A program made the position numbers and the translations under genes. The notes beneath the pieces were generated by a model. The model was not told the origin of the DNA, made no database searches, and saw only the letters and a program-made list of their open reading frames with translations. 55,382 nucleotides of DNA from Gammaproteobacteria bacterium (GTDB lineage Bacteria; Pseudomonadota; Gammaproteobacteria; Steroidobacterales; Steroidobacteraceae), in contig SCUD01000072.1 of NCBI GenBank assembly GCA_004297335.1, forward strand, positions 1 to 55,382. Direction: 5' to 3'. Each line of letters starts with the position of its first letter. Position 1 is the stretch's first letter. Shown here piece by piece: positions 1-55,382 of the stretch.

Positions 1-551
1 AAGCCGGCAGCGGCAATGCCGGCGGCACCAATGCGCTGCGCACCCAGGGCTTCTGGTTTGCCGCGGGTGTTGCGCTCATCGACGTGGGCAAGGGGGCGCT
101 CGCCGTCGCCTGGCTGCCGGCCTGGCAGCCCCTGGGCCTGCCGGCCGACCCGCTGGTGGATCGCAGCTGGCTGGCAGTGGCCTGTGGCGCGGCTGCCGTC
201 GCCGGCCACATCTGGCCGTTGTGGCACGAGTTTCGCGGCGGCAAGGGCGGCGCGACACTGCTCGGTTCGCTGCTGATCCTCTCTCCGCTGACCCTGCCGC
301 CGCTGCTCGTGGCCTGGCTGCTGACGGTGATGCTGTCCGGCTTCGTGGGCCTGGCGACGATGCTGGCCGCTGCCACCGTGCCGGTTTCGCTGTGGCTGCT
401 GCGCTCGCCCGCGCCGCTCGTGACCTTCGGGTTCCTGATGGCGGCGCTCCTGGTGTGGACCCATCGCAGCAACATCGCGCGCATGCGTGCCGGCAACGAG
501 AACCGCGCCCGGCGCCTGTGGCTGCTGCGGCCGAAGGACCTGCTCCGGTGA
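1..551 (+). CDS. plsY: Glycerol-3-phosphate acyltransferase PlsY, 5'-truncated by the window edge
   Basis: PlsY is an inner-membrane enzyme that transfers an acyl group from acyl-phosphate to glycerol-3-phosphate, the first step of phospholipid synthesis. The frame is already open at base 3, and the first residues read AGSGNAGGTNALRT, the conserved G-S-x-N loop of PlsY, so only about the first 35-40 residues lie outside the window. A second conserved loop, HEFRGGKGGATLLGS, follows at about 225-270, and hydrophobic segments alternate with these loops as expected for a multi-span protein. The stop (549-551) overlaps the birA start by GTGA, which implies translational coupling. Identity is firm; only the N-terminus is missing. 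Confidence 0.93.
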   Translation, partial: AGSGNAGGTNALRTQGFWFAAGVALIDVGKGALAVAWLPAWQPLGLPADPLVDRSWLAVACGAAAVAGHIWPLWHEFRGGKGGATLLGSLLILSPLTLPPLLVAWLLTVMLSGFVGLATMLAAATVPVSLWLLRSPAPLVTFGFLMAALLVWTHRSNIARMRAGNENRARRLWLLRPKDLLR

Positions 552-1534
552 GCCGGCGCGGTGAACTGCTGCGGATGCTGGCCGATGGCGGAGAACATTC
601 GGGCGAGGAGCTGGCCGCGCGCCTGGGCGTCACCCGTGCCGCGGTGTGGAAGCAGTTGCAGCAGCTCGGCGAATGGGGACTCGAACTCGAGGCCCTGCCG
701 CGCCGCGGCTACCGGCTGGCGGCGCCACTCGACCTGCTGGACCGGCAGGCGATCCGCCGGGCACTGCCGGAGCTGGTGGCCGGCAGGCTGCGGCGGCTCG
801 AGGTGCACGAGGAGCTGGCCTCGACCAACGATCAGCTGCTGCAGTCCACCGACCTGCCCGAGGGCCGCTTCGATGCCTGCCTCGCCGAGTTCCAGAGCGC
901 GGGGCGCGGCCGGCGCGGTCGCCACTGGATCGCGCCCTTCGCCTCCGGGCTGTGCCTGTCGCTGAACTGGAACTGGCGTTATCCGCCGGCCGGACTCGGT
1001 GCGCTGTCGCTCGCGGTCGGCGTCGCGGTGCTCGCGGCGCTGCGCGCGCAGGGGATCGCCGGACTCGCGCTCAAGTGGCCGAATGACATCCTGCGCGAGG
1101 GCGCCAAGCTCGGTGGCATCCTGATCGACCTGCGTGCCGAGGGGGCGGGCCCGGCCTACGCGGTGATCGGCGTGGGACTCAATGTCGCCCTGCCGGGGGC
1201 CGCGCGGCGCGCGATTGCAGCGCGCGGTACGACGCCTGCGGATCTCGCCGGCGGGCCCGGCGCGTTGCCGCGGCGCAGCGCACTTGCCGCGGCACTGCTC
1301 GCTGGTATCGTGAGTACGCTCGTGGAATTCAGCGCGCGCGGTTTCGCGGCCTTTGCTGATGACTGGCGGGCCGCGGATGCGCTGCGCGACCAGCCGGTGC
1401 GCATCGAGCAGGGAAGCGGCAGCGTCAGCGGCATCGCGCGCGGCATCGATCCGGATGGTGCGCTGCTGGTCGACACCGGCGCGGGACGCGAGCGCTTCAT
1501 TTCCGGTGAAGTCAGCCTGCGGCCGGCCGCATGA
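548..1534 (+). CDS. birA: Bifunctional biotin-[acetyl-CoA-carboxylase] ligase / biotin operon repressor BirA
   Basis: BirA makes biotinyl-5'-AMP and attaches biotin to the carboxyl-carrier protein AccB; with its N-terminal winged helix it also represses biotin synthesis genes. The 328-residue product matches the roughly 320 residues of the E. coli enzyme. An N-terminal helix-turn-helix (about residues 5-65, with GVTRAAVWKQLQQL) is followed by the catalytic domain with GRGRRGR at residues 119-125 (biotinyl-AMP loop), KWPNDIL and KLGGILID, then the C-terminal SH3-like domain. The frame is open further upstream, but the GTG at 548 overlaps the plsY stop and gives the family N-terminus, so I chose it. 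It overlaps coaX by ATGA. Confidence 0.95.
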   Translation: MSRRGELLRMLADGGEHSGEELAARLGVTRAAVWKQLQQLGEWGLELEALPRRGYRLAAPLDLLDRQAIRRALPELVAGRLRRLEVHEELASTNDQLLQSTDLPEGRFDACLAEFQSAGRGRRGRHWIAPFASGLCLSLNWNWRYPPAGLGALSLAVGVAVLAALRAQGIAGLALKWPNDILREGAKLGGILIDLRAEGAGPAYAVIGVGLNVALPGAARRAIAARGTTPADLAGGPGALPRRSALAAALLAGIVSTLVEFSARGFAAFADDWRAADALRDQPVRIEQGSGSVSGIARGIDPDGALLVDTGAGRERFISGEVSLRPAA

Positions 1535-2280
1535 TCCTGCTCCTCGACATCGGCAACACGCGCCTCAAGTGGGGCTGGCTGCAGGATGGGCGCCTCGCGA
1601 AGGGAGGCGCGCTGGCGCATCGCGAGTGTGGTGCCGAATGGCTCGCCGGGCTGCCGGCGCTCGCACCGGCGCCGGCGCGCATCATGGCCGCCAATGTCGC
1701 AGGTCCGGATCTCGCCCGGGCCATCGACGAGTGGGCGCTGCAGGGCTGTGGCCGACGCGTGGAATTCCTGCAGTCGGAAAGTGCCGCCGGCGGCCTCGCC
1801 AATGCCTACGAGCACCCGGAGACGCTCGGCGTCGATCGCTGGCTCGGCATGATCGGTGCCTGGCGGCGGGCCCAGGCGCCACTCGTCTGCATTGCCGCGG
1901 GAACGGCGATGACCGTCGATGCCGTCGATGCGACCGGCCGGCACCTCGGCGGCTGGATCCTGCCGGGGCAGGCGCTGATGGTCGCGGCGCTGCGCAACGG
2001 TACCGCGGACATCGCCCGCAACGAACATCGCGCACCGGCCCGGGTCGTCGGATCGTTCGGCACCAACACCGCCGGTGCGGTCGCCGAAGGTTGCTGGCAG
2101 GCGCTCGCGGCCGCAGCGGGGCGGGCCGTGCGCCTGGTCGCCGGTCCGACCGGGTTGCAGCCGCGGGTCTTCGTCGGTGGCGGCGACGCGGAGCAGATTC
2201 TCGCGCGACTCGACCTGCCGGCCGAACCCGCGCCCGACCTCGTGCTTGAGGGCCTCGCGGTCATCGCCGGTGGCGAATAG
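1531..2280 (+). CDS. coaX: Type III pantothenate kinase
   Basis: CoaX phosphorylates pantothenate with ATP in the first step of coenzyme A synthesis. The 249-residue product begins MILLLDIGNTRLKWG, the acidic phosphate-binding motif of the ASKHA kinase fold. It continues with a G-x-D-R-W stretch (GVDRWLGMIGA, about residue 107) and AAGTAMTVDAV (about residue 127), both typical of type III enzymes and unlike CoaA. The start ATG overlaps the birA stop (ATGA), so plsY, birA and coaX form one translationally coupled run. A birA-coaX pairing is common in gammaproteobacteria. Confidence 0.95.
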   Translation: MILLLDIGNTRLKWGWLQDGRLAKGGALAHRECGAEWLAGLPALAPAPARIMAANVAGPDLARAIDEWALQGCGRRVEFLQSESAAGGLANAYEHPETLGVDRWLGMIGAWRRAQAPLVCIAAGTAMTVDAVDATGRHLGGWILPGQALMVAALRNGTADIARNEHRAPARVVGSFGTNTAGAVAEGCWQALAAAAGRAVRLVAGPTGLQPRVFVGGGDAEQILARLDLPAEPAPDLVLEGLAVIAGGE

Positions 2281-2292
2281 GAATACCAGCTC

Positions 2293-2991
2293 ATGAGAAT
2301 CATCGTCGTGCTGCTGATGCTGGCCAACATCGCCTGGTTCGCCTGGACCCACTGGATCCAGGAGCCGGCCCGGCAGGCGCCGGTGCAGCGTGCGGCGGCG
2401 CCACGGCTGCTGCTCGCGCGCGAGGCACCGCCGCCCGAGCCGGGCCAGTCGCGGCCGGTGCGGCCCGGTGATCATTGCCTGAGCCTGGGCCCGTTCGCTG
2501 ATCTCACCGATGCAGCCCGCGCCTCGACGCTGCTGCGCGAGAACGGGCTGCAGCCGCGCCAGCGTGCCGGCGAGGGCGTGATCTGGAAGGGCTACTGGGT
2601 TTCGCTCGAGGGCGTCGCGGATGCGGCGACCGCGAGCGGCATCATCGAGCGCCTGCGGCGCTTCGGCATCAGCGATACCTACACGATGCCCGGCAACAAC
2701 CGCGAGATCACGATTTCGCTCGGCCTGTTCACCGAGCGCCCCCGGGCGCTGCGGCGCTTCGACGACGTCAAGGCCCTCGGCCTCGAGCCGAAGGTCAGCG
2801 AGCGCGAGCGCAGCGGCACCCTGTACTGGATCGATGTGGACGTCGTGCCGCCGGCCAGGCTCCCCGATCCTGCCGCCTTCGATGGCGGCAGCGGCCGCAT
2901 CCTGCGGCTCGAGATCCAGCCCTGCGATGAGGCCGCGCGGGCGAGCCAGCCGGTGCCGGAAGTCGCGCGCAGCGGCGCGGTGCCGGGGTGA
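2293..2991 (+). CDS. SPOR-domain membrane protein
   Basis: A 232-residue protein with one N-terminal membrane segment (about residues 3-20, IIVVLLMLANIAWFAWTHW) and a periplasmic body. Two SPOR-like repeats can be seen: one starting CLSLGPFADLTDAARAS (about residue 58) and a second at ITISLGLFTERPRALRRFDD (about residue 136). SPOR domains bind denuded septal peptidoglycan, so a division-site or cell-wall role is likely. It starts 12 bp after coaX on the same strand and is probably co-transcribed. SPOR genes in this position next to coaX are recurrent in gammaproteobacteria. The exact role is unknown. Confidence 0.8.
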   Translation: MRIIVVLLMLANIAWFAWTHWIQEPARQAPVQRAAAPRLLLAREAPPPEPGQSRPVRPGDHCLSLGPFADLTDAARASTLLRENGLQPRQRAGEGVIWKGYWVSLEGVADAATASGIIERLRRFGISDTYTMPGNNREITISLGLFTERPRALRRFDDVKALGLEPKVSERERSGTLYWIDVDVVPPARLPDPAAFDGGSGRILRLEIQPCDEAARASQPVPEVARSGAVPG

Positions 2992-3013
2992 GCGGCCGGC
3001 CGGCCCCTGCCGT

Positions 3014-3019
3014 TACAAT
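3014..3019 (+). promoter_or_regulatory. Candidate -10 element for tRNA-Thr
   Basis: TACAAT (5 of 6 matches to TATAAT) lies 9 bp before the tRNA 5' end, the right distance for a sigma-70 start near 3026. No convincing -35 is visible 17 bp upstream in the G+C-rich tail behind the SPOR gene. Confidence 0.4.
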
Positions 3020-3028
3020 ACCGCCGGC

Positions 3029-3104
3029 GCTGGCGTAGCTCAGACGGTAGAGCAACTGATTTGTAATCAGAAGGTCGCGGGTTCGATTCCTGCCGCCAGC
3101 ACCA
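3029..3104 (+). tRNA. tRNA-Thr (anticodon TGT)
   Basis: A 76-nt cloverleaf with encoded CCA. The acceptor stem GCTGGCG/CGCCAGC (3029-3035 / 3094-3100) is fully paired, with discriminator A at 3101 and CCA at 3102-3104. The D arm contains GCTC...GAGC. The anticodon loop is TTTGTAA (3060-3066) with TGT at 3062-3064, reading ACA (Thr). The T arm GCGGG-TTCGATT-CCTGC is paired with one G-T wobble. The top pair of the anticodon stem (27-43) is A-A. This is the tRNA that in many gammaproteobacteria follows birA/coaX and heads a Thr-Tyr-Gly-Thr-tuf cluster; here a defence island follows instead. Confidence 0.97.
3090..3102. repeat. Candidate left attachment repeat (tRNA-Thr 3' end)
   Basis: CTGCCGCCAGCAC, covering the 3' half of the T stem, the acceptor 3' strand and the first bases of ACCA, is repeated exactly at 17128-17140. 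With single mismatches the match extends to 18 bp (TT-x-CTGCCGCCAGCAC-x-AG). A tRNA 3' end copied in direct orientation at the far side of a foreign gene block is the usual mark of tyrosine-recombinase integration. The core is short and G+C-rich, so chance is not excluded. Confidence 0.5.
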
Positions 3105-3168
3105 GCCTTTGGAGGGAGGGGTCCCGCACGCGGCGCCATTCCGGTGGGCCGCAGGGAATAACCGGATC

Positions 3169-6761
<3,593 letters not shown>

Positions 6762-6765
<4 letters not shown>

Positions 6766-8396
6766 CGACGCCGCGCGAGTTCCGCGACCTAATCGAGAAG
6801 CCGGAGAGCCGCCACGTCGAATTCAAGACCGCGGCTGGCGGCTTCCAGTTCGAGGATCTCGTCAAGTACTGCGTAGCCATCGCCAACGAAGGGGGTGGCG
6901 TCATCGTGCTCGGGGTCACCGACCAGCGCCCTCGCCAAGTCGTCGGCACGCGAGCCTTCGCGGAACCCGGCCGCACCGAGGCGGGGCTCTTCGAGCAGCT
7001 CGGACAGCGGATCGCGGTCGAGGAGTACCACGACGACGGCAAGAGAGTGTTGCTGGTGCATGTCCCTTCCCGACTGCCGGGTTCCGCCTGGCAGTACAAG
7101 GGGTCATTCTGGATGCGGGCCGGCGATGCGCTGGTCCCGATGTCGGATGAGCAACTCCGCCGGATTCACGCCGAGACCGGACCGGATTTCTCGGCCGGAA
7201 TCTGCGCCGCTGCGCGCCTCAGCGACCTGGATCCGGAAGCGATCGACCTGCTGCGCCGCCTCTGGCAGCGCAAGGCCCCGGAGCAGGAGATACTGAGTCG
7301 TCCGGTCGAACGGCTGCTGGCGGACGCCGAGCTGCTGGTTGGCGGTGGCCTGACCTTCGCCGCACTGATCCTGCTGGGATCGCGCGAAGCCGTCGGCCGG
7401 CATCTCGGACAGGCGGAGGTTGTGTTCGAGTATCGGGCCAACGAGCAGGCAGGACCAGCGGCGGACCGGCGCGAGTTCCGCCGCGGCTTCCTGCCGGTGC
7501 TCGACGAGATCTGGGAGGCCGTCAGGCTGCGCAACGACCTCCAGCACTTCCAGCAGGGGCTGTTCGTGTGGGACGTGCCGACCTTTGATGAGCGGGCGGT
7601 ACGTGAGGCCGTGCTGAACGCAGTGAGTCACCGTGACTATCGCCACGGCGGCTCGGTCTTCGTGCGCCAGTTCCCGCGCCGGATCGAGATTGTCAGTCCG
7701 GGTGGTTTCCCGGCCGGAATCAACCTGGACAACCTGCTGTGGGAGCAGAACCCCCGCAACCGGCGTATCGCGGAAGTGCTCGCGCGATGCGGGCTGGTCG
7801 AGCGTGCCGGACAAGGTTTCGACCTGATGTATCGGGAGTGCATCCGGCAGAGCAAGCCGCTGCCCGATTTCTCAAGAACGAGCGAGCACTCGGTCTGGGT
7901 GACCCTGCACGGCGAAATCCAGGATCCCGAGTTCCTGCGCTTCCTCGAGGAAATCGGCCGCGAGCGGCAGGCGTCTTTTACGACCGAGGACTTCCTCGTC
8001 ATCGATCTCGTGCACCGCGAGCAGCCGGTACCAGCTCACCTCGCCCAGCGGCTTCCGGTGCTCCGCGAGCAGGGTGTGATCGAGCGCGTGGGACGCGGGC
8101 GCGGCACGCGCCACCTGCTGTCGCGCCGCTTTTACCGGTTCCTCGGCAAGGGTGGCGCGTACACCCGGCGGCGCGGCCTCGACCGGGAGACGAACAAGGC
8201 ATTGCTCGTGCGGCATATCGAGGACTCGGCTCCGGCGGGAGCCTCGTTGGGCGAGCTGCAGGAAGTGTTGCCGGAGCTCAGCCGTGACCAGGTCCAGACG
8301 CTGCTGCGCGAGCTGAAAATGGATGGCCGCGTGGAGGTGCAAGGAGCGACGAAGGCCGCCCGCTGGCATGCAGCCACAAAACGCAATTCCACCTAA
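6762..8396 (+). CDS. AlbA_2/Schlafen-like ATP-binding protein
   Basis: A 544-residue protein of the AlbA_2 plus GHKL-ATPase family, often annotated as ATP-binding or RecG-like. The N-terminal AlbA_2 (Schlafen-type) domain spans about residues 10-135 and contains ESRHVEFKTAAGG and the glycine-rich ANEGGGVIVLGVTD. The GHKL-like ATP-binding part starts near residue 282 (EAVLNAVSHRDYRHGG), followed by RRIEIVSPGGFPAGI and a winged-helix-like tail. AlbA_2 domains bind nucleic acid, and some Schlafen relatives cut RNA; what this copy does is not known. The GTG start overlaps the helicase stop, so it is translationally coupled to it. It could be a regulator or an effector of the island. Confidence 0.82.
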
Positions 8397-8490
8397 TGAA
8401 GACGCAATTCCGCCGCAATCCCATCGGTAAGCACCTGTTCTGCAAAGACTTTGATCGCGGGTATTCGATGAGGAACGGTGAGGACATGGC

Positions 8491-11388
<2,898 letters not shown>

Positions 11389-11391
11389 GCC

Positions 11392-12567
11392 GTGCAGATT
11401 GAGACAATAGAGATTCGCAACTACCGCCTGTTTCGCGACGCAAAGCTCACCGATCTCCCGCGCATGACCGTGGTCGTGGGAGCCAACGGCTCGGGCAAGA
11501 GCACGCTGTTCGATGCGTTCAGCTTTCTCAAGGAAGCCCTGACGCAGAACGTCGCCCAGGCTGTGGCGCGCCGCGGTGGTTTCCAAGAGCTCGTCAGCCG
11601 TGGTGAGAAGGGGCCCATTGGGATCACCGTCAAGTTCCGCGAGAGCGGCGGGCGGCTCGCGACGTACCAGCTCGATATCGCCAACGATCAGGGTCGGCCT
11701 GTTGTGGAGCGGGAGATTCTGAAGTTTCGGCGCGGCCAGTACGGCAGGCCGTGGCACTTTGTGGACTTCTCGCGCGGGCGGGGGACGGCCATCACCAACG
11801 AGGCTGCCTACGGGCAGGAGGGCGTTGTCGAGGAGCGCAAGGACCACGTGCTAGATGACCCCAGCGTTCTCGCTATCAAGGGGCTCGGCCAGTTCAAGGA
11901 GTTCCGAGTCGTGGCCGAGTTCCGCAGCCTGATCGAGAACTGGCACATCTCCGACTTCCATATCAGCGATGCCCGGCCCAGCGCCGAGGCCGGCTATGCC
12001 GAGCACCTCTCGACGCGCGGCGACAACGTGGCGCAGGTGGCGCAGTTCCTCTACGAGCACCACCGCGAGCGCTTCGACAAGGTGCTGCAAACCATGAGCG
12101 AGCGCGTGCCCGGGGTGAGCCGGGTCGAAGCCAGGCCCACCGAGGATGGGCGTCTGGTGCTGCGCTTCCAGGACGGCAGCTTCAAGGACCCGTTCATCGC
12201 CCGCTACGTCTCCGACGGCACGATCAAGATGTTCGCGTATCTCGTGCTGCTCTATGACCCGCAGCCGCACCCGCTGCTCGCCATCGAGGAGCCCGAGAAT
12301 CAGCTCTACCCGGAGTTGCTCCACGAGCTGGTCGAGGAGTTCCGCGACTACGCGCGGCGCGGCGGCCAGGTGTTCGTCTCTACCCACTCGCCCGAGTTCC
12401 TCAACGGCGCCCGGCTCGATGAGATCTACTGGCTGGTTAAGGAGCAGGGGTTCACCACCGTGCGGCGGGCGAGCGAGAGCGAGCTCTTGCGCAATCTCGT
12501 CGAGCAAGGCGACCTGCCGGGCACTCTCTGGAAGCAGGGCCTGTTCGAGGGAGCCGGTCCGAGATGA
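11392..12567 (+). CDS. AAA15/AAA21-type (RecF/OLD-like) ATPase
   Basis: A 391-residue ABC-type ATPase. It opens with IETIEIRNYRLFRDAKL, typical of RecF/SMC/OLD heads. Walker A is GANGSGKST at residues 30-38. The C-terminal half has the AAA15 hallmark LLAIEEPENQLYPELL (Walker B) and STHSPEFLNG (H-loop). There is no coiled-coil arm or fused nuclease. The next gene supplies a Toprim-like partner, so the pair resembles a split OLD nuclease or the AriA/AriB (PARIS) arrangement. The start is GTG, 3 bp after the methylase stop; the end overlaps the next gene by ATGA. Likely a sensor or switch ATPase. Confidence 0.85.
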   Translation: MQIETIEIRNYRLFRDAKLTDLPRMTVVVGANGSGKSTLFDAFSFLKEALTQNVAQAVARRGGFQELVSRGEKGPIGITVKFRESGGRLATYQLDIANDQGRPVVEREILKFRRGQYGRPWHFVDFSRGRGTAITNEAAYGQEGVVEERKDHVLDDPSVLAIKGLGQFKEFRVVAEFRSLIENWHISDFHISDARPSAEAGYAEHLSTRGDNVAQVAQFLYEHHRERFDKVLQTMSERVPGVSRVEARPTEDGRLVLRFQDGSFKDPFIARYVSDGTIKMFAYLVLLYDPQPHPLLAIEEPENQLYPELLHELVEEFRDYARRGGQVFVSTHSPEFLNGARLDEIYWLVKEQGFTTVRRASESELLRNLVEQGDLPGTLWKQGLFEGAGPR

Positions 12568-13109
12568 GCCGCGTGGTCTTCCTGCTCGAGGAGTACTCGA
12601 TGAAGATCCTGCTCGAAGGACTGCTCCCCCGATTATTCCCGCACTTGCCATTCCTGTGCGTGCCGCACGAGGGCAAGCAGGATCTCGAGAAGAGCATTCC
12701 GCGCAAGCTCAAAGCGTGGCGCGAGCCCGGCGTGCGCTTCTGTGTGATTCGGGACAACGACGGTGCCGACTGTGCGGAGTTGAAGCGGAACTTGGTCGCG
12801 TTGTGCCAGCGAGGCGGCCGAGACGACGCGCTCGTACGCATCGCCTGCCAGGAACTGGAGGCGTGGTACTTCGGCGCGCCGGGCGCGTTGGCGGATGCCT
12901 TCGGTGATGAGCGGCTTCGCGGCATCGCGGCGAAGGCGCGATTCCGTGACCCCGACGGAATCGTCCAGCCAGCCGCCGCATTGACGGAACTCGTGCCCGA
13001 GTTCCAGAAAGTGTCCGGCGCGCGGAGCATGGCGCGTGTGCTGCCGCGCGAGAACGGCTCTCGCAGTTTCCAAGTCCTGATAGCAGGGCTCGTCCGCCTG
13101 TCCGAATAG
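12564..13109 (+). CDS. DUF4276-family Toprim-like protein
   Basis: A 181-residue protein recognised as DUF4276. It has an acidic cluster in the first strand-helix unit (E9, E10 and E18 within FLLEEYSMKILLEGLL) and a D64-N-D66 pair in VIRDNDGAD, a spacing that resembles the E...DxD metal site of Toprim nucleases. CQELEAWYFG, a family signature, follows. The ATG overlaps the ATPase stop, so the two are made in a coupled manner. By analogy with DUF4435 in PARIS and the Toprim part of OLD, it may be the nuclease effector switched on by the ATPase. Family membership is fairly sure; nuclease activity is inference. Confidence 0.75.
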   Translation: MSRVVFLLEEYSMKILLEGLLPRLFPHLPFLCVPHEGKQDLEKSIPRKLKAWREPGVRFCVIRDNDGADCAELKRNLVALCQRGGRDDALVRIACQELEAWYFGAPGALADAFGDERLRGIAAKARFRDPDGIVQPAAALTELVPEFQKVSGARSMARVLPRENGSRSFQVLIAGLVRLSE

Positions 13110-13134
13110 CTGCACGATCCGCAAGGGGCAATTG

Positions 13135-16100
13135 ATGGCCATCACCAACCAGGAACGCGTCGGCAAGGCCATGGACCTGCTCCGGGCAGGGCTCGCGCCC
13201 TTTGTCGAGCGCGAGTTCAGGAGTCAGCATCAGGAGAAGGCTGCGGATGCAGCACGCCGCTATTTCGCCGACGACCGGACGGTCGGCAGGAAGGCGCTTG
13301 CGGAGTGGGACGTTGCTCCGCTCCTGAAGCTCATGTGGGAAGCCTGGAACGAGGTCTTCAGCCGCACCCTTGGCCGCGCCGAGCGCTCGCTGGTGCAGGA
13401 GCTGCGCGACTGGCGCAACAAGTGGGCGCATCAGGAGCCGTTCTCGAGCGATGATGCGGATCGGGCGCTCGATTCGATGACGCGGCTGCTCTCCGCGGTC
13501 TCAGCCCCGCAGGCGGACGAGGTCAACAAGATGAAGCTCGAGCTGCGCCGGCTCACCTTTGATGAGCAGGTGCGCAGCGAAAAGCGCAAGGCCGGTGGCT
13601 CGCTGATCGAGGCCGCTGCGACCGGGACGCTCAAGCCCTGGCGCGAGGTCGTCACGCCGCACACCGATGTCGCGAGCGGGCGTTACCAGCAGGCCGAGTT
13701 CGCCGCCGATCTCTGGCAGGTGCACCTGGGCGAAGGTTCGGACGAATACCGCAAACCGCAGGAGTTCTTCCGCCGGACCTATCTGACCGAGAGCCTGAAG
13801 CGCCTGCTGGTGAACGGGGTGCAGCGCCTCGCGGGCAAGGGTGGCGACCCGGTAGTGCAGCTCCAGACCAACTTCGGCGGCGGCAAGACACACTCGATGC
13901 TGGCGCTCTATCACCTGTTCTCCGGGACGAATCCAGGCGAACTCGCTGGTGCGGATGCCGTGCTGGCGGAGGCGGGAGTCAAGAACCTGCCGCAGGCCAA
14001 GCGCGTGGTGCTGGTCGGCAACAAGATCTCCCCCGGCAACCCGATCAGTAAGCCGGACGGCACGGTCATCCGGACGCTGTGGGGCGAGCTCGCCTGGCAG
14101 CTCGGTGGCAAGAAGGCCTTCGCGCGCATCAATGCCGACGACGAACGGGCCACCAATCCGGGCGACACGCTGCGCGAGCTGTTCAAGGAGTACGGGCCCT
14201 GCCTGATCCTGATCGATGAGTGGGTGGCCTATGCGCGGCAGCTCCATGACCAGAGCGACCTGCCGGCCGGCGGCTTCGAGACCCAGTTTACTTTCGCCCA
14301 GGCACTCACCGAGTCGGCCAAGCTCGCGGGCAACTGTCTGCTGGTGATCTCGTTGCCGGCCTCGGACACCCAAGGCTCTCCCCATACCCAGGCAGACGAT
14401 GCGGAAGTCGGCGGCATCCGCGGCCGCGAGGCGCTCGAGCGGCTTCGCAACGTAGTCGGGCGGCTGGAATCTTCCTGGCGGCCGGCGACCGCGGAGGAGG
14501 GCTTCGAGATCGTGCGCCGGCGGCTGTTCGAGCCACTGGCCGGCGAGTCCTTCAAGCAGCGCGACGTGACCGCGCGCGCCTTCGCGGATCTCTACCGCGA
14601 CCAGAAGGCCGAGTTTCCGCCCGAGTGCAAGGGCGGCGATTACGAGAAGCGCATCCAGGCAGCCTTCCCGATTCACCCGGAGATCTTCGACCGGCTCTAT
14701 ACGGACTGGTCCACGCTGCTCAAGTTTCAGCGCACGCGTGGCGTGCTGCGACTGATGGCAGCGGTGATCCACAGCCTGTGGGAGCGCGGCGATCGCAATC
14801 CGCTGATCCTGCCATCGACGGTGCCGATCGACGATCCGCGCGTGCAGTCCGAACTGACGCGTTACCTGTCGGACAACTGGGCACCGATCATCGAGAAAGA
14901 CGTGGACGGGCCGAACTCGCTGCCGCTGCGGATCGACCGCGAGCAGCCTGGTCTGGGGAAACTGCACGCAACACGCAGGGTCGCCCGCACGATCTATCTC
15001 GGCTCCGCGCCCACGGCGGCAGCCGCACACCGCGGGCTCGAGGACCGACGGGTCAAACTCGGCTGCGTGATGCCAGGTGAGTCACCAGCCGTATTTGGCG
15101 ATGCGCTGCGACGCCTGGCAGCGGCCGCCACCTATCTCTATCAGGACGGTCCGCGGTTCTGGTACGCGACGCAGCCGACGGTCACGAAGCTCGCCGAGGA
15201 CCGCGCCGAGCAGCTCAAGCGCGATCCGGACAAGGTGGCGCAGGAACTGGACGAGCGGCTGCGCGCCGATCTGCGCCGGGCCGGCGACTTCGCACGCATC
15301 CATCCGCTGCCGCGTTCCGGCGCCGATGTGCCGGATGATCTCGACGCGCGACTGGTCGTGCTGCCGGCCGAGCATCCGTACACGAAGGAGCCCGGCAACG
15401 CGGCCGAGACGGCGGCACGGGCGATCCTCGAGTCGCGTGGCAGCGGGCCGCGGCTGTATCGCAATACGCTGGTCTTTCTCGCCGCCGACAAGGTCCGGCT
15501 GCAGGACCTCGACGAGGCAGTGCGCCGGTTTCTCGCCTGGAAGTCCATCGTGGACGAGAAAGAGACGCTCAACCTCGATCCGCACCAGCTGCGCCAGGCC
15601 GAAACGCAGAAACAGGCGGCCGATGGCACGGTGACCGCCCGCCTGCCCGAGACCTTCCAGTGGCTGCTGGTGCCGGAGCAGCGCAATCCGCAGGCTCCGA
15701 CCACCTGGCAGGCAGTGCGGCTCTCCGGCACCGACGCCCTGGCGGTCCGCGCCAGCAGAAGACTCCGGAGCGACGAGTCGCTGGTGACGTCGCTCGGCTC
15801 GACCATTCTGCGAAAACACCTGGACGACGTGCCGCTATGGCGCGGTGACCACGTCGCGGCCAGGCAGCTCATCGAGGACTTCGCCCGCTATCTCTACCTG
15901 CCACGACTCGCCGGCCCGGGAGTGCTGCTGCAGGCCATACGGGATGGGATCGCGTTGCTGACCTGGCAGACCGACACGTTCGCGTATGCCGAGAGCTTCG
16001 ATGAAGGGTCAGGCCGCTACCGGGGGCTCCGCAGCGGGCTGGTCGTGGGAGTGTCCGAAGATGATGCCGGACACCTGGTCAAGCCGGAGGTCGCGCGGCG

Positions 16101-16452
16101 GCAGATGGATGCGGAGGCTCCGGCAGCCGCGGAACCGGGGCGTGGTGCGAGTCCGTTGGCAGGTCCTGGGAGTGGTTCGGCCCCGGCTTTACTGGTTCCA
16201 CCGGCACCAGAAGTCCGACTCCGGCGCTTCCACGGCACCGTGGATCTCGACTCGCTCCGGGTTGGCCGCGACGCCAGCCGGATCGCTGATGAGGTGATCT
16301 CCCATCTCGCCGGGCAGCCGGGCGCCGAGGTGACGGTCACCCTCGAGATCGAGGCCAGGCTGCCCGGCGGCGCCTCCGATCAACTGGTCCGAACCGTGCT
16401 CGAGAACAGCCGGACACTGCGGTTTCGGAGTCAGGGGTTTGAGGAGGAGTAG
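13135..16452 (+). CDS. DUF499 ATPase with N-terminal Swt1-type HEPN domain
   Basis: A 1105-residue protein. Residues about 5-120 form a Swt1-like HEPN domain; R94-N95-K-W-A-H99 is the R-N-x3-H motif of HEPN ribonucleases. The DUF499 P-loop ATPase follows: Walker A GGGKTH at residues 248-253 (NFGGGKTHS) and Walker B LILIDEW with D361-E362. DUF499 is the BrxC/PglY class of BREX ATPases. The C-terminal quarter is less conserved and includes a Pro/Ala/Gly-rich stretch coded near 16100-16200. The frame has a TTG at 13132, but ATG 13135 with AAGGGG about 10 bp upstream is the better start. Last large gene of the operon, 25 bp after DUF4276. It may combine ATP-driven DNA handling with an RNase toxin activity. 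Confidence 0.88.
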   Translation: MAITNQERVGKAMDLLRAGLAPFVEREFRSQHQEKAADAARRYFADDRTVGRKALAEWDVAPLLKLMWEAWNEVFSRTLGRAERSLVQELRDWRNKWAHQEPFSSDDADRALDSMTRLLSAVSAPQADEVNKMKLELRRLTFDEQVRSEKRKAGGSLIEAAATGTLKPWREVVTPHTDVASGRYQQAEFAADLWQVHLGEGSDEYRKPQEFFRRTYLTESLKRLLVNGVQRLAGKGGDPVVQLQTNFGGGKTHSMLALYHLFSGTNPGELAGADAVLAEAGVKNLPQAKRVVLVGNKISPGNPISKPDGTVIRTLWGELAWQLGGKKAFARINADDERATNPGDTLRELFKEYGPCLILIDEWVAYARQLHDQSDLPAGGFETQFTFAQALTESAKLAGNCLLVISLPASDTQGSPHTQADDAEVGGIRGREALERLRNVVGRLESSWRPATAEEGFEIVRRRLFEPLAGESFKQRDVTARAFADLYRDQKAEFPPECKGGDYEKRIQAAFPIHPEIFDRLYTDWSTLLKFQRTRGVLRLMAAVIHSLWERGDRNPLILPSTVPIDDPRVQSELTRYLSDNWAPIIEKDVDGPNSLPLRIDREQPGLGKLHATRRVARTIYLGSAPTAAAAHRGLEDRRVKLGCVMPGESPAVFGDALRRLAAAATYLYQDGPRFWYATQPTVTKLAEDRAEQLKRDPDKVAQELDERLRADLRRAGDFARIHPLPRSGADVPDDLDARLVVLPAEHPYTKEPGNAAETAARAILESRGSGPRLYRNTLVFLAADKVRLQDLDEAVRRFLAWKSIVDEKETLNLDPHQLRQAETQKQAADGTVTARLPETFQWLLVPEQRNPQAPTTWQAVRLSGTDALAVRASRRLRSDESLVTSLGSTILRKHLDDVPLWRGDHVAARQLIEDFARYLYLPRLAGPGVLLQAIRDGIALLTWQTDTFAYAESFDEGSGRYRGLRSGLVVGVSEDDAGHLVKPEVARRQMDAEAPAAAEPGRGASPLAGPGSGSAPALLVPPAPEVRLRRFHGTVDLDSLRVGRDASRIADEVISHLAGQPGAEVTVTLEIEARLPGGASDQLVRTVLENSRTLRFRSQGFEEE

Positions 16453-16530
16453 TATCGGGCCGGAAGGGAGCTGAAGGCGGTTCCACGTCCCGCACCGTGC
16501 CATTTGTTCAGTCTTTCTGCGGCCGCAATC

Positions 16531-16545
16531 GGAGGGGAACCTGTG
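16531..16545 (+). promoter_or_regulatory. Ribosome binding site that sets the start of the small membrane protein
   Basis: GGAGG at 16531-16535 stands 7 bp before GTG 16543. This is a near-ideal Shine-Dalgarno and favours GTG 16543 over the TTG at 16504 in the same frame. Confidence 0.6.
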
Positions 16546-17001
16546 GCTATCTGGACTACTTTGACGCCGCAGCAACAGGAGCGGCTGTGGGCGCACGCGG
16601 TGCGAACAGCGGACATGCTGCGAACCCAGGCGGTCGAATCTGGTAGCCGCGCTGTCTCCTACTTGTTGTTTACGAACGCAGGCGGTGCAATTGCTCTGCT
16701 CACCTTCATGGGCGGCGCGCCGATGATTCCACGTCTTGCGTGGTGGAGCCTTGCCGTATTTGTGATCGGCACTTTCAGCGTAGGGGTTCTGAACGCAATC
16801 AGCTATCACACTTCGTACCATTTGAACGAGCGATATGTGAGAGCGGTCGATCTGGTGGTGAGCGACACGATTGATACGAAGCAGCTTGTGATCGATCCTG
16901 GCTTGCGCAAGATCGCACACTGGGCGGCAGTTTTCGGCTATTTTGCTTTCGTTGCGTTCATCACAGGATCAGCGCTTGGTATAGCCGCATACTTGTGCTG
17001 A
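16543..17001 (+). CDS. Small membrane protein at the end of the defence operon
   Basis: A 152-residue protein I do not recognise. A soluble N-terminus of about 35 residues (TTLTPQQQERLWAHAVRTA) precedes three hydrophobic segments: AVSYLLFTNAGGAIALLTFM, WWSLAVFVIGTFSVGVLNAI and WAAVFGYFAFVAFITGSALG, the last running almost to the C-terminus. The stretch between helices 2 and 3 is polar and about 45 residues long. It starts 90 bp after the DUF499 gene and is clearly more A+T-rich than its neighbours, a sign of separate origin. Small membrane proteins often act as effectors or anchors in defence loci; whether this one does is open. Confidence 0.6.
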   Translation: MAIWTTLTPQQQERLWAHAVRTADMLRTQAVESGSRAVSYLLFTNAGGAIALLTFMGGAPMIPRLAWWSLAVFVIGTFSVGVLNAISYHTSYHLNERYVRAVDLVVSDTIDTKQLVIDPGLRKIAHWAAVFGYFAFVAFITGSALGIAAYLC

Positions 17002-17045
17002 TCGCTACCACTCGCCGAGTTCGCACTGCGGTGCCGGGCTGCCGG

Positions 17046-17064
17046 TGGGGGCAAAATGGGGGTA
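17046..17064. repeat. Paired TGGGGGYA direct repeats near the island edge
   Basis: TGGGGGCA (17046-17053) and TGGGGGTA (17057-17064) are repeated with an 11-bp period, about one helical turn. Short phased direct repeats close to a core site are typical of arm-type integrase binding sites in P4-like islands. They stand 64 bp from the tRNA-end repeat at 17128. The assignment is by resemblance only. Confidence 0.35.
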
Positions 17065-17127
17065 TCGGACGCCAGATGCAACGCGTTCTCAGGTGTAATT
17101 GAGGCACTTGCAGTGTCATTGGGCTTG

Positions 17128-17140
17128 CTGCCGCCAGCAC
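17128..17140. repeat. Candidate right attachment repeat (copy of tRNA-Thr 3' end)
   Basis: Exact 13-bp copy of the tRNA-Thr 3' end (CTGCCGCCAGCAC, also at 3090-3102) in direct orientation. It overlaps a perfect 7-bp inverted repeat, CAGCACG-AGG-CGTGCTG (17135-17151), which lacks a T tract. Everything between the two copies is the defence operon and the membrane protein; everything after looks like ordinary chromosome. No integrase gene lies in between. Confidence 0.45.
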
Positions 17141-17226
17141 GAGGCGTGCTGACTTGCAGTGGGGCGAGGGGGCCGGTACCGCTGGATGGTCGCCGGTCGG
17201 GAGTCAACAATGCCAACGGAGACAAC

Positions 17227-17826
17227 ATGCGAACAGCAATCATCGATAACGTGCGGACCGGCTTGCTGGCACTAGTACTGATCGCGGCTGCCACTGGATG
17301 CTCGACCACCAGTTCCACTAAGGCGAATGTGCTCAAGACCTCGGTGGATGCCGGTGTCGATCTCTCTGGATACCAGATTGCGACGGTGATGCCGTTCGAG
17401 CCAGCGGCCGATAAGGAAATCGATGCCTCAGTTGGCATCAAGTTTGCGGACGGAGTGCTCGTTCGCTTGCAGGGAGACTTTGGTCCGATCTTCGGCGAGG
17501 TGCGGAAAGGGCCGCCGCTGAACCGCGCGGATGAACTGATCGTGACTGGGACGATCCGGGCATACAAGCCGGGAAGCCGGTTCGGCCGCGCGATGCTGAT
17601 CGGCGTGGGGGCCGCGAGCTTCAAGGGTGACCTGGTGCTGAAGGATGCGGTGGACGGCCGAGTGCTGCTGACGGCACCGTTCGACAAGCTGTGGGCCTGG
17701 GGCGGTATCCTCGGGGCGACCAAGGGCATCGAAGACATGGTCGCAGAGAGCGAGGCGGCCGTCGCGACCACGATTGCTCAGGCGCGCGGTTGGAAGTCGC
17801 CGGCGGAGGCAACCAGTTCCAGGTGA
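17227..17826 (+). CDS. DUF4410-like lipoprotein
   Basis: A 199-residue protein with a lipoprotein signal (LLALVLIAAATGC, modified Cys at residue 25), then a domain beginning DLSGYQIATVMPFEP. The segment ADELIVTGTIRAYKPGSRFGRAMLIGVGAASFKGDLVLKD, read in parts, matches the DUF4410 pattern (glycine-rich middle followed by a strand-rich end). It is probably anchored in the outer membrane, function unknown. The frame is open upstream, but ATG 17227 has GGAG 5-8 bp before it and gives the signal peptide. It stands alone, just outside the right edge of the defence island. Confidence 0.65.
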   Translation: MRTAIIDNVRTGLLALVLIAAATGCSTTSSTKANVLKTSVDAGVDLSGYQIATVMPFEPAADKEIDASVGIKFADGVLVRLQGDFGPIFGEVRKGPPLNRADELIVTGTIRAYKPGSRFGRAMLIGVGAASFKGDLVLKDAVDGRVLLTAPFDKLWAWGGILGATKGIEDMVAESEAAVATTIAQARGWKSPAEATSSR

Positions 17827-17846
17827 TTGCCGGGCCGGCGTGCGGC

Positions 17847-18344
17847 CTATTCAGCCGGGCGCGACGTCGCCAGCACCGCTGCGCGCCGTTCGAGGCTCGC
17901 CGCCGGCCACTGCTCGGACGCCTTGTAGTACGCGGGCATTGCGGGCACTCCTGCTGGCAGCACGACCCACGGCTGCTTCGAAGCCGTGTAGATATGGATG
18001 TCCGGCGGGCAGCGGTCCGGCTCATCGAGCGTGCCGACGCGGACGAAGCGGATCGCGTCGCCGGCGCCCGCGTAGTTGCTCCAGAGCGCGACGCGGCAGA
18101 GCGGGCAGCGCGCGATCTTCTGGCCCTTGCCACTCGCCGTCGGCGTGGCGACGACCTCGACCTCGCCGGTGAGCAAGTGCACGCGGTCGGCCTCGATCAG
18201 TGCATTCAGCGCGAACGAGGCGCCCGCTTCGCGCTGGCACCAGCGGCAGTGGCAGCAGTGCACGAACATCGGCGCGGAACCGAGCCGGTAGCGCACGAAG
18301 CGGCAGGTACAGCCGCCGTCGAGGGAGGTGGGTTGGTCGCTCAT
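17847..18344 (-). CDS. GFA-family zinc-binding protein (glutathione-dependent formaldehyde-activating enzyme-like)
   Basis: A 165-residue protein with the GFA/CENP-V cysteine pattern: GGCTCRFVRY near the N-terminus, CHCRWCQREAG about residue 31 and CPLCRVALW about residue 80. Members have the fold of S-(hydroxymethyl)glutathione synthase, but most small ones have no proven activity. The start MSDQPTSLDGG (ATG at 18344) is preferred over upstream in-frame codons because homologues begin close to the first Cys cluster. It is convergent with the DUF4410 lipoprotein gene (21 bp apart) and divergent from the TonB receptor gene. Confidence 0.8.
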   Translation of the reverse strand: MSDQPTSLDGGCTCRFVRYRLGSAPMFVHCCHCRWCQREAGASFALNALIEADRVHLLTGEVEVVATPTASGKGQKIARCPLCRVALWSNYAGAGDAIRFVRVGTLDEPDRCPPDIHIYTASKQPWVVLPAGVPAMPAYYKASEQWPAASLERRAAVLATSRPAE

Positions 18345-18448
18345 CGGTTGGTCTCCGTGCCGGTGGCGATCCAGCTGCTGGCCTCGCAGGATACACCGCA
18401 TGTGAGAACGGGCGGGCCGTAGCAGGTCCTGGATCGGATGCAGCGCGA

Positions 18449-18463
18449 ATTACATGATGTAAT
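18449..18463. promoter_or_regulatory. LysR-type regulator box in front of the TonB receptor gene
   Basis: ATTACAT-G-ATGTAAT is a perfect 7-bp dyad around one base and contains the T-N11-A signature of LysR-family operators. It is an A+T-rich island in G+C-rich DNA, 86 bp before the receptor start codon and 104 bp before the divergent GFA start. The only LysR gene nearby is at 25092-25973, at the other end of the same cluster. Confidence 0.55.
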
Positions 18464-18549
18464 GTATTGGCCACAAAATGGTATTGGAGGTTATTACCGA
18501 GGACATGGAAACTCCCCGCAGTCCGTATCCGGTCCCGAGGGAGGCCACG

Positions 18550-20748
18550 ATGTACAACAGCCGAGTCCTTGCCGCCGCCGTGTCAGCGGCGCTCTTTTCA
18601 GCTGGCGCACTCGCTGAGGAGCCGGAGCACAGCCACGATTCGCTGGGCGTCATCATTGTGAGCGCCCAGAGGGTCGAACAGGAGCTGCAGAAGGTTCCGG
18701 TGGCGGTATCGGTCTTTACCGGCGAGTTCATGCAGACCCGCCAGGTCGTGGACTTCGAGAATCTGGTCGTCTACACGCCGGGACTGAATGTCACGACCGC
18801 AACCCGCACACTGTCGCAACCCGTCATGCGTGGCGCCAGTTCCGATGATGATGCGCCGGGCGTCGACCTGGCGGTCGGCCTGTTCGTTGACGATGTCTTC
18901 CTTGGCCGCAACATCGATTTTGCGTTCGACATGTTCGATATCGAGCGCGTTGAAGTCCTGCACGGCCCCCAGGGTACTCTGTTCGGTCGCAACGTGACCG
19001 GTGGGCTGATCAATGTCCAGACCAGGAATCCGACCAATGACTTCGGCGGGCGTGGCGAGATCACCTTCGGCTCGGAAAACCGCCTCGACTTTCGCGGCGT
19101 GCTGAACGTTCCGATTGTCGACGAACGGCTCGCGGTCCGCATGTCGGTGAGTTCACGCAATGCCGATGGAGCCATTCCCAACCGCAGCGGACCGGATCTG
19201 TTGCAGGACGACCAGGACAGTTTTCGCGGCAAGCTGCTGTTCACACCGAGTGACTCTTTCACGCTGCTCCTGACCGGTCATTACCTGCGCGACCGTTCCA
19301 TCGGCGTGCCCCGGGACATCATTGCGTTCGGCGAGAATCTGCTGCCGGCCATCGCCGCCATGGTAGACCTGGACCCACGGGTGGCCGACGTCGATGCCGC
19401 CGGTGGCTACGACCGGTCGGTCTGGGGGATTTCGGCAAGGTTGGATTGGGAGTTCGGCCCGCATCAGCTGACCTCCATCACCGCCTGGCACGAGAATCAC
19501 AGCGACCTTCTCGACATCGACGTCGATGCGACACCGGCGTTGATTCTCGGTGGCCCGGGTACCAACGATGCCGAGCAGTTCTCGCAGGAAATTCGCCACA
19601 GCTACACTTCTGAGGATGGCCGCCTGAACTGGATCGGCGGCCTCTATTACCTCGATGTCGATTTCGCCCGAACCGAGTTCGTGAACCAGATCCCGTTCCC
19701 GGGCTCATTCCTGAACATCATCGGCCTGCCGCCGATCGGCGGTTCCTTCACGCCGCCTGGCTTCTTCGACCAGCGGATCGAGACGACGAGCTATTCGGTC
19801 TTCGGACAAGTCACCTATGCCCTGCAGGAGAAGCTGCGGCTGACGGTGGGTGGCCGGTATACCGTCGATGACAAGGAGGGTTTCACGGCGGACAGCGGCG
19901 TGATCCAGCAGTTCAATGTTGACGTGGCTGGCGACTGGAACGCCTTCACGCCGAGATTCGCGGTGGATTACGACCTGTCCGAGGATGTGTTGCTCTATGC
20001 CTCGGCGACGCGTGGCTTCAAGAGTGGTGGCTTCAGCTCCACGACGACCCGCGCTGAGGCGCTGGAGGGCTTCGAACCGGAATTTGTCTGGAGCTATGAA
20101 CTCGGCCTGAAGTCCCGCTTTCTGGATGACCGGCTGCAGGCCAACATCGCGGCGTTCCGGGCCGATTACAAGGATCTTCAGTTCCGTTCGGGCACAGTCG
20201 GGACCTCGAGTTTCGTCGGTAATGCCGGCGAGGCATCGATCACGGGGATCGAGAGTGAATTCCAGTTCGTGGCGACCGACGGGCTCTATCTGTTCCTGAA
20301 CTACGCGTATCAGGATGGCGAATATGACCAGCTGATCATCGGGAACACCGACTACTCTGGCAATTCGCTGGCGCTGACACCGGAGCATTCACTGTCGACG
20401 GGGCTTTCCTGGCTCGTTCCTCTCGGGGATCTCGGCGACCTGATCTTCCGTGGCGATTACCAGTACAAGAGCGCCACCTTTCTCAATCCGGAGCAGATTC
20501 CCGGTGCGGTCCAGAAGATCGACGGACTCATCAACGCCTCGATCAGTCTGGAATTCCTGGATGGCCGGGCCCGGCTTTCGGTGTTCGGCAAGAATCTGAC
20601 GGATGAGACGTTCATTACCCGGGCCAACCGCCTCAGTGTCTTTCTCGGCGACGTGGATTTCTCTCAGGCGCCACCCTTTGCCCATGTCATGACCGGCAGC
20701 TTCAACGATCCGCGCCGCTGGGGTGTGTCGCTGTCCTATCAGTTCTAG
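18550..20748 (+). CDS. TonB-dependent outer-membrane receptor
   Basis: A 732-residue receptor. It has a signal peptide (residues 1-22, ending AGALAEE), a TonB-box-like IIVSAQR about residue 36, a plug domain up to about residue 165 with HGPQGTLFGRNVTGGLINVQT, then a strand-rich barrel ending in the outer-membrane signature F (SLSYQF). It is of the type common in catabolic gene clusters rather than classic siderophore uptake. ATG 18550 has AGG-GAGG 5 bp upstream and gives a clean signal peptide, so the earlier in-frame codon at 18478 is rejected. First gene of a five-gene run; 100 bp lie before the oxidase genes. Likely substrate: the compound oxidised by the next three proteins. Confidence 0.92.
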   Translation: MYNSRVLAAAVSAALFSAGALAEEPEHSHDSLGVIIVSAQRVEQELQKVPVAVSVFTGEFMQTRQVVDFENLVVYTPGLNVTTATRTLSQPVMRGASSDDDAPGVDLAVGLFVDDVFLGRNIDFAFDMFDIERVEVLHGPQGTLFGRNVTGGLINVQTRNPTNDFGGRGEITFGSENRLDFRGVLNVPIVDERLAVRMSVSSRNADGAIPNRSGPDLLQDDQDSFRGKLLFTPSDSFTLLLTGHYLRDRSIGVPRDIIAFGENLLPAIAAMVDLDPRVADVDAAGGYDRSVWGISARLDWEFGPHQLTSITAWHENHSDLLDIDVDATPALILGGPGTNDAEQFSQEIRHSYTSEDGRLNWIGGLYYLDVDFARTEFVNQIPFPGSFLNIIGLPPIGGSFTPPGFFDQRIETTSYSVFGQVTYALQEKLRLTVGGRYTVDDKEGFTADSGVIQQFNVDVAGDWNAFTPRFAVDYDLSEDVLLYASATRGFKSGGFSSTTTRAEALEGFEPEFVWSYELGLKSRFLDDRLQANIAAFRADYKDLQFRSGTVGTSSFVGNAGEASITGIESEFQFVATDGLYLFLNYAYQDGEYDQLIIGNTDYSGNSLALTPEHSLSTGLSWLVPLGDLGDLIFRGDYQYKSATFLNPEQIPGAVQKIDGLINASISLEFLDGRARLSVFGKNLTDETFITRANRLSVFLGDVDFSQAPPFAHVMTGSFNDPRRWGVSLSYQF

Positions 20749-20848
20749 GGATTTCGAAGGAGGCTCCGGGTTGCGTCCTCGCCAGTTACGCGGCGCGTGG
20801 CGGATCTGAACGGATCCTGTCCGGTCGGCATCCGAGGAATGGCCGCGC

Positions 20849-21985
20849 ATGACTACGCCAACCCGCCAGGTACAGAACAGTTACGACTGCATTGTCATCG
20901 GCGGTGCCCTGGTGGGCGCGTCGGTCGCCTACGGACTGGGGAAGGCAGGCCTCAAGGTCGCCGTCCTCGACGGGGATGACAGCGCCTTCCGTGCCTCAAG
21001 GGGAAACTTCGGTCTGGTCTGGGTGCAGAACAAGGGGGCCGGCTGCCCGGACTACGCCCGGCTCTCCCTGCGTGCGAGCCGGCTCTGGTCTGACTATGCG
21101 GAGGAATTGCGCGCAATCTCCGGTGTCGATCCCGCTTACCAACGATCTGGCGGCCTGACGATCTGCGTCACTGCCGACGAACTCGAGTTCTACCGGAGCC
21201 TGAACGCCCGCATCGAACACGAGGTTGGCGGGCCTCACGTGCCGGCCGAGTTCCTGGACGGCAAGGCGCTGCGTGAACTCATGCCCGCGGCAGCGGCGGA
21301 CCTGCCCGGGGCTCTCTATTCCCCGGTCGATGGCATCTGCAACCCGCTCGCATTGCTGCGCGCGCTGCACGAAGCTTTCCGCCGGGTGGGCGTCACCTAT
21401 CTCGGGCACCACAACGTCAACCGTGTGTTCTGTCGCGCCCCGGGCGAATTCATCGTGGAAACTGGCGGAAGCCAGCGATGCCTCACTGCCGGGAAGGTGG
21501 TGTTCGCAGCTGGCCTCGGCAATACCAGGCTGGTTGCCGAAGTGGGTCTGGAGGCACCGCTCACGCCGCTACATGGGCAGATCGTCGTCACTGAGCGTGT
21601 CGGACCATTTCCCTGTGTACCCAATGGCATGCTCCGTCCCACCGCCGAAGGCAGCCTGCTGATCGCCCATTCCGAGGCGAACGTCGGTTTCGACACGCGG
21701 GTGATGGCTCCGGCCGCCTGTGCCATGGTGGCGCGCTGCTTGCGGGCCTTCCCCGGACTCCGACATATCCGCGTAGTCCGCACCTGGGCAGCGCTCCGGG
21801 TGATGACCCCCGATGGCCTGCCGATCTATGATCAGTCGGAATCCTGTCCGGGCGCGTTCCTGGTCACCTGTCACAGTGGTGTTACGCTGGCGCCGTTCCA
21901 TGCTGGCGAGATCGCGGGCTGGATCGCTTCGGGGGTCCGTCCCGAGGCGTGCCGGGCTTTCACGGCAGATCGCTTCCATGTTTGA
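20849..21985 (+). CDS. FAD-dependent oxidoreductase, catalytic (HcnC/OoxB/D-hydroxyproline dehydrogenase beta-like) subunit
   Basis: A 378-residue DAO-family flavoprotein. The N-terminal Rossmann motif is VIGGALVGASVAYGLGKAG, followed by the ASRGNFGLVWVQNKG segment characteristic of the catalytic subunit of opine and D-hydroxyproline oxidases, and a C-terminal PDGLPIYD with GVTLAPFHAGEIAGWI (second FAD-contact region). It probably removes two electrons from a secondary or imino amine. The stop overlaps the next gene by 8 bp. The three subunits are in the order catalytic, [2Fe-2S], BFD-type, not the A-B-C order of hcnABC. Confidence 0.85.
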   Translation: MTTPTRQVQNSYDCIVIGGALVGASVAYGLGKAGLKVAVLDGDDSAFRASRGNFGLVWVQNKGAGCPDYARLSLRASRLWSDYAEELRAISGVDPAYQRSGGLTICVTADELEFYRSLNARIEHEVGGPHVPAEFLDGKALRELMPAAAADLPGALYSPVDGICNPLALLRALHEAFRRVGVTYLGHHNVNRVFCRAPGEFIVETGGSQRCLTAGKVVFAAGLGNTRLVAEVGLEAPLTPLHGQIVVTERVGPFPCVPNGMLRPTAEGSLLIAHSEANVGFDTRVMAPAACAMVARCLRAFPGLRHIRVVRTWAALRVMTPDGLPIYDQSESCPGAFLVTCHSGVTLAPFHAGEIAGWIASGVRPEACRAFTADRFHV

Positions 21986-22274
21986 ACGAATCAGCGAGAC
22001 CAGGACGCTGGTCACGATCTATGTCGACGGCCGGCCGGTTCACGCCCGCCAGGGCGATACTGTCGCTGCGGCGTTGATGAGCCTGAAGAGTCCGCAGGTG
22101 TACCGGCTTTCCCAGGTGAACGGCCGGCCGCGCGCCCCCTACTGCATGATCGGGCATTGTCACGAGTGCCTGGTCGAAATCGAGGGCCAGGCCAACCAGC
22201 AGGGCTGTCTGGTAGAGGTCGCTGACGGAATGCGGATCCGGCGGCAGCTTGGACGGGCCGAGGTCGAGATATGA
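21978..22274 (+). CDS. Small [2Fe-2S] subunit of the oxidase (HcnA-like)
   Basis: A 98-residue ferredoxin-like protein. TIYVDGRPVHARQGDTVAAAL is the usual opening of the small subunit in HcnA, OoxA-N and hydroxyproline dehydrogenase. The cluster-binding cysteines lie in PYCMIGHCHECLVEIEG (C-x4-C-x2-C) with a further Cys near GCLVEVADG. The ATG at 21978 overlaps the preceding stop and the end overlaps the next start (ATGA), so subunits are made in step. It passes electrons between the two flavin subunits. Confidence 0.88.
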   Translation: MFERISETRTLVTIYVDGRPVHARQGDTVAAALMSLKSPQVYRLSQVNGRPRAPYCMIGHCHECLVEIEGQANQQGCLVEVADGMRIRRQLGRAEVEI

Positions 22275-23743
22275 GTCCTGAGTTGGATCTGATCGTTGTC
22301 GGCGGCGGCGCCGCGGGAGTTACTGCAACGCGTCGGGCGCGAGCACTGGGCTTGAAGACCTTGCTGCTGGATGAGCAGGCGACCCCAGGCGGCAACGCCT
22401 ACAGGAATATCGATCACAATTCTGGCAGCGAGCCCCGGCTGACCGCCGCGCTCGGCGCGGCATATCTGGCGGGCCGGGACGTCATTGGCGAATGCTCCGG
22501 AACGAACGCAGATAACTGGAGCAACGTGCAGGTCTGGCATCTCGACCAGTCCGGCATGGTGGGAATCCTGAGAGACGGTCGCGCAGAGTTTCTCCAGGCT
22601 CGGCGTGTGCTGGTTGCCACTGGCGCAATGGAGCGCCCGGTCCCGATCCCGGGATGGACGCTCCCCGGTGTGATGACCGTTGGCGCCTGCCAGACGCTGC
22701 TCAAGAGTTCCGCACTGGTCCCCACGGCCCCGACACTGATGGCTGGAAGGGGACCCTTGCTGTTGTTGACCGCCTGTCAGCTCCTGGCGCTCGGTGTTCC
22801 TGTCCGGGCCGTGGTCATGAGCACGCCCTGGTGGCAATACCTTGCTGCCGGGCTGCGGGAGCTGCCGGCGGCCGTCCGGATGTCGCGCTCGCTCGCTGAA
22901 GGTCTCGGCTGGCTGGCGCGGCTGCGACGGGGCGGCATCCCTGTCTATGATGGAGCGGAATCCTTGTCGGTCATCGGCAGCGACCAGGCGACGGGGCTGG
23001 AGTTCCGGACGGGGCGCCGGTTGCATCGTCTCGACGGCAATCTGATCCTCCTGCATGAGGGCATCGTGCCGGATACGAGCCTGACCATGGCCAGCGACTG
23101 CGATCAGGAGTGGGACGAACAGCAACTGTGCTGGCGGCCGAAGACCGACCCATGGGGCCGAACCAGTGCCGCGACGATCTTCGTGGCGGGGGATGGCGCC
23201 CGCATCCTGGGTGCGGCAGCTGCGCCCCTGAGTGCCGCGCTCGCTGCCCTGGCGATCGCCTGTGACCTGGGCCGCATCTCAACGCAGGAACGTGACCGGC
23301 GAGCCAGGCCGCTCAGGACGGAACTGGCCAGGCACCAGAGATTCCGGCGCTTTCTCGACGCCCTGTATCCTCCGCCGCGCACGATTCGCGGTGGCATTGC
23401 CGACTCGACGATCATATGCCGCTGCGAGGGAGTTACCGCTGGCGATCTTCGCCAGGTGATCCGGCTGGGTTGTCTTGGACCCAATCAGGCCAAGAGCTTC
23501 ACCCGCTGTGGCATGGGGCCCTGCCAGGGGCGGATGTGCGGTCTGGCGGTGACGGAGATCTTCGCGAGCGAATGTAACAGGGAGCCACAGGCAGTCGGGT
23601 ACTTCAGAATACGACCACCGGTCAAGCCGCTGACCCTGGAGCAATTCGCGGGCGCTGCGCCCATGAGCGACGCGCCACTCAGCCGGGACATGGTCATGCT
23701 GGCTGCCAATGGCAACTCGTCCCGGCTGATGACCAGCGAATGA
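22271..23743 (+). CDS. FAD/NAD(P)-binding subunit with C-terminal BFD-like [2Fe-2S] domain (HcnB/OoxA-like)
   Basis: A 490-residue pyridine nucleotide-disulfide-type flavoprotein. FAD motif LIVVGGGAAGVTATRRA is at the N-terminus, with ATGAMERPVPIPGWTLPGV about residue 115 and VAGDGARILGAAAA about residue 305. The C-terminus has a BFD-like iron-sulfur domain: ICRCEGVT and, 30 residues on, TRCGMGPCQGRMCG. This is the architecture of the large subunit in HcnB and D-hydroxyproline dehydrogenase alpha. It forms the heterotrimer with the two genes before it and is coupled to the MFS gene by ATGA overlap. Confidence 0.87.
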   Translation: MSPELDLIVVGGGAAGVTATRRARALGLKTLLLDEQATPGGNAYRNIDHNSGSEPRLTAALGAAYLAGRDVIGECSGTNADNWSNVQVWHLDQSGMVGILRDGRAEFLQARRVLVATGAMERPVPIPGWTLPGVMTVGACQTLLKSSALVPTAPTLMAGRGPLLLLTACQLLALGVPVRAVVMSTPWWQYLAAGLRELPAAVRMSRSLAEGLGWLARLRRGGIPVYDGAESLSVIGSDQATGLEFRTGRRLHRLDGNLILLHEGIVPDTSLTMASDCDQEWDEQQLCWRPKTDPWGRTSAATIFVAGDGARILGAAAAPLSAALAALAIACDLGRISTQERDRRARPLRTELARHQRFRRFLDALYPPPRTIRGGIADSTIICRCEGVTAGDLRQVIRLGCLGPNQAKSFTRCGMGPCQGRMCGLAVTEIFASECNREPQAVGYFRIRPPVKPLTLEQFAGAAPMSDAPLSRDMVMLAANGNSSRLMTSE

Positions 23744-25080
23744 ACGGGCTATTCGACCGTGTGCGCCCTGACGACGCGAGCGCATGGCGAGCCTGGTGCA
23801 CTACGATCCTGCTGGCCCTGACCGCGACACTGGCCTATATCGATCGTACGCTGCTCAATCTGCTGGTCGAGCCGATCAAGGCCGATCTGTCCTTGAGCGA
23901 TACGCAGGTGGGTGTGCTGCAGGGCGTGGCCTTCTCCCTCTTCTATGGGACGCTGAGCGTACCGATCGGGCGGCTGGCCGATGCGACCAGCCGCAAGAGA
24001 GTCATCATGACCGCCATGCTGGCCTGGAGCGCCGTCACGGCCGCGACGGGCTTTGCCACCAGCTATCTCACGATGTTCCTGTGTCGTGCCGGCGTGGCCG
24101 CAGGTGAAGCCGGCGTATCACCCGCCTCCGGTTCGATGATCGCCGACTTGTTCCCGCGCGCGAGACTGGCCTTGCCGATGAGCGTGTACACGATGAGCAT
24201 CTACGTCGGCAGCGGCCTCGCCCTGTTCCTGGGCGGATGGATGATCGGACAGTTCGAGGGCCAGCCAACCGTGGCGGTTCCGCTGCTCGGCGAGATGGTT
24301 CCGTGGCGCGCCAGTTTCGTCATCGTTGGCCTGCTCGGCATTCCATGGTTCCTGCTCATCGGCGTCGCGCTGCGTGAGCCACGCCGAACGGAACACACGA
24401 CCTACCAGCTCCAGCGCAACGCCGAAGGATCCCTGTCGATCCGCGAGGTGGCGGGCTTTCTGCTGAGATACCGCAGTTTCTTTGCCGGTCACTTTCTCGG
24501 CTTCACGTTGGCGCTCGCGATGATCAGCGGCATGCTGGCCTGGATGCCGACCATACTGATCCGTGTCTTCTCGATGCCAATCGAAGAGGTGGGTCGCGCC
24601 TTCGGCCTCGCCTATATCCTGTGCGGGCTGGCGGGGGCGTTCCTGGGTGGCTGGTGCTCCAATCGCCTGTCCGCCCGCGGTCGCAGGCAGGCGCCACTCG
24701 AGCTGGCCATGCTTGCGCCGCTGGGAGCGCTCGCCTGCACGGCCGGCCTGCTACTGGTCGATGACCCGACGCTGGCGCTGGCGTTGTGCGGCGGCACTGT
24801 GTTCTTCATTGCGCCGACCATTTCGCTGTCGGCAGCGGCCTATCTGCTGGTGACTCCGAACCGGGTCCGGGCTCAGGTCAGCGGGCTGTTCCTGATGGTG
24901 ACCGGTGTGCTCGGTATCGGTACGGGACCCATCATCGTTGCCATGATTACCGATGGTGTTTTCGCGGACGAGGGCATGTTGCACTATTCACTGGCAGCTG
25001 CCGGAGTCGTGCTGTGCGCCTGCATGCTGCCGATACTGGCGTACGCCAGGAAGGCGATGATGGCCCTCGATCTGTGGTGA
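23740..25080 (+). CDS. MFS transporter, spinster-like
   Basis: A 446-residue major facilitator with about 12 hydrophobic segments. After helix 1 (LLALTATLAYIDRTLLNLLV) comes LSLSDTQVGVLQGVAFSLFYG and the loop 2-3 motif GRLADATSRKR, the MFS signature. The D-R pair in helix 1 and the loop pattern resemble spinster-type MFS proteins often found beside TonB receptors. It probably carries the substrate, once in the periplasm, across the inner membrane. ATG 23740 overlaps the oxidase stop; it is the last gene of the run and convergent with the LysR gene, 11 bp apart. Confidence 0.88.
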   Translation: MNGLFDRVRPDDASAWRAWCTTILLALTATLAYIDRTLLNLLVEPIKADLSLSDTQVGVLQGVAFSLFYGTLSVPIGRLADATSRKRVIMTAMLAWSAVTAATGFATSYLTMFLCRAGVAAGEAGVSPASGSMIADLFPRARLALPMSVYTMSIYVGSGLALFLGGWMIGQFEGQPTVAVPLLGEMVPWRASFVIVGLLGIPWFLLIGVALREPRRTEHTTYQLQRNAEGSLSIREVAGFLLRYRSFFAGHFLGFTLALAMISGMLAWMPTILIRVFSMPIEEVGRAFGLAYILCGLAGAFLGGWCSNRLSARGRRQAPLELAMLAPLGALACTAGLLLVDDPTLALALCGGTVFFIAPTISLSAAAYLLVTPNRVRAQVSGLFLMVTGVLGIGTGPIIVAMITDGVFADEGMLHYSLAAAGVVLCACMLPILAYARKAMMALDLW

Positions 25081-25091
25081 GGGCGCGGTCG

Positions 25092-25973
25092 TCAGGGATC
25101 GCGGGTCAAGTGCTCGAGCAGCTGATCCGCGAGGGTTGAATAGGGCCGGTGCAGGGCCCGCAGCAGAAAGGTCTGAAACCGGATCGCCGGCTCGAAGGGT
25201 CGCAGCGCATAGCCCAGATGGGCGTATTCTTCCGCCACGTAGCGGGTTACAACGGACACACCGACGCCGCTCGCGACCATGTGACATACGGACGAAGCCT
25301 GGGCAGTCTCCAGCCGGATGTTCCTTCGAATCGCCAGTTGGTCGAAGACCGCGTCGATGCGCGTGCGGCTCTTGTCCAGGCTCGACAGCGAGACGAAATC
25401 CTGACCGGACAGGTCGCGCGCGTGAATGCGCTTCTTCCGGCACAAGGAATGGCCGGACGGCAGAATGCAGACGGCCTGCAATTCCGCGAGCGGCCGGCAT
25501 TCGACGCCGGGATCGTCCGAGGGACCTGCGGTGATGCCGATGTCCATGGCTTGCCGCGAGACGGCGCCGACAATTTCCGCCGAGGGCATCGGCACGATCG
25601 ATACCAGGACATGGTCATGCTGGAGGAGAAAATCCCTGATACGGGACGCGATCCAGGAGTTGGACAGCGCCGGAAAGACGCCGATATAGAGATATCCACG
25701 GCGATTGTCCCGCACCTCCACCGCGATCTGGTTGAGATACTCGAGACCTTTGTAGACCTGCTTGACCTCGCTGTAGAAGACGAGGCCAGCAGCGGTCGGC
25801 TTGAGCCTGGTACCGCTGCGGACAAAAGCCTTGAAGCCGGTCTGGGCCTCGAACCGGTCGAGCATGCGGCTCACGGCGGGCTGCGAAACATGCAGGTGTT
25901 CGGCGGCGGCAGTGACGGTGCCGTACTCCATGATGGCCAGAAACACCTCGATCTGGCGCGCGCTGATCTTCAT
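25092..25973 (-). CDS. LysR-family transcriptional regulator
   Basis: A 293-residue regulator. The N-terminal winged helix spans residues 4-62 (RQIEVFLAIMEYGTVTAAAE, then HVSQPAVSRMLDRFE), followed by the periplasmic-binding-like effector domain with YLYIGVFPALSNSWIA. The overall sequence resembles the OccR/NocR branch that responds to opines, which fits the adjacent oxidase. It is convergent with the MFS gene and starts only 17 bp after the cysE stop on the same strand, so it may be transcribed from the cysK promoter. The likely operator is the dyad at 18449-18463. Confidence 0.88.
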   Translation of the reverse strand: MKISARQIEVFLAIMEYGTVTAAAEHLHVSQPAVSRMLDRFEAQTGFKAFVRSGTRLKPTAAGLVFYSEVKQVYKGLEYLNQIAVEVRDNRRGYLYIGVFPALSNSWIASRIRDFLLQHDHVLVSIVPMPSAEIVGAVSRQAMDIGITAGPSDDPGVECRPLAELQAVCILPSGHSLCRKKRIHARDLSGQDFVSLSSLDKSRTRIDAVFDQLAIRRNIRLETAQASSVCHMVASGVGVSVVTRYVAEEYAHLGYALRPFEPAIRFQTFLLRALHRPYSTLADQLLEHLTRDP

Positions 25974-25990
25974 ACCGGCCTGGACGCGGC

Positions 25991-26950
25991 TCAGATCCCC
26001 GCCCCATCCTCAAACCCGGTCTGCAGCGGCTCGGCCTGGGCGACGCGCGAGTGCGGCGGCACGTCGTGCGTCAGCCAGACATTGCCGCCGATGATGCTGC
26101 CGCGGCCGACGGTGACGCGGCCGAGCACGGTGGCGCTCGCATAGATCGTGACCTCGTCCTCGACGATCGGGTGCCGCGCGAGGCCCTTGACGAGCCGTCC
26201 CTTGTCATCGACCGGGAAGCTGCGCGCGCCGAGCGTGACGCCCTGGTACAGGCGCACGCGGTTGCCGACGACGGCAGTCTCGCCGATCACGACGCCGGTG
26301 CCGTGGTCGATGAAGAACTCGCAGCCGATCCGGGCACCCGGGTGGATGTCGATGCCGGTGCGCTGGTGCGCGTCCTCGGCAATCAGCCGCGGCAGCAGCG
26401 GCACCTCCTCCTCGTGCAGGATGTGGGCGATCCGGTGCCGGGTCACCGCGAACACGCCGGGGAACGAGTACAGCGCCTCGATCGGGTGCGGGCAGGACGG
26501 GTCGCCGCGCCAGGCGGCGCTGATGTCCCGCAGCAGGCACTCGCGCAGCTCCGGCAGCCGTCCGATCAGTTCGCGGGCGATGCGGTGGCCCTCGGCGTGG
26601 CGCTCACCCTCGTCGTCGTGCCCGTTGGCCGGGCGTGGCGGAAAGGGCAGCGCCAGGTGGATCTGGTCGGCGAGCGCCGCCTCGATGCTGGCCAGCTCGC
26701 GTTCGAGCGCGGGCCCGCCGCTGGCACCGTCGCCGGCGATCGGCAGGATGCTGCCGACCAGCACCCGGTGCAGGCGCGCGATGCTGTCGAGCACCTGGAC
26801 GCGGTCCGGCAGCGGATTGCCGTTCAGCTCGGCGAACAGCGCCGAATTACCGGCCGCGGCGAGCCCGGCGGCCACCGCGGCATGGAAGCCCGGCGTGCGG
26901 CCCTCAGAGCTTGCTGGAGCTGGCTGACTCACCGGCCGGTGCCTCTTCAT
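25991..26950 (-). CDS. cysE: Serine O-acetyltransferase (EpsC/CysE type)
   Basis: Transfers acetyl from acetyl-CoA to serine, giving O-acetylserine for cysteine synthesis. The 319-residue product has a helical N-terminal half and a left-handed beta-helix with hexapeptide repeats. Recognisable motifs are [27 protein letters not shown] and VTLGARSFP. Length and the long N-terminal part match the EpsC branch. The start lies inside the cysK 3' end (47-bp overlap), so translation must restart inside the cysK frame. Downstream, the LysR gene follows after 17 bp. Confidence 0.92.
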
Positions 26951-27869
26951 AGAGCCAGGTCGAGAGGTAGCGCTCGCCGAAGCTCGGGATGATCGTGACG
27001 ATCAGCTTGCCCCGGTTCTCTTCACGCGCAGCGACCTTGAGCGCGGCCGCGAGCGCCGCGCCGGAACTGATACCGACCAGGATGCCTTCCTCGCGACCGA
27101 GGCGGCGCGCGTAGTCGCCGGCTTCCTCGTTGCTCACGGTGACGATCTCATCGATGATCTTCGTGTTCAGCACGTCCGGTACGAAGCCCGCGCCAATGCC
27201 CTGGATCTTGTGCGGGCCGGGCTGGCCGCCGGACAGCACGGGGCTCCCGGCCGGCTCGACCGCGACAGCCCGGAACGAGGGCTTGCGCGCCTTGATGACC
27301 TCGCTGACGCCGGTGATCGTGCCACCGGTGCCGATGCCTGACACCAGGATGTCGACCTCGCCATCGGTGTCGTCCCAGATTTCCTCGGCGGTCGTGCGGC
27401 GGTGGACCTCGGGGTTCGCCGGGTTGGTGAACTGGCCGACCAGCAGGTAGCGCTTCGGATCGGAGTCGATGATCTCCTGCGCCCGCGCGATCGCGCCTTT
27501 CATGCCCTTGGCGCCCTCGGTCAGGACGAGCTCGGCGCCGAAGGCGCGCAGCATGCGGCGGCGCTCGATGCTCATCGTCTCGGGCATCGTCAGCACCAGC
27601 CGGTAGCCGCGGGCGGCGGCGACGAAGGCGAGCGCGATGCCGGTGTTGCCGCTGGTCGGCTCCACCAGCACCGTTTCGGGTCCGATCAGGCCCTGTTTCT
27701 CGAGGGCCTCGATCATGCTGACCCCGATGCGGTCCTTGACGCTGGCGCAGGGGTTGAAGAACTCGAGCTTCAGCACGATGCGGCCGGGCAGGTCCTGGCC
27801 AATCTTGTTGAGGCGCACGAGCGGCGTGCGGCCGATGGTCTCGAGAATGTCGTTGTAGATGCGGGCCAT
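26904..27869 (-). CDS. cysK: Cysteine synthase A (O-acetylserine sulfhydrylase)
   Basis: PLP enzyme that replaces the acetyl group of O-acetylserine with sulfide to give cysteine. The 321-residue product shows [10 protein letters not shown], the PLP lysine K45 in [11 protein letters not shown], the substrate loop [10 protein letters not shown], and the phosphate-binding [12 protein letters not shown]. It is the first gene of a cysK-cysE pair on the minus strand; the two proteins are known to form the cysteine synthase complex. The next gene upstream is 212 bp away. Confidence 0.95.
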
Positions 27870-28081
27870 GGTGGTTCCTCACTGCGGGTTGGTGGCCGTC
27901 ATCCCGCGCGGCCACGACGCCAGACTAGGCGCAGCCGGGCCGCGCCGGAAATGGCGGTTGAATTGCTGCTGATAGCGGCTGGTTATCGGTGCGGATCGTG
28001 TCCATGCCTTTCAAAAGGGGAGGGGCCCCGGGCCCGGATCGGCACCGGGAACCCCACCCGACATGGAAACCTGTGCAGCTC
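27870..28081. other. Intergenic region upstream of cysK and behind the PilZ gene
   Basis: 212 bp without a credible gene. It should hold the cysK promoter, but I cannot name one. On the minus strand a short GGGG/CCCC hairpin followed by TTTT (plus-strand 28013-28029) could end the PilZ transcript; the stem is only 4 bp. Confidence 0.3.
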
Positions 28082-28363
28082 TCAGCCAGTGCGAGCCGCG
28101 TAACTGTCCATCCTGAGACCGGTGCCGCCGCGCGACACGTGGGCCACCACCGCCTGGCGGCGATGGATTTTGGTCACCGTCCCCAGGTTGATCGCGAACG
28201 CCAGTTCAACGATCGAACCCTTCGCGAGACCCAGATTGCGGGTCTCGACGAACACGCCGTTGGCGCTCAGGTTATGCGCCCGGCACAGTGAGCCCTTGCG
28301 CCCCGGCAACATCAGGTAGACCGTGGCGCGCGCACGATGCCGCGTATGCAGACGACGTTCCAT
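28082..28363 (-). CDS. PilZ-domain protein
   Basis: A 93-residue single-domain PilZ protein. The c-di-GMP binding pattern is present: a basic R-x-x-R element at the N-terminus (MERRLHTRHRAR) and the (D/N)-x-S-x-x-G motif as NLSANGVFVE about residue 33. It probably senses c-di-GMP and adjusts motility or surface behaviour, in keeping with the flagellar genes next to it. It lies 235 bp downstream of flgN on the same strand, so it is probably a separate transcript. Confidence 0.85.
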   Translation of the reverse strand: MERRLHTRHRARATVYLMLPGRKGSLCRAHNLSANGVFVETRNLGLAKGSIVELAFAINLGTVTKIHRRQAVVAHVSRGGTGLRMDSYAARTG

Positions 28364-28560
28364 CTCCGCTTCCCCGCTTTCTTGTGCCGTGGAGACGACT
28401 GCGGGGATCAGTATGCCGGCCTTGGGCGGGCTAGGAAAGACCCGGCTTCAGGGTTCTGACCCGGACTGAGCAGGTTCTTTCATTTCAATGACTTGCAAGT
28501 CCAACTGCGGATGATCTATTGGCTTTGCGGTGCAAAAACGCCCTGGCGGCGATGGATATT

Positions 28561-28581
28561 GCGCGGGCGGGCGGCCCGCGC
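28561..28581 (-). terminator. Hairpin behind flgN, possible terminator
   Basis: GCGCGGGC-GGGCG-GCCCGCGC is an 8-bp perfect stem with a 5-nt loop, 18 bp beyond the flgN stop in the reading direction of flgA-flgM-flgN. A run of five U comes only about 25 nt later, so it may be Rho-assisted or an mRNA end stabiliser. Confidence 0.35.
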
Positions 28582-28598
28582 GGCCCACCGGATCCGGC

Positions 28599-29069
28599 TC
28601 AGGCCCGGGCCAGGGCCCGTGGCGCAGCCAGGGTCTCGGCCGCACCGGTTCGTCCGTAGAGCTCGGCCGGCCCGCCACGGCCGTTCAGCAGCTGCAGGGA
28701 CTGCCGGACACGCCGCTGCAACGCCGTGAGCGCGAGGCCGTTGCTGTGATTCATCCTGCGGCAATGGAGCAGTTCGCTGCGCAGGTGTTCCCACTGCAGG
28801 CGCAGGGGCTTGCCTTCCAGCCCCAGTCCGTCGATCGCCGCGAGCATGCCTGCTGGTTCGGCATCGATGCGATGGAAGCCGCACCAGGCACGGCGGCGCT
28901 GCTCGAGCTGCTCGATTCGCGCAAGGGTCGCGGTCTTGGCGCCGGTGATCCGCACCAGAAGGTCGGCGTCCCGTCGTGCGAGTGCGTCAGTCTCGCTGGC
29001 CAGGCTGGCGCGCAACTGCGAGACCGCCTCGTCCAGTTCGGCCAGCAGCTCGCGCAGCTCGGACTTCAT
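28599..29069 (-). CDS. flgN: Flagellar export chaperone FlgN
   Basis: FlgN keeps the hook-filament junction proteins FlgK and FlgL soluble and delivers them to the export gate. The 156-residue product is helical (ELRELLAELDEAVSQLRASL, then RIEQLEQRRRAWC) as in the FlgN family, which has low sequence identity. ATG 29069 gives the family-typical start; the frame is open upstream, where it would run into flgM. It lies 25 bp after flgM in the usual flgA-flgM-flgN order. Confidence 0.82.
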   Translation of the reverse strand: MKSELRELLAELDEAVSQLRASLASETDALARRDADLLVRITGAKTATLARIEQLEQRRRAWCGFHRIDAEPAGMLAAIDGLGLEGKPLRLQWEHLRSELLHCRRMNHSNGLALTALQRRVRQSLQLLNGRGGPAELYGRTGAAETLAAPRALARA

Positions 29070-29094
29070 CCCTGCGCGGCCCAGGCGGCGATGC

Positions 29095-29406
29095 TCAGAG
29101 ACCCGCCAGGGTGTGCTCGAGCGCGAGCATGCGGTCGGCGACCCGGCGTGCATCCACCTGGTACTCACCGCGTTCGATGGCCTGGCGCAGGGCAGCGACC
29201 CGCGCCGTGTCCAGCTCCGGTGCCGCCGCGACCTCTTCGCTCAGTCGCTGCAGTTGCCGTGCTGAATCGGTCAGGGTGACCTGATCCTCGGTCACAGATC
29301 GGGGGTGGCCCGCATTCTCGCCGTCGACCCGCTTCACCGCCTCGTCGCGCCTGCCGCCGGAGACCTGGGCAGGTTGCTGTCCGAATCCGTCGATCTTGTT
29401 GCTCAT
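29095..29406 (-). CDS. flgM: Anti-sigma-28 factor FlgM
   Basis: FlgM holds FliA (sigma-28) inactive until it is exported through the finished hook. The 103-residue product begins MSNKIDGFGQQPAQV. The conserved C-terminal FliA-binding half is VTLTDSARQLQRLSEEVAA followed by RVAALRQAIERGEYQVDARR. The ATG at 29406 was chosen on family length; the frame continues upstream. A FliA-type promoter lies 40-65 bp before the start, giving the familiar negative feedback loop. Confidence 0.92.
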   Translation of the reverse strand: MSNKIDGFGQQPAQVSGGRRDEAVKRVDGENAGHPRSVTEDQVTLTDSARQLQRLSEEVAAAPELDTARVAALRQAIERGEYQVDARRVADRMLALEHTLAGL

Positions 29407-29445
29407 GCCCTGCCCGCTCCCGGGTCTCCTGGTTCCTGCCCGCTG

Positions 29446-29471
29446 TAGCGGCCGTCGCGCATCAGTCTTGA
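29446..29471 (-). promoter_or_regulatory. Sigma-28 (FliA) promoter of flgMN
   Basis: On the minus strand: TCAAG, 14 nt, GCCGCTA, in a CTCAAG context. Spacing and -35 are identical to the sites found in front of fliC, fliD and the HDOD gene. The predicted transcript start is about 33 nt before flgM. Confidence 0.65.
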
Positions 29472-29497
29472 GGCCGATTCCTGTTCTGTGAAGTGGA

Positions 29498-30196
29498 TCA
29501 CAAGGGTACTTCCACGAGGTCCGGACCGCGGACGACACCTTCGACGTCACGGCCCGAACTGAGATTGCGGACGCGAATTCTCTGGTCGAGGCCGGCCGCG
29601 GCCAGGGCTTCACCCTGGGCCCGGACCGACAGCTGGCCCGAGCGGGCCACCACGATGACCGACTGGCCGCGACGCACCAAGGGCAGGCTGCGCACGACCT
29701 GGGGAGTCAGCACCTCGCCCTGGGCGAGCGGGCGCACCAGCTCCTGGCCGATGAGGTCGGCGGGTGTGCGGAAGTGGCCATAGGGCAGCGAGGCCAGATC
29801 CCGCTCCGAGGGACGCAGGTCGGATGCGGTCAGCGCGGTGCGGGCCGCCAGCGGGCGCGCCGCAACCATCACGGCGATGCGTGCCTGGATCGCGACCGGC
29901 ACGAATACGCGCCACGCGGGAGCGGGGCAGGCGACCTCGATGGTGATCCTCCCGGCGGTATGTGTGCCGGCGGCTCCCCGGGCCGTGAGTGCCGCACTGC
30001 AGGTCGGCAGGCGCAGGCGCGAATCCAGCGATGCGCTCGCCGCAGTGCTCGTGTCCGCGACCTCGCCAACCAGCCGCAGTGCTTCCTGCTCCGCGGCGGC
30101 CCGGACGCCGTCGAGCGGATGGAGCCCGCTCGCGGCCGCTGCAGAGCCAAGCAGCAGGCCGCTGCAAAGAAATTGAACGATGCACGCGCGTCGCAT
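29498..30196 (-). CDS. flgA: Flagellar P-ring assembly chaperone FlgA
   Basis: FlgA is a periplasmic chaperone needed to assemble the FlgI P-ring. The 232-residue product has a signal peptide (residues 1-21, ending GSAAAASG) and a C-terminal SAF-type domain. Recognisable segments are PLAARTALTASDLRPSERDL, FRTPADLIGQELVRPLAQGE and VRRGQSVIVVARSG. It is divergent from flgB across a 304-bp region. A sigma-54 site ends 12 bp before the ATG, so the message is predicted to be nearly leaderless (see findings). Confidence 0.92.
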   Translation of the reverse strand: MRRACIVQFLCSGLLLGSAAAASGLHPLDGVRAAAEQEALRLVGEVADTSTAASASLDSRLRLPTCSAALTARGAAGTHTAGRITIEVACPAPAWRVFVPVAIQARIAVMVAARPLAARTALTASDLRPSERDLASLPYGHFRTPADLIGQELVRPLAQGEVLTPQVVRSLPLVRRGQSVIVVARSGQLSVRAQGEALAAAGLDQRIRVRNLSSGRDVEGVVRGPDLVEVPL

Positions 30197-30208
30197 GGGT
30201 GATTACCT

Positions 30209-30223
30209 GCAACCGCCGTGCCA
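30209..30223 (-). promoter_or_regulatory. Sigma-54 (RpoN) promoter of flgA
   Basis: On the minus strand TGGCACG-GCGG-TTGC, a full match to the -24/-12 consensus. The -12 C is at 30209; transcription would start about 12 nt later, at or next to the flgA ATG (30196). Confidence 0.7.
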
Positions 30224-30447
30224 GAACCGGACCGCACGGCCAAGTCCCTGATCTGCCGTCGCGAGCTGGCCCGCAGCCGCAGGAATTTCGCCAGCGCGAG
30301 TGCGTTTGCCCGGCCCTCGTCAAGAAACCGACGCGGCCGCTCAGAGCGCCGCCGCTTGCCGCAGCGGCGGCTGGTTCTTGCCGCACCGCAGTCCGTACCA
30401 GGCCGGCAATGGCCGTCCGGGCCGCCAGTTTCCGTGCGGTGGCCGCA

Positions 30448-30464
30448 TGGCACGGTCCTTGCTT
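30448..30464 (+). promoter_or_regulatory. Sigma-54 (RpoN) promoter of the flgB operon
   Basis: TGGCACG-GTCC-TTGCTT, a full match to the -24/-12 consensus. The predicted start near 30474 leaves a leader of about 27 nt with GGAG before ATG 30501. Confidence 0.8.
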
Positions 30465-30500
30465 GGTAACTCGTGCCACAGCCGTGCTGGAGAGCGGGTG

Positions 30501-30905
30501 ATGATGATGGGACTCCTGGGTGAGGTATTCGGGCCGCATGAGCTGGCGCTGCGCCTGCGGGGGGAACGCGCCGGTGTCCTCGCGGCGAACCTGGCGAACG
30601 CAGACACTCCCGGCTACAAGGCCCGGGACCTGGATTTCGCGACACTGCTCGCCGCCCAGGGGCAGGAGCAGTCCTCGCTGCCCATGGCAGTCACGCAAGG
30701 GGCACATCTCGGTGGTGCGGATGCCGGCGGTGGCGCCGGCGAATTGCTCTACCGGATTCCGTTCCAGCCTTCGCGCGACGGCAACACTGTCGAGAGCCAG
30801 GTCGAATTCGCCGCCTTCGGTGCCAATGCCGTGCGCTACCAGGCGAGCCTGATGTTCATCAACCGGCGCATCGCCGGCATCGAATCCGCGCTGACCGGAC
30901 AATAA
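30501..30905 (+). CDS. flgB: Flagellar proximal rod protein FlgB
   Basis: A 134-residue rod subunit next to the MS-ring. The N-terminal rod/hook signature is LAANLANADTPGYKARDLDF, and the C-terminus is the usual helix (VRYQASLMFINRRIAGIESA). Three tandem ATGs (30501, 30504, 30507) are possible starts; the first is given. First gene of the flgB-L run, directly behind a sigma-54 promoter. Confidence 0.93.
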   Translation: MMMGLLGEVFGPHELALRLRGERAGVLAANLANADTPGYKARDLDFATLLAAQGQEQSSLPMAVTQGAHLGGADAGGGAGELLYRIPFQPSRDGNTVESQVEFAAFGANAVRYQASLMFINRRIAGIESALTGQ

Positions 30906-30916
30906 AGGAGAGGCCG

Positions 30917-31342
30917 GTGCCCATGATGAGGATCTTCGACGTGGCCGGATCCGCGCTGGCGGCACAGAGCCTGCGGCTCAACGTGGTCGCCAGCAATCTC
31001 GCCAACGCCGATTCGGTCGCCGGCACGCCGCAGGCCGCCTACCGGGCGCGGCATCCGGTATTCCAGGCGCAGCCGCAGGAGTTCAGTGCCGGGCCCGCCG
31101 CTGCGGACGCGGCAGTCGGCGTGCGGGTGCTGGGCATCTGGCAGAGCGACGCGAGCCCGGTGCAGCGCCACCAGCCCGGCCATCCGCTCGCGGATGCCGA
31201 CGGCAACGTCTGGTCTTCCAACGTCAACGTCGTCGAGGAAATGGCGAACATGATCTCGGCTTCGCGGGCCTTCCAGGCCAACGTCGAGGTCATCAATACG
31301 TCCCGCGACCTGATGTTGAAGACGCTGGCGATGGGTCGCTGA
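30917..31342 (+). CDS. flgC: Flagellar proximal rod protein FlgC
   Basis: A 141-residue rod protein with the family's LRLNVVASNLANADSVAGTP and the C-terminal NVVEEMANMISASRAFQANV. The start is GTG 30917 with AAAGGAG 6 bp upstream; ATG codons follow at 30923 and 30926 as alternatives. It lies 11 bp behind flgB. Confidence 0.93.
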   Translation: MPMMRIFDVAGSALAAQSLRLNVVASNLANADSVAGTPQAAYRARHPVFQAQPQEFSAGPAAADAAVGVRVLGIWQSDASPVQRHQPGHPLADADGNVWSSNVNVVEEMANMISASRAFQANVEVINTSRDLMLKTLAMGR

Positions 31343-31361
31343 GCGACACCGGAGGAGCACG

Positions 31362-32036
31362 ATGACGGTCAACAGCATTCAGGCGGACTTCGCGGCCCTC
31401 GGCCTGACGCGCGACGTGCAGCCGGAGCGCAAGGAGGAACTCGGCGTGACCGACTTCCTGCGCCTGATGATCACGCAGTTCCGCAACCAGGATCCGTTCA
31501 AGCCGCTGGAGAGCGGGGAGTTCCTCGGGCAGCTCGCGCAGTTCGGCGCCGTGACCGGCATCACCGAGCTCAAGCAGGAGTTCCAGCAGCTCTCCGGCTC
31601 GCTGGTTTCGAACCAGGCCTTGCAGGCTTCGGCGCTGCTGGGCCGCGACGTGCTGGTCAACCGCCCGGTTGGCTGGCTGCCGGCCGGAGGCACGCTCGAG
31701 GCCGAGGTCGAGTTGCCCTCGGCCGCCAGCCGCGTGCAGGTCCAGGTGCTCGGTGCCGGTGGCGAAGTGCTGCGGACGATCGAACTCGGCCCGCAGCCGG
31801 CTGGTCTCGCCCGCGTCAGCTGGGACGGCCGCGCGGACGATGGTTCGCTGGCGGCGGAGGGCGCCTATCAGCTCCGCGCGCAGACCATCGGCCCCGGCGG
31901 AGTCCAGTCCGCGGCGCAGGTGCTCGCCATCGCCGCGGTCGAGAGCGTGACCATCGGCGCCGGGCAGGGCGGGCTCGCACTCTTCCTGCGTGGCCTCGGC
32001 GACGTTCCGTTCGGCGAAGTCCGGCGGATCGGCTGA
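31362..32036 (+). CDS. flgD: Hook capping/scaffold protein FlgD
   Basis: FlgD caps the growing hook and guides FlgE subunits into place. The 224-residue product has the conserved N-terminal domain (LGVTDFLRLMITQFRNQDPF, then GQLAQFGAVTGITELKQ) and a C-terminal FlgD Ig/tudor part with DGRADDGSLAAEGAYQLRA. A strong GGAGGAG ribosome site precedes ATG 31362. Confidence 0.93.
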   Translation: MTVNSIQADFAALGLTRDVQPERKEELGVTDFLRLMITQFRNQDPFKPLESGEFLGQLAQFGAVTGITELKQEFQQLSGSLVSNQALQASALLGRDVLVNRPVGWLPAGGTLEAEVELPSAASRVQVQVLGAGGEVLRTIELGPQPAGLARVSWDGRADDGSLAAEGAYQLRAQTIGPGGVQSAAQVLAIAAVESVTIGAGQGGLALFLRGLGDVPFGEVRRIG

Positions 32037-32071
32037 GCAACGGCACTTCCCAACACTCAAGGAGCTCCCCC

Positions 32072-33289
32072 ATGCCATTTCGCGTTGCACTGAGCGGGCT
32101 GAATGCCGCGACCTCCGACCTCAACGTGACCGCCAACAACATCGCCAACTCCAATACCACCGGCTTCAAGAGCTCGCGGGCCGAGTTCGCCGATGTGTTC
32201 GCCGCCGGCAGTGCTGGCGGTGGCGGCGCCGCGATCGGCAACGGCGTGCGCCTTTCCAATGTCTCCCAGCAGTTCACCCAGGGCAACATCGAGTTCACCG
32301 ACTCGGGCCTCGACCTGGCCATCAACGGCCAGGGCTTCTTCACGCTGCGGGATGGCTCCGGCTTCGTCTACACGCGCAATGGCAGCTTCAGCGTCGATCG
32401 CGACGGCTACGTGGTCAATGCGCAGAACCAGCGCCTGGAGGTGTACGAATCCCTGGCGACCGGCGGCTTCAACACCGGTTCCCTCGTCGACCTGCGACTG
32501 CAGACCTCGCAGAGCATGCCGAGCGCGACGACCTTTGGCGAAGTCGTGGTCAACGTGCCGGCCAGTGCAACCCCCCCGCCGGTCGCCACCTTCGATCCAA
32601 CGGATCCGCAGAGCTACACGAACTCCACCTCGAGCGTCGTCTACGACTCGCTCGGCAACCTGCACCAGGCGACCTTCTTCTTCGTCAAGACCGCCAATCC
32701 AAACGAGTGGTCGGTCGGGCTGACGGTCGATGGCAACCAGGTGGGCGGGCTGCAGACGCTGCAGTTCTCCTCCGCCGGCGTGCAGACCGTGCCGGCCGGC
32801 GGCAACCTCGCGTTCCCGGCCTACGACCCGGCCAATGGTGCGCAGCCGCTCACGATGACCTTCGACTTCGGGCAGGCCACGCAGTACGGCGGTTCCTTCG
32901 CGGTCAGCGCGCTGAACCAGGACGGCTTCTCTTCGGGGCGGCTGACCAGCATCGACATCTCCGACACCGGCGTCGTGTTCGCGCGCTTCACCAATGGCCG
33001 GGCGCTCGAGCTCGGCAAGGTCGCCCTGTCGAACTTCCCGAACGCCCAGGGCCTGCGCCAGCTTGGCGAGACGGCCTGGGGCGAATCATTCGCCTCCGGC
33101 GGCGTGATCCAGGGCGAGGCCGGTTCGGCGAGTTTCGGGCTGATCCAGTCCGGAGCGCTCGAGGGATCCAATGTCGACCTCACCAAGGAACTGGTGCAGA
33201 TGATCACCTCCCAGCGCGCCTTCCAGGCCAACGCGCAGATGATCAGTACCGCGGACTCAATCACGCAGACGATCATCAACATCCGCTGA
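32072..33289 (+). CDS. flgE: Flagellar hook protein FlgE
   Basis: The universal-joint subunit of the hook. The 405-residue product has the N-terminal SGLNAATSDLNVTANNIAN and NTTGFKSSRAEFADVF, the FlgE middle domains with FDFGQATQYGGSFAV, and the C-terminal LTKELVQMITSQRAFQANAQ. AAGGAG lies 7 bp before the ATG. Size is at the short end of the family. Confidence 0.95.
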   Translation: MPFRVALSGLNAATSDLNVTANNIANSNTTGFKSSRAEFADVFAAGSAGGGGAAIGNGVRLSNVSQQFTQGNIEFTDSGLDLAINGQGFFTLRDGSGFVYTRNGSFSVDRDGYVVNAQNQRLEVYESLATGGFNTGSLVDLRLQTSQSMPSATTFGEVVVNVPASATPPPVATFDPTDPQSYTNSTSSVVYDSLGNLHQATFFFVKTANPNEWSVGLTVDGNQVGGLQTLQFSSAGVQTVPAGGNLAFPAYDPANGAQPLTMTFDFGQATQYGGSFAVSALNQDGFSSGRLTSIDISDTGVVFARFTNGRALELGKVALSNFPNAQGLRQLGETAWGESFASGGVIQGEAGSASFGLIQSGALEGSNVDLTKELVQMITSQRAFQANAQMISTADSITQTIINIR

Positions 33290-33320
33290 GGGCGGCGGCC
33301 GGACGGAACGGAGTACGACG

Positions 33321-34061
33321 ATGGACCGGATGCTGTGGGTGGCGACGGGCGGCGCGGACCAGATGCTGCAGGCGCAGACCGTGGTCACGCACAACCTGGC
33401 GAATGCGACCACACCGGGATTCCGGGCCGACCTGCATGCGTTCTCGAGCTACCTGATCCAGGGGCCAGGCTTCCCGACCCGCGTCAGCGTCGTCGACGAG
33501 CAGCTGGGCTTCGATCCGCGCTACGGTGCGCTGCAGGAGACCGGCAGTCCGCTGGACCTCGCGATCCGCGGCGACGGCTGGTTCGCGGTGCAGGCCGCGG
33601 ATGGTACCGAGGCCTACACGCGGGCCGGCTCGCTGCGGGTCAATGCCGATGGCCTGCTCGAGACCGCGGCCGGGCGCCTCGTGCTCGGTGACGGTGGCCC
33701 GCTGTCGCTGCCGCCGGCGACCACGGTCGAGGTGGGTGCGGATGGAACCGTGTCGGTCGTGCCGCTCGGCCTCGGCCCGGAGACGATGGCCGCGGTCGGG
33801 CGGATCAAGCTGGTCAACCCGCCGGTCACCGAGCTGGTCAAGGGGGCTGACGGCCTGATGCGGCTGCGCGATGGCTCGAATGCCGCGGCCGACGCCGCGG
33901 TACGCATCGTCGGCGGCACGCTGGAATCCAGTAACGTGCGGGCCGCGGATGCACTGGTCGAGATGATCCAGATCTCGCGCCAGTATGAACTGCAGGTGCG
34001 GTTGATGGAGACCGCGCGGGACAACGACCAGACCGCGCAGCAGCTGCTGCGCGCGGCCTGA
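33321..34061 (+). CDS. flgF: Flagellar proximal rod protein FlgF
   Basis: A 246-residue rod protein. The start MDRMLWVATGGADQMLQAQT is typical of FlgF, followed by THNLANATTPGFRADLHAFS and the C-terminal ALVEMIQISRQYELQVRLM. It sits between flgE and flgG as in the standard order. Confidence 0.94.
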   Translation: MDRMLWVATGGADQMLQAQTVVTHNLANATTPGFRADLHAFSSYLIQGPGFPTRVSVVDEQLGFDPRYGALQETGSPLDLAIRGDGWFAVQAADGTEAYTRAGSLRVNADGLLETAAGRLVLGDGGPLSLPPATTVEVGADGTVSVVPLGLGPETMAAVGRIKLVNPPVTELVKGADGLMRLRDGSNAAADAAVRIVGGTLESSNVRAADALVEMIQISRQYELQVRLMETARDNDQTAQQLLRAA

Positions 34062-34082
34062 TCCACAACGACAGGAGCTGAC

Positions 34083-34868
34083 ATGAACCCGGCATTGTGG
34101 GCAGCGAAGACCGGACTGGATGCACAACAGACCCGGATGGCGGTGGTCTCGAACAATCTCGCCAACGTCAACACGATGGGCTACAAGCGCTCACGGCCGG
34201 TGTTCGAGGACCTGCTGTACCAGAACGTGCGCCAGGTCGGCGCCCAGACCTCGCAGGACACGCAGTACCCGACCGGCCTGTACCTGGGCACCGGCGTCCG
34301 GGTCGTCGCGACCGAAAAGCTCTATTCCCAGGGCAGCCTGCAGCAGACCGGCGGCAATTTCGACCTGGCGGTGCAGGGCCGTGGTTTCTTCCAGGTGCTG
34401 CTGCCGGACGGCAGCAACGGCTACACGCGCGACGGGTCTTTCCAGGTGAACGCGCAGGGCCAGCTGGTCACGGCCAGTGGCTACCAGGTGCAGCCGCCGA
34501 TCTCGGTGCCCGACGATGCCCTCAGCGTCACGATCGGCGCCGACGGCACGGTGAGCGTGGTCAGCGCCGGCAATCCGACGCCCTCGGTGATCGGCCAGCT
34601 GCAGCTCGTCGACTTCATCAACCAGGCGGGCCTGCAGCCGCGCGGCGAGAACCTGCTGATGGAATCGGCCGCCAGCGGCCCGCCGCAGGTCGGCACGCCG
34701 GGACTGAACGGGCTCGGCACGCTGGTGCAGGGCGCGCTCGAGACTTCCAACGTCAACGTCGTCGAGGAACTGGTGGCGATGATCGAGACCCAGCGCGCCT
34801 ACGAGATGAATACGCGCGCGATCGGTACGACCGACCAGATGCTCGGCTTCCTGACCAACAATACCTGA
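34083..34868 (+). CDS. flgG: Flagellar distal rod protein FlgG
   Basis: The 261-residue distal rod subunit. [20 protein letters not shown] carries the rod signature and the FlgG-specific [17 protein letters not shown] insert. The C-terminus has [25 protein letters not shown] stands 5 bp before the ATG. Confidence 0.95.
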
Positions 34869-34879
34869 GGCCCCCTCCA

Positions 34880-35551
34880 GTGAAGCAACGCCCGGCGATG
34901 CTGCTGATCGGTCTGCTGCTGGCCGGCTGCGGTTCGCTGCGACCGGGAACGTCGCTGCCGCCGCCGGGAAGCATGGTGAGGCCCGTGGCAGCGGCGCCGC
35001 CGGCGCCGGGAGCGATCTTCAGCGCCGGCAGCGAGATGGCGCTGTTCGAGGATCTCCGGGCCCACCGCAGCGGCGACCTGGTGACGATCGTGCTGCGCGA
35101 GTCCACCAGTGCGTCGAAGAGTGCCACGACCAAGACCAGCAAGGAGAGCATCATCGACCTGCCCGGTCCGACGCTGGCGGGGCGCCCGGTGACCGTCAAC
35201 GGTACGGCGGTGCTCGACAACTCGCTGGGCGGCGAGCGCGAGTTCGAGGGCGCCGGCTCCTCGAGCCAGAGCAACCAGCTGACCGGGAACATCACCGCGG
35301 TCGTCGTCGAGCGCCTGGCCAACGGCAGCCTCGTCGTGCGCGGCGAGAAATGGCTGCGCCTAAACCAGGGCGACGAGTACGTGCAGGTCACGGGCATCAT
35401 CCGGCCCTGGGACATCGGCCCTGACAACACGGTCCAGTCGGATCGGGTCGCCGATGCGCGGATCAGCTATGGCGGCCGCGGTGCCGTCGCCAGCAGCAAT
35501 CGCCACGGCTGGCTCGACCGCTTCTTCAACTCCGGGTTCATGCCGTACTGA
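34880..35551 (+). CDS. flgH: Flagellar L-ring lipoprotein FlgH
   Basis: FlgH forms the outer-membrane bushing of the flagellar rod. The 223-residue product has a lipoprotein signal with Cys17 in [10 protein letters not shown], the conserved [38 protein letters not shown], and the C-terminal [15 protein letters not shown]. The start is GTG 34880 (11 bp after flgG); longer in-frame reading into flgG is not plausible because it would bury the lipobox. Confidence 0.95.
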
Positions 35552-35568
35552 ATGGGAGCACCAGCCTG

Positions 35569-36675
35569 ATGCATCGCCTCCTGCTGCTGGCCGGCCTGCT
35601 GCTCGCCCTCGGTTCCGGCGTCGCTGGCGCGGAGCGCGTCAAGGACATCGCCACCGTCTCCGGAGTGCGCGCCAACCAGCTCGTCGGCTATGGCCTGGTG
35701 GTCGGGCTCGACGGCACCGGGGACCAGACGAGCCAGGCCCCGTTCACGACCCAGAGCCTGAAGAACTTCCTGATGCAGCTCGGGGTCGCGGTCCCCGCCA
35801 ACGTCAATCCGCAGCTCAAGAACGTGGCTGCCGTCGCCGTGCATGCGATGCTGCCGCCCTTCGCCAGGCCGGGCCAGACACTCGACATCACGGTCAATTC
35901 GATCGGCAATGCGCGCAGCCTGCGCGGCGGTTCCCTGCTGGCGATGCCGTTGCGTGGCCTCGATGGCCAGGTCTATGCGATCGGTCAGGGCAACCTGATC
36001 GTCGGCGGCTTTGGCGCCGAGGGCCGCGACGGCTCGCGCGTGACCGTCAACATCCCGAGTTCCGGCCGCATCCCCAGCGGGGCCACGGTCGAGCGCGAAG
36101 TGACGACCAGCGTCGGTGCCGCCGACTCGGTCACGCTGGTGCTGAACACGGCCGACTTCACCACCGCGGCGCGCCTGACCGAGCGCATCAACCTCGAGTT
36201 CGGCATGCCGCTCGCCGTGGCGCTGGATGCCGGTTCGGTCCGGGTCGCGGCGCCCACCGACCCGCTGCGCCGGGTCGGCTTCGTGGCGCAGCTCGAGGGC
36301 CTCGAGCTCGATCCGGGCCAGGCGCCGGCGCGCGTGGTCATCAACTCGCGCACCGGCACCGTGGTGATCGGCAGCGGCGTGCGCGTCAGCGCCGCGGCGG
36401 TCGCGCACGGATCGCTGACGGTCAGCATCCAGGAGGACGCACAGGTCAGCCAGCCACAGCCATTCTCGCGCGGCGGCACCACGGTCGCGGTCCCCGAGAC
36501 CCAGATCGAGGTCGAGCAGCAGGGCAGCCGGATGTTCCTGTTCGAGCCGGGAGTTACGCTGGAGGAGATCGTGCGCGCGGTCAATCAGGTCGGCGCGGCG
36601 CCGGGCGACCTGGTGGCCATCCTCGAGGCGCTGCAACAGGCCGGTGCGCTGCATGCGCAGCTGGTCGTGATCTGA
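35569..36675 (+). CDS. flgI: Flagellar P-ring protein FlgI
   Basis: The periplasmic P-ring subunit, assembled with help from FlgA. The 368-residue product has a signal peptide (residues 1-21) and the highly conserved [42 protein letters not shown]-like repeats and C-terminal [20 protein letters not shown]. It starts 17 bp after flgH. Confidence 0.96.
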
Positions 36676-36682
36676 GCCGGCC

Positions 36683-37516
36683 ATGCAGAGCCTGGCTCCA
36701 CCCGACGGGATGCCGCGCTCGCTCGCGGTCGATGCGAGCGCACTCGGCGAGCTGCACCGGAGCGCGGAGCGCGGTTCGCCGGAGGCGCTCAGCCAGGTCG
36801 CCCAGCAGTTCGAGGCGTTGTTCCTCGGCATGGTCCTCGATTCCATGCGCAGTGCCTCGCCCGGCGACGGGCTCGGTGAGTCGAGCGGCACCGAGCTGTA
36901 CCGCCAGCTCCTCGATCGACAGATCGCGCAGGACATTGCCGCCGGCCGCGGCCTCGGCTTCGCGAGAATGGTGGTCGAGCAGCTGGGTGGCGCGACGGAT
37001 TCCGCAGCGTCTACGCCGGAGGTGCCCGGTCCGGAGCCGCGGGCGCTGGCCCCGGGCCAGTTCCTGCGCGAGGTGTTGCCGCAGGCCCGGCGCGCGGCCG
37101 ACCAGATCGGCGTGGATCCGCTCGCGCTCGTGGCCCAGGCTGCGCTCGAGAGTGGCTGGGGCGGCCACCTGCCGCGACGCCCTGACGGCAGCAGCTCGTT
37201 CAACCTGTTCGGCATCAAGGCCGATTCTTCCTGGCAGGGACCGCGCGCAGTCGCGCAGACGCTCGAGGTCGAGGACGGCGTGGCGGTGCGCAAGACCCAG
37301 GTGTTCCGCGCCTATCCGGATTACGCGAGCGCCTTCGACGACTATGCACGTCTCGTCGGCACGGCGCCGCGCTACGGCGCGGCACGGGCCAACGCCGGTG
37401 ATGCCACCCGCTATCTGGCGGAGCTGCAGGCCGCAGGTTATGCGACCGACCCGGCCTACGCGCAGAAGGTGGGCCGCGTCCTGGCGCAACTGAGTTTGGA
37501 GGGAACCGGTGCCTGA
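36683..37516 (+). CDS. flgJ: Rod-cap muramidase FlgJ
   Basis: FlgJ caps the rod and opens a hole in peptidoglycan. The 277-residue product has both parts: the N-terminal rod-binding domain (VAQQFEALFLGMVLDSMR) and a C-terminal glucosaminidase domain with the candidate catalytic Glu156 in AQAALESGWGG and NLFGIKAD. A Pro/Glu-rich linker near residues 108-122 joins them. The two-domain form is typical of beta/gammaproteobacteria. It overlaps flgK by 8 bp. Confidence 0.94.
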   Translation: MQSLAPPDGMPRSLAVDASALGELHRSAERGSPEALSQVAQQFEALFLGMVLDSMRSASPGDGLGESSGTELYRQLLDRQIAQDIAAGRGLGFARMVVEQLGGATDSAASTPEVPGPEPRALAPGQFLREVLPQARRAADQIGVDPLALVAQAALESGWGGHLPRRPDGSSSFNLFGIKADSSWQGPRAVAQTLEVEDGVAVRKTQVFRAYPDYASAFDDYARLVGTAPRYGAARANAGDATRYLAELQAAGYATDPAYAQKVGRVLAQLSLEGTGA

Positions 37517-39401
37517 CATCTTCCATACCAGCGTGTCCGGGCTGCTGGCCTTCCAGCGCGCACTCGCGACGACCAGCCACAACATCGCCAACGCCGGTAC
37601 TGAAGGCTATACGCGCCAGCGCGTGGAACTGGGGGCGCGTGAGCCGCAGGGCTTCGGCAGCGGCTTCGTGGGCCAGGGCGTCGACGTCACGACCGTGCGC
37701 CGGTTGCTGGACCAGTTCGCCGATGGCCAGCTGCGCTCCTCCGGCAGCGAGCTGGGGCGCCTCGGCGTGTACTCCGGCATTGCGACGCGGATCGACACGC
37801 TGTTCGGCGATCCGGACTCCGGCGTCGGTGCGGCGCTGCAGCGCTTTTTCGCTGCGGTCCAGGACGTGGCCACGGACCCGGCCTCGGTGGCGGCACGCCA
37901 GGCGATGCTCGGCGCCGCCCAGTCCCTGGCGGAGCGCTTCCGCAGCGCGGCCCAGCAGCTCGACCAGATCGACATGGGCCTGCGCTCCGGTCTCGCGGCC
38001 CGCGTCGGCGAGGTCAATCAGCTGGCCGCCGACGTGGCCCGGCTGAACGGCGCGATCGTCACCGCCGGCAGCACGATGAACGGCCAGCCGCCGAACGACC
38101 TGCTGGATGAACGCGACCGGCTGGTGCGGCGGCTGGCCGAGCTCGTCAATGTGACGACCGTGCCCGGCGATGACGGCGCACTGAATGTGTTCATCGGCAG
38201 CGGCCAGGCGCTGGTACTCGGCCCGGTCGCGACCACGCTCGCGGTCGGAAGCTCGGATCTCGACCCGTCGCGCCAGGAGATCCTGCTGCGTACCGCCGGG
38301 CTGGACCAGGTGATCACCCCGGCGATTACCGGCGGGGAGATCGGCGGCCTGCTGCAGGCCCGCGGGGAGCTGCTGGACCTCGGCCGGCAGCAGCTGGGGC
38401 TGGCGGCGACCGGGCTCGCACTCGCGGTCAACGACCAGCAGGCCCGGGGATTGGACCTGCAGGGCGAATTCGGCCGGGCACTGTTCAGCCTGGTCGCGCC
38501 GCGCGTCCTCGCCGCCGTCTCCAACAGCGGCAGCGCGGGGCCAGTGGCCACCGTCCTGGATGCCGGCACCCTGACCGGAGGTGACTACCTGCTGCGCTTC
38601 GATGGTTCCGCCTGGACCGTCAGCGACGCGGCCACCGGGGTCGCAGTGCCGCTTACCGGCAGCGGGTCCGCGGCCGATCCGCTGCGCTTCGCCGGGCTCG
38701 CCGTCGTGACTGGCGCTGGTGCCACCGCTGGCGATCGCTTCATGGTCCAGGGTACCGCCGCGGCAGCCGCGAGTCTCGCAGTCACGCTGGCCGATCCGCG
38801 CGGCATTGCGGCGGCCGCGCCGATCCGCACGCTGGCACTGTCCGGGAACCTGGGCAACGGGACGATCAGCGCCGGCGAGGTCGTCGACCCAGCCGACCCC
38901 GACCTGCTCGCGGCGGTTGAAATCCGCTTCCTGACTGGCACGACCTACAGCATCAACGGTGCCGGCTCCTTCGCCTGGACGCCGGGCGCCGACATTAACG
39001 TCAACGGCTGGCGTGTCCGGCTCGATGGGAGCCCGCGGGCCGGTGACGGATTCCGCATCGAGCGCAACACGGGAGCGAATGGTGACAATCGCAATGCGTT
39101 GCTGCTCGCGGGCCTGCAGACCGAGCGGCTGCTCAGCGGCGGTACGACGAGTGTCGGTGACAGCCTGAACGTGCTGGCCGGGCGTATTGGCACGCTGGCC
39201 GCGCAGGCGGAGGTCGCGGCGGCGGCACAGGAGACGATCCATGCGAGCGCCCGCGATGCCCTGTTGTCCGAATCCGGCGTCAACCTTGACGAGGAGGCCG
39301 CCGAGCTCCTGAAGTGGCAGCGGGCCTACCAGGCCGCCGCGCAGGCGATCACCGTCGCCGATACCCTGTTCCAGGCGCTGCTCCTGGCGATCCGCAGGTA
39401 G
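37509..39401 (+). CDS. flgK: Hook-filament junction protein FlgK (HAP1)
   Basis: The 630-residue first junction protein. The N-terminus reads FHTSVSGLLAFQRALATTSH followed by NIANAGTEGYTRQRVELGA; the C-terminus carries SGVNLDEEAAELLKWQRAYQ, the FlgK signature. The large middle region is low-complexity Ala/Gly/Thr-rich, as often in FlgK. GTG 37509 is the start, inside the flgJ end. FlgN is its chaperone. Confidence 0.94.
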   Translation: MPDIFHTSVSGLLAFQRALATTSHNIANAGTEGYTRQRVELGAREPQGFGSGFVGQGVDVTTVRRLLDQFADGQLRSSGSELGRLGVYSGIATRIDTLFGDPDSGVGAALQRFFAAVQDVATDPASVAARQAMLGAAQSLAERFRSAAQQLDQIDMGLRSGLAARVGEVNQLAADVARLNGAIVTAGSTMNGQPPNDLLDERDRLVRRLAELVNVTTVPGDDGALNVFIGSGQALVLGPVATTLAVGSSDLDPSRQEILLRTAGLDQVITPAITGGEIGGLLQARGELLDLGRQQLGLAATGLALAVNDQQARGLDLQGEFGRALFSLVAPRVLAAVSNSGSAGPVATVLDAGTLTGGDYLLRFDGSAWTVSDAATGVAVPLTGSGSAADPLRFAGLAVVTGAGATAGDRFMVQGTAAAAASLAVTLADPRGIAAAAPIRTLALSGNLGNGTISAGEVVDPADPDLLAAVEIRFLTGTTYSINGAGSFAWTPGADINVNGWRVRLDGSPRAGDGFRIERNTGANGDNRNALLLAGLQTERLLSGGTTSVGDSLNVLAGRIGTLAAQAEVAAAAQETIHASARDALLSESGVNLDEEAAELLKWQRAYQAAAQAITVADTLFQALLLAIRR

Positions 39402-39405
39402 CGCC

Positions 39406-40599
39406 ATGCGAGTCGCCTTCCTGTCGATGCAGCAGGCCTTCCTCGACGCGCTGTACCGGCACCAGGGCAGCCTGGCACGCCTGCAGGAGCAGGTCGCGAC
39501 AGGCCGCAAGTTTGCGCGCCCCGGGCAGGATCCGGTCGCGGCGACCGAGGCTCTCGGGCTCGATGCCGTCCTCGCCCGCAATGCCTCGTATCTGCGCAAT
39601 GGCAGCCAGGCCCTGAGCCGGCTCGGGCTGGAGGAAGGAGCCCTGGCCGGAATGGGCGACGTGCTGCAGCGCGTGCGCGAGCTGACCGTGCAGGCCGCGA
39701 ACGGCCCGCTGCCCGCCGGCGACCGTGCCATGATCGCGGCCGAAGTTCGCGAGCTGCGTGCCCAGCTGCTGTCGCTGGCGAATTCGCAGGATGGCAGCGG
39801 CGCTTACCTGTTCGCCGGCAACGCGACGCAGTCGGCGCCGTTCCTGCAGTCCGGTGGTTCCGTGGCCTACCTGGGCGACCAGGGACAGCGCCTCGTGCAG
39901 ATCGGTTTGGACCGATTCGTGGCGGACGGCGATCATGGTGCCGGGCTGCTGATGCAGGTCCCGGATGGTGATGGTGTGTTCCGCGTCGTCGCGGGCGCCG
40001 CGAATACCGGCACCGGCCTGCTCGGTCAGCGCGGTGTAGTCGATGCAGCACAGTACGATGGCGGTACCTACTCGATCGTGTTCACGGCGCCGGATGCCTG
40101 GGAGGCCCGGGATGCGCTCGGGACTCCGGTCGCGACCGGCGCCTGGGTGCCGGGCGAGGCGGTCCGCTTTCGCGGGCTTGGCATCACCCTCAGTGGCCAG
40201 CCGGCGACCGGCGACCGGTTCGAAGTGAGCCCGAGCAGCCGCCAGAGCGTGTTTGCCATGCTCGATGACCTGGTCGCGGCGCTGGAGGCTGGCGCGACAA
40301 CCCCGACCGCGAGAACGGCACTGGCCAACGACTTCGCCGACCTGCTCGGCGGACTCGACCAGGCTCTCGATCACCTGCTGGAAGCGCGGGCCGGGATCGG
40401 TGCGCGGATGGGGGCCATCGAGTCGCAGGAGGAGTCCCTGCAGGCGGCCGGGATCGACCTGCAGCGGACCCTGTCAGGCCTCCGCGACACGGACTATGCG
40501 GCGGCGCTGACGCGACTGCAGCAGGAGTTGACGACCCTCGAGGCGGCTCAGCAGAGCTTCGCACGCACCGCGGGCCTGTCGCTGTTCGACTACCTGTAA
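39406..40599 (+). CDS. flgL: Hook-filament junction protein FlgL (HAP3)
   Basis: The 397-residue second junction protein, flagellin-related at both ends. The N-terminus contains RVAFLSMQQAFLDALYRHQG and LARLQEQVATGRKFARPGQD; the C-terminus has LRDTDYAAALTRLQQELTTL and ends in a short LSLFDYL. It is 4 bp behind flgK and is the last gene of this run; the HDOD gene runs toward it from the other strand. Confidence 0.94.
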   Translation: MRVAFLSMQQAFLDALYRHQGSLARLQEQVATGRKFARPGQDPVAATEALGLDAVLARNASYLRNGSQALSRLGLEEGALAGMGDVLQRVRELTVQAANGPLPAGDRAMIAAEVRELRAQLLSLANSQDGSGAYLFAGNATQSAPFLQSGGSVAYLGDQGQRLVQIGLDRFVADGDHGAGLLMQVPDGDGVFRVVAGAANTGTGLLGQRGVVDAAQYDGGTYSIVFTAPDAWEARDALGTPVATGAWVPGEAVRFRGLGITLSGQPATGDRFEVSPSSRQSVFAMLDDLVAALEAGATTPTARTALANDFADLLGGLDQALDHLLEARAGIGARMGAIESQEESLQAAGIDLQRTLSGLRDTDYAAALTRLQQELTTLEAAQQSFARTAGLSLFDYL

Positions 40600-40626
40600 C
40601 CGACGGCTGGCGAGTCTCCGGCCGGC

Positions 40627-41547
40627 CTATTCACTGAGGGCGCTGCGCAGCTCGGCGATCTCGCTGGCGCTGCCGGCCAGGATCGCCTCGAGCTCGGGTG
40701 CATCGATGCCGAGGCGCTGGAAGGTGTTGGCACCGGCGATCAGCAGCGCAGAGTCGGTGACCGCCGGCTCGTAATCCGCCGTGCGTACGGCGACCGAGAG
40801 CACATCGAGCAGGTCGCGACGCAGTCCGGCAGGCCGCGAGGCGACCTCCTGTTCCGCCACCGCCGTGGCAACGCCTTCCGCCAGGCCCCAGTTTTCGGCG
40901 ATCGCCCGGCCGATCTGCGGGCTCCACTCCCGGATCAGTGCGTCGCGGCTGACACGGTCGGTGAACAGCGGTGAGTGCTGGTCAGCGCGGGACAGGATAT
41001 ACACGCAGCCGATATTGTGCAGCAGGCCGGCGAGCATCGCCTCGTCGGCATCCGCGGCGCGGGTATGCAGTGCGATGACGTGGGCCAGCGCCGCGACCAG
41101 CGTGCTGCGCTGCCACAGGGTTGCCAGATCTGCACGCAGGTGCCTCAGGGAGGCCGCCAGCCGGATCTGGCCCATCGCATAGGCGATCGCGGCCGAGCGG
41201 GTGTGCTGGTGCCCGATGCGGGTCACGGCCTGTTTCAGGTCCACGATCTGCCGGCCGCCACGCGAGAGCGCCGCGGAATTGGCCAGGGTCAGGATCCGGG
41301 CCGCGAGTCCGGCATCCGAGGCCACCACCAGCGCGATGCGACCGTCGGTGACCTCGGGCTGGGACAGCGCCCGGTGCATGCGCACCACGACATCCGGACA
41401 GGCCGGCAGGTCGACGCGTCCGGTGGACAGTTCGGATGCCAGCATCTGGACGAAGCGGAAGGCATCGGCGTCCGCCGTGGCTGGAGCACCTTGAGCCGAG
41501 TCCATGGGTTCGGGCACGGCGTCCCGGTTCGGATGCGGTCGTTGCAT
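40627..41547 (-). CDS. HDOD-domain signalling protein
   Basis: A 306-residue protein with an HDOD domain (about residues 40-240). Recognisable are LPACPDVVVRMHRAL, VVASDAGLAARILTLANSAA, VTRIGHQHTRSAAIAYAM and GLLHNIG, the HD-like pair of which lacks the full phosphohydrolase set, as usual for HDOD. HDOD proteins are regulatory adaptors, several of them tied to motility (for example in Campylobacter and Xanthomonas). The upstream region holds a perfect FliA-type promoter, which puts the gene in the late flagellar regulon. Confidence 0.85.
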   Translation of the reverse strand: MQRPHPNRDAVPEPMDSAQGAPATADADAFRFVQMLASELSTGRVDLPACPDVVVRMHRALSQPEVTDGRIALVVASDAGLAARILTLANSAALSRGGRQIVDLKQAVTRIGHQHTRSAAIAYAMGQIRLAASLRHLRADLATLWQRSTLVAALAHVIALHTRAADADEAMLAGLLHNIGCVYILSRADQHSPLFTDRVSRDALIREWSPQIGRAIAENWGLAEGVATAVAEQEVASRPAGLRRDLLDVLSVAVRTADYEPAVTDSALLIAGANTFQRLGIDAPELEAILAGSASEIAELRSALSE

Positions 41548-41606
41548 GAGACTTCCTTGTTGTTTTCCGTGTGGCAGCCAGCGCCGGCGCCAACACCCGT
41601 TCCGGG

Positions 41607-41632
41607 TATCGGCCGGGCCAGTCCGGACTTGA
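41607..41632 (-). promoter_or_regulatory. Sigma-28 (FliA) promoter of the HDOD gene
   Basis: On the minus strand TCAAG, 14 nt, GCCGATA: the best match to the FliA consensus in the window. The predicted start is about 53 nt before the HDOD ATG. It is back to back with the fliC promoter, 38 bp apart. Confidence 0.75.
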
Positions 41633-41670
41633 GCGCCCTGTGGCTGGGCCGGCGCGGGCGCTGGCCGGAC

Positions 41671-41696
41671 TCAAGAAATCCGCGGCGGGTCCGATA
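41671..41696 (+). promoter_or_regulatory. Sigma-28 (FliA) promoter of fliC
   Basis: TCAAG (41671-41675), 14 nt, TCCGATA (41690-41696). The predicted start near 41703 gives a leader of about 95 nt before the flagellin ATG, the long leader usual for fliC. Confidence 0.75.
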
Positions 41697-41797
41697 TGAC
41701 GGCCGGGCGCAGTCACCAGTGGCCGAACGGGCCGGGCGAGGGGCGCATCGTACAGCCGGCGGGGGCCGGACATTGTCCACGACCAGGAGCAAGCAAC

Positions 41798-42625
41798 ATG
41801 ACGGGCCAAGTGATCAACACCAACATGCTGTCGCTGAACGCGCAGCGCAACCTTTCCACGTCGCAGACGAGCCTGGCGACCGCGCTGCAGCGGCTGTCGT
41901 CCGGCCTGCGCATCAACAGCGCCAAGGACGATGCCGCGGGACTCGCGATCTCCGAGCGATTCACCGCGCAGATCCGCGGCCTGAACCAGGCGGTCCGCAA
42001 CGCCAATGACGGCATTTCGCTCGCCCAGACCGCCGAAGGCGCGCTGGCCGAGGTGACCAATAACCTGCAGCGTATCCGCGAGCTGGCGGTGCAGTCGGCC
42101 AACGCGACCAATTCGGCTTCGGACCGCGCCTCGCTGCAGGCGGAAGTCGACCAGCTGATCGAGGAGATCGACCGCGTGGCCGGCCAGACCTCGTTCAACG
42201 GCACGGCGCTGCTGGACGGCTCGTTCACTTCTGCCGTTTTCCAGGTCGGCGCCAACGAGGGCGAGACGATCACGGTATCCGTGACCGTCGATGCCACGAC
42301 GGCAACGCTCGGCGTCGACGTCGCGGACATCGCGACCGACGAAACCACGGCTGGTGCCGCCATCACGCTGGTCGATGCCGCACTCGACGACATCAACGCG
42401 GCGCGCGCGGAATTCGGCGCGATCCAGAATCGCTTCGAGTCGGTGATCACGAACCTGTCGACCGCTGCCGAGAACCTGACCGCCTCGCGCAGCCGGATCC
42501 GGGATGCCGATTTCGCGGCGGAGACGGCCGCGCTGACGCGTTCGCAGATCCTGCAGCAGGCCGGTGTCGCGATCCTGGCCCAGGCCAATGCGGCGCCGCA
42601 GCTGGTGCTCGGCCTGCTGCGCTGA
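41798..42625 (+). CDS. fliC: Flagellin FliC
   Basis: The filament subunit. The 275-residue product is among the short flagellins. The conserved D0/D1 ends are complete: [20 protein letters not shown] and [20 protein letters not shown] at the N-terminus, and [20 protein letters not shown] with [19 protein letters not shown] at the C-terminus. Only about 60-70 residues lie between, so D2/D3 surface domains are absent. AGGAG stands 8 bp before ATG 41798; the in-frame codon at 41696 lies inside the promoter and is rejected. Confidence 0.96.
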
Positions 42626-42653
42626 GAGCGCAGTGAGCTGATCAGGCACTGAC

Positions 42654-42683
42654 GGGGTCCGCGCCCGGAGCGGCGCGGACCCC
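42654..42683 (+). terminator. Strong hairpin between fliC and flaG
   Basis: GGGGTCCGCGC-N8-GCGCGGACCCC: a perfect 11-bp, G+C-rich stem with an 8-nt loop, 28 bp behind the flagellin stop and 10 bp before flaG. There is no T tract, so it may act as a partial terminator or protect the fliC mRNA 3' end. Confidence 0.6.
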
Positions 42684-42693
42684 GGATCGGGCG

Positions 42694-43032
42694 ATGACCA
42701 CGGCAGCCATTGCGAGCGCTATCGCGGTGCCGCCACCGCCAGCGAAGCTGGCGGCGACCGGCAAGACCATGCCGGCCGGTGGCAATGCTGCGCCTGCCGG
42801 CGCGGTCGTGACCACCGACCTGTCCCGGATGGTCGAGGCGCTGAACGAGTACCTGGCCAGTTCCCAGCGTAGCCTCCTGTTCCACTACGACGCCACCGCG
42901 GGACGGACGATCATCACGGTCGTCGATCCCAGCAGCAACGCCATCGTGCGCCAGATTCCGCCTGATGAGCTGCTCGCGCTCGCCCGGGCGATGGCCGCCG
43001 GCCGGCCTGGCCTTCTCGATCGCTACGCCTGA
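42694..43032 (+). CDS. flaG: FlaG-family flagellar protein
   Basis: A 112-residue FlaG protein, thought to limit filament length or support FliD. The N-terminal half is Ala/Pro-rich and disordered. The conserved FlaG core follows: LSRMVEALNEYLASSQRSLL, FHYDATAGRTIITVVDPSSN and IVRQIPPDELLALA. It lies between fliC and fliD as in Pseudomonas and Xanthomonas. Confidence 0.9.
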   Translation: MTTAAIASAIAVPPPPAKLAATGKTMPAGGNAAPAGAVVTTDLSRMVEALNEYLASSQRSLLFHYDATAGRTIITVVDPSSNAIVRQIPPDELLALARAMAAGRPGLLDRYA

Positions 43033-43048
43033 GCTGTCGTTCCGGCGC

Positions 43049-43074
43049 TCAAGAATTCCGGGCGGTGTGCGCTA
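43049..43074 (+). promoter_or_regulatory. Sigma-28-like promoter of fliD
   Basis: TCAAG (43049-43053), 14 nt, TGCGCTA (43068-43074). One base of the -10 departs from the fliC/flgM/HDOD set. The first spacer bases are close to those of the fliC site (CTCAAGAAWTCCG in both). It precedes a sigma-54 site by about 22 bp. Confidence 0.45.
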
Positions 43075-43095
43075 AGCCGGTTGCCAGGCCCCGAC

Positions 43096-43111
43096 TGGTA
43101 CGTTCCTTGCT
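43096..43111 (+). promoter_or_regulatory. Sigma-54 (RpoN) promoter of fliD
   Basis: TGGTACG-TTCC-TTGCT, a good -24/-12 match. The predicted start near 43122 leaves a leader of about 26 nt before ATG 43148 and excludes the GTG at 43121 as start codon. Confidence 0.75.
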
Positions 43112-43147
43112 ACTGACCAGGTGGGTACAGGCACCAGGACGCGCCAA

Positions 43148-44521
43148 ATGAGCATCACTGCATCCGGCATCGGCTCCGGAATCGACATCGACGGACTGGT
43201 CCGGCAATTGCTGGCGGCGGAAGCTCAGCCAGCCCAGTTGCGGATCAGCCAGCGCGAGGCCCGGCTGCAGAGCCGGCTGTCGGCATTTGGCCAGTTCAAG
43301 AGCGCACTCGACCAGCTGCGAAGCGCGCTCGCCGGGTTGACCAGCACGGCAACCTTCAATGGGCGCACCGCCCAGGTTGCCGATGAAACCCTGCTGACGG
43401 TCCAGGCCGATTCGAGCGCGGCCACCGGCAGCTATGGAGTCGAGGTCCTCCGCCTGGCCGCGGCCCACAAGCTGGCCTCGGCCCCGGTCGCCGCGGCCAC
43501 CACCGCGGTCGGCTATGGCACGCTGACGATCGCGGCCGGCGGTACCTCGTTCGACGTCGAGATCACGAGCGGTGCGCCATCCCTGGCCGATATCCGCAAC
43601 ACCATCAACAGCGCCCCCGACAACACGCTCGTCACCGCGACGCTGGTGACGGCGAACGATGGCGTGCGCCTGGTGCTGACCGCACGGTCCACCGGGGTGG
43701 CCAATGAACTGACGGTGACGACGACTGGCGGCGACGGCGGTCTCGGCGTTCTGAGCTACGATCCCGGCGGCGGTGCCACCAGCCTCAGCGAGCTGCAGGC
43801 GGCAACCGATGCGCAGATCCGCATCGATGGATTCACTCTCGACGCACCGGGCAATGTGATCACCGGAGCGGCCACCGGCCTGACGCTGACACTCACCGCG
43901 GCGGCTCCCGGCAGCCCGACGACTGTAACCGTCGACAATGATCGCAGCGCCTCGGCCGAGCGCGTCAGGGATTTCGTGCAGGCCTACAACTCGGCTCTGC
44001 AGGCGCTGCGCCCGCTGGCCGGGTTCGATGCGGCCAGCCGGACTGGCGGGCCGCTGCTCGGCGATGCGACGCTGCGCGGCTTCCTGAGTGCGCTGCGTAC
44101 CGAAGTCGTGAGCGCCGTGGCCGGTGCCGGCTCCTGGACAGCACTGTATGAAATTGGAGTCACGACTTCGGTCGACGGCTCGCTGAACGTCGACGACGCC
44201 CGGCTGGACGCCGCACTGGCGGCGGGCTTCGATGATGTCGGCCGGCTGTTTGGAACCGAGACGACCGGGCTTGCCGTCCGTCTCGACGGGCTGATCGGCA
44301 GCTACCTGGATACCGGCGGCCTGATCGCTGCCCGGACGGACGGCCTGCAAGCCGGGATCCGTGACCTGGCCACGGCCCGCGAGGCCCTCGACCGGCGTCT
44401 CGAGCAGGTTGAAAGGCGGCTGCGCAGCCAGTTCAGTGCCCTCGATGCGCTGGTCGCGCAGTTCCAGGCGACGGGCGATTTCCTGTCGCAGCAGCTGGCG
44501 AGCCTGAACTCGTCGAGCTGA
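43148..44521 (+). CDS. fliD: Flagellar filament cap protein FliD (HAP2)
   Basis: FliD caps the filament and folds incoming flagellin. The 457-residue product opens with SITASGIGSGIDIDGLVRQL, the family signature, and has heptad-rich ends (LEQVERRLRSQFSALDALVA) forming the leg coiled coil, with a Thr/Gly/Ala-rich head between. ATG 43148 fits both the sigma-54 start and homologues. FliT is its chaperone, coded downstream. Confidence 0.94.
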   Translation: MSITASGIGSGIDIDGLVRQLLAAEAQPAQLRISQREARLQSRLSAFGQFKSALDQLRSALAGLTSTATFNGRTAQVADETLLTVQADSSAATGSYGVEVLRLAAAHKLASAPVAAATTAVGYGTLTIAAGGTSFDVEITSGAPSLADIRNTINSAPDNTLVTATLVTANDGVRLVLTARSTGVANELTVTTTGGDGGLGVLSYDPGGGATSLSELQAATDAQIRIDGFTLDAPGNVITGAATGLTLTLTAAAPGSPTTVTVDNDRSASAERVRDFVQAYNSALQALRPLAGFDAASRTGGPLLGDATLRGFLSALRTEVVSAVAGAGSWTALYEIGVTTSVDGSLNVDDARLDAALAAGFDDVGRLFGTETTGLAVRLDGLIGSYLDTGGLIAARTDGLQAGIRDLATAREALDRRLEQVERRLRSQFSALDALVAQFQATGDFLSQQLASLNSSS

Positions 44522-44539
44522 GCCACTACGGAGGCTGAA

Positions 44540-44944
44540 GTGAGTACGACACAGCTATACGGTGTTCGCGCCTACCAGTCGGCCGCTGCGCACGCTGGCG
44601 TGGCCGCCGCGGATCCGCATCGACTGGTCCAGCTGATGCTCGAAGGCGCCATCGACCGGCTGGCCACCGCCCGCGGACACCTGGATCGCGGCCAGGTCGC
44701 CAGGAAGGGCGAGGCGCTGTCGCGCGCAATGGCGATCGTCGATGCGCTGAATGCGATCCTCGATGTCGGGCGCGGCGGCGACATGGCTGCGAACCTGCGG
44801 GCGCTGTACGACTACGCGACGCGGCGCCTGGTCGAGGCCAACGTGCACAACGACGGCAAGGCGATCGACGAGGTCATCGGCCTGCTGCGCGAGCTCAAGA
44901 GCGGCTGGGATGCGATCGCGCCGGCAGCCGGGGTGCGTTCGTGA
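44540..44944 (+). CDS. fliS: Flagellin export chaperone FliS
   Basis: A 134-residue helical chaperone that keeps flagellin from polymerising in the cytosol. Family motifs are VRAYQSAAAHAGVAAADPHR, LVQLMLEGAIDRLATARGHL and NLRALYDYATRRLVEANVHN. It starts 18 bp after fliD; the stop overlaps the fliT start by GTGA. Confidence 0.95.
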   Translation: MSTTQLYGVRAYQSAAAHAGVAAADPHRLVQLMLEGAIDRLATARGHLDRGQVARKGEALSRAMAIVDALNAILDVGRGGDMAANLRALYDYATRRLVEANVHNDGKAIDEVIGLLRELKSGWDAIAPAAGVRS

Positions 44945-45255
44945 GAGGCGCCGCCGGCGGGCTTGCCCGGGTCCTCGAGCAGACGGCAAGCCTGCACCGG
45001 CTGGTCGCCGGTGGCGCATGGGAGGCCGCAGCCGCGGTCGAGGCCGAGCGCCGCGGGCTGCTCGAACAGTTTTTCGCGGTGCCGCCTCCGGCGGCCGAGC
45101 TGCCGGCCATCCTGGCGCAGTTGCGCGAGCTGATTGAGGCGAATGAACGCCTGATCGAACTCGGCGCGCAGTTGCGCCGCAGGACCGCGCAGGAATCACA
45201 GCAGGCAACCATGGGCCGCCGGGCCGTGCGCGCCTATGCGGGCCAGGCCGGCTGA
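44941..45255 (+). CDS. fliT: FliT-like flagellar chaperone
   Basis: A 104-residue helical protein in the fliT position. The sequence (EQTASLHRLVAGGAWEAAAA, then AERRGLLEQFF and a helical end with RRRTAQESQQ) is compatible with the poorly conserved FliT family, chaperone for FliD. The call rests mostly on position after fliS and on size. Confidence 0.7.
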   Translation: MRGAAGGLARVLEQTASLHRLVAGGAWEAAAAVEAERRGLLEQFFAVPPPAAELPAILAQLRELIEANERLIELGAQLRRRTAQESQQATMGRRAVRAYAGQAG

Positions 45256-45260
45256 AGCGC

Positions 45261-45830
45261 ATGGGCGAACCGCCTGGACCGTTCGGCGCCGGGCTCGGGC
45301 ATGCGGAGGACCTGCCCTTCGAGTTCCGGCCTGAGGCCGCGGTGCTGCATCCGGCACGGCTTGCCCGCATCAATTCAGACAACGCCCAGGTGCTGCTCGC
45401 CGACCTGTCGCTCAGTGAGTCGCGACGTGCCGGCGAAGTCCCGGACGACGACCAGCCCTGGCTCGCCGACCTGGAACGCATTGAATACAAGCTCAATGTC
45501 CTCCTCGGCCTCGTCGCCCGCCTGCTGGCGCAGCGGGACTCGCTGCCCGGGCACCGCCGGGTGCGATTGTTTGCCGATGGTCTCGAATGGCTGGCCGGCG
45601 CCGCGGCCGTCGCGATGGAGGCGCGCGGCGTCGCCGTCGTGTATGTCAACCCGGCCTTTCCGCAACCGCTGTTCCTGCCCGGCGTCATCGTCGGCCGGCG
45701 CAGCGATGCCGACGGCGACTGGTCGCAGTTGCGCTTCGAGGGCTTGAGCGGCCAGGTGGTCGACTTGCTCGGGCGCATGATCTTCCGCCGGCACCGCCGC
45801 CAGATCGCCGAGACCCGGGCGGCGCCTTGA
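45261..45830 (+). CDS. PilZ-like protein in the fliD-fleQ run
   Basis: A 189-residue protein with an N-terminal helical part containing LADLERIEYKLNVLLGLVAR and a C-terminal strand-rich half (RVRLFADGLEWLAG, FLPGVIVGRR, LRFEGLSGQVVDLLGRMIF). This layout resembles atypical PilZ proteins coded beside fliS and fleQ in Xanthomonas and Pseudomonas relatives. The classic RxxxR and DxSxxG motifs are not clear, so c-di-GMP binding is doubtful. It starts 5 bp after fliT. Confidence 0.6.
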   Translation: MGEPPGPFGAGLGHAEDLPFEFRPEAAVLHPARLARINSDNAQVLLADLSLSESRRAGEVPDDDQPWLADLERIEYKLNVLLGLVARLLAQRDSLPGHRRVRLFADGLEWLAGAAAVAMEARGVAVVYVNPAFPQPLFLPGVIVGRRSDADGDWSQLRFEGLSGQVVDLLGRMIFRRHRRQIAETRAAP

Positions 45831-45936
45831 CGCGCACTGGCGCGACCGTTAGGCTCGCCGCCGACCTGAGGGAATCGTTCCGACCGAACACGAAGAATGC
45901 GCCGCGGTGGTGGGCTGAGGCGGGTCTATTTCCAGG

Positions 45937-47289
45937 ATGCAGTCCGACTCGACGATCGTCATCATTGACCAGGATGCGGACCGTGCTGCGCAATGGGCCG
46001 CTGCGGTTCGCTTCCTCGACTACGAACCGCTGATCGTGCCGAGCATCGCCGAGGTGGACTGGCCGCAGCGTGACCAGCTCGACTGGGTCGCGATCATGCT
46101 GGGCGAGGCCAATTCACGCGGGGCCATGCACGAGCTGCTGGTGCGGCTGGCCGACTACGACCAGCGGATGCCGGTGCTCTGCGCAGGTGAGCCCGGGGTG
46201 GCGCCGGAAGGCGGCCCGGTCGTACAGCTGGAGCTCGAGCTGCCGGTGCGCTACCAGCAGCTCTCGGCGGCGCTGAGCCAGGCGCGCACGATCCGCAGTA
46301 TCGTGCGGGGCCCGCCGGCCGCGTATCGCCCGGGCGGATCCTCGGCCGCGATCAGTACCGTGCACTGGCTGGCCGGGCGTGTCGCTCCGTTTGGCACCAG
46401 CGTGCTGATCCAGGGTGAATCGGGCACCGGCAAGGAAATGGTCGCGCATTACATCCACGAACTGTCGCCGCGTGCATCGCGGCCGTTCGTGCCGGTGAAC
46501 TGCGGCGCGATACCCCAGGAGTTGCTGGAGAGCGAGCTGTTCGGTCACGAGAAGGGCGCCTTCACCGGGGCAATCAGCGCCCGGCCCGGCCGTTTCGAGC
46601 TGGCCGAGGGTGGCACCCTGTTCCTGGACGAGATCGGCGACATGCCGGCGGCGATGCAGGTCAAGCTGCTGCGGGTCCTGCAGGAGCGTAGCTTCGAGCG
46701 TGTCGGCAGCAACGTGACCCGGCGCTGCGATGTCCGCGTGATCGCGGCGACTCATCGCGACATCGAGGCCGCCATCGTCGCGGGAACCTTTCGTGAAGAT
46801 CTCTACTACCGCCTGAACGTGTTTCCGATCCGGGTCCCGCCACTGCGCGAGCGGAGCGACGACCTGCCGGCGCTGGTCGAGCAGCTGTTGTGGCGCATCT
46901 CGGCGCAGACCGGACAGGCCATCACGCTCGCTGCGGACGCGCTGGCGGTGCTGGCGGCATATCCCTGGCCTGGCAATGTGCGCGAACTCGCCAACCTGCT
47001 GGAGCGGCTCGCGATTCTCCATCCCGGGGAATGCGTGCATGCCGGGTTGCTGCCAGCGCGCTACCGCACGACTGGTGCGGCACGGTCCGGTGCGGCTGCG
47101 GACGGCGGGATGCCTTCCCAGGGCATCGATCTGAAGGATCACCTGGCACGGATCGAAGTCGCGATGATCCGCGAGGCCCTCGCCCGCTCGGGCGGAACGA
47201 TCGCCGATGCCGCCCGCCTGCTGCGCCTGCAACGCACGACACTGGTCGAGAAGCTGCGCAAGTACCAGCTGCAGGCGCACACCGACTGA
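45937..47289 (+). CDS. fleQ: Flagellar master regulator FleQ (sigma-54 activator)
   Basis: An enhancer-binding protein at the top of the flagellar cascade. The 450-residue product has a degenerate receiver domain (residues 1-115): the phospho-acceptor Asp is missing ([10 protein letters not shown]), as in Pseudomonas FleQ, which responds to c-di-GMP and FleN. The AAA+ domain has Walker A GESGTGKE from residue 160 and the sigma-54 contact loop GAFTGA at residues 207-212. The C-terminal Fis-type helix-turn-helix is [21 protein letters not shown] weak hairpin and T tract follow the gene. Confidence 0.93.
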
Positions 47290-47293
47290 ATCG

Positions 47294-47313
47294 CCGGGTG
47301 GCGCCGGTTTTTT
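47294..47313 (+). terminator. Possible intrinsic terminator after fleQ
   Basis: CCGG-GTGGCG-CCGG followed by six T. The stem is only 4 bp (5 with a G-T pair), but the T tract is the clearest in the flagellar region and it lies between fleQ and the separate sigma-54 promoter of fleS. Confidence 0.4.
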
Positions 47314-47380
47314 GACGCGGCGGCAGCGCTCCATCAGCAAAGCAAGCGCCAACTACTTGTTCCGGGTAGGCGATTCCGGC

Positions 47381-47395
47381 TGGCATGATACTTGC
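47381..47395 (+). promoter_or_regulatory. Sigma-54 (RpoN) promoter of fleSR
   Basis: TGGCATG-ATAC-TTGC, a good -24/-12 match. The start would fall near 47407, two bases before ATG 47409. The ATG at 47385 lies inside the promoter and cannot be the start of a transcript made from it. Confidence 0.7.
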
Positions 47396-47408
47396 TGTCC
47401 TGTCGGGC

Positions 47409-48548
47409 ATGGTGGCCGTAGCCGAAGCGCGGGAACTGACCGCTGCGTTTTCCAGCTTCACCGAGGTGTCCTCGGCGCTGCAGCGCTCCTATGCCGAACT
47501 CGAGGGCCAGGTTTCGCTGCTGCGCGCTGAACTGGAACGCTCGCGCCACGCGCGCGCGCGCCTGGCCGGCCGTTTCGGACAGCTGCTCGAAGCGTTGCCC
47601 GCCGGGGTCCTGCTGCTCGACGGCAGCGAGGTCATCCGCGAGTGCAACCAGATCGCCCTGGAGCTGCTGGGTGCGCCGCTGTGCGGCCAGGCCTGGGAAC
47701 AGGTGCGGGCCCGCGCGCTCTCGGGCGGCAGCGTATTCGGCGGTGATGTCGCGCTGCCGGGCGGACGGCACGTCTCGGTATCGCAGCGCGCGCTCGACGA
47801 CGGCGAGGGCCGCATCATATTGGTCACCGATGTCACCGAGTCGCACCTGGTGCACGAGCTCCTGGGGCGCAACCAGCGCCTGTCAGCCATGGGCGAGATG
47901 GCCGCACGCCTCGCGCATCAGTTGCGGACCCCGCTCGCCGCGGCGCTCCTCGGTGCTTCCCAGCTGGCCGGCGCGGGCGATGAGCGTGTCCGTACTCTGG
48001 CCCAGCGCACTACCGCCCGGCTGCACGAGCTCGAGCGCCTGATCGCCGACATGCTCGGCTTCGCCGCGGGTGGTGGCGGGCCACCAGTCGAGGTGCTGGT
48101 CAGCGCGGTCCTGGAGGATGTCGTGCAGTCGCTGGCTGGCCGGCTGCGCCTGGGCGGACAGTTGACCATCCGCACCCGCGCACCCCAGCTGCAGATCCGG
48201 GCGAGCCGCGCCGCCCTGGCCGGGGCGATCGGCAACCTGGTCGTCAACGCGCTCGACGTGGCGGGTCCTGTGGCCAGCGTCGTGGTCGAGGCGAGCGAGC
48301 CGCGCCCGGGAATCGGCTGCATCCGGGTCAGCGACAACGGTCCCGGCGTGCCGGCCTCGCTGCGGTCACGCATCTTCGAGCCGTTCTTCACGACCCGTCC
48401 CGGTGGCACCGGGCTCGGGCTCGCAGTGGTCAGCTCGGTCGTCCAGGCCCATGGGGGGCAGGTGCGTCTCGAGGCGGAGGGGCCGGGAGCGACCTTCACG
48501 CTGGAGCTGCCGGCGCTCGGCACGGATCGGGAGTCCCAGCATGAATGA
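47409..48548 (+). CDS. fleS: Flagellar sensor histidine kinase FleS
   Basis: A cytosolic kinase that phosphorylates FleR. From ATG 47409 the product has 379 residues: a coiled-coil start (ALQRSYAELEGQVSLLRAEL), a PAS domain (about residues 58-150, LEALPAGVLLLDGSEVIREC), the phospho-acceptor His170 in LAHQLRTPLAAAL, and the ATP-binding boxes AIGNLVVNALDVAG, VSDNGPGVP and GGTGLGLAVVSS. No membrane segment is visible. The stop overlaps fleR by 8 bp. The exact start is uncertain because the sigma-54 site abuts it. Confidence 0.9.
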   Translation: MVAVAEARELTAAFSSFTEVSSALQRSYAELEGQVSLLRAELERSRHARARLAGRFGQLLEALPAGVLLLDGSEVIRECNQIALELLGAPLCGQAWEQVRARALSGGSVFGGDVALPGGRHVSVSQRALDDGEGRIILVTDVTESHLVHELLGRNQRLSAMGEMAARLAHQLRTPLAAALLGASQLAGAGDERVRTLAQRTTARLHELERLIADMLGFAAGGGGPPVEVLVSAVLEDVVQSLAGRLRLGGQLTIRTRAPQLQIRASRAALAGAIGNLVVNALDVAGPVASVVVEASEPRPGIGCIRVSDNGPGVPASLRSRIFEPFFTTRPGGTGLGLAVVSSVVQAHGGQVRLEAEGPGATFTLELPALGTDRESQHE

Positions 48549-49890
48549 AGTGACGCCGCTGCCGATCCTGGTCGTCGAGGACGATGCGGCGCTGCGTGAG
48601 GCGATGTGCGACACGCTGGGATTCGCCGGCTATCGGGCCCTGGCCGCCGGTGACGCCGAGGAAGCGCTCGCGCTGCTCGGGCGCGAAGCGGTGGCGCTGC
48701 TGATCTCGGACGTGCACATGCCTGGTGCGGACGGACACCAGTTGCTGCGCGAGGCGCGTCGCCGGCGCCCGGAGCTGCCGGTCGTGCTCGTCACCGGCTA
48801 CGGTACCGTGCAGCACGCGGTCGCGGCAATCCGGGACGGGGCCGCGGACTACCTGCAGAAGCCCTTCGACGCGGACGCGCTGCTGGCAATGACCGCGCGC
48901 CTTGCCCTGCGGCCCGTGGCCGGGGCGGGCGAACTGCTCGCCGAGGATCCGCGCAGCCGCAGCCTGGCCGAGCTCGCCTCGCGCATCGCCGCGGCCGACG
49001 TTACGGTGCTGATCACGGGCGAGAGCGGTACCGGCAAGGAGGTCTTCGCGCGCTTCATCCATGCCCGCTCGGCCCGGGCCGGCGGACCGTTTGTCGCGAT
49101 CAACTGCGCCGCCATCCCGGAAAACATGCTCGAGGCGGTGCTGTTCGGCCACGAGAAGGGTGCGTTCACCGGTGCGCATCAGGCGCGGGCCGGCAAGTTC
49201 GAGCAGGCGCAGGGCGGCACGCTGCTGCTCGACGAAGTCTCGGAGATGGACTCGGCGCTGCAGGCCAAGCTGCTGCGCGTGCTGCAGGAACGCGAGGTCG
49301 AGCGGATCGGCGGCCGCCATCCGGTCGCGCTGGACGTCCGGGTGATCGCCACCAGCAACCGCCGCCTGCGTGACGAGGTCACTGCCGGTCGCTTCCGCGA
49401 GGACCTGTACTACCGCCTGCACGTGATGCCTCTCGTGCTGCCACCGCTGCGTGAGCGCAAGGGCGACGTGATTCCGCTGGCCGAGCGCGCCTTGCGCCGG
49501 GCGACGCCGCCGGGCGCCATGCCGCTGGAACTGGCCGCGAGTGCGCGCGCCGCGCTGCTGGCCCACGACTGGCCCGGTAATGTCCGGGAACTGGACAACC
49601 TGATGCAGCGCGCGCAGGTGCTGGCCCGTGGCCGCAGTCTGGAGGCCGCCGACCTGGTGTTCGAGGGGGCCGGGCCTGGTGCAGCGCCGGCCCTGGTCGC
49701 CGCCGCCGATCCGGAAGTGCTGGTATCGGACCTGCGCGATCATGAGCGCAGGTTGATCATCGAGGCGATCGGCGCGACCGGCAGTCGCAAGGGAGCGGCG
49801 CGACGGCTGGGTATCAGTCCGCGCACGCTGCGTCACAAGCTACAGCGGATGCGCGCCGCGGGACTCGAAGTGCCGCCGTCGCGGGCCTGA
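48541..49890 (+). CDS. fleR: Flagellar response regulator FleR (sigma-54 activator)
   Basis: A 449-residue NtrC-type activator. The receiver has the acidic pair ILVVEDD, the phospho-acceptor Asp57 in LLISDVHMPG and Lys in YLQKPF. The AAA+ domain carries GESGTGKE and GAFTGA ([10 protein letters not shown]), and the C-terminal helix-turn-helix is SRKGAARRLGISPRTLRHKL. It activates rod and hook operons such as flgB. The ATG overlaps the fleS stop. Confidence 0.94.
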   Translation: MNEVTPLPILVVEDDAALREAMCDTLGFAGYRALAAGDAEEALALLGREAVALLISDVHMPGADGHQLLREARRRRPELPVVLVTGYGTVQHAVAAIRDGAADYLQKPFDADALLAMTARLALRPVAGAGELLAEDPRSRSLAELASRIAAADVTVLITGESGTGKEVFARFIHARSARAGGPFVAINCAAIPENMLEAVLFGHEKGAFTGAHQARAGKFEQAQGGTLLLDEVSEMDSALQAKLLRVLQEREVERIGGRHPVALDVRVIATSNRRLRDEVTAGRFREDLYYRLHVMPLVLPPLRERKGDVIPLAERALRRATPPGAMPLELAASARAALLAHDWPGNVRELDNLMQRAQVLARGRSLEAADLVFEGAGPGAAPALVAAADPEVLVSDLRDHERRLIIEAIGATGSRKGAARRLGISPRTLRHKLQRMRAAGLEVPPSRA

Positions 49891-49909
49891 GCAGGAGGAA
49901 CAGCTGCCG

Positions 49910-50236
49910 ATGAATCCCGTCGATTCCACCCGCCTGCTGCTGGAGATGCGCGCCTTGGCCGTGCAGGCGAACGCCGCGGCGCTGGCCCCGTCCAGTCCCG
50001 GCGTCGAAGCCGCCACGGATTTCGGCAGCGCGATGCGCTCAGCCGTCGAAAGCGTCAATGCACTGCAGGGCAGTGCCCGGGCGGCAGCCGCGGCCTTCGA
50101 AGCCGGCGAGGCGGGAGCCGACCTGACCGGCGTGATGCTCGAAGTGCAGAAGGCCGGACTGGCCTTCAAGGCCATGGTCGAGGTGCGCAACCGGCTGGTC
50201 AGCGCCTACCAGGAAATCATGAGCATGCCCGTCTGA
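49910..50236 (+). CDS. fliE: Flagellar hook-basal body protein FliE
   Basis: A 108-residue protein joining MS-ring and rod. The family C-terminus is clear: DLTGVMLEVQKAGLAFKAMV followed by EVRNRLVSAYQEIMSMPV, the near-invariant FliE end. An AGGAGG lies 13 bp before the ATG. It begins the fliEFGHIJ run. Confidence 0.95.
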   Translation: MNPVDSTRLLLEMRALAVQANAAALAPSSPGVEAATDFGSAMRSAVESVNALQGSARAAAAAFEAGEAGADLTGVMLEVQKAGLAFKAMVEVRNRLVSAYQEIMSMPV

Positions 50237-50258
50237 CGGGTGCGCGGGATGAAACAAC

Positions 50259-51848
50259 ATGAGTGAAGCGACCCGGGTGCCGCTGCGTGGACTGCTCGAT
50301 GCCCTGCCCGGCCTGCGGCAGCTCGCGACGCTGGCCGGTGTCGCTGGTGCGGTGGCGCTGGCACTGTGGCTGGTGCTCTGGTCGCAGGGGCCGGACTACA
50401 CGGTTCTCTACGGCCAGCTGGCGGCGCGCGATGCCGCGGCCGTCGTCGACGCACTGGTGGCCGGCGGTGTGCCGCACCGCGTCGACTCCGCGACGGGTGG
50501 AGTCCTGGTGCCAGCGGACCGCGTGCACGACGCGCGCCTGAAGCTGGCTTCCCAAGGCCTGCCCGAGGGCGACGGCCTCGGCAGCGAGCTGATGCGGCGC
50601 GAAGACGGCTTTGGTACCAGCCAGTTCATGGAGACGGCGCGCTACCAGCTCGCACTCGAGACCGAGCTGGGCCGGACGATCGTCCGCGTCCAGGGCGTGC
50701 AGGCGGCGCGTGTGCACCTGGCGCTGCCGAAGCCCTCCGTATTCGTGCGCGATCGCCAGCACGCCAGTGCCTCGGTGATGCTGCAGCTCTATCCCGGCCG
50801 CCGCCTGGATGCGGCCCAGGTCGCGGCGATCGTGCATCTCGTCGCCTCGAGCGTTCCTGAACTGGAGGCCGGCCAGGTGACGGTGGTGGACCAGAGCGGC
50901 ACGCTGCTGTCCACGCCGCGCGACAGCGATGGCCTCGCGGCTTCCGCACGCCTGCTCGACTACCAGCGGCGCATCGAGAGTGACCTCGAGGACCGTATCG
51001 AGGCCCTGCTGGCGCCGCTGGTCGGTGACGGCCGCGTTCGCGCCAGCGTCACTGCCGACGTCGACTTCTCCCAGGAAGAGAAGTCCAGCGAACAGTTCGA
51101 TCCAGCCGGCCAGGTGGTCCGCAGCGAGCAGACCAGCAGCGACCAGCGCGCGGCCGGCGACCTCGCGCAGGGCATACCGGGCGCACTGTCGAACCGGCCG
51201 CCGCAGACGACACCGGCCGCGGTCACGGAGGCCCAACAGGGATCGGCGAGCGCCGCCGGGCCGGTGGCGGTGCAGCAGCGGGCCACGCGCAACTACGAGA
51301 TTGCGCGCACGATCACGCATCTGCGACAGCCCAGCGGTGCGATCCAGCGCCTCAGTGTCGCGGTGCTCGTGGACCACCGGCCGGCCACCGGCGAGGGTGC
51401 GGCCCCGGCGCCTTACCCGGCGGAGGAACTCGAGGGGATGAAGTCGCTGGTGCGCGAGGCTGTGGGCTTCGACGAGGCCCGCGGTGACCGCATCCAGCTG
51501 GTCAACGCCAGTTTCACGGTGCCGCCGGCGGTCGAGGCGATCGACGAGCCCGCTCTCTGGCGCGATCCGGGAACGCTCGCGGTTGGCCGGCAGGCGCTGG
51601 GCGCGCTGCTCGTGCTGGTCGTGGCCTGGTTCGTGCTGCGCCCCCTGATGGGGTCCGTGGTCCGGCCCGCGGCCCCGGTGCTGCTGGCGACCGATGGTCC
51701 CGGACCGGCGGGGGACCGGGTCACGCTGGGTGGGCGCGGCGCCGTTGACTACGACCGGCAGGTGGCCACTGCGCGCAGCCTGGTCGGTCAGGATCCGCGC
51801 CGCGCTGCCGATGTGGTCCGGGACTGGGTGGGCAGCGATGGCCGATAG
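50259..51848 (+). CDS. fliF: Flagellar MS-ring protein FliF
   Basis: The 529-residue inner-membrane ring protein. A first membrane segment is near residues 22-45 (LATLAGVAGAVALALWLVLW), followed by the ring-building domains with VLYGQLAARDAAAVVDALVA and ARVHLALPKPSVFVRDRQ. A second membrane segment is near residues 446-463 (ALGALLVLVVAWFVLRPLM). The C-terminal tail that contacts FliG overlaps the fliG start by 11 bp. Confidence 0.95.
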   Translation: MSEATRVPLRGLLDALPGLRQLATLAGVAGAVALALWLVLWSQGPDYTVLYGQLAARDAAAVVDALVAGGVPHRVDSATGGVLVPADRVHDARLKLASQGLPEGDGLGSELMRREDGFGTSQFMETARYQLALETELGRTIVRVQGVQAARVHLALPKPSVFVRDRQHASASVMLQLYPGRRLDAAQVAAIVHLVASSVPELEAGQVTVVDQSGTLLSTPRDSDGLAASARLLDYQRRIESDLEDRIEALLAPLVGDGRVRASVTADVDFSQEEKSSEQFDPAGQVVRSEQTSSDQRAAGDLAQGIPGALSNRPPQTTPAAVTEAQQGSASAAGPVAVQQRATRNYEIARTITHLRQPSGAIQRLSVAVLVDHRPATGEGAAPAPYPAEELEGMKSLVREAVGFDEARGDRIQLVNASFTVPPAVEAIDEPALWRDPGTLAVGRQALGALLVLVVAWFVLRPLMGSVVRPAAPVLLATDGPGPAGDRVTLGGRGAVDYDRQVATARSLVGQDPRRAADVVRDWVGSDGR

Positions 51849-52851
51849 TCCGGGTGAGATCGCCGGCGCCGAGCGCGCCGCCATCCTGCTGATGAGTCTC
51901 GGCGAGCAGGAAGCCGCCGCCGTGATCCGGCATCTGGATGCACGTGCCGTGCAGCGAGTGGGTCTCGCAATGGCCGGCATGAAGAACCTGCCGCGCGATC
52001 GCATCCACGCCGTGCTCGGTGACTTCGTCCACCTGGTCGAGAACCGCGGTCCCGCCGGCGCGGGCTCTCCCGAATTCGTGAAGCGTGTCCTGACGACCTC
52101 GCTCGGGCAGCAGCGGGCCGGGATGCTGATGGAGCGCATCGGTGCCGCTGGTGAGTCGGGCGCCGGCATCGAGCAGCTGCGCTGGATGGAGCCGCGGCAG
52201 ATCAGGCAGCTGCTCGGCGAGGAACATCCCCAGGTCGTCGCGACGGTGCTGGCCCAGCTCGATCCCGAGCAGGCTGGCCAGGTTGCCGGCTTGCTGCCGG
52301 AGCCGCTGCGCACCGATGTGATCCGGCGCATCGCCACGCTCGATGACCTGCCGGCGGCAGCGATCGCCGAACTCGATGCACTGGTCGGCGCCCGGGCGGC
52401 TGCCAGCGAGGCTCCGGCCACGACGCGCCGCCTCGGCGGCCCGCGCCTGGCCGCCGGCATCCTCAACGGCATGGTGCGCGAGCTCCGCACCGAGACCATG
52501 GACCTGCTGGCGCAGGCCGATTCCGAGCTGGGCCAGAAGATCAAGGAGCTGATGTTCGTCTTCGACGACCTGATGCAGGTCGACGACCGTGGCATGCAGG
52601 CGCTGCTGCGGGAGGTGCCGTCGGATCAGCTGGGAGTCGCGCTGCGCGGTGCTGATCCCGGGATGCAGGAAAAGGTCTTCCGCAACATGTCCAAGCGCGC
52701 GGCCGAGATCCTGAAGGATGACATGGAAGTTCGCGGTCCGGTCAAGCTCTCCGAGGTCGAGGCGGCACAGAAGGTGATCGTCACGACGGCGCAGCGCCTC
52801 GCCGACGAAGGCAGCCTGGTGCTGGGCGGCAGCAGCGCTGACTATGTCTAG
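51838..52851 (+). CDS. fliG: Flagellar motor switch protein FliG
   Basis: The torque-generating rotor protein. The 337-residue product has the three FliG domains: GAERAAILLMSLGEQEAAAV, the middle EHPQVVATVLAQLDPEQAGQ, and the C-terminal MFVFDDLMQVDDRGMQALLR with its charged ridge. ATG 51838 overlaps the fliF end; the upstream open frame is a shadow inside fliF. Confidence 0.96.
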   Translation: MADSPGEIAGAERAAILLMSLGEQEAAAVIRHLDARAVQRVGLAMAGMKNLPRDRIHAVLGDFVHLVENRGPAGAGSPEFVKRVLTTSLGQQRAGMLMERIGAAGESGAGIEQLRWMEPRQIRQLLGEEHPQVVATVLAQLDPEQAGQVAGLLPEPLRTDVIRRIATLDDLPAAAIAELDALVGARAAASEAPATTRRLGGPRLAAGILNGMVRELRTETMDLLAQADSELGQKIKELMFVFDDLMQVDDRGMQALLREVPSDQLGVALRGADPGMQEKVFRNMSKRAAEILKDDMEVRGPVKLSEVEAAQKVIVTTAQRLADEGSLVLGGSSADYV

Positions 52852-53482
52852 GGTCATCACCGCCGCGCAGGCCACGGCGGCCCGTTCCTGGTCAGCGCCG
52901 GAAGCCGGCGCGGGCGAGGCGCGGCACGCGCCCGAGCGGCAGCCGGCCGCGCAGCCCACCGACCTGCAGCGCGAGGCCTGGGACGAGGCCTACGCGGCCG
53001 GTCTCGCGGCCGGCCGCACTGCCGGCGAGGGTGCGCTGCGCCAGCAGGCGGCGCGGCTGGAGGCAATGCTCGGCGCGCTCGCGCGGCCGTTCTCCCAGCT
53101 CGACGTCGAGGTGGAGCAGCAGCTGGCCGGTCTTGCGCTCGCGCTCGCCAAGCAGCTGGTGCGGCGCGAGCTGCGGGTCGAGCCAACCCAGGTGATTGCG
53201 ATCGTGCGCGAGGCCATCACGGTGCTGCCGGTGTCCGCGCGCGATGTCCGCGTGCATCTGCATCCGGAGGACGCGGCTATCGTGCGCGAGTACCTCGCAC
53301 CGACCGAGAATGAACGGGCCTGGCAGATCGTCGAGGACCCGGTGATGATGCGTGGCGGCTGCCAGGTCATCACCGCGACCTCGCGCGTCGATGCGCGGCT
53401 CGAGACCCGCCTCGGCCGGCTGCTGACGGAGCTGCTCGGCGACGAGCGCGCGGCCGATGGCCGGCCGGAGGTGTCCGCGTGA
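52844..53482 (+). CDS. fliH: Flagellar export apparatus regulator FliH
   Basis: FliH holds the export ATPase FliI and links it to the C-ring. The 212-residue product has an N-terminal Ala/Pro-rich part, a GxxxG-like helix (YAAGLAAGRTAGEGALRQQA) and the conserved C-terminal domain (LAKQLVRRELRVEPTQVIAI, then MMRGGCQVITATSRVDARLE). It overlaps fliG by 8 bp and fliI by 4 bp. Confidence 0.92.
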   Translation: MSRVITAAQATAARSWSAPEAGAGEARHAPERQPAAQPTDLQREAWDEAYAAGLAAGRTAGEGALRQQAARLEAMLGALARPFSQLDVEVEQQLAGLALALAKQLVRRELRVEPTQVIAIVREAITVLPVSARDVRVHLHPEDAAIVREYLAPTENERAWQIVEDPVMMRGGCQVITATSRVDARLETRLGRLLTELLGDERAADGRPEVSA

Positions 53483-54846
53483 CCGGGGTCGCGGACTCCC
53501 GGCGCGGCTGGGCACGCCGGCTTGGCGAGAGCCGCGCGCGGATCGAGGCCCTGCAGCTGCTGCGCGCGGAGGGCCAGCTGTCGCGGCTCGTGGGGCTGAC
53601 GCTCGAGGCGGTCGGTTGCGAGGCGGCAGTCGGTGGTCGTTGCCTGGTCGATGGTGCCGATGGCCGGCAGATCGAGGCCGAGGTCGTCGGTTTTTCCGGC
53701 GAGCGCCTGTTCCTGATGCCGACCGGGCAGATGCGCGGGCTGATGCCCGGCGCGCGCGTGCTGCCGGCGGATGCCGTGCTGGAGGCCAGGGTCGGGACGG
53801 ACCTGCTCGGCCGCGTGCTCGATGGCGCCGGCAATCCGCTCGATGGCCGGCCGCCGCCCTCCTGTCCCAGCCGCCGCTCGCTGATGGGAACGCCGCTGAA
53901 TCCACTGCAGCGCCGGCCGATCCGCGATCCCCTCGACGTCGGCGTCCGCTCGATCAATGCGTTGCTGACGGTCGGGCGCGGGCAGCGGCTCGGTCTGTTC
54001 GCGGGCTCCGGCATTGGCAAGACGGTCCTGCTCGGCATGATGACGCGTTATACCGAGGCCGATGTCATTGTCGTCGGCCTGATCGGCGAGCGCGGGCGCG
54101 AGGTCCAGGAGTTCGTCAATGACACGCTGGGTGCCGAGGGCCTGCGGCGCGCCGTCGTCGTGGCTACACCAGCGGATACACCGCCGCTGATGCGCCTGCA
54201 TGGCGCCTGGCTGGCGACAGCGATCGCCGAGCACTTCCGTGACCAGGGCATGCAGGTGCTGCTGCTGGTGGACTCCCTGACGCGATTCGCGCAGGCGCAG
54301 CGCGAGATCGGCCTCGCGATCGGCGAGCCACCCACGACCAAGGGCTATCCACCGTCAGTGTTCGCGCGGCTGCCGCAGCTGGTCGAGCGCGCGGGCAACA
54401 GCGATCGTGGCCCCGGCTCGATCACGGCGCTCTACACGGTGCTCGTCGAGGGCGATGACCAGGCTGATCCGATCGCCGACGCGGCCCGCGCGATCCTCGA
54501 TGGCCACGCCGTGTTGTCGCGGCAGCTCGCCGAAGCCGGCGTCTATCCGGCCATCGACCTCGAGGCTTCCATCAGCCGGGCGATGCACCAGATCACCGAC
54601 AGCGAGCACCAGGCGCTGGCTGCACGGGTGCGCCAGCTCTATGCCAGTTATCAGCATCACCGCGACCTGATCGCGGTCGGCGCCTACCGGCGCGGCAGCG
54701 ATCCGCGAGTCGACGCGGCCATCGACCACTGGCCACGGATCGTCGCGTTCCTCCACCAGGACATGCGACAGCCGGTCGCATTTGCCCGGAGCCTGCAGGA
54801 GCTCGGCAGCCTGCTCGGCGATGCCGGGTCGCGGGCGGCCGCATGA
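53479..54846 (+). CDS. fliI: Flagellum-specific export ATPase FliI
   Basis: A 455-residue F1-like ATPase that readies export substrates. Walker A is GLFAGSGIGKT with K181; further F1/FliI motifs are VIVVGLIGERGREVQEFVND, LLLVDSLTRFAQAQREIGLA and ALYTVLVEGDDQADPIADAA. The GTG start overlaps fliH, and the end overlaps fliJ by ATGA. Confidence 0.96.
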   Translation: MTGVADSRRGWARRLGESRARIEALQLLRAEGQLSRLVGLTLEAVGCEAAVGGRCLVDGADGRQIEAEVVGFSGERLFLMPTGQMRGLMPGARVLPADAVLEARVGTDLLGRVLDGAGNPLDGRPPPSCPSRRSLMGTPLNPLQRRPIRDPLDVGVRSINALLTVGRGQRLGLFAGSGIGKTVLLGMMTRYTEADVIVVGLIGERGREVQEFVNDTLGAEGLRRAVVVATPADTPPLMRLHGAWLATAIAEHFRDQGMQVLLLVDSLTRFAQAQREIGLAIGEPPTTKGYPPSVFARLPQLVERAGNSDRGPGSITALYTVLVEGDDQADPIADAARAILDGHAVLSRQLAEAGVYPAIDLEASISRAMHQITDSEHQALAARVRQLYASYQHHRDLIAVGAYRRGSDPRVDAAIDHWPRIVAFLHQDMRQPVAFARSLQELGSLLGDAGSRAAA

Positions 54847-55283
54847 AGCGCTCCGATCGCATCCGGCCGATCCGGGACCTGGCTGTCGCCGAGGAGGGCG
54901 AGGCGGGTCGGGATCTGGCGCAGGCCCGCCGCCTGGTGCAGGATCACGAACAGCGGCTGTTGCAGCTGCAGCAGTACCTCGACGAGTACCACGCGCAGAC
55001 GGTGCCGGGTCTCGGCCCCACGGACGCGGTCCGGCTGCAGAACTACAGCGCCTTCATCGATCGGCTCGCCGACGCGATCCGCCGCCAGGAACAGTGCGTG
55101 ACCGAGGCCCGCGACCAGCTGGAGCGGAGTGCAGAGACCTGGCGCGGCCGGCACCTGACGACCGCTGCGCTCGGCAATGCCATCGACCGGCTGGGCGCGG
55201 ACGAACGGCGCGCCCACGGCCGGCGTGAGCAGCGCGATCTGGATGAGGTGGGCCGGCGGGCCTTGCCGTCGCGGGAGGACTAG
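54843..55283 (+). CDS. fliJ: Flagellar export protein FliJ
   Basis: A 146-residue coiled-coil protein, the stalk of the FliI ring and chaperone escort. It is helical throughout with heptad-like repeats (AQARRLVQDHEQRLLQLQQY, RRQEQCVTEARDQLERSAET) and ends RREQRDLDEVGRRALPSRED, close to family ends. fliK would be expected next, but the contig stops. Confidence 0.9.
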   Translation: MKRSDRIRPIRDLAVAEEGEAGRDLAQARRLVQDHEQRLLQLQQYLDEYHAQTVPGLGPTDAVRLQNYSAFIDRLADAIRRQEQCVTEARDQLERSAETWRGRHLTTAALGNAIDRLGADERRAHGRREQRDLDEVGRRALPSRED

Positions 55284-55368
55284 GAGCCGGTGTTTCTTGC
55301 GCGGCGCGGGCGAGGCAGCCGGGGGCCCGCGCGCGAGTGCGTATGTTCGGGCGGCACGAGCGCGCGGG
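55284..55368. other. Sequence between fliJ and the contig end
   Basis: 85 bp that should lead into fliK. A GTG at 55289 opens a frame to the end, but the residues (Arg/Gly-rich) do not resemble a FliK start. Confidence 0.3.
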
Positions 55369-55382
55369 AGATCGGAAGAGCG
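55369..55382 (+). other. Illumina adapter remnant at the contig end
   Basis: AGATCGGAAGAGCG, the first 14 bases of the standard Illumina TruSeq adapter, forms the exact 3' end of the window. It is not biological sequence. Confidence 0.9.

Follow-up and report, generated by a model that had tools for sequence, protein, structure and literature searches.

The window, meaning the whole 55,382-nucleotide stretch analysed here (contig SCUD01000072.1 of assembly GCA_004297335.1; Gammaproteobacteria, Steroidobacteraceae), carries a flagellar cluster with flgN, flgM, flgA, flgK, flgL, fliC, flaG, fliD, fliS, fliT, a tPilZ gene, fleQ, fliF and fliG, together with fleS, fleR, fliE and flgB-flgI, which were named from position. 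Between flgL and fliC lies a gene encoding an HDOD protein (Table 1). This gene is convergent with flgL, with 27 bp between the two genes. The true start of fliC is the ATG at 41798, the mechanical ORF start at 41696 being too early. The tPilZ gene (45261-45830), with an atypical c-di-GMP receptor domain, sits between fliT and fleQ.

Table 1. Genes and predicted transcription or translation signals around the HDOD gene (window coordinates).
Feature	Position	Strand	Details
flgL	39406..40599	plus	Pfam flagellin domains; FlgL name from position and length
HDOD gene	40627..41547	minus	306 aa; Pfam HDOD, E 1.4e-33
Ribosome-binding site of HDOD gene	41552..41558	minus	AAGGAAG, read from sequence; 4 nt before ATG
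Predicted sigma-28 (FliA) promoter of HDOD gene	41606..41632	minus	-35 TCAAG 41628-41632; -10 GCCGATA 41607-41613; matrix score 21.2
Predicted sigma-28 promoter of fliC	41671..41697	plus	TCAAG-N14-TCCGATA; score 21.6; begins 127 bp before fliC
fliC, flagellin	41798..42625	plus	275 aa; Pfam Flagellin_N/C
Sigma-28-like promoter of flgM	29445..29471	minus	score 16.5, third in window; flgM ATG 29406; FlgM by Pfam
Sigma-28-like site before fliD	43049..43075	plus	score 14.6; fliD start ATG 43148
Sigma-54-like site before fliD	43096-43111	plus	pattern with 1 mismatch

Promoter of the HDOD gene

Upstream of the HDOD gene, minus-strand bases 41632 to 41606 read TCAAG-N14-GCCGATA-C, and ahead of fliC plus-strand bases 41671 to 41697 read TCAAG-N14-TCCGATA-T. 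The two promoters stand back to back with 38 bp between them, and the sequence bears out a first-pass annotation of this DNA, which had placed an HDOD-facing sigma-28 site on the minus strand at that distance from the fliC site. The -10 element ends 59 bases upstream of the HDOD ATG, and the transcript would have a leader of about 50 nt. Sigma-70-like sites were looked for between 40500 and 41900 and none was found, and no sigma-54-like site was found near the gene, the nearest being at 43096; an alternative sigma-70 or sigma-54 promoter was rejected on these pattern searches around the gene. An inverted repeat at 41620-41671 surrounds both -35 boxes, with inner arms AGCGCCC (41632-41638) and GGGCGCT (41656-41662) plus outer arms. 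An operator or hairpin between the promoters was considered and rejected: the repeat exists, but its fold is ordinary for its composition and no stronger than that of shuffled sequences (z -1.56; 12 of 200 shuffles as low).

The pattern TMAAG-N14-BCCGATA, chosen post hoc after the two sites had been seen, occurs without mismatch at three places in the 3.96 Mb host genome, two of which are the HDOD and fliC sites. The third perfect match (C3:5907; score 14.7) lies inside an opposite ORF and was set aside. With up to one mismatch allowed, the host genome holds 31 places against 39 + 37 (76) for the reversed control, so there is no enrichment at this level. Looser matches are therefore mostly due to chance, and weaker sites alone mean little. 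Because the one-mismatch pattern was uninformative genome-wide, a promoter matrix was built from 16 of 32 rows taken upstream of fliC in relatives, excluding the window row, duplicates, and rows with three or more mismatches or atypical sites; the training rows thus already resembled the consensus. Twelve of the 16 training sites begin 116-131 bp before fliC.

The four best matrix scores in the window, whose own sites were unused in training, fall before three classical late genes and the HDOD gene: fliC (21.6), HDOD (21.2), flgM (16.5) and fliD (14.6), with the fifth at 13.5. In 200 Markov-simulated windows of the same dinucleotide make-up, matches of at least 14 averaged 0.18 and matches of at least 21 averaged 0.005. 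Real HDOD-bearing loci, which include many flagellar genes, gave 46 and 8 such matches in 80 loci (1.29 Mb), or roughly 2.0 and 0.34 for a stretch as long as the window. The HDOD site had been called the best sigma-28 match in the window; it is among the top two, and by the matrix it ties with the fliC site. Against the E. coli-type consensus it has two mismatches, as do sites at 6537 and 17623 inside called genes.

The FliA-type site of flgM, which encodes the anti-sigma-28 factor, would give the usual feedback loop. For fliD, the presence of sigma-28-like and sigma-54-like sites before the start makes a dual promoter likely. Elsewhere in the host genome, contig C182 carries fliA in the order flhA-flhF-flhG-fliA-motA-motB, in which flhF and flhG were assigned by position and reading frame; the fliA product is 58% identical to a relative's FliA and has sigma-70 regions 2, 3 and 4. 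Assignment of the HDOD gene to the late FliA class, also proposed in the first-pass annotation, is supported by the promoter, by the FliA gene in the genome and by the way the family tracks flagella (below), and on this sequence evidence we regard membership in the FliA regulon as well supported.

Co-occurrence with flagella

Among 147 genomes of the order, the HDOD family (E <= 1e-40) was found in 56 of 58 flagellin-positive genomes (E <= 1e-25) versus 14 of 89 flagellin-negative ones (Fisher p 2.4e-24, uncorrected for kinship). Thus 70 genomes carry the family and 58 carry flagellin: both are present in 56, flagellin only in 2 (G051 and G142), HDOD only in 14 and neither in 75. The HDOD and flagellin surveys were taken as covering the same 147 genomes by matching listed handles, with 57 and 69 negatives unlisted. 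The 39 nearest genomes, the host's own included, gave a similar picture at E <= 0.001 for both proteins, with an HDOD match in 24 and flagellin in 21. All 21 flagellin-positive genomes had an HDOD match, versus 3 of 18 flagellin-negative genomes, one of the three matches being very weak. One genome, G025, is flagellin-positive in this set and negative at E <= 1e-25. Six same-genus genomes are without flagellin and HDOD; their completeness is 75-87% in five and 98% in one. Flagellin matches are numerous in some genomes, with ten in G017 (C10, C16, C17) and eight in G132 (C11, C13, C29, C31).

Gene neighbourhoods and promoters in relatives

Placement of the gene between flgL and fliC had been expected to recur in relatives. 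It does so in only one other drawn locus (L232), where the gene is on the forward strand and a FliA-type site scoring 18.8 starts 43 bp upstream of the called gene start; a conserved flgL/HDOD/fliC arrangement was therefore rejected, being mostly absent among the relatives' loci drawn. Elsewhere the HDOD gene is found at the end of a che operon (cheR-cheD-cheB-HDOD), after flhA-flhF-flhG-fliA-motA-motB, by fleQ, or by flgM/flgA. A deduplicated set of 95 family genes (>250 bits) includes 61 that lie no more than six genes from a labelled flagellar or che gene and 34 that do not, some contigs being short; CheY, FleQ, FleS and FleR labels were left uncounted in these neighbour tallies. Neighbours were named by BLAST to references, of which those for FleS, FleR, FliE, FlgB-FlgI, MCP, FlhA, FlhF and FlhG had been named from position rather than each by Pfam. 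As judged from these genome sequences, the HDOD family is inherited with flagella in the order, and it is the association of the family that is conserved, though the arrangement is not.

FliA-type sites are enriched before family genes. A site scoring at least 13 was found at the gene's own or its operon's promoter for 26 of the 95 family genes; among 1671 non-flagellar control genes from the same loci, 72 had one (p 6e-13, uncorrected for kinship). Directly upstream, in a larger set of 138 family genes (>190 bits), such a site precedes 23, and the count for other genes is 61 of 2130 (p 2e-10, likewise uncorrected). An initial mismatch-based count, with duplicates kept (zero mismatch in 8 of 110 HDOD genes, against 8 among 1527 others), was superseded by this deduplicated matrix test. 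Since 69 of 95 family genes are without a site of at least 13 at their own or operon promoter, and 115 of 138 are without one directly upstream, most of the family shows no recognizable FliA site. Some of these genes sit in che or fliA-motAB operons whose heads are also site-less, and others stand alone. Gene calls came from a home-made ORF caller, and errors are therefore present in some start positions, operon heads and upstream regions. Of loci L202-L231, seven were used in the promoter and neighbour tests, and the rest overlapped used loci or were omitted. On a quick tree of the 95 proteins, at least 11 changes of site label are needed.

Individual loci illustrate the range of contexts. 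In L254 (G068, of the same genus code as G009), a site scoring 20.5 stands at the head of a che run of nine genes, the last of them HDOD. The order in L048 and L137 is an HDOD-GGDEF-labelled gene, the HDOD gene and then fleQ-fleS-fleR, the first of these bearing a FliA-like site (scores 13.1 and 14.2); the HDOD-GGDEF domains were shown by Pfam for the relative in L034, and the whole possibly forms a c-di-GMP module. Three tandem HDOD genes follow flhA-flhF-flhG-fliA-motA-motB in L043 (8004-11252).

HDOD protein

A search of the host's own contigs found a single HDOD gene. Its product matches Pfam HDOD (PF08668) with 116.4 bits against a curated cut-off of 22.9. The domain spans residues 46-233, between an N-terminal extension and a C-terminal tail that ends ELRSALSE (family consensus ALRxALGx). 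HDOD is the sole Pfam family in the protein, and the N-terminal YbaK-like domain that is a feature of SadB is absent. PDB chains 3i7a and 3hc1 match the protein, and the nearest named relatives are from Steroidobacter, at 47% and 44% identity.

HD-type metal-dependent phosphohydrolases (HD-GYP or similar) are defined by an HD metal-binding pair. This pair is not present in the window protein, which has H177-N178 at the corresponding position. A 17-row alignment has HN there in nine rows, HG in six and HD in two, which makes metal catalysis unlikely for most family members. Of 69 positions with a conservation of 80% or more among the other 16 rows, the window protein deviates at 10; relatives deviate at 3 to 24, and with a count inside this range the gene is unlike one in decay. 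Seven of the protein's nine clade mates have shorter branches on the quick tree.

Chemotaxis genes

Within four genes of 35 of the 95 family genes lies cheA, cheB, cheR or cheW. On the quick tree the window protein falls in a 10-row clade (SH-aLRT 98), six rows of which are che-linked and two mot-linked. In the host genome, the one MCP, three CheW-domain places and one CheA found all belong to a single cluster on C95, the layout of which we take to resemble that of a Pil-Chp (twitching) system. A search of this genome turned up no flagellar CheA, CheW, CheZ or MCP; the assembly consists of 187 contigs and is 97.6% complete, so a che cluster may have been missed.

Flagellar-type CheA, defined as a match of >300 bits to one relative's CheA, is present in 9 of the 21 genomes that have flagellin in the set of 39 (G007, G009, G010, G018, G021, G022, G029, G031 and G033). 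The other 12, the host's own included (G000, G008, G014, G015, G016, G017, G019, G025, G027, G030, G037 and G038), are without it, and CheZ was found in none of these; G015, scored as CheA-negative, additionally holds two CheA-like places, of 202 and 208 bits. Three of the nine CheA-positive flagellates (G018, G029, G031) likewise have no CheZ, so its absence alone proves little. All 12 CheA-negative flagellates nevertheless retain an HDOD match, and a role tied solely to flagellar CheA was for this reason rejected.

A chemotaxis accessory that works with CheA/CheB or CheY, and that here is a leftover or serves the Chp system, is an unlikely reading of the gene. It draws on the che-linked third of the family, in which HDOD ends che operons, on the six che-linked rows of the window protein's clade, and on PMC11813219, whose authors suggest that PSPTO_4229 might, by binding, interrupt chemotaxis or another flagellar function. 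It sits poorly with the 12 flagellates just described and, as regards a Chp role, with four of the six same-genus genomes, which have a Chp-type CheA but are without flagellin and HDOD. A history in which a che-operon HDOD gene was retained and moved beside fliC, under its own FliA promoter, on loss of flagellar chemotaxis is plausible. As flagellar che genes appear to be missing in the host and in other flagellates that keep HDOD, the essential job of the HDOD protein is probably CheA-independent.

Relation to known systems

Several HDOD proteins have been linked to motility. According to the accessible text of PMC11813219, deletion and overexpression of PSPTO_4229, a 273 aa HDOD protein of Pseudomonas syringae pv. 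tomato DC3000, each lower swimming; the overexpression effect requires R84/R85, and a Congo Red assay was without visible change. Like the window protein, PSPTO_4229 is a stand-alone HDOD protein of similar size. Unlike the window gene it has no reported FliA control, the term FliA being absent from the main text of PMC11813219, and the two were compared by description only. SadB of Pseudomonas fluorescens F113 is described in the available portion of PMC6543031 as an HDOD protein that controls flagella and binds c-di-GMP with a Kd of 0.23 uM. It differs from the window protein in its extra N-terminal YbaK-like domain (PMC6543031), and it is placed there upstream of FleQ, that is, early, whereas the window gene has a late-class promoter. 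In Xanthomonas campestris, loss of the HDOD protein GsmR lowers motility and affects transcription of flagellar genes including fliC (cited in the accessible parts of PMC11004494 and PMC6543031). Cj0248 of Campylobacter jejuni is an HDOD protein with a motility phenotype (cited in the same portion of PMC11004494), and it appears in a table of flagella-formation genes in the part of PMC4894983 consulted. Cj0248 (PDB 1vqr) is distant, its profile match to the family (E 2.9e-09) covering positions 35-115 of 295 only. The likeness of GsmR to the window protein is also by description only, and we know of no flagellar-regulon promoter for gsmR. FlgZ and YcgR are FliA-class accessory regulators that serve late-regulon signalling and tune motor output; they are PilZ c-di-GMP receptors, a domain unrelated to HDOD.

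A full-text search of open-licence PMC articles found no paper that places an HDOD gene in the FliA regulon, and the accessible passages of PMC11004494 and PMC6543031 hold no such claim. A part for HDOD proteins in motility is known already; an HDOD gene in the FliA regulon was not found in the literature searched.

Proposed role of the HDOD protein

The reading that we favour, with moderate confidence, is that the gene is part of the late FliA regulon, its product being a stand-alone and probably non-enzymatic adaptor that would tune flagellar output independently of chemotaxis. Once the hook and basal body are done and FlgM has been exported, FliA would make flagellin and the HDOD protein together. 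The HDOD protein may then bind a partner, with the motor, the stators, FlhF/FlhG, FleQ or a c-di-GMP-linked regulator as candidates. By such binding, as a protein- or c-di-GMP-binding adaptor, it would adjust motor output or flagellar gene expression. The host genome holds 11 GGDEF places, and these together with the tPilZ gene in the cluster indicate that c-di-GMP signalling is likely present. More tentatively, and with considerable doubt, the HDOD protein could be a general chemotaxis-independent controller of motor or flagellar gene output, belonging to the late regulon in an order of Gammaproteobacteria and retained by about half of the flagellated species sampled (12 of 21) where flagellar-type CheA and CheZ are absent; in those species it might be the main route by which a signal (c-di-GMP or a protein partner) reaches the motor.

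It is also conceivable, though decidedly improbable, that the promoter is real and that its product does not act on motility, serving instead as a c-di-GMP or stress regulator that reports completion of the flagellum. HDOD proteins with wider roles, such as HdpA in attachment, and the binding of c-di-GMP by the HDOD protein SadB (both from the accessible part of PMC6543031), together with the GGDEF places of the genome, lend this some appeal; the tight co-occurrence with flagellin and the absence of the family from most flagellin-negative genomes speak against it. Finally, although an inverted repeat joins the two -35 regions and TCAAG starts both sites, it is very hard to credit that the HDOD-side site is an unused by-product of a symmetric fliC upstream region, given that its -10 GCCGATA lies outside the repeat and matches independently, that spacing, leader and ribosome-binding site are in place, that FliA-type sites also precede HDOD genes elsewhere, in different contexts, and that the repeat folds as its composition predicts.

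HDOD is widespread as a signalling domain, and its mechanism has yet to be established. The present family, which in this order is rarely apart from flagellin, is here wired to FliA and is kept without visible flagellar chemotaxis, offers a clean setting in which HDOD binding and function can be addressed, with swimming as the output, known timing and the che confounder absent. The locus points to flagellated bacteria that may tune their motors without CheA, and it makes the HDOD gene a good candidate for chemotaxis-independent control of swimming.
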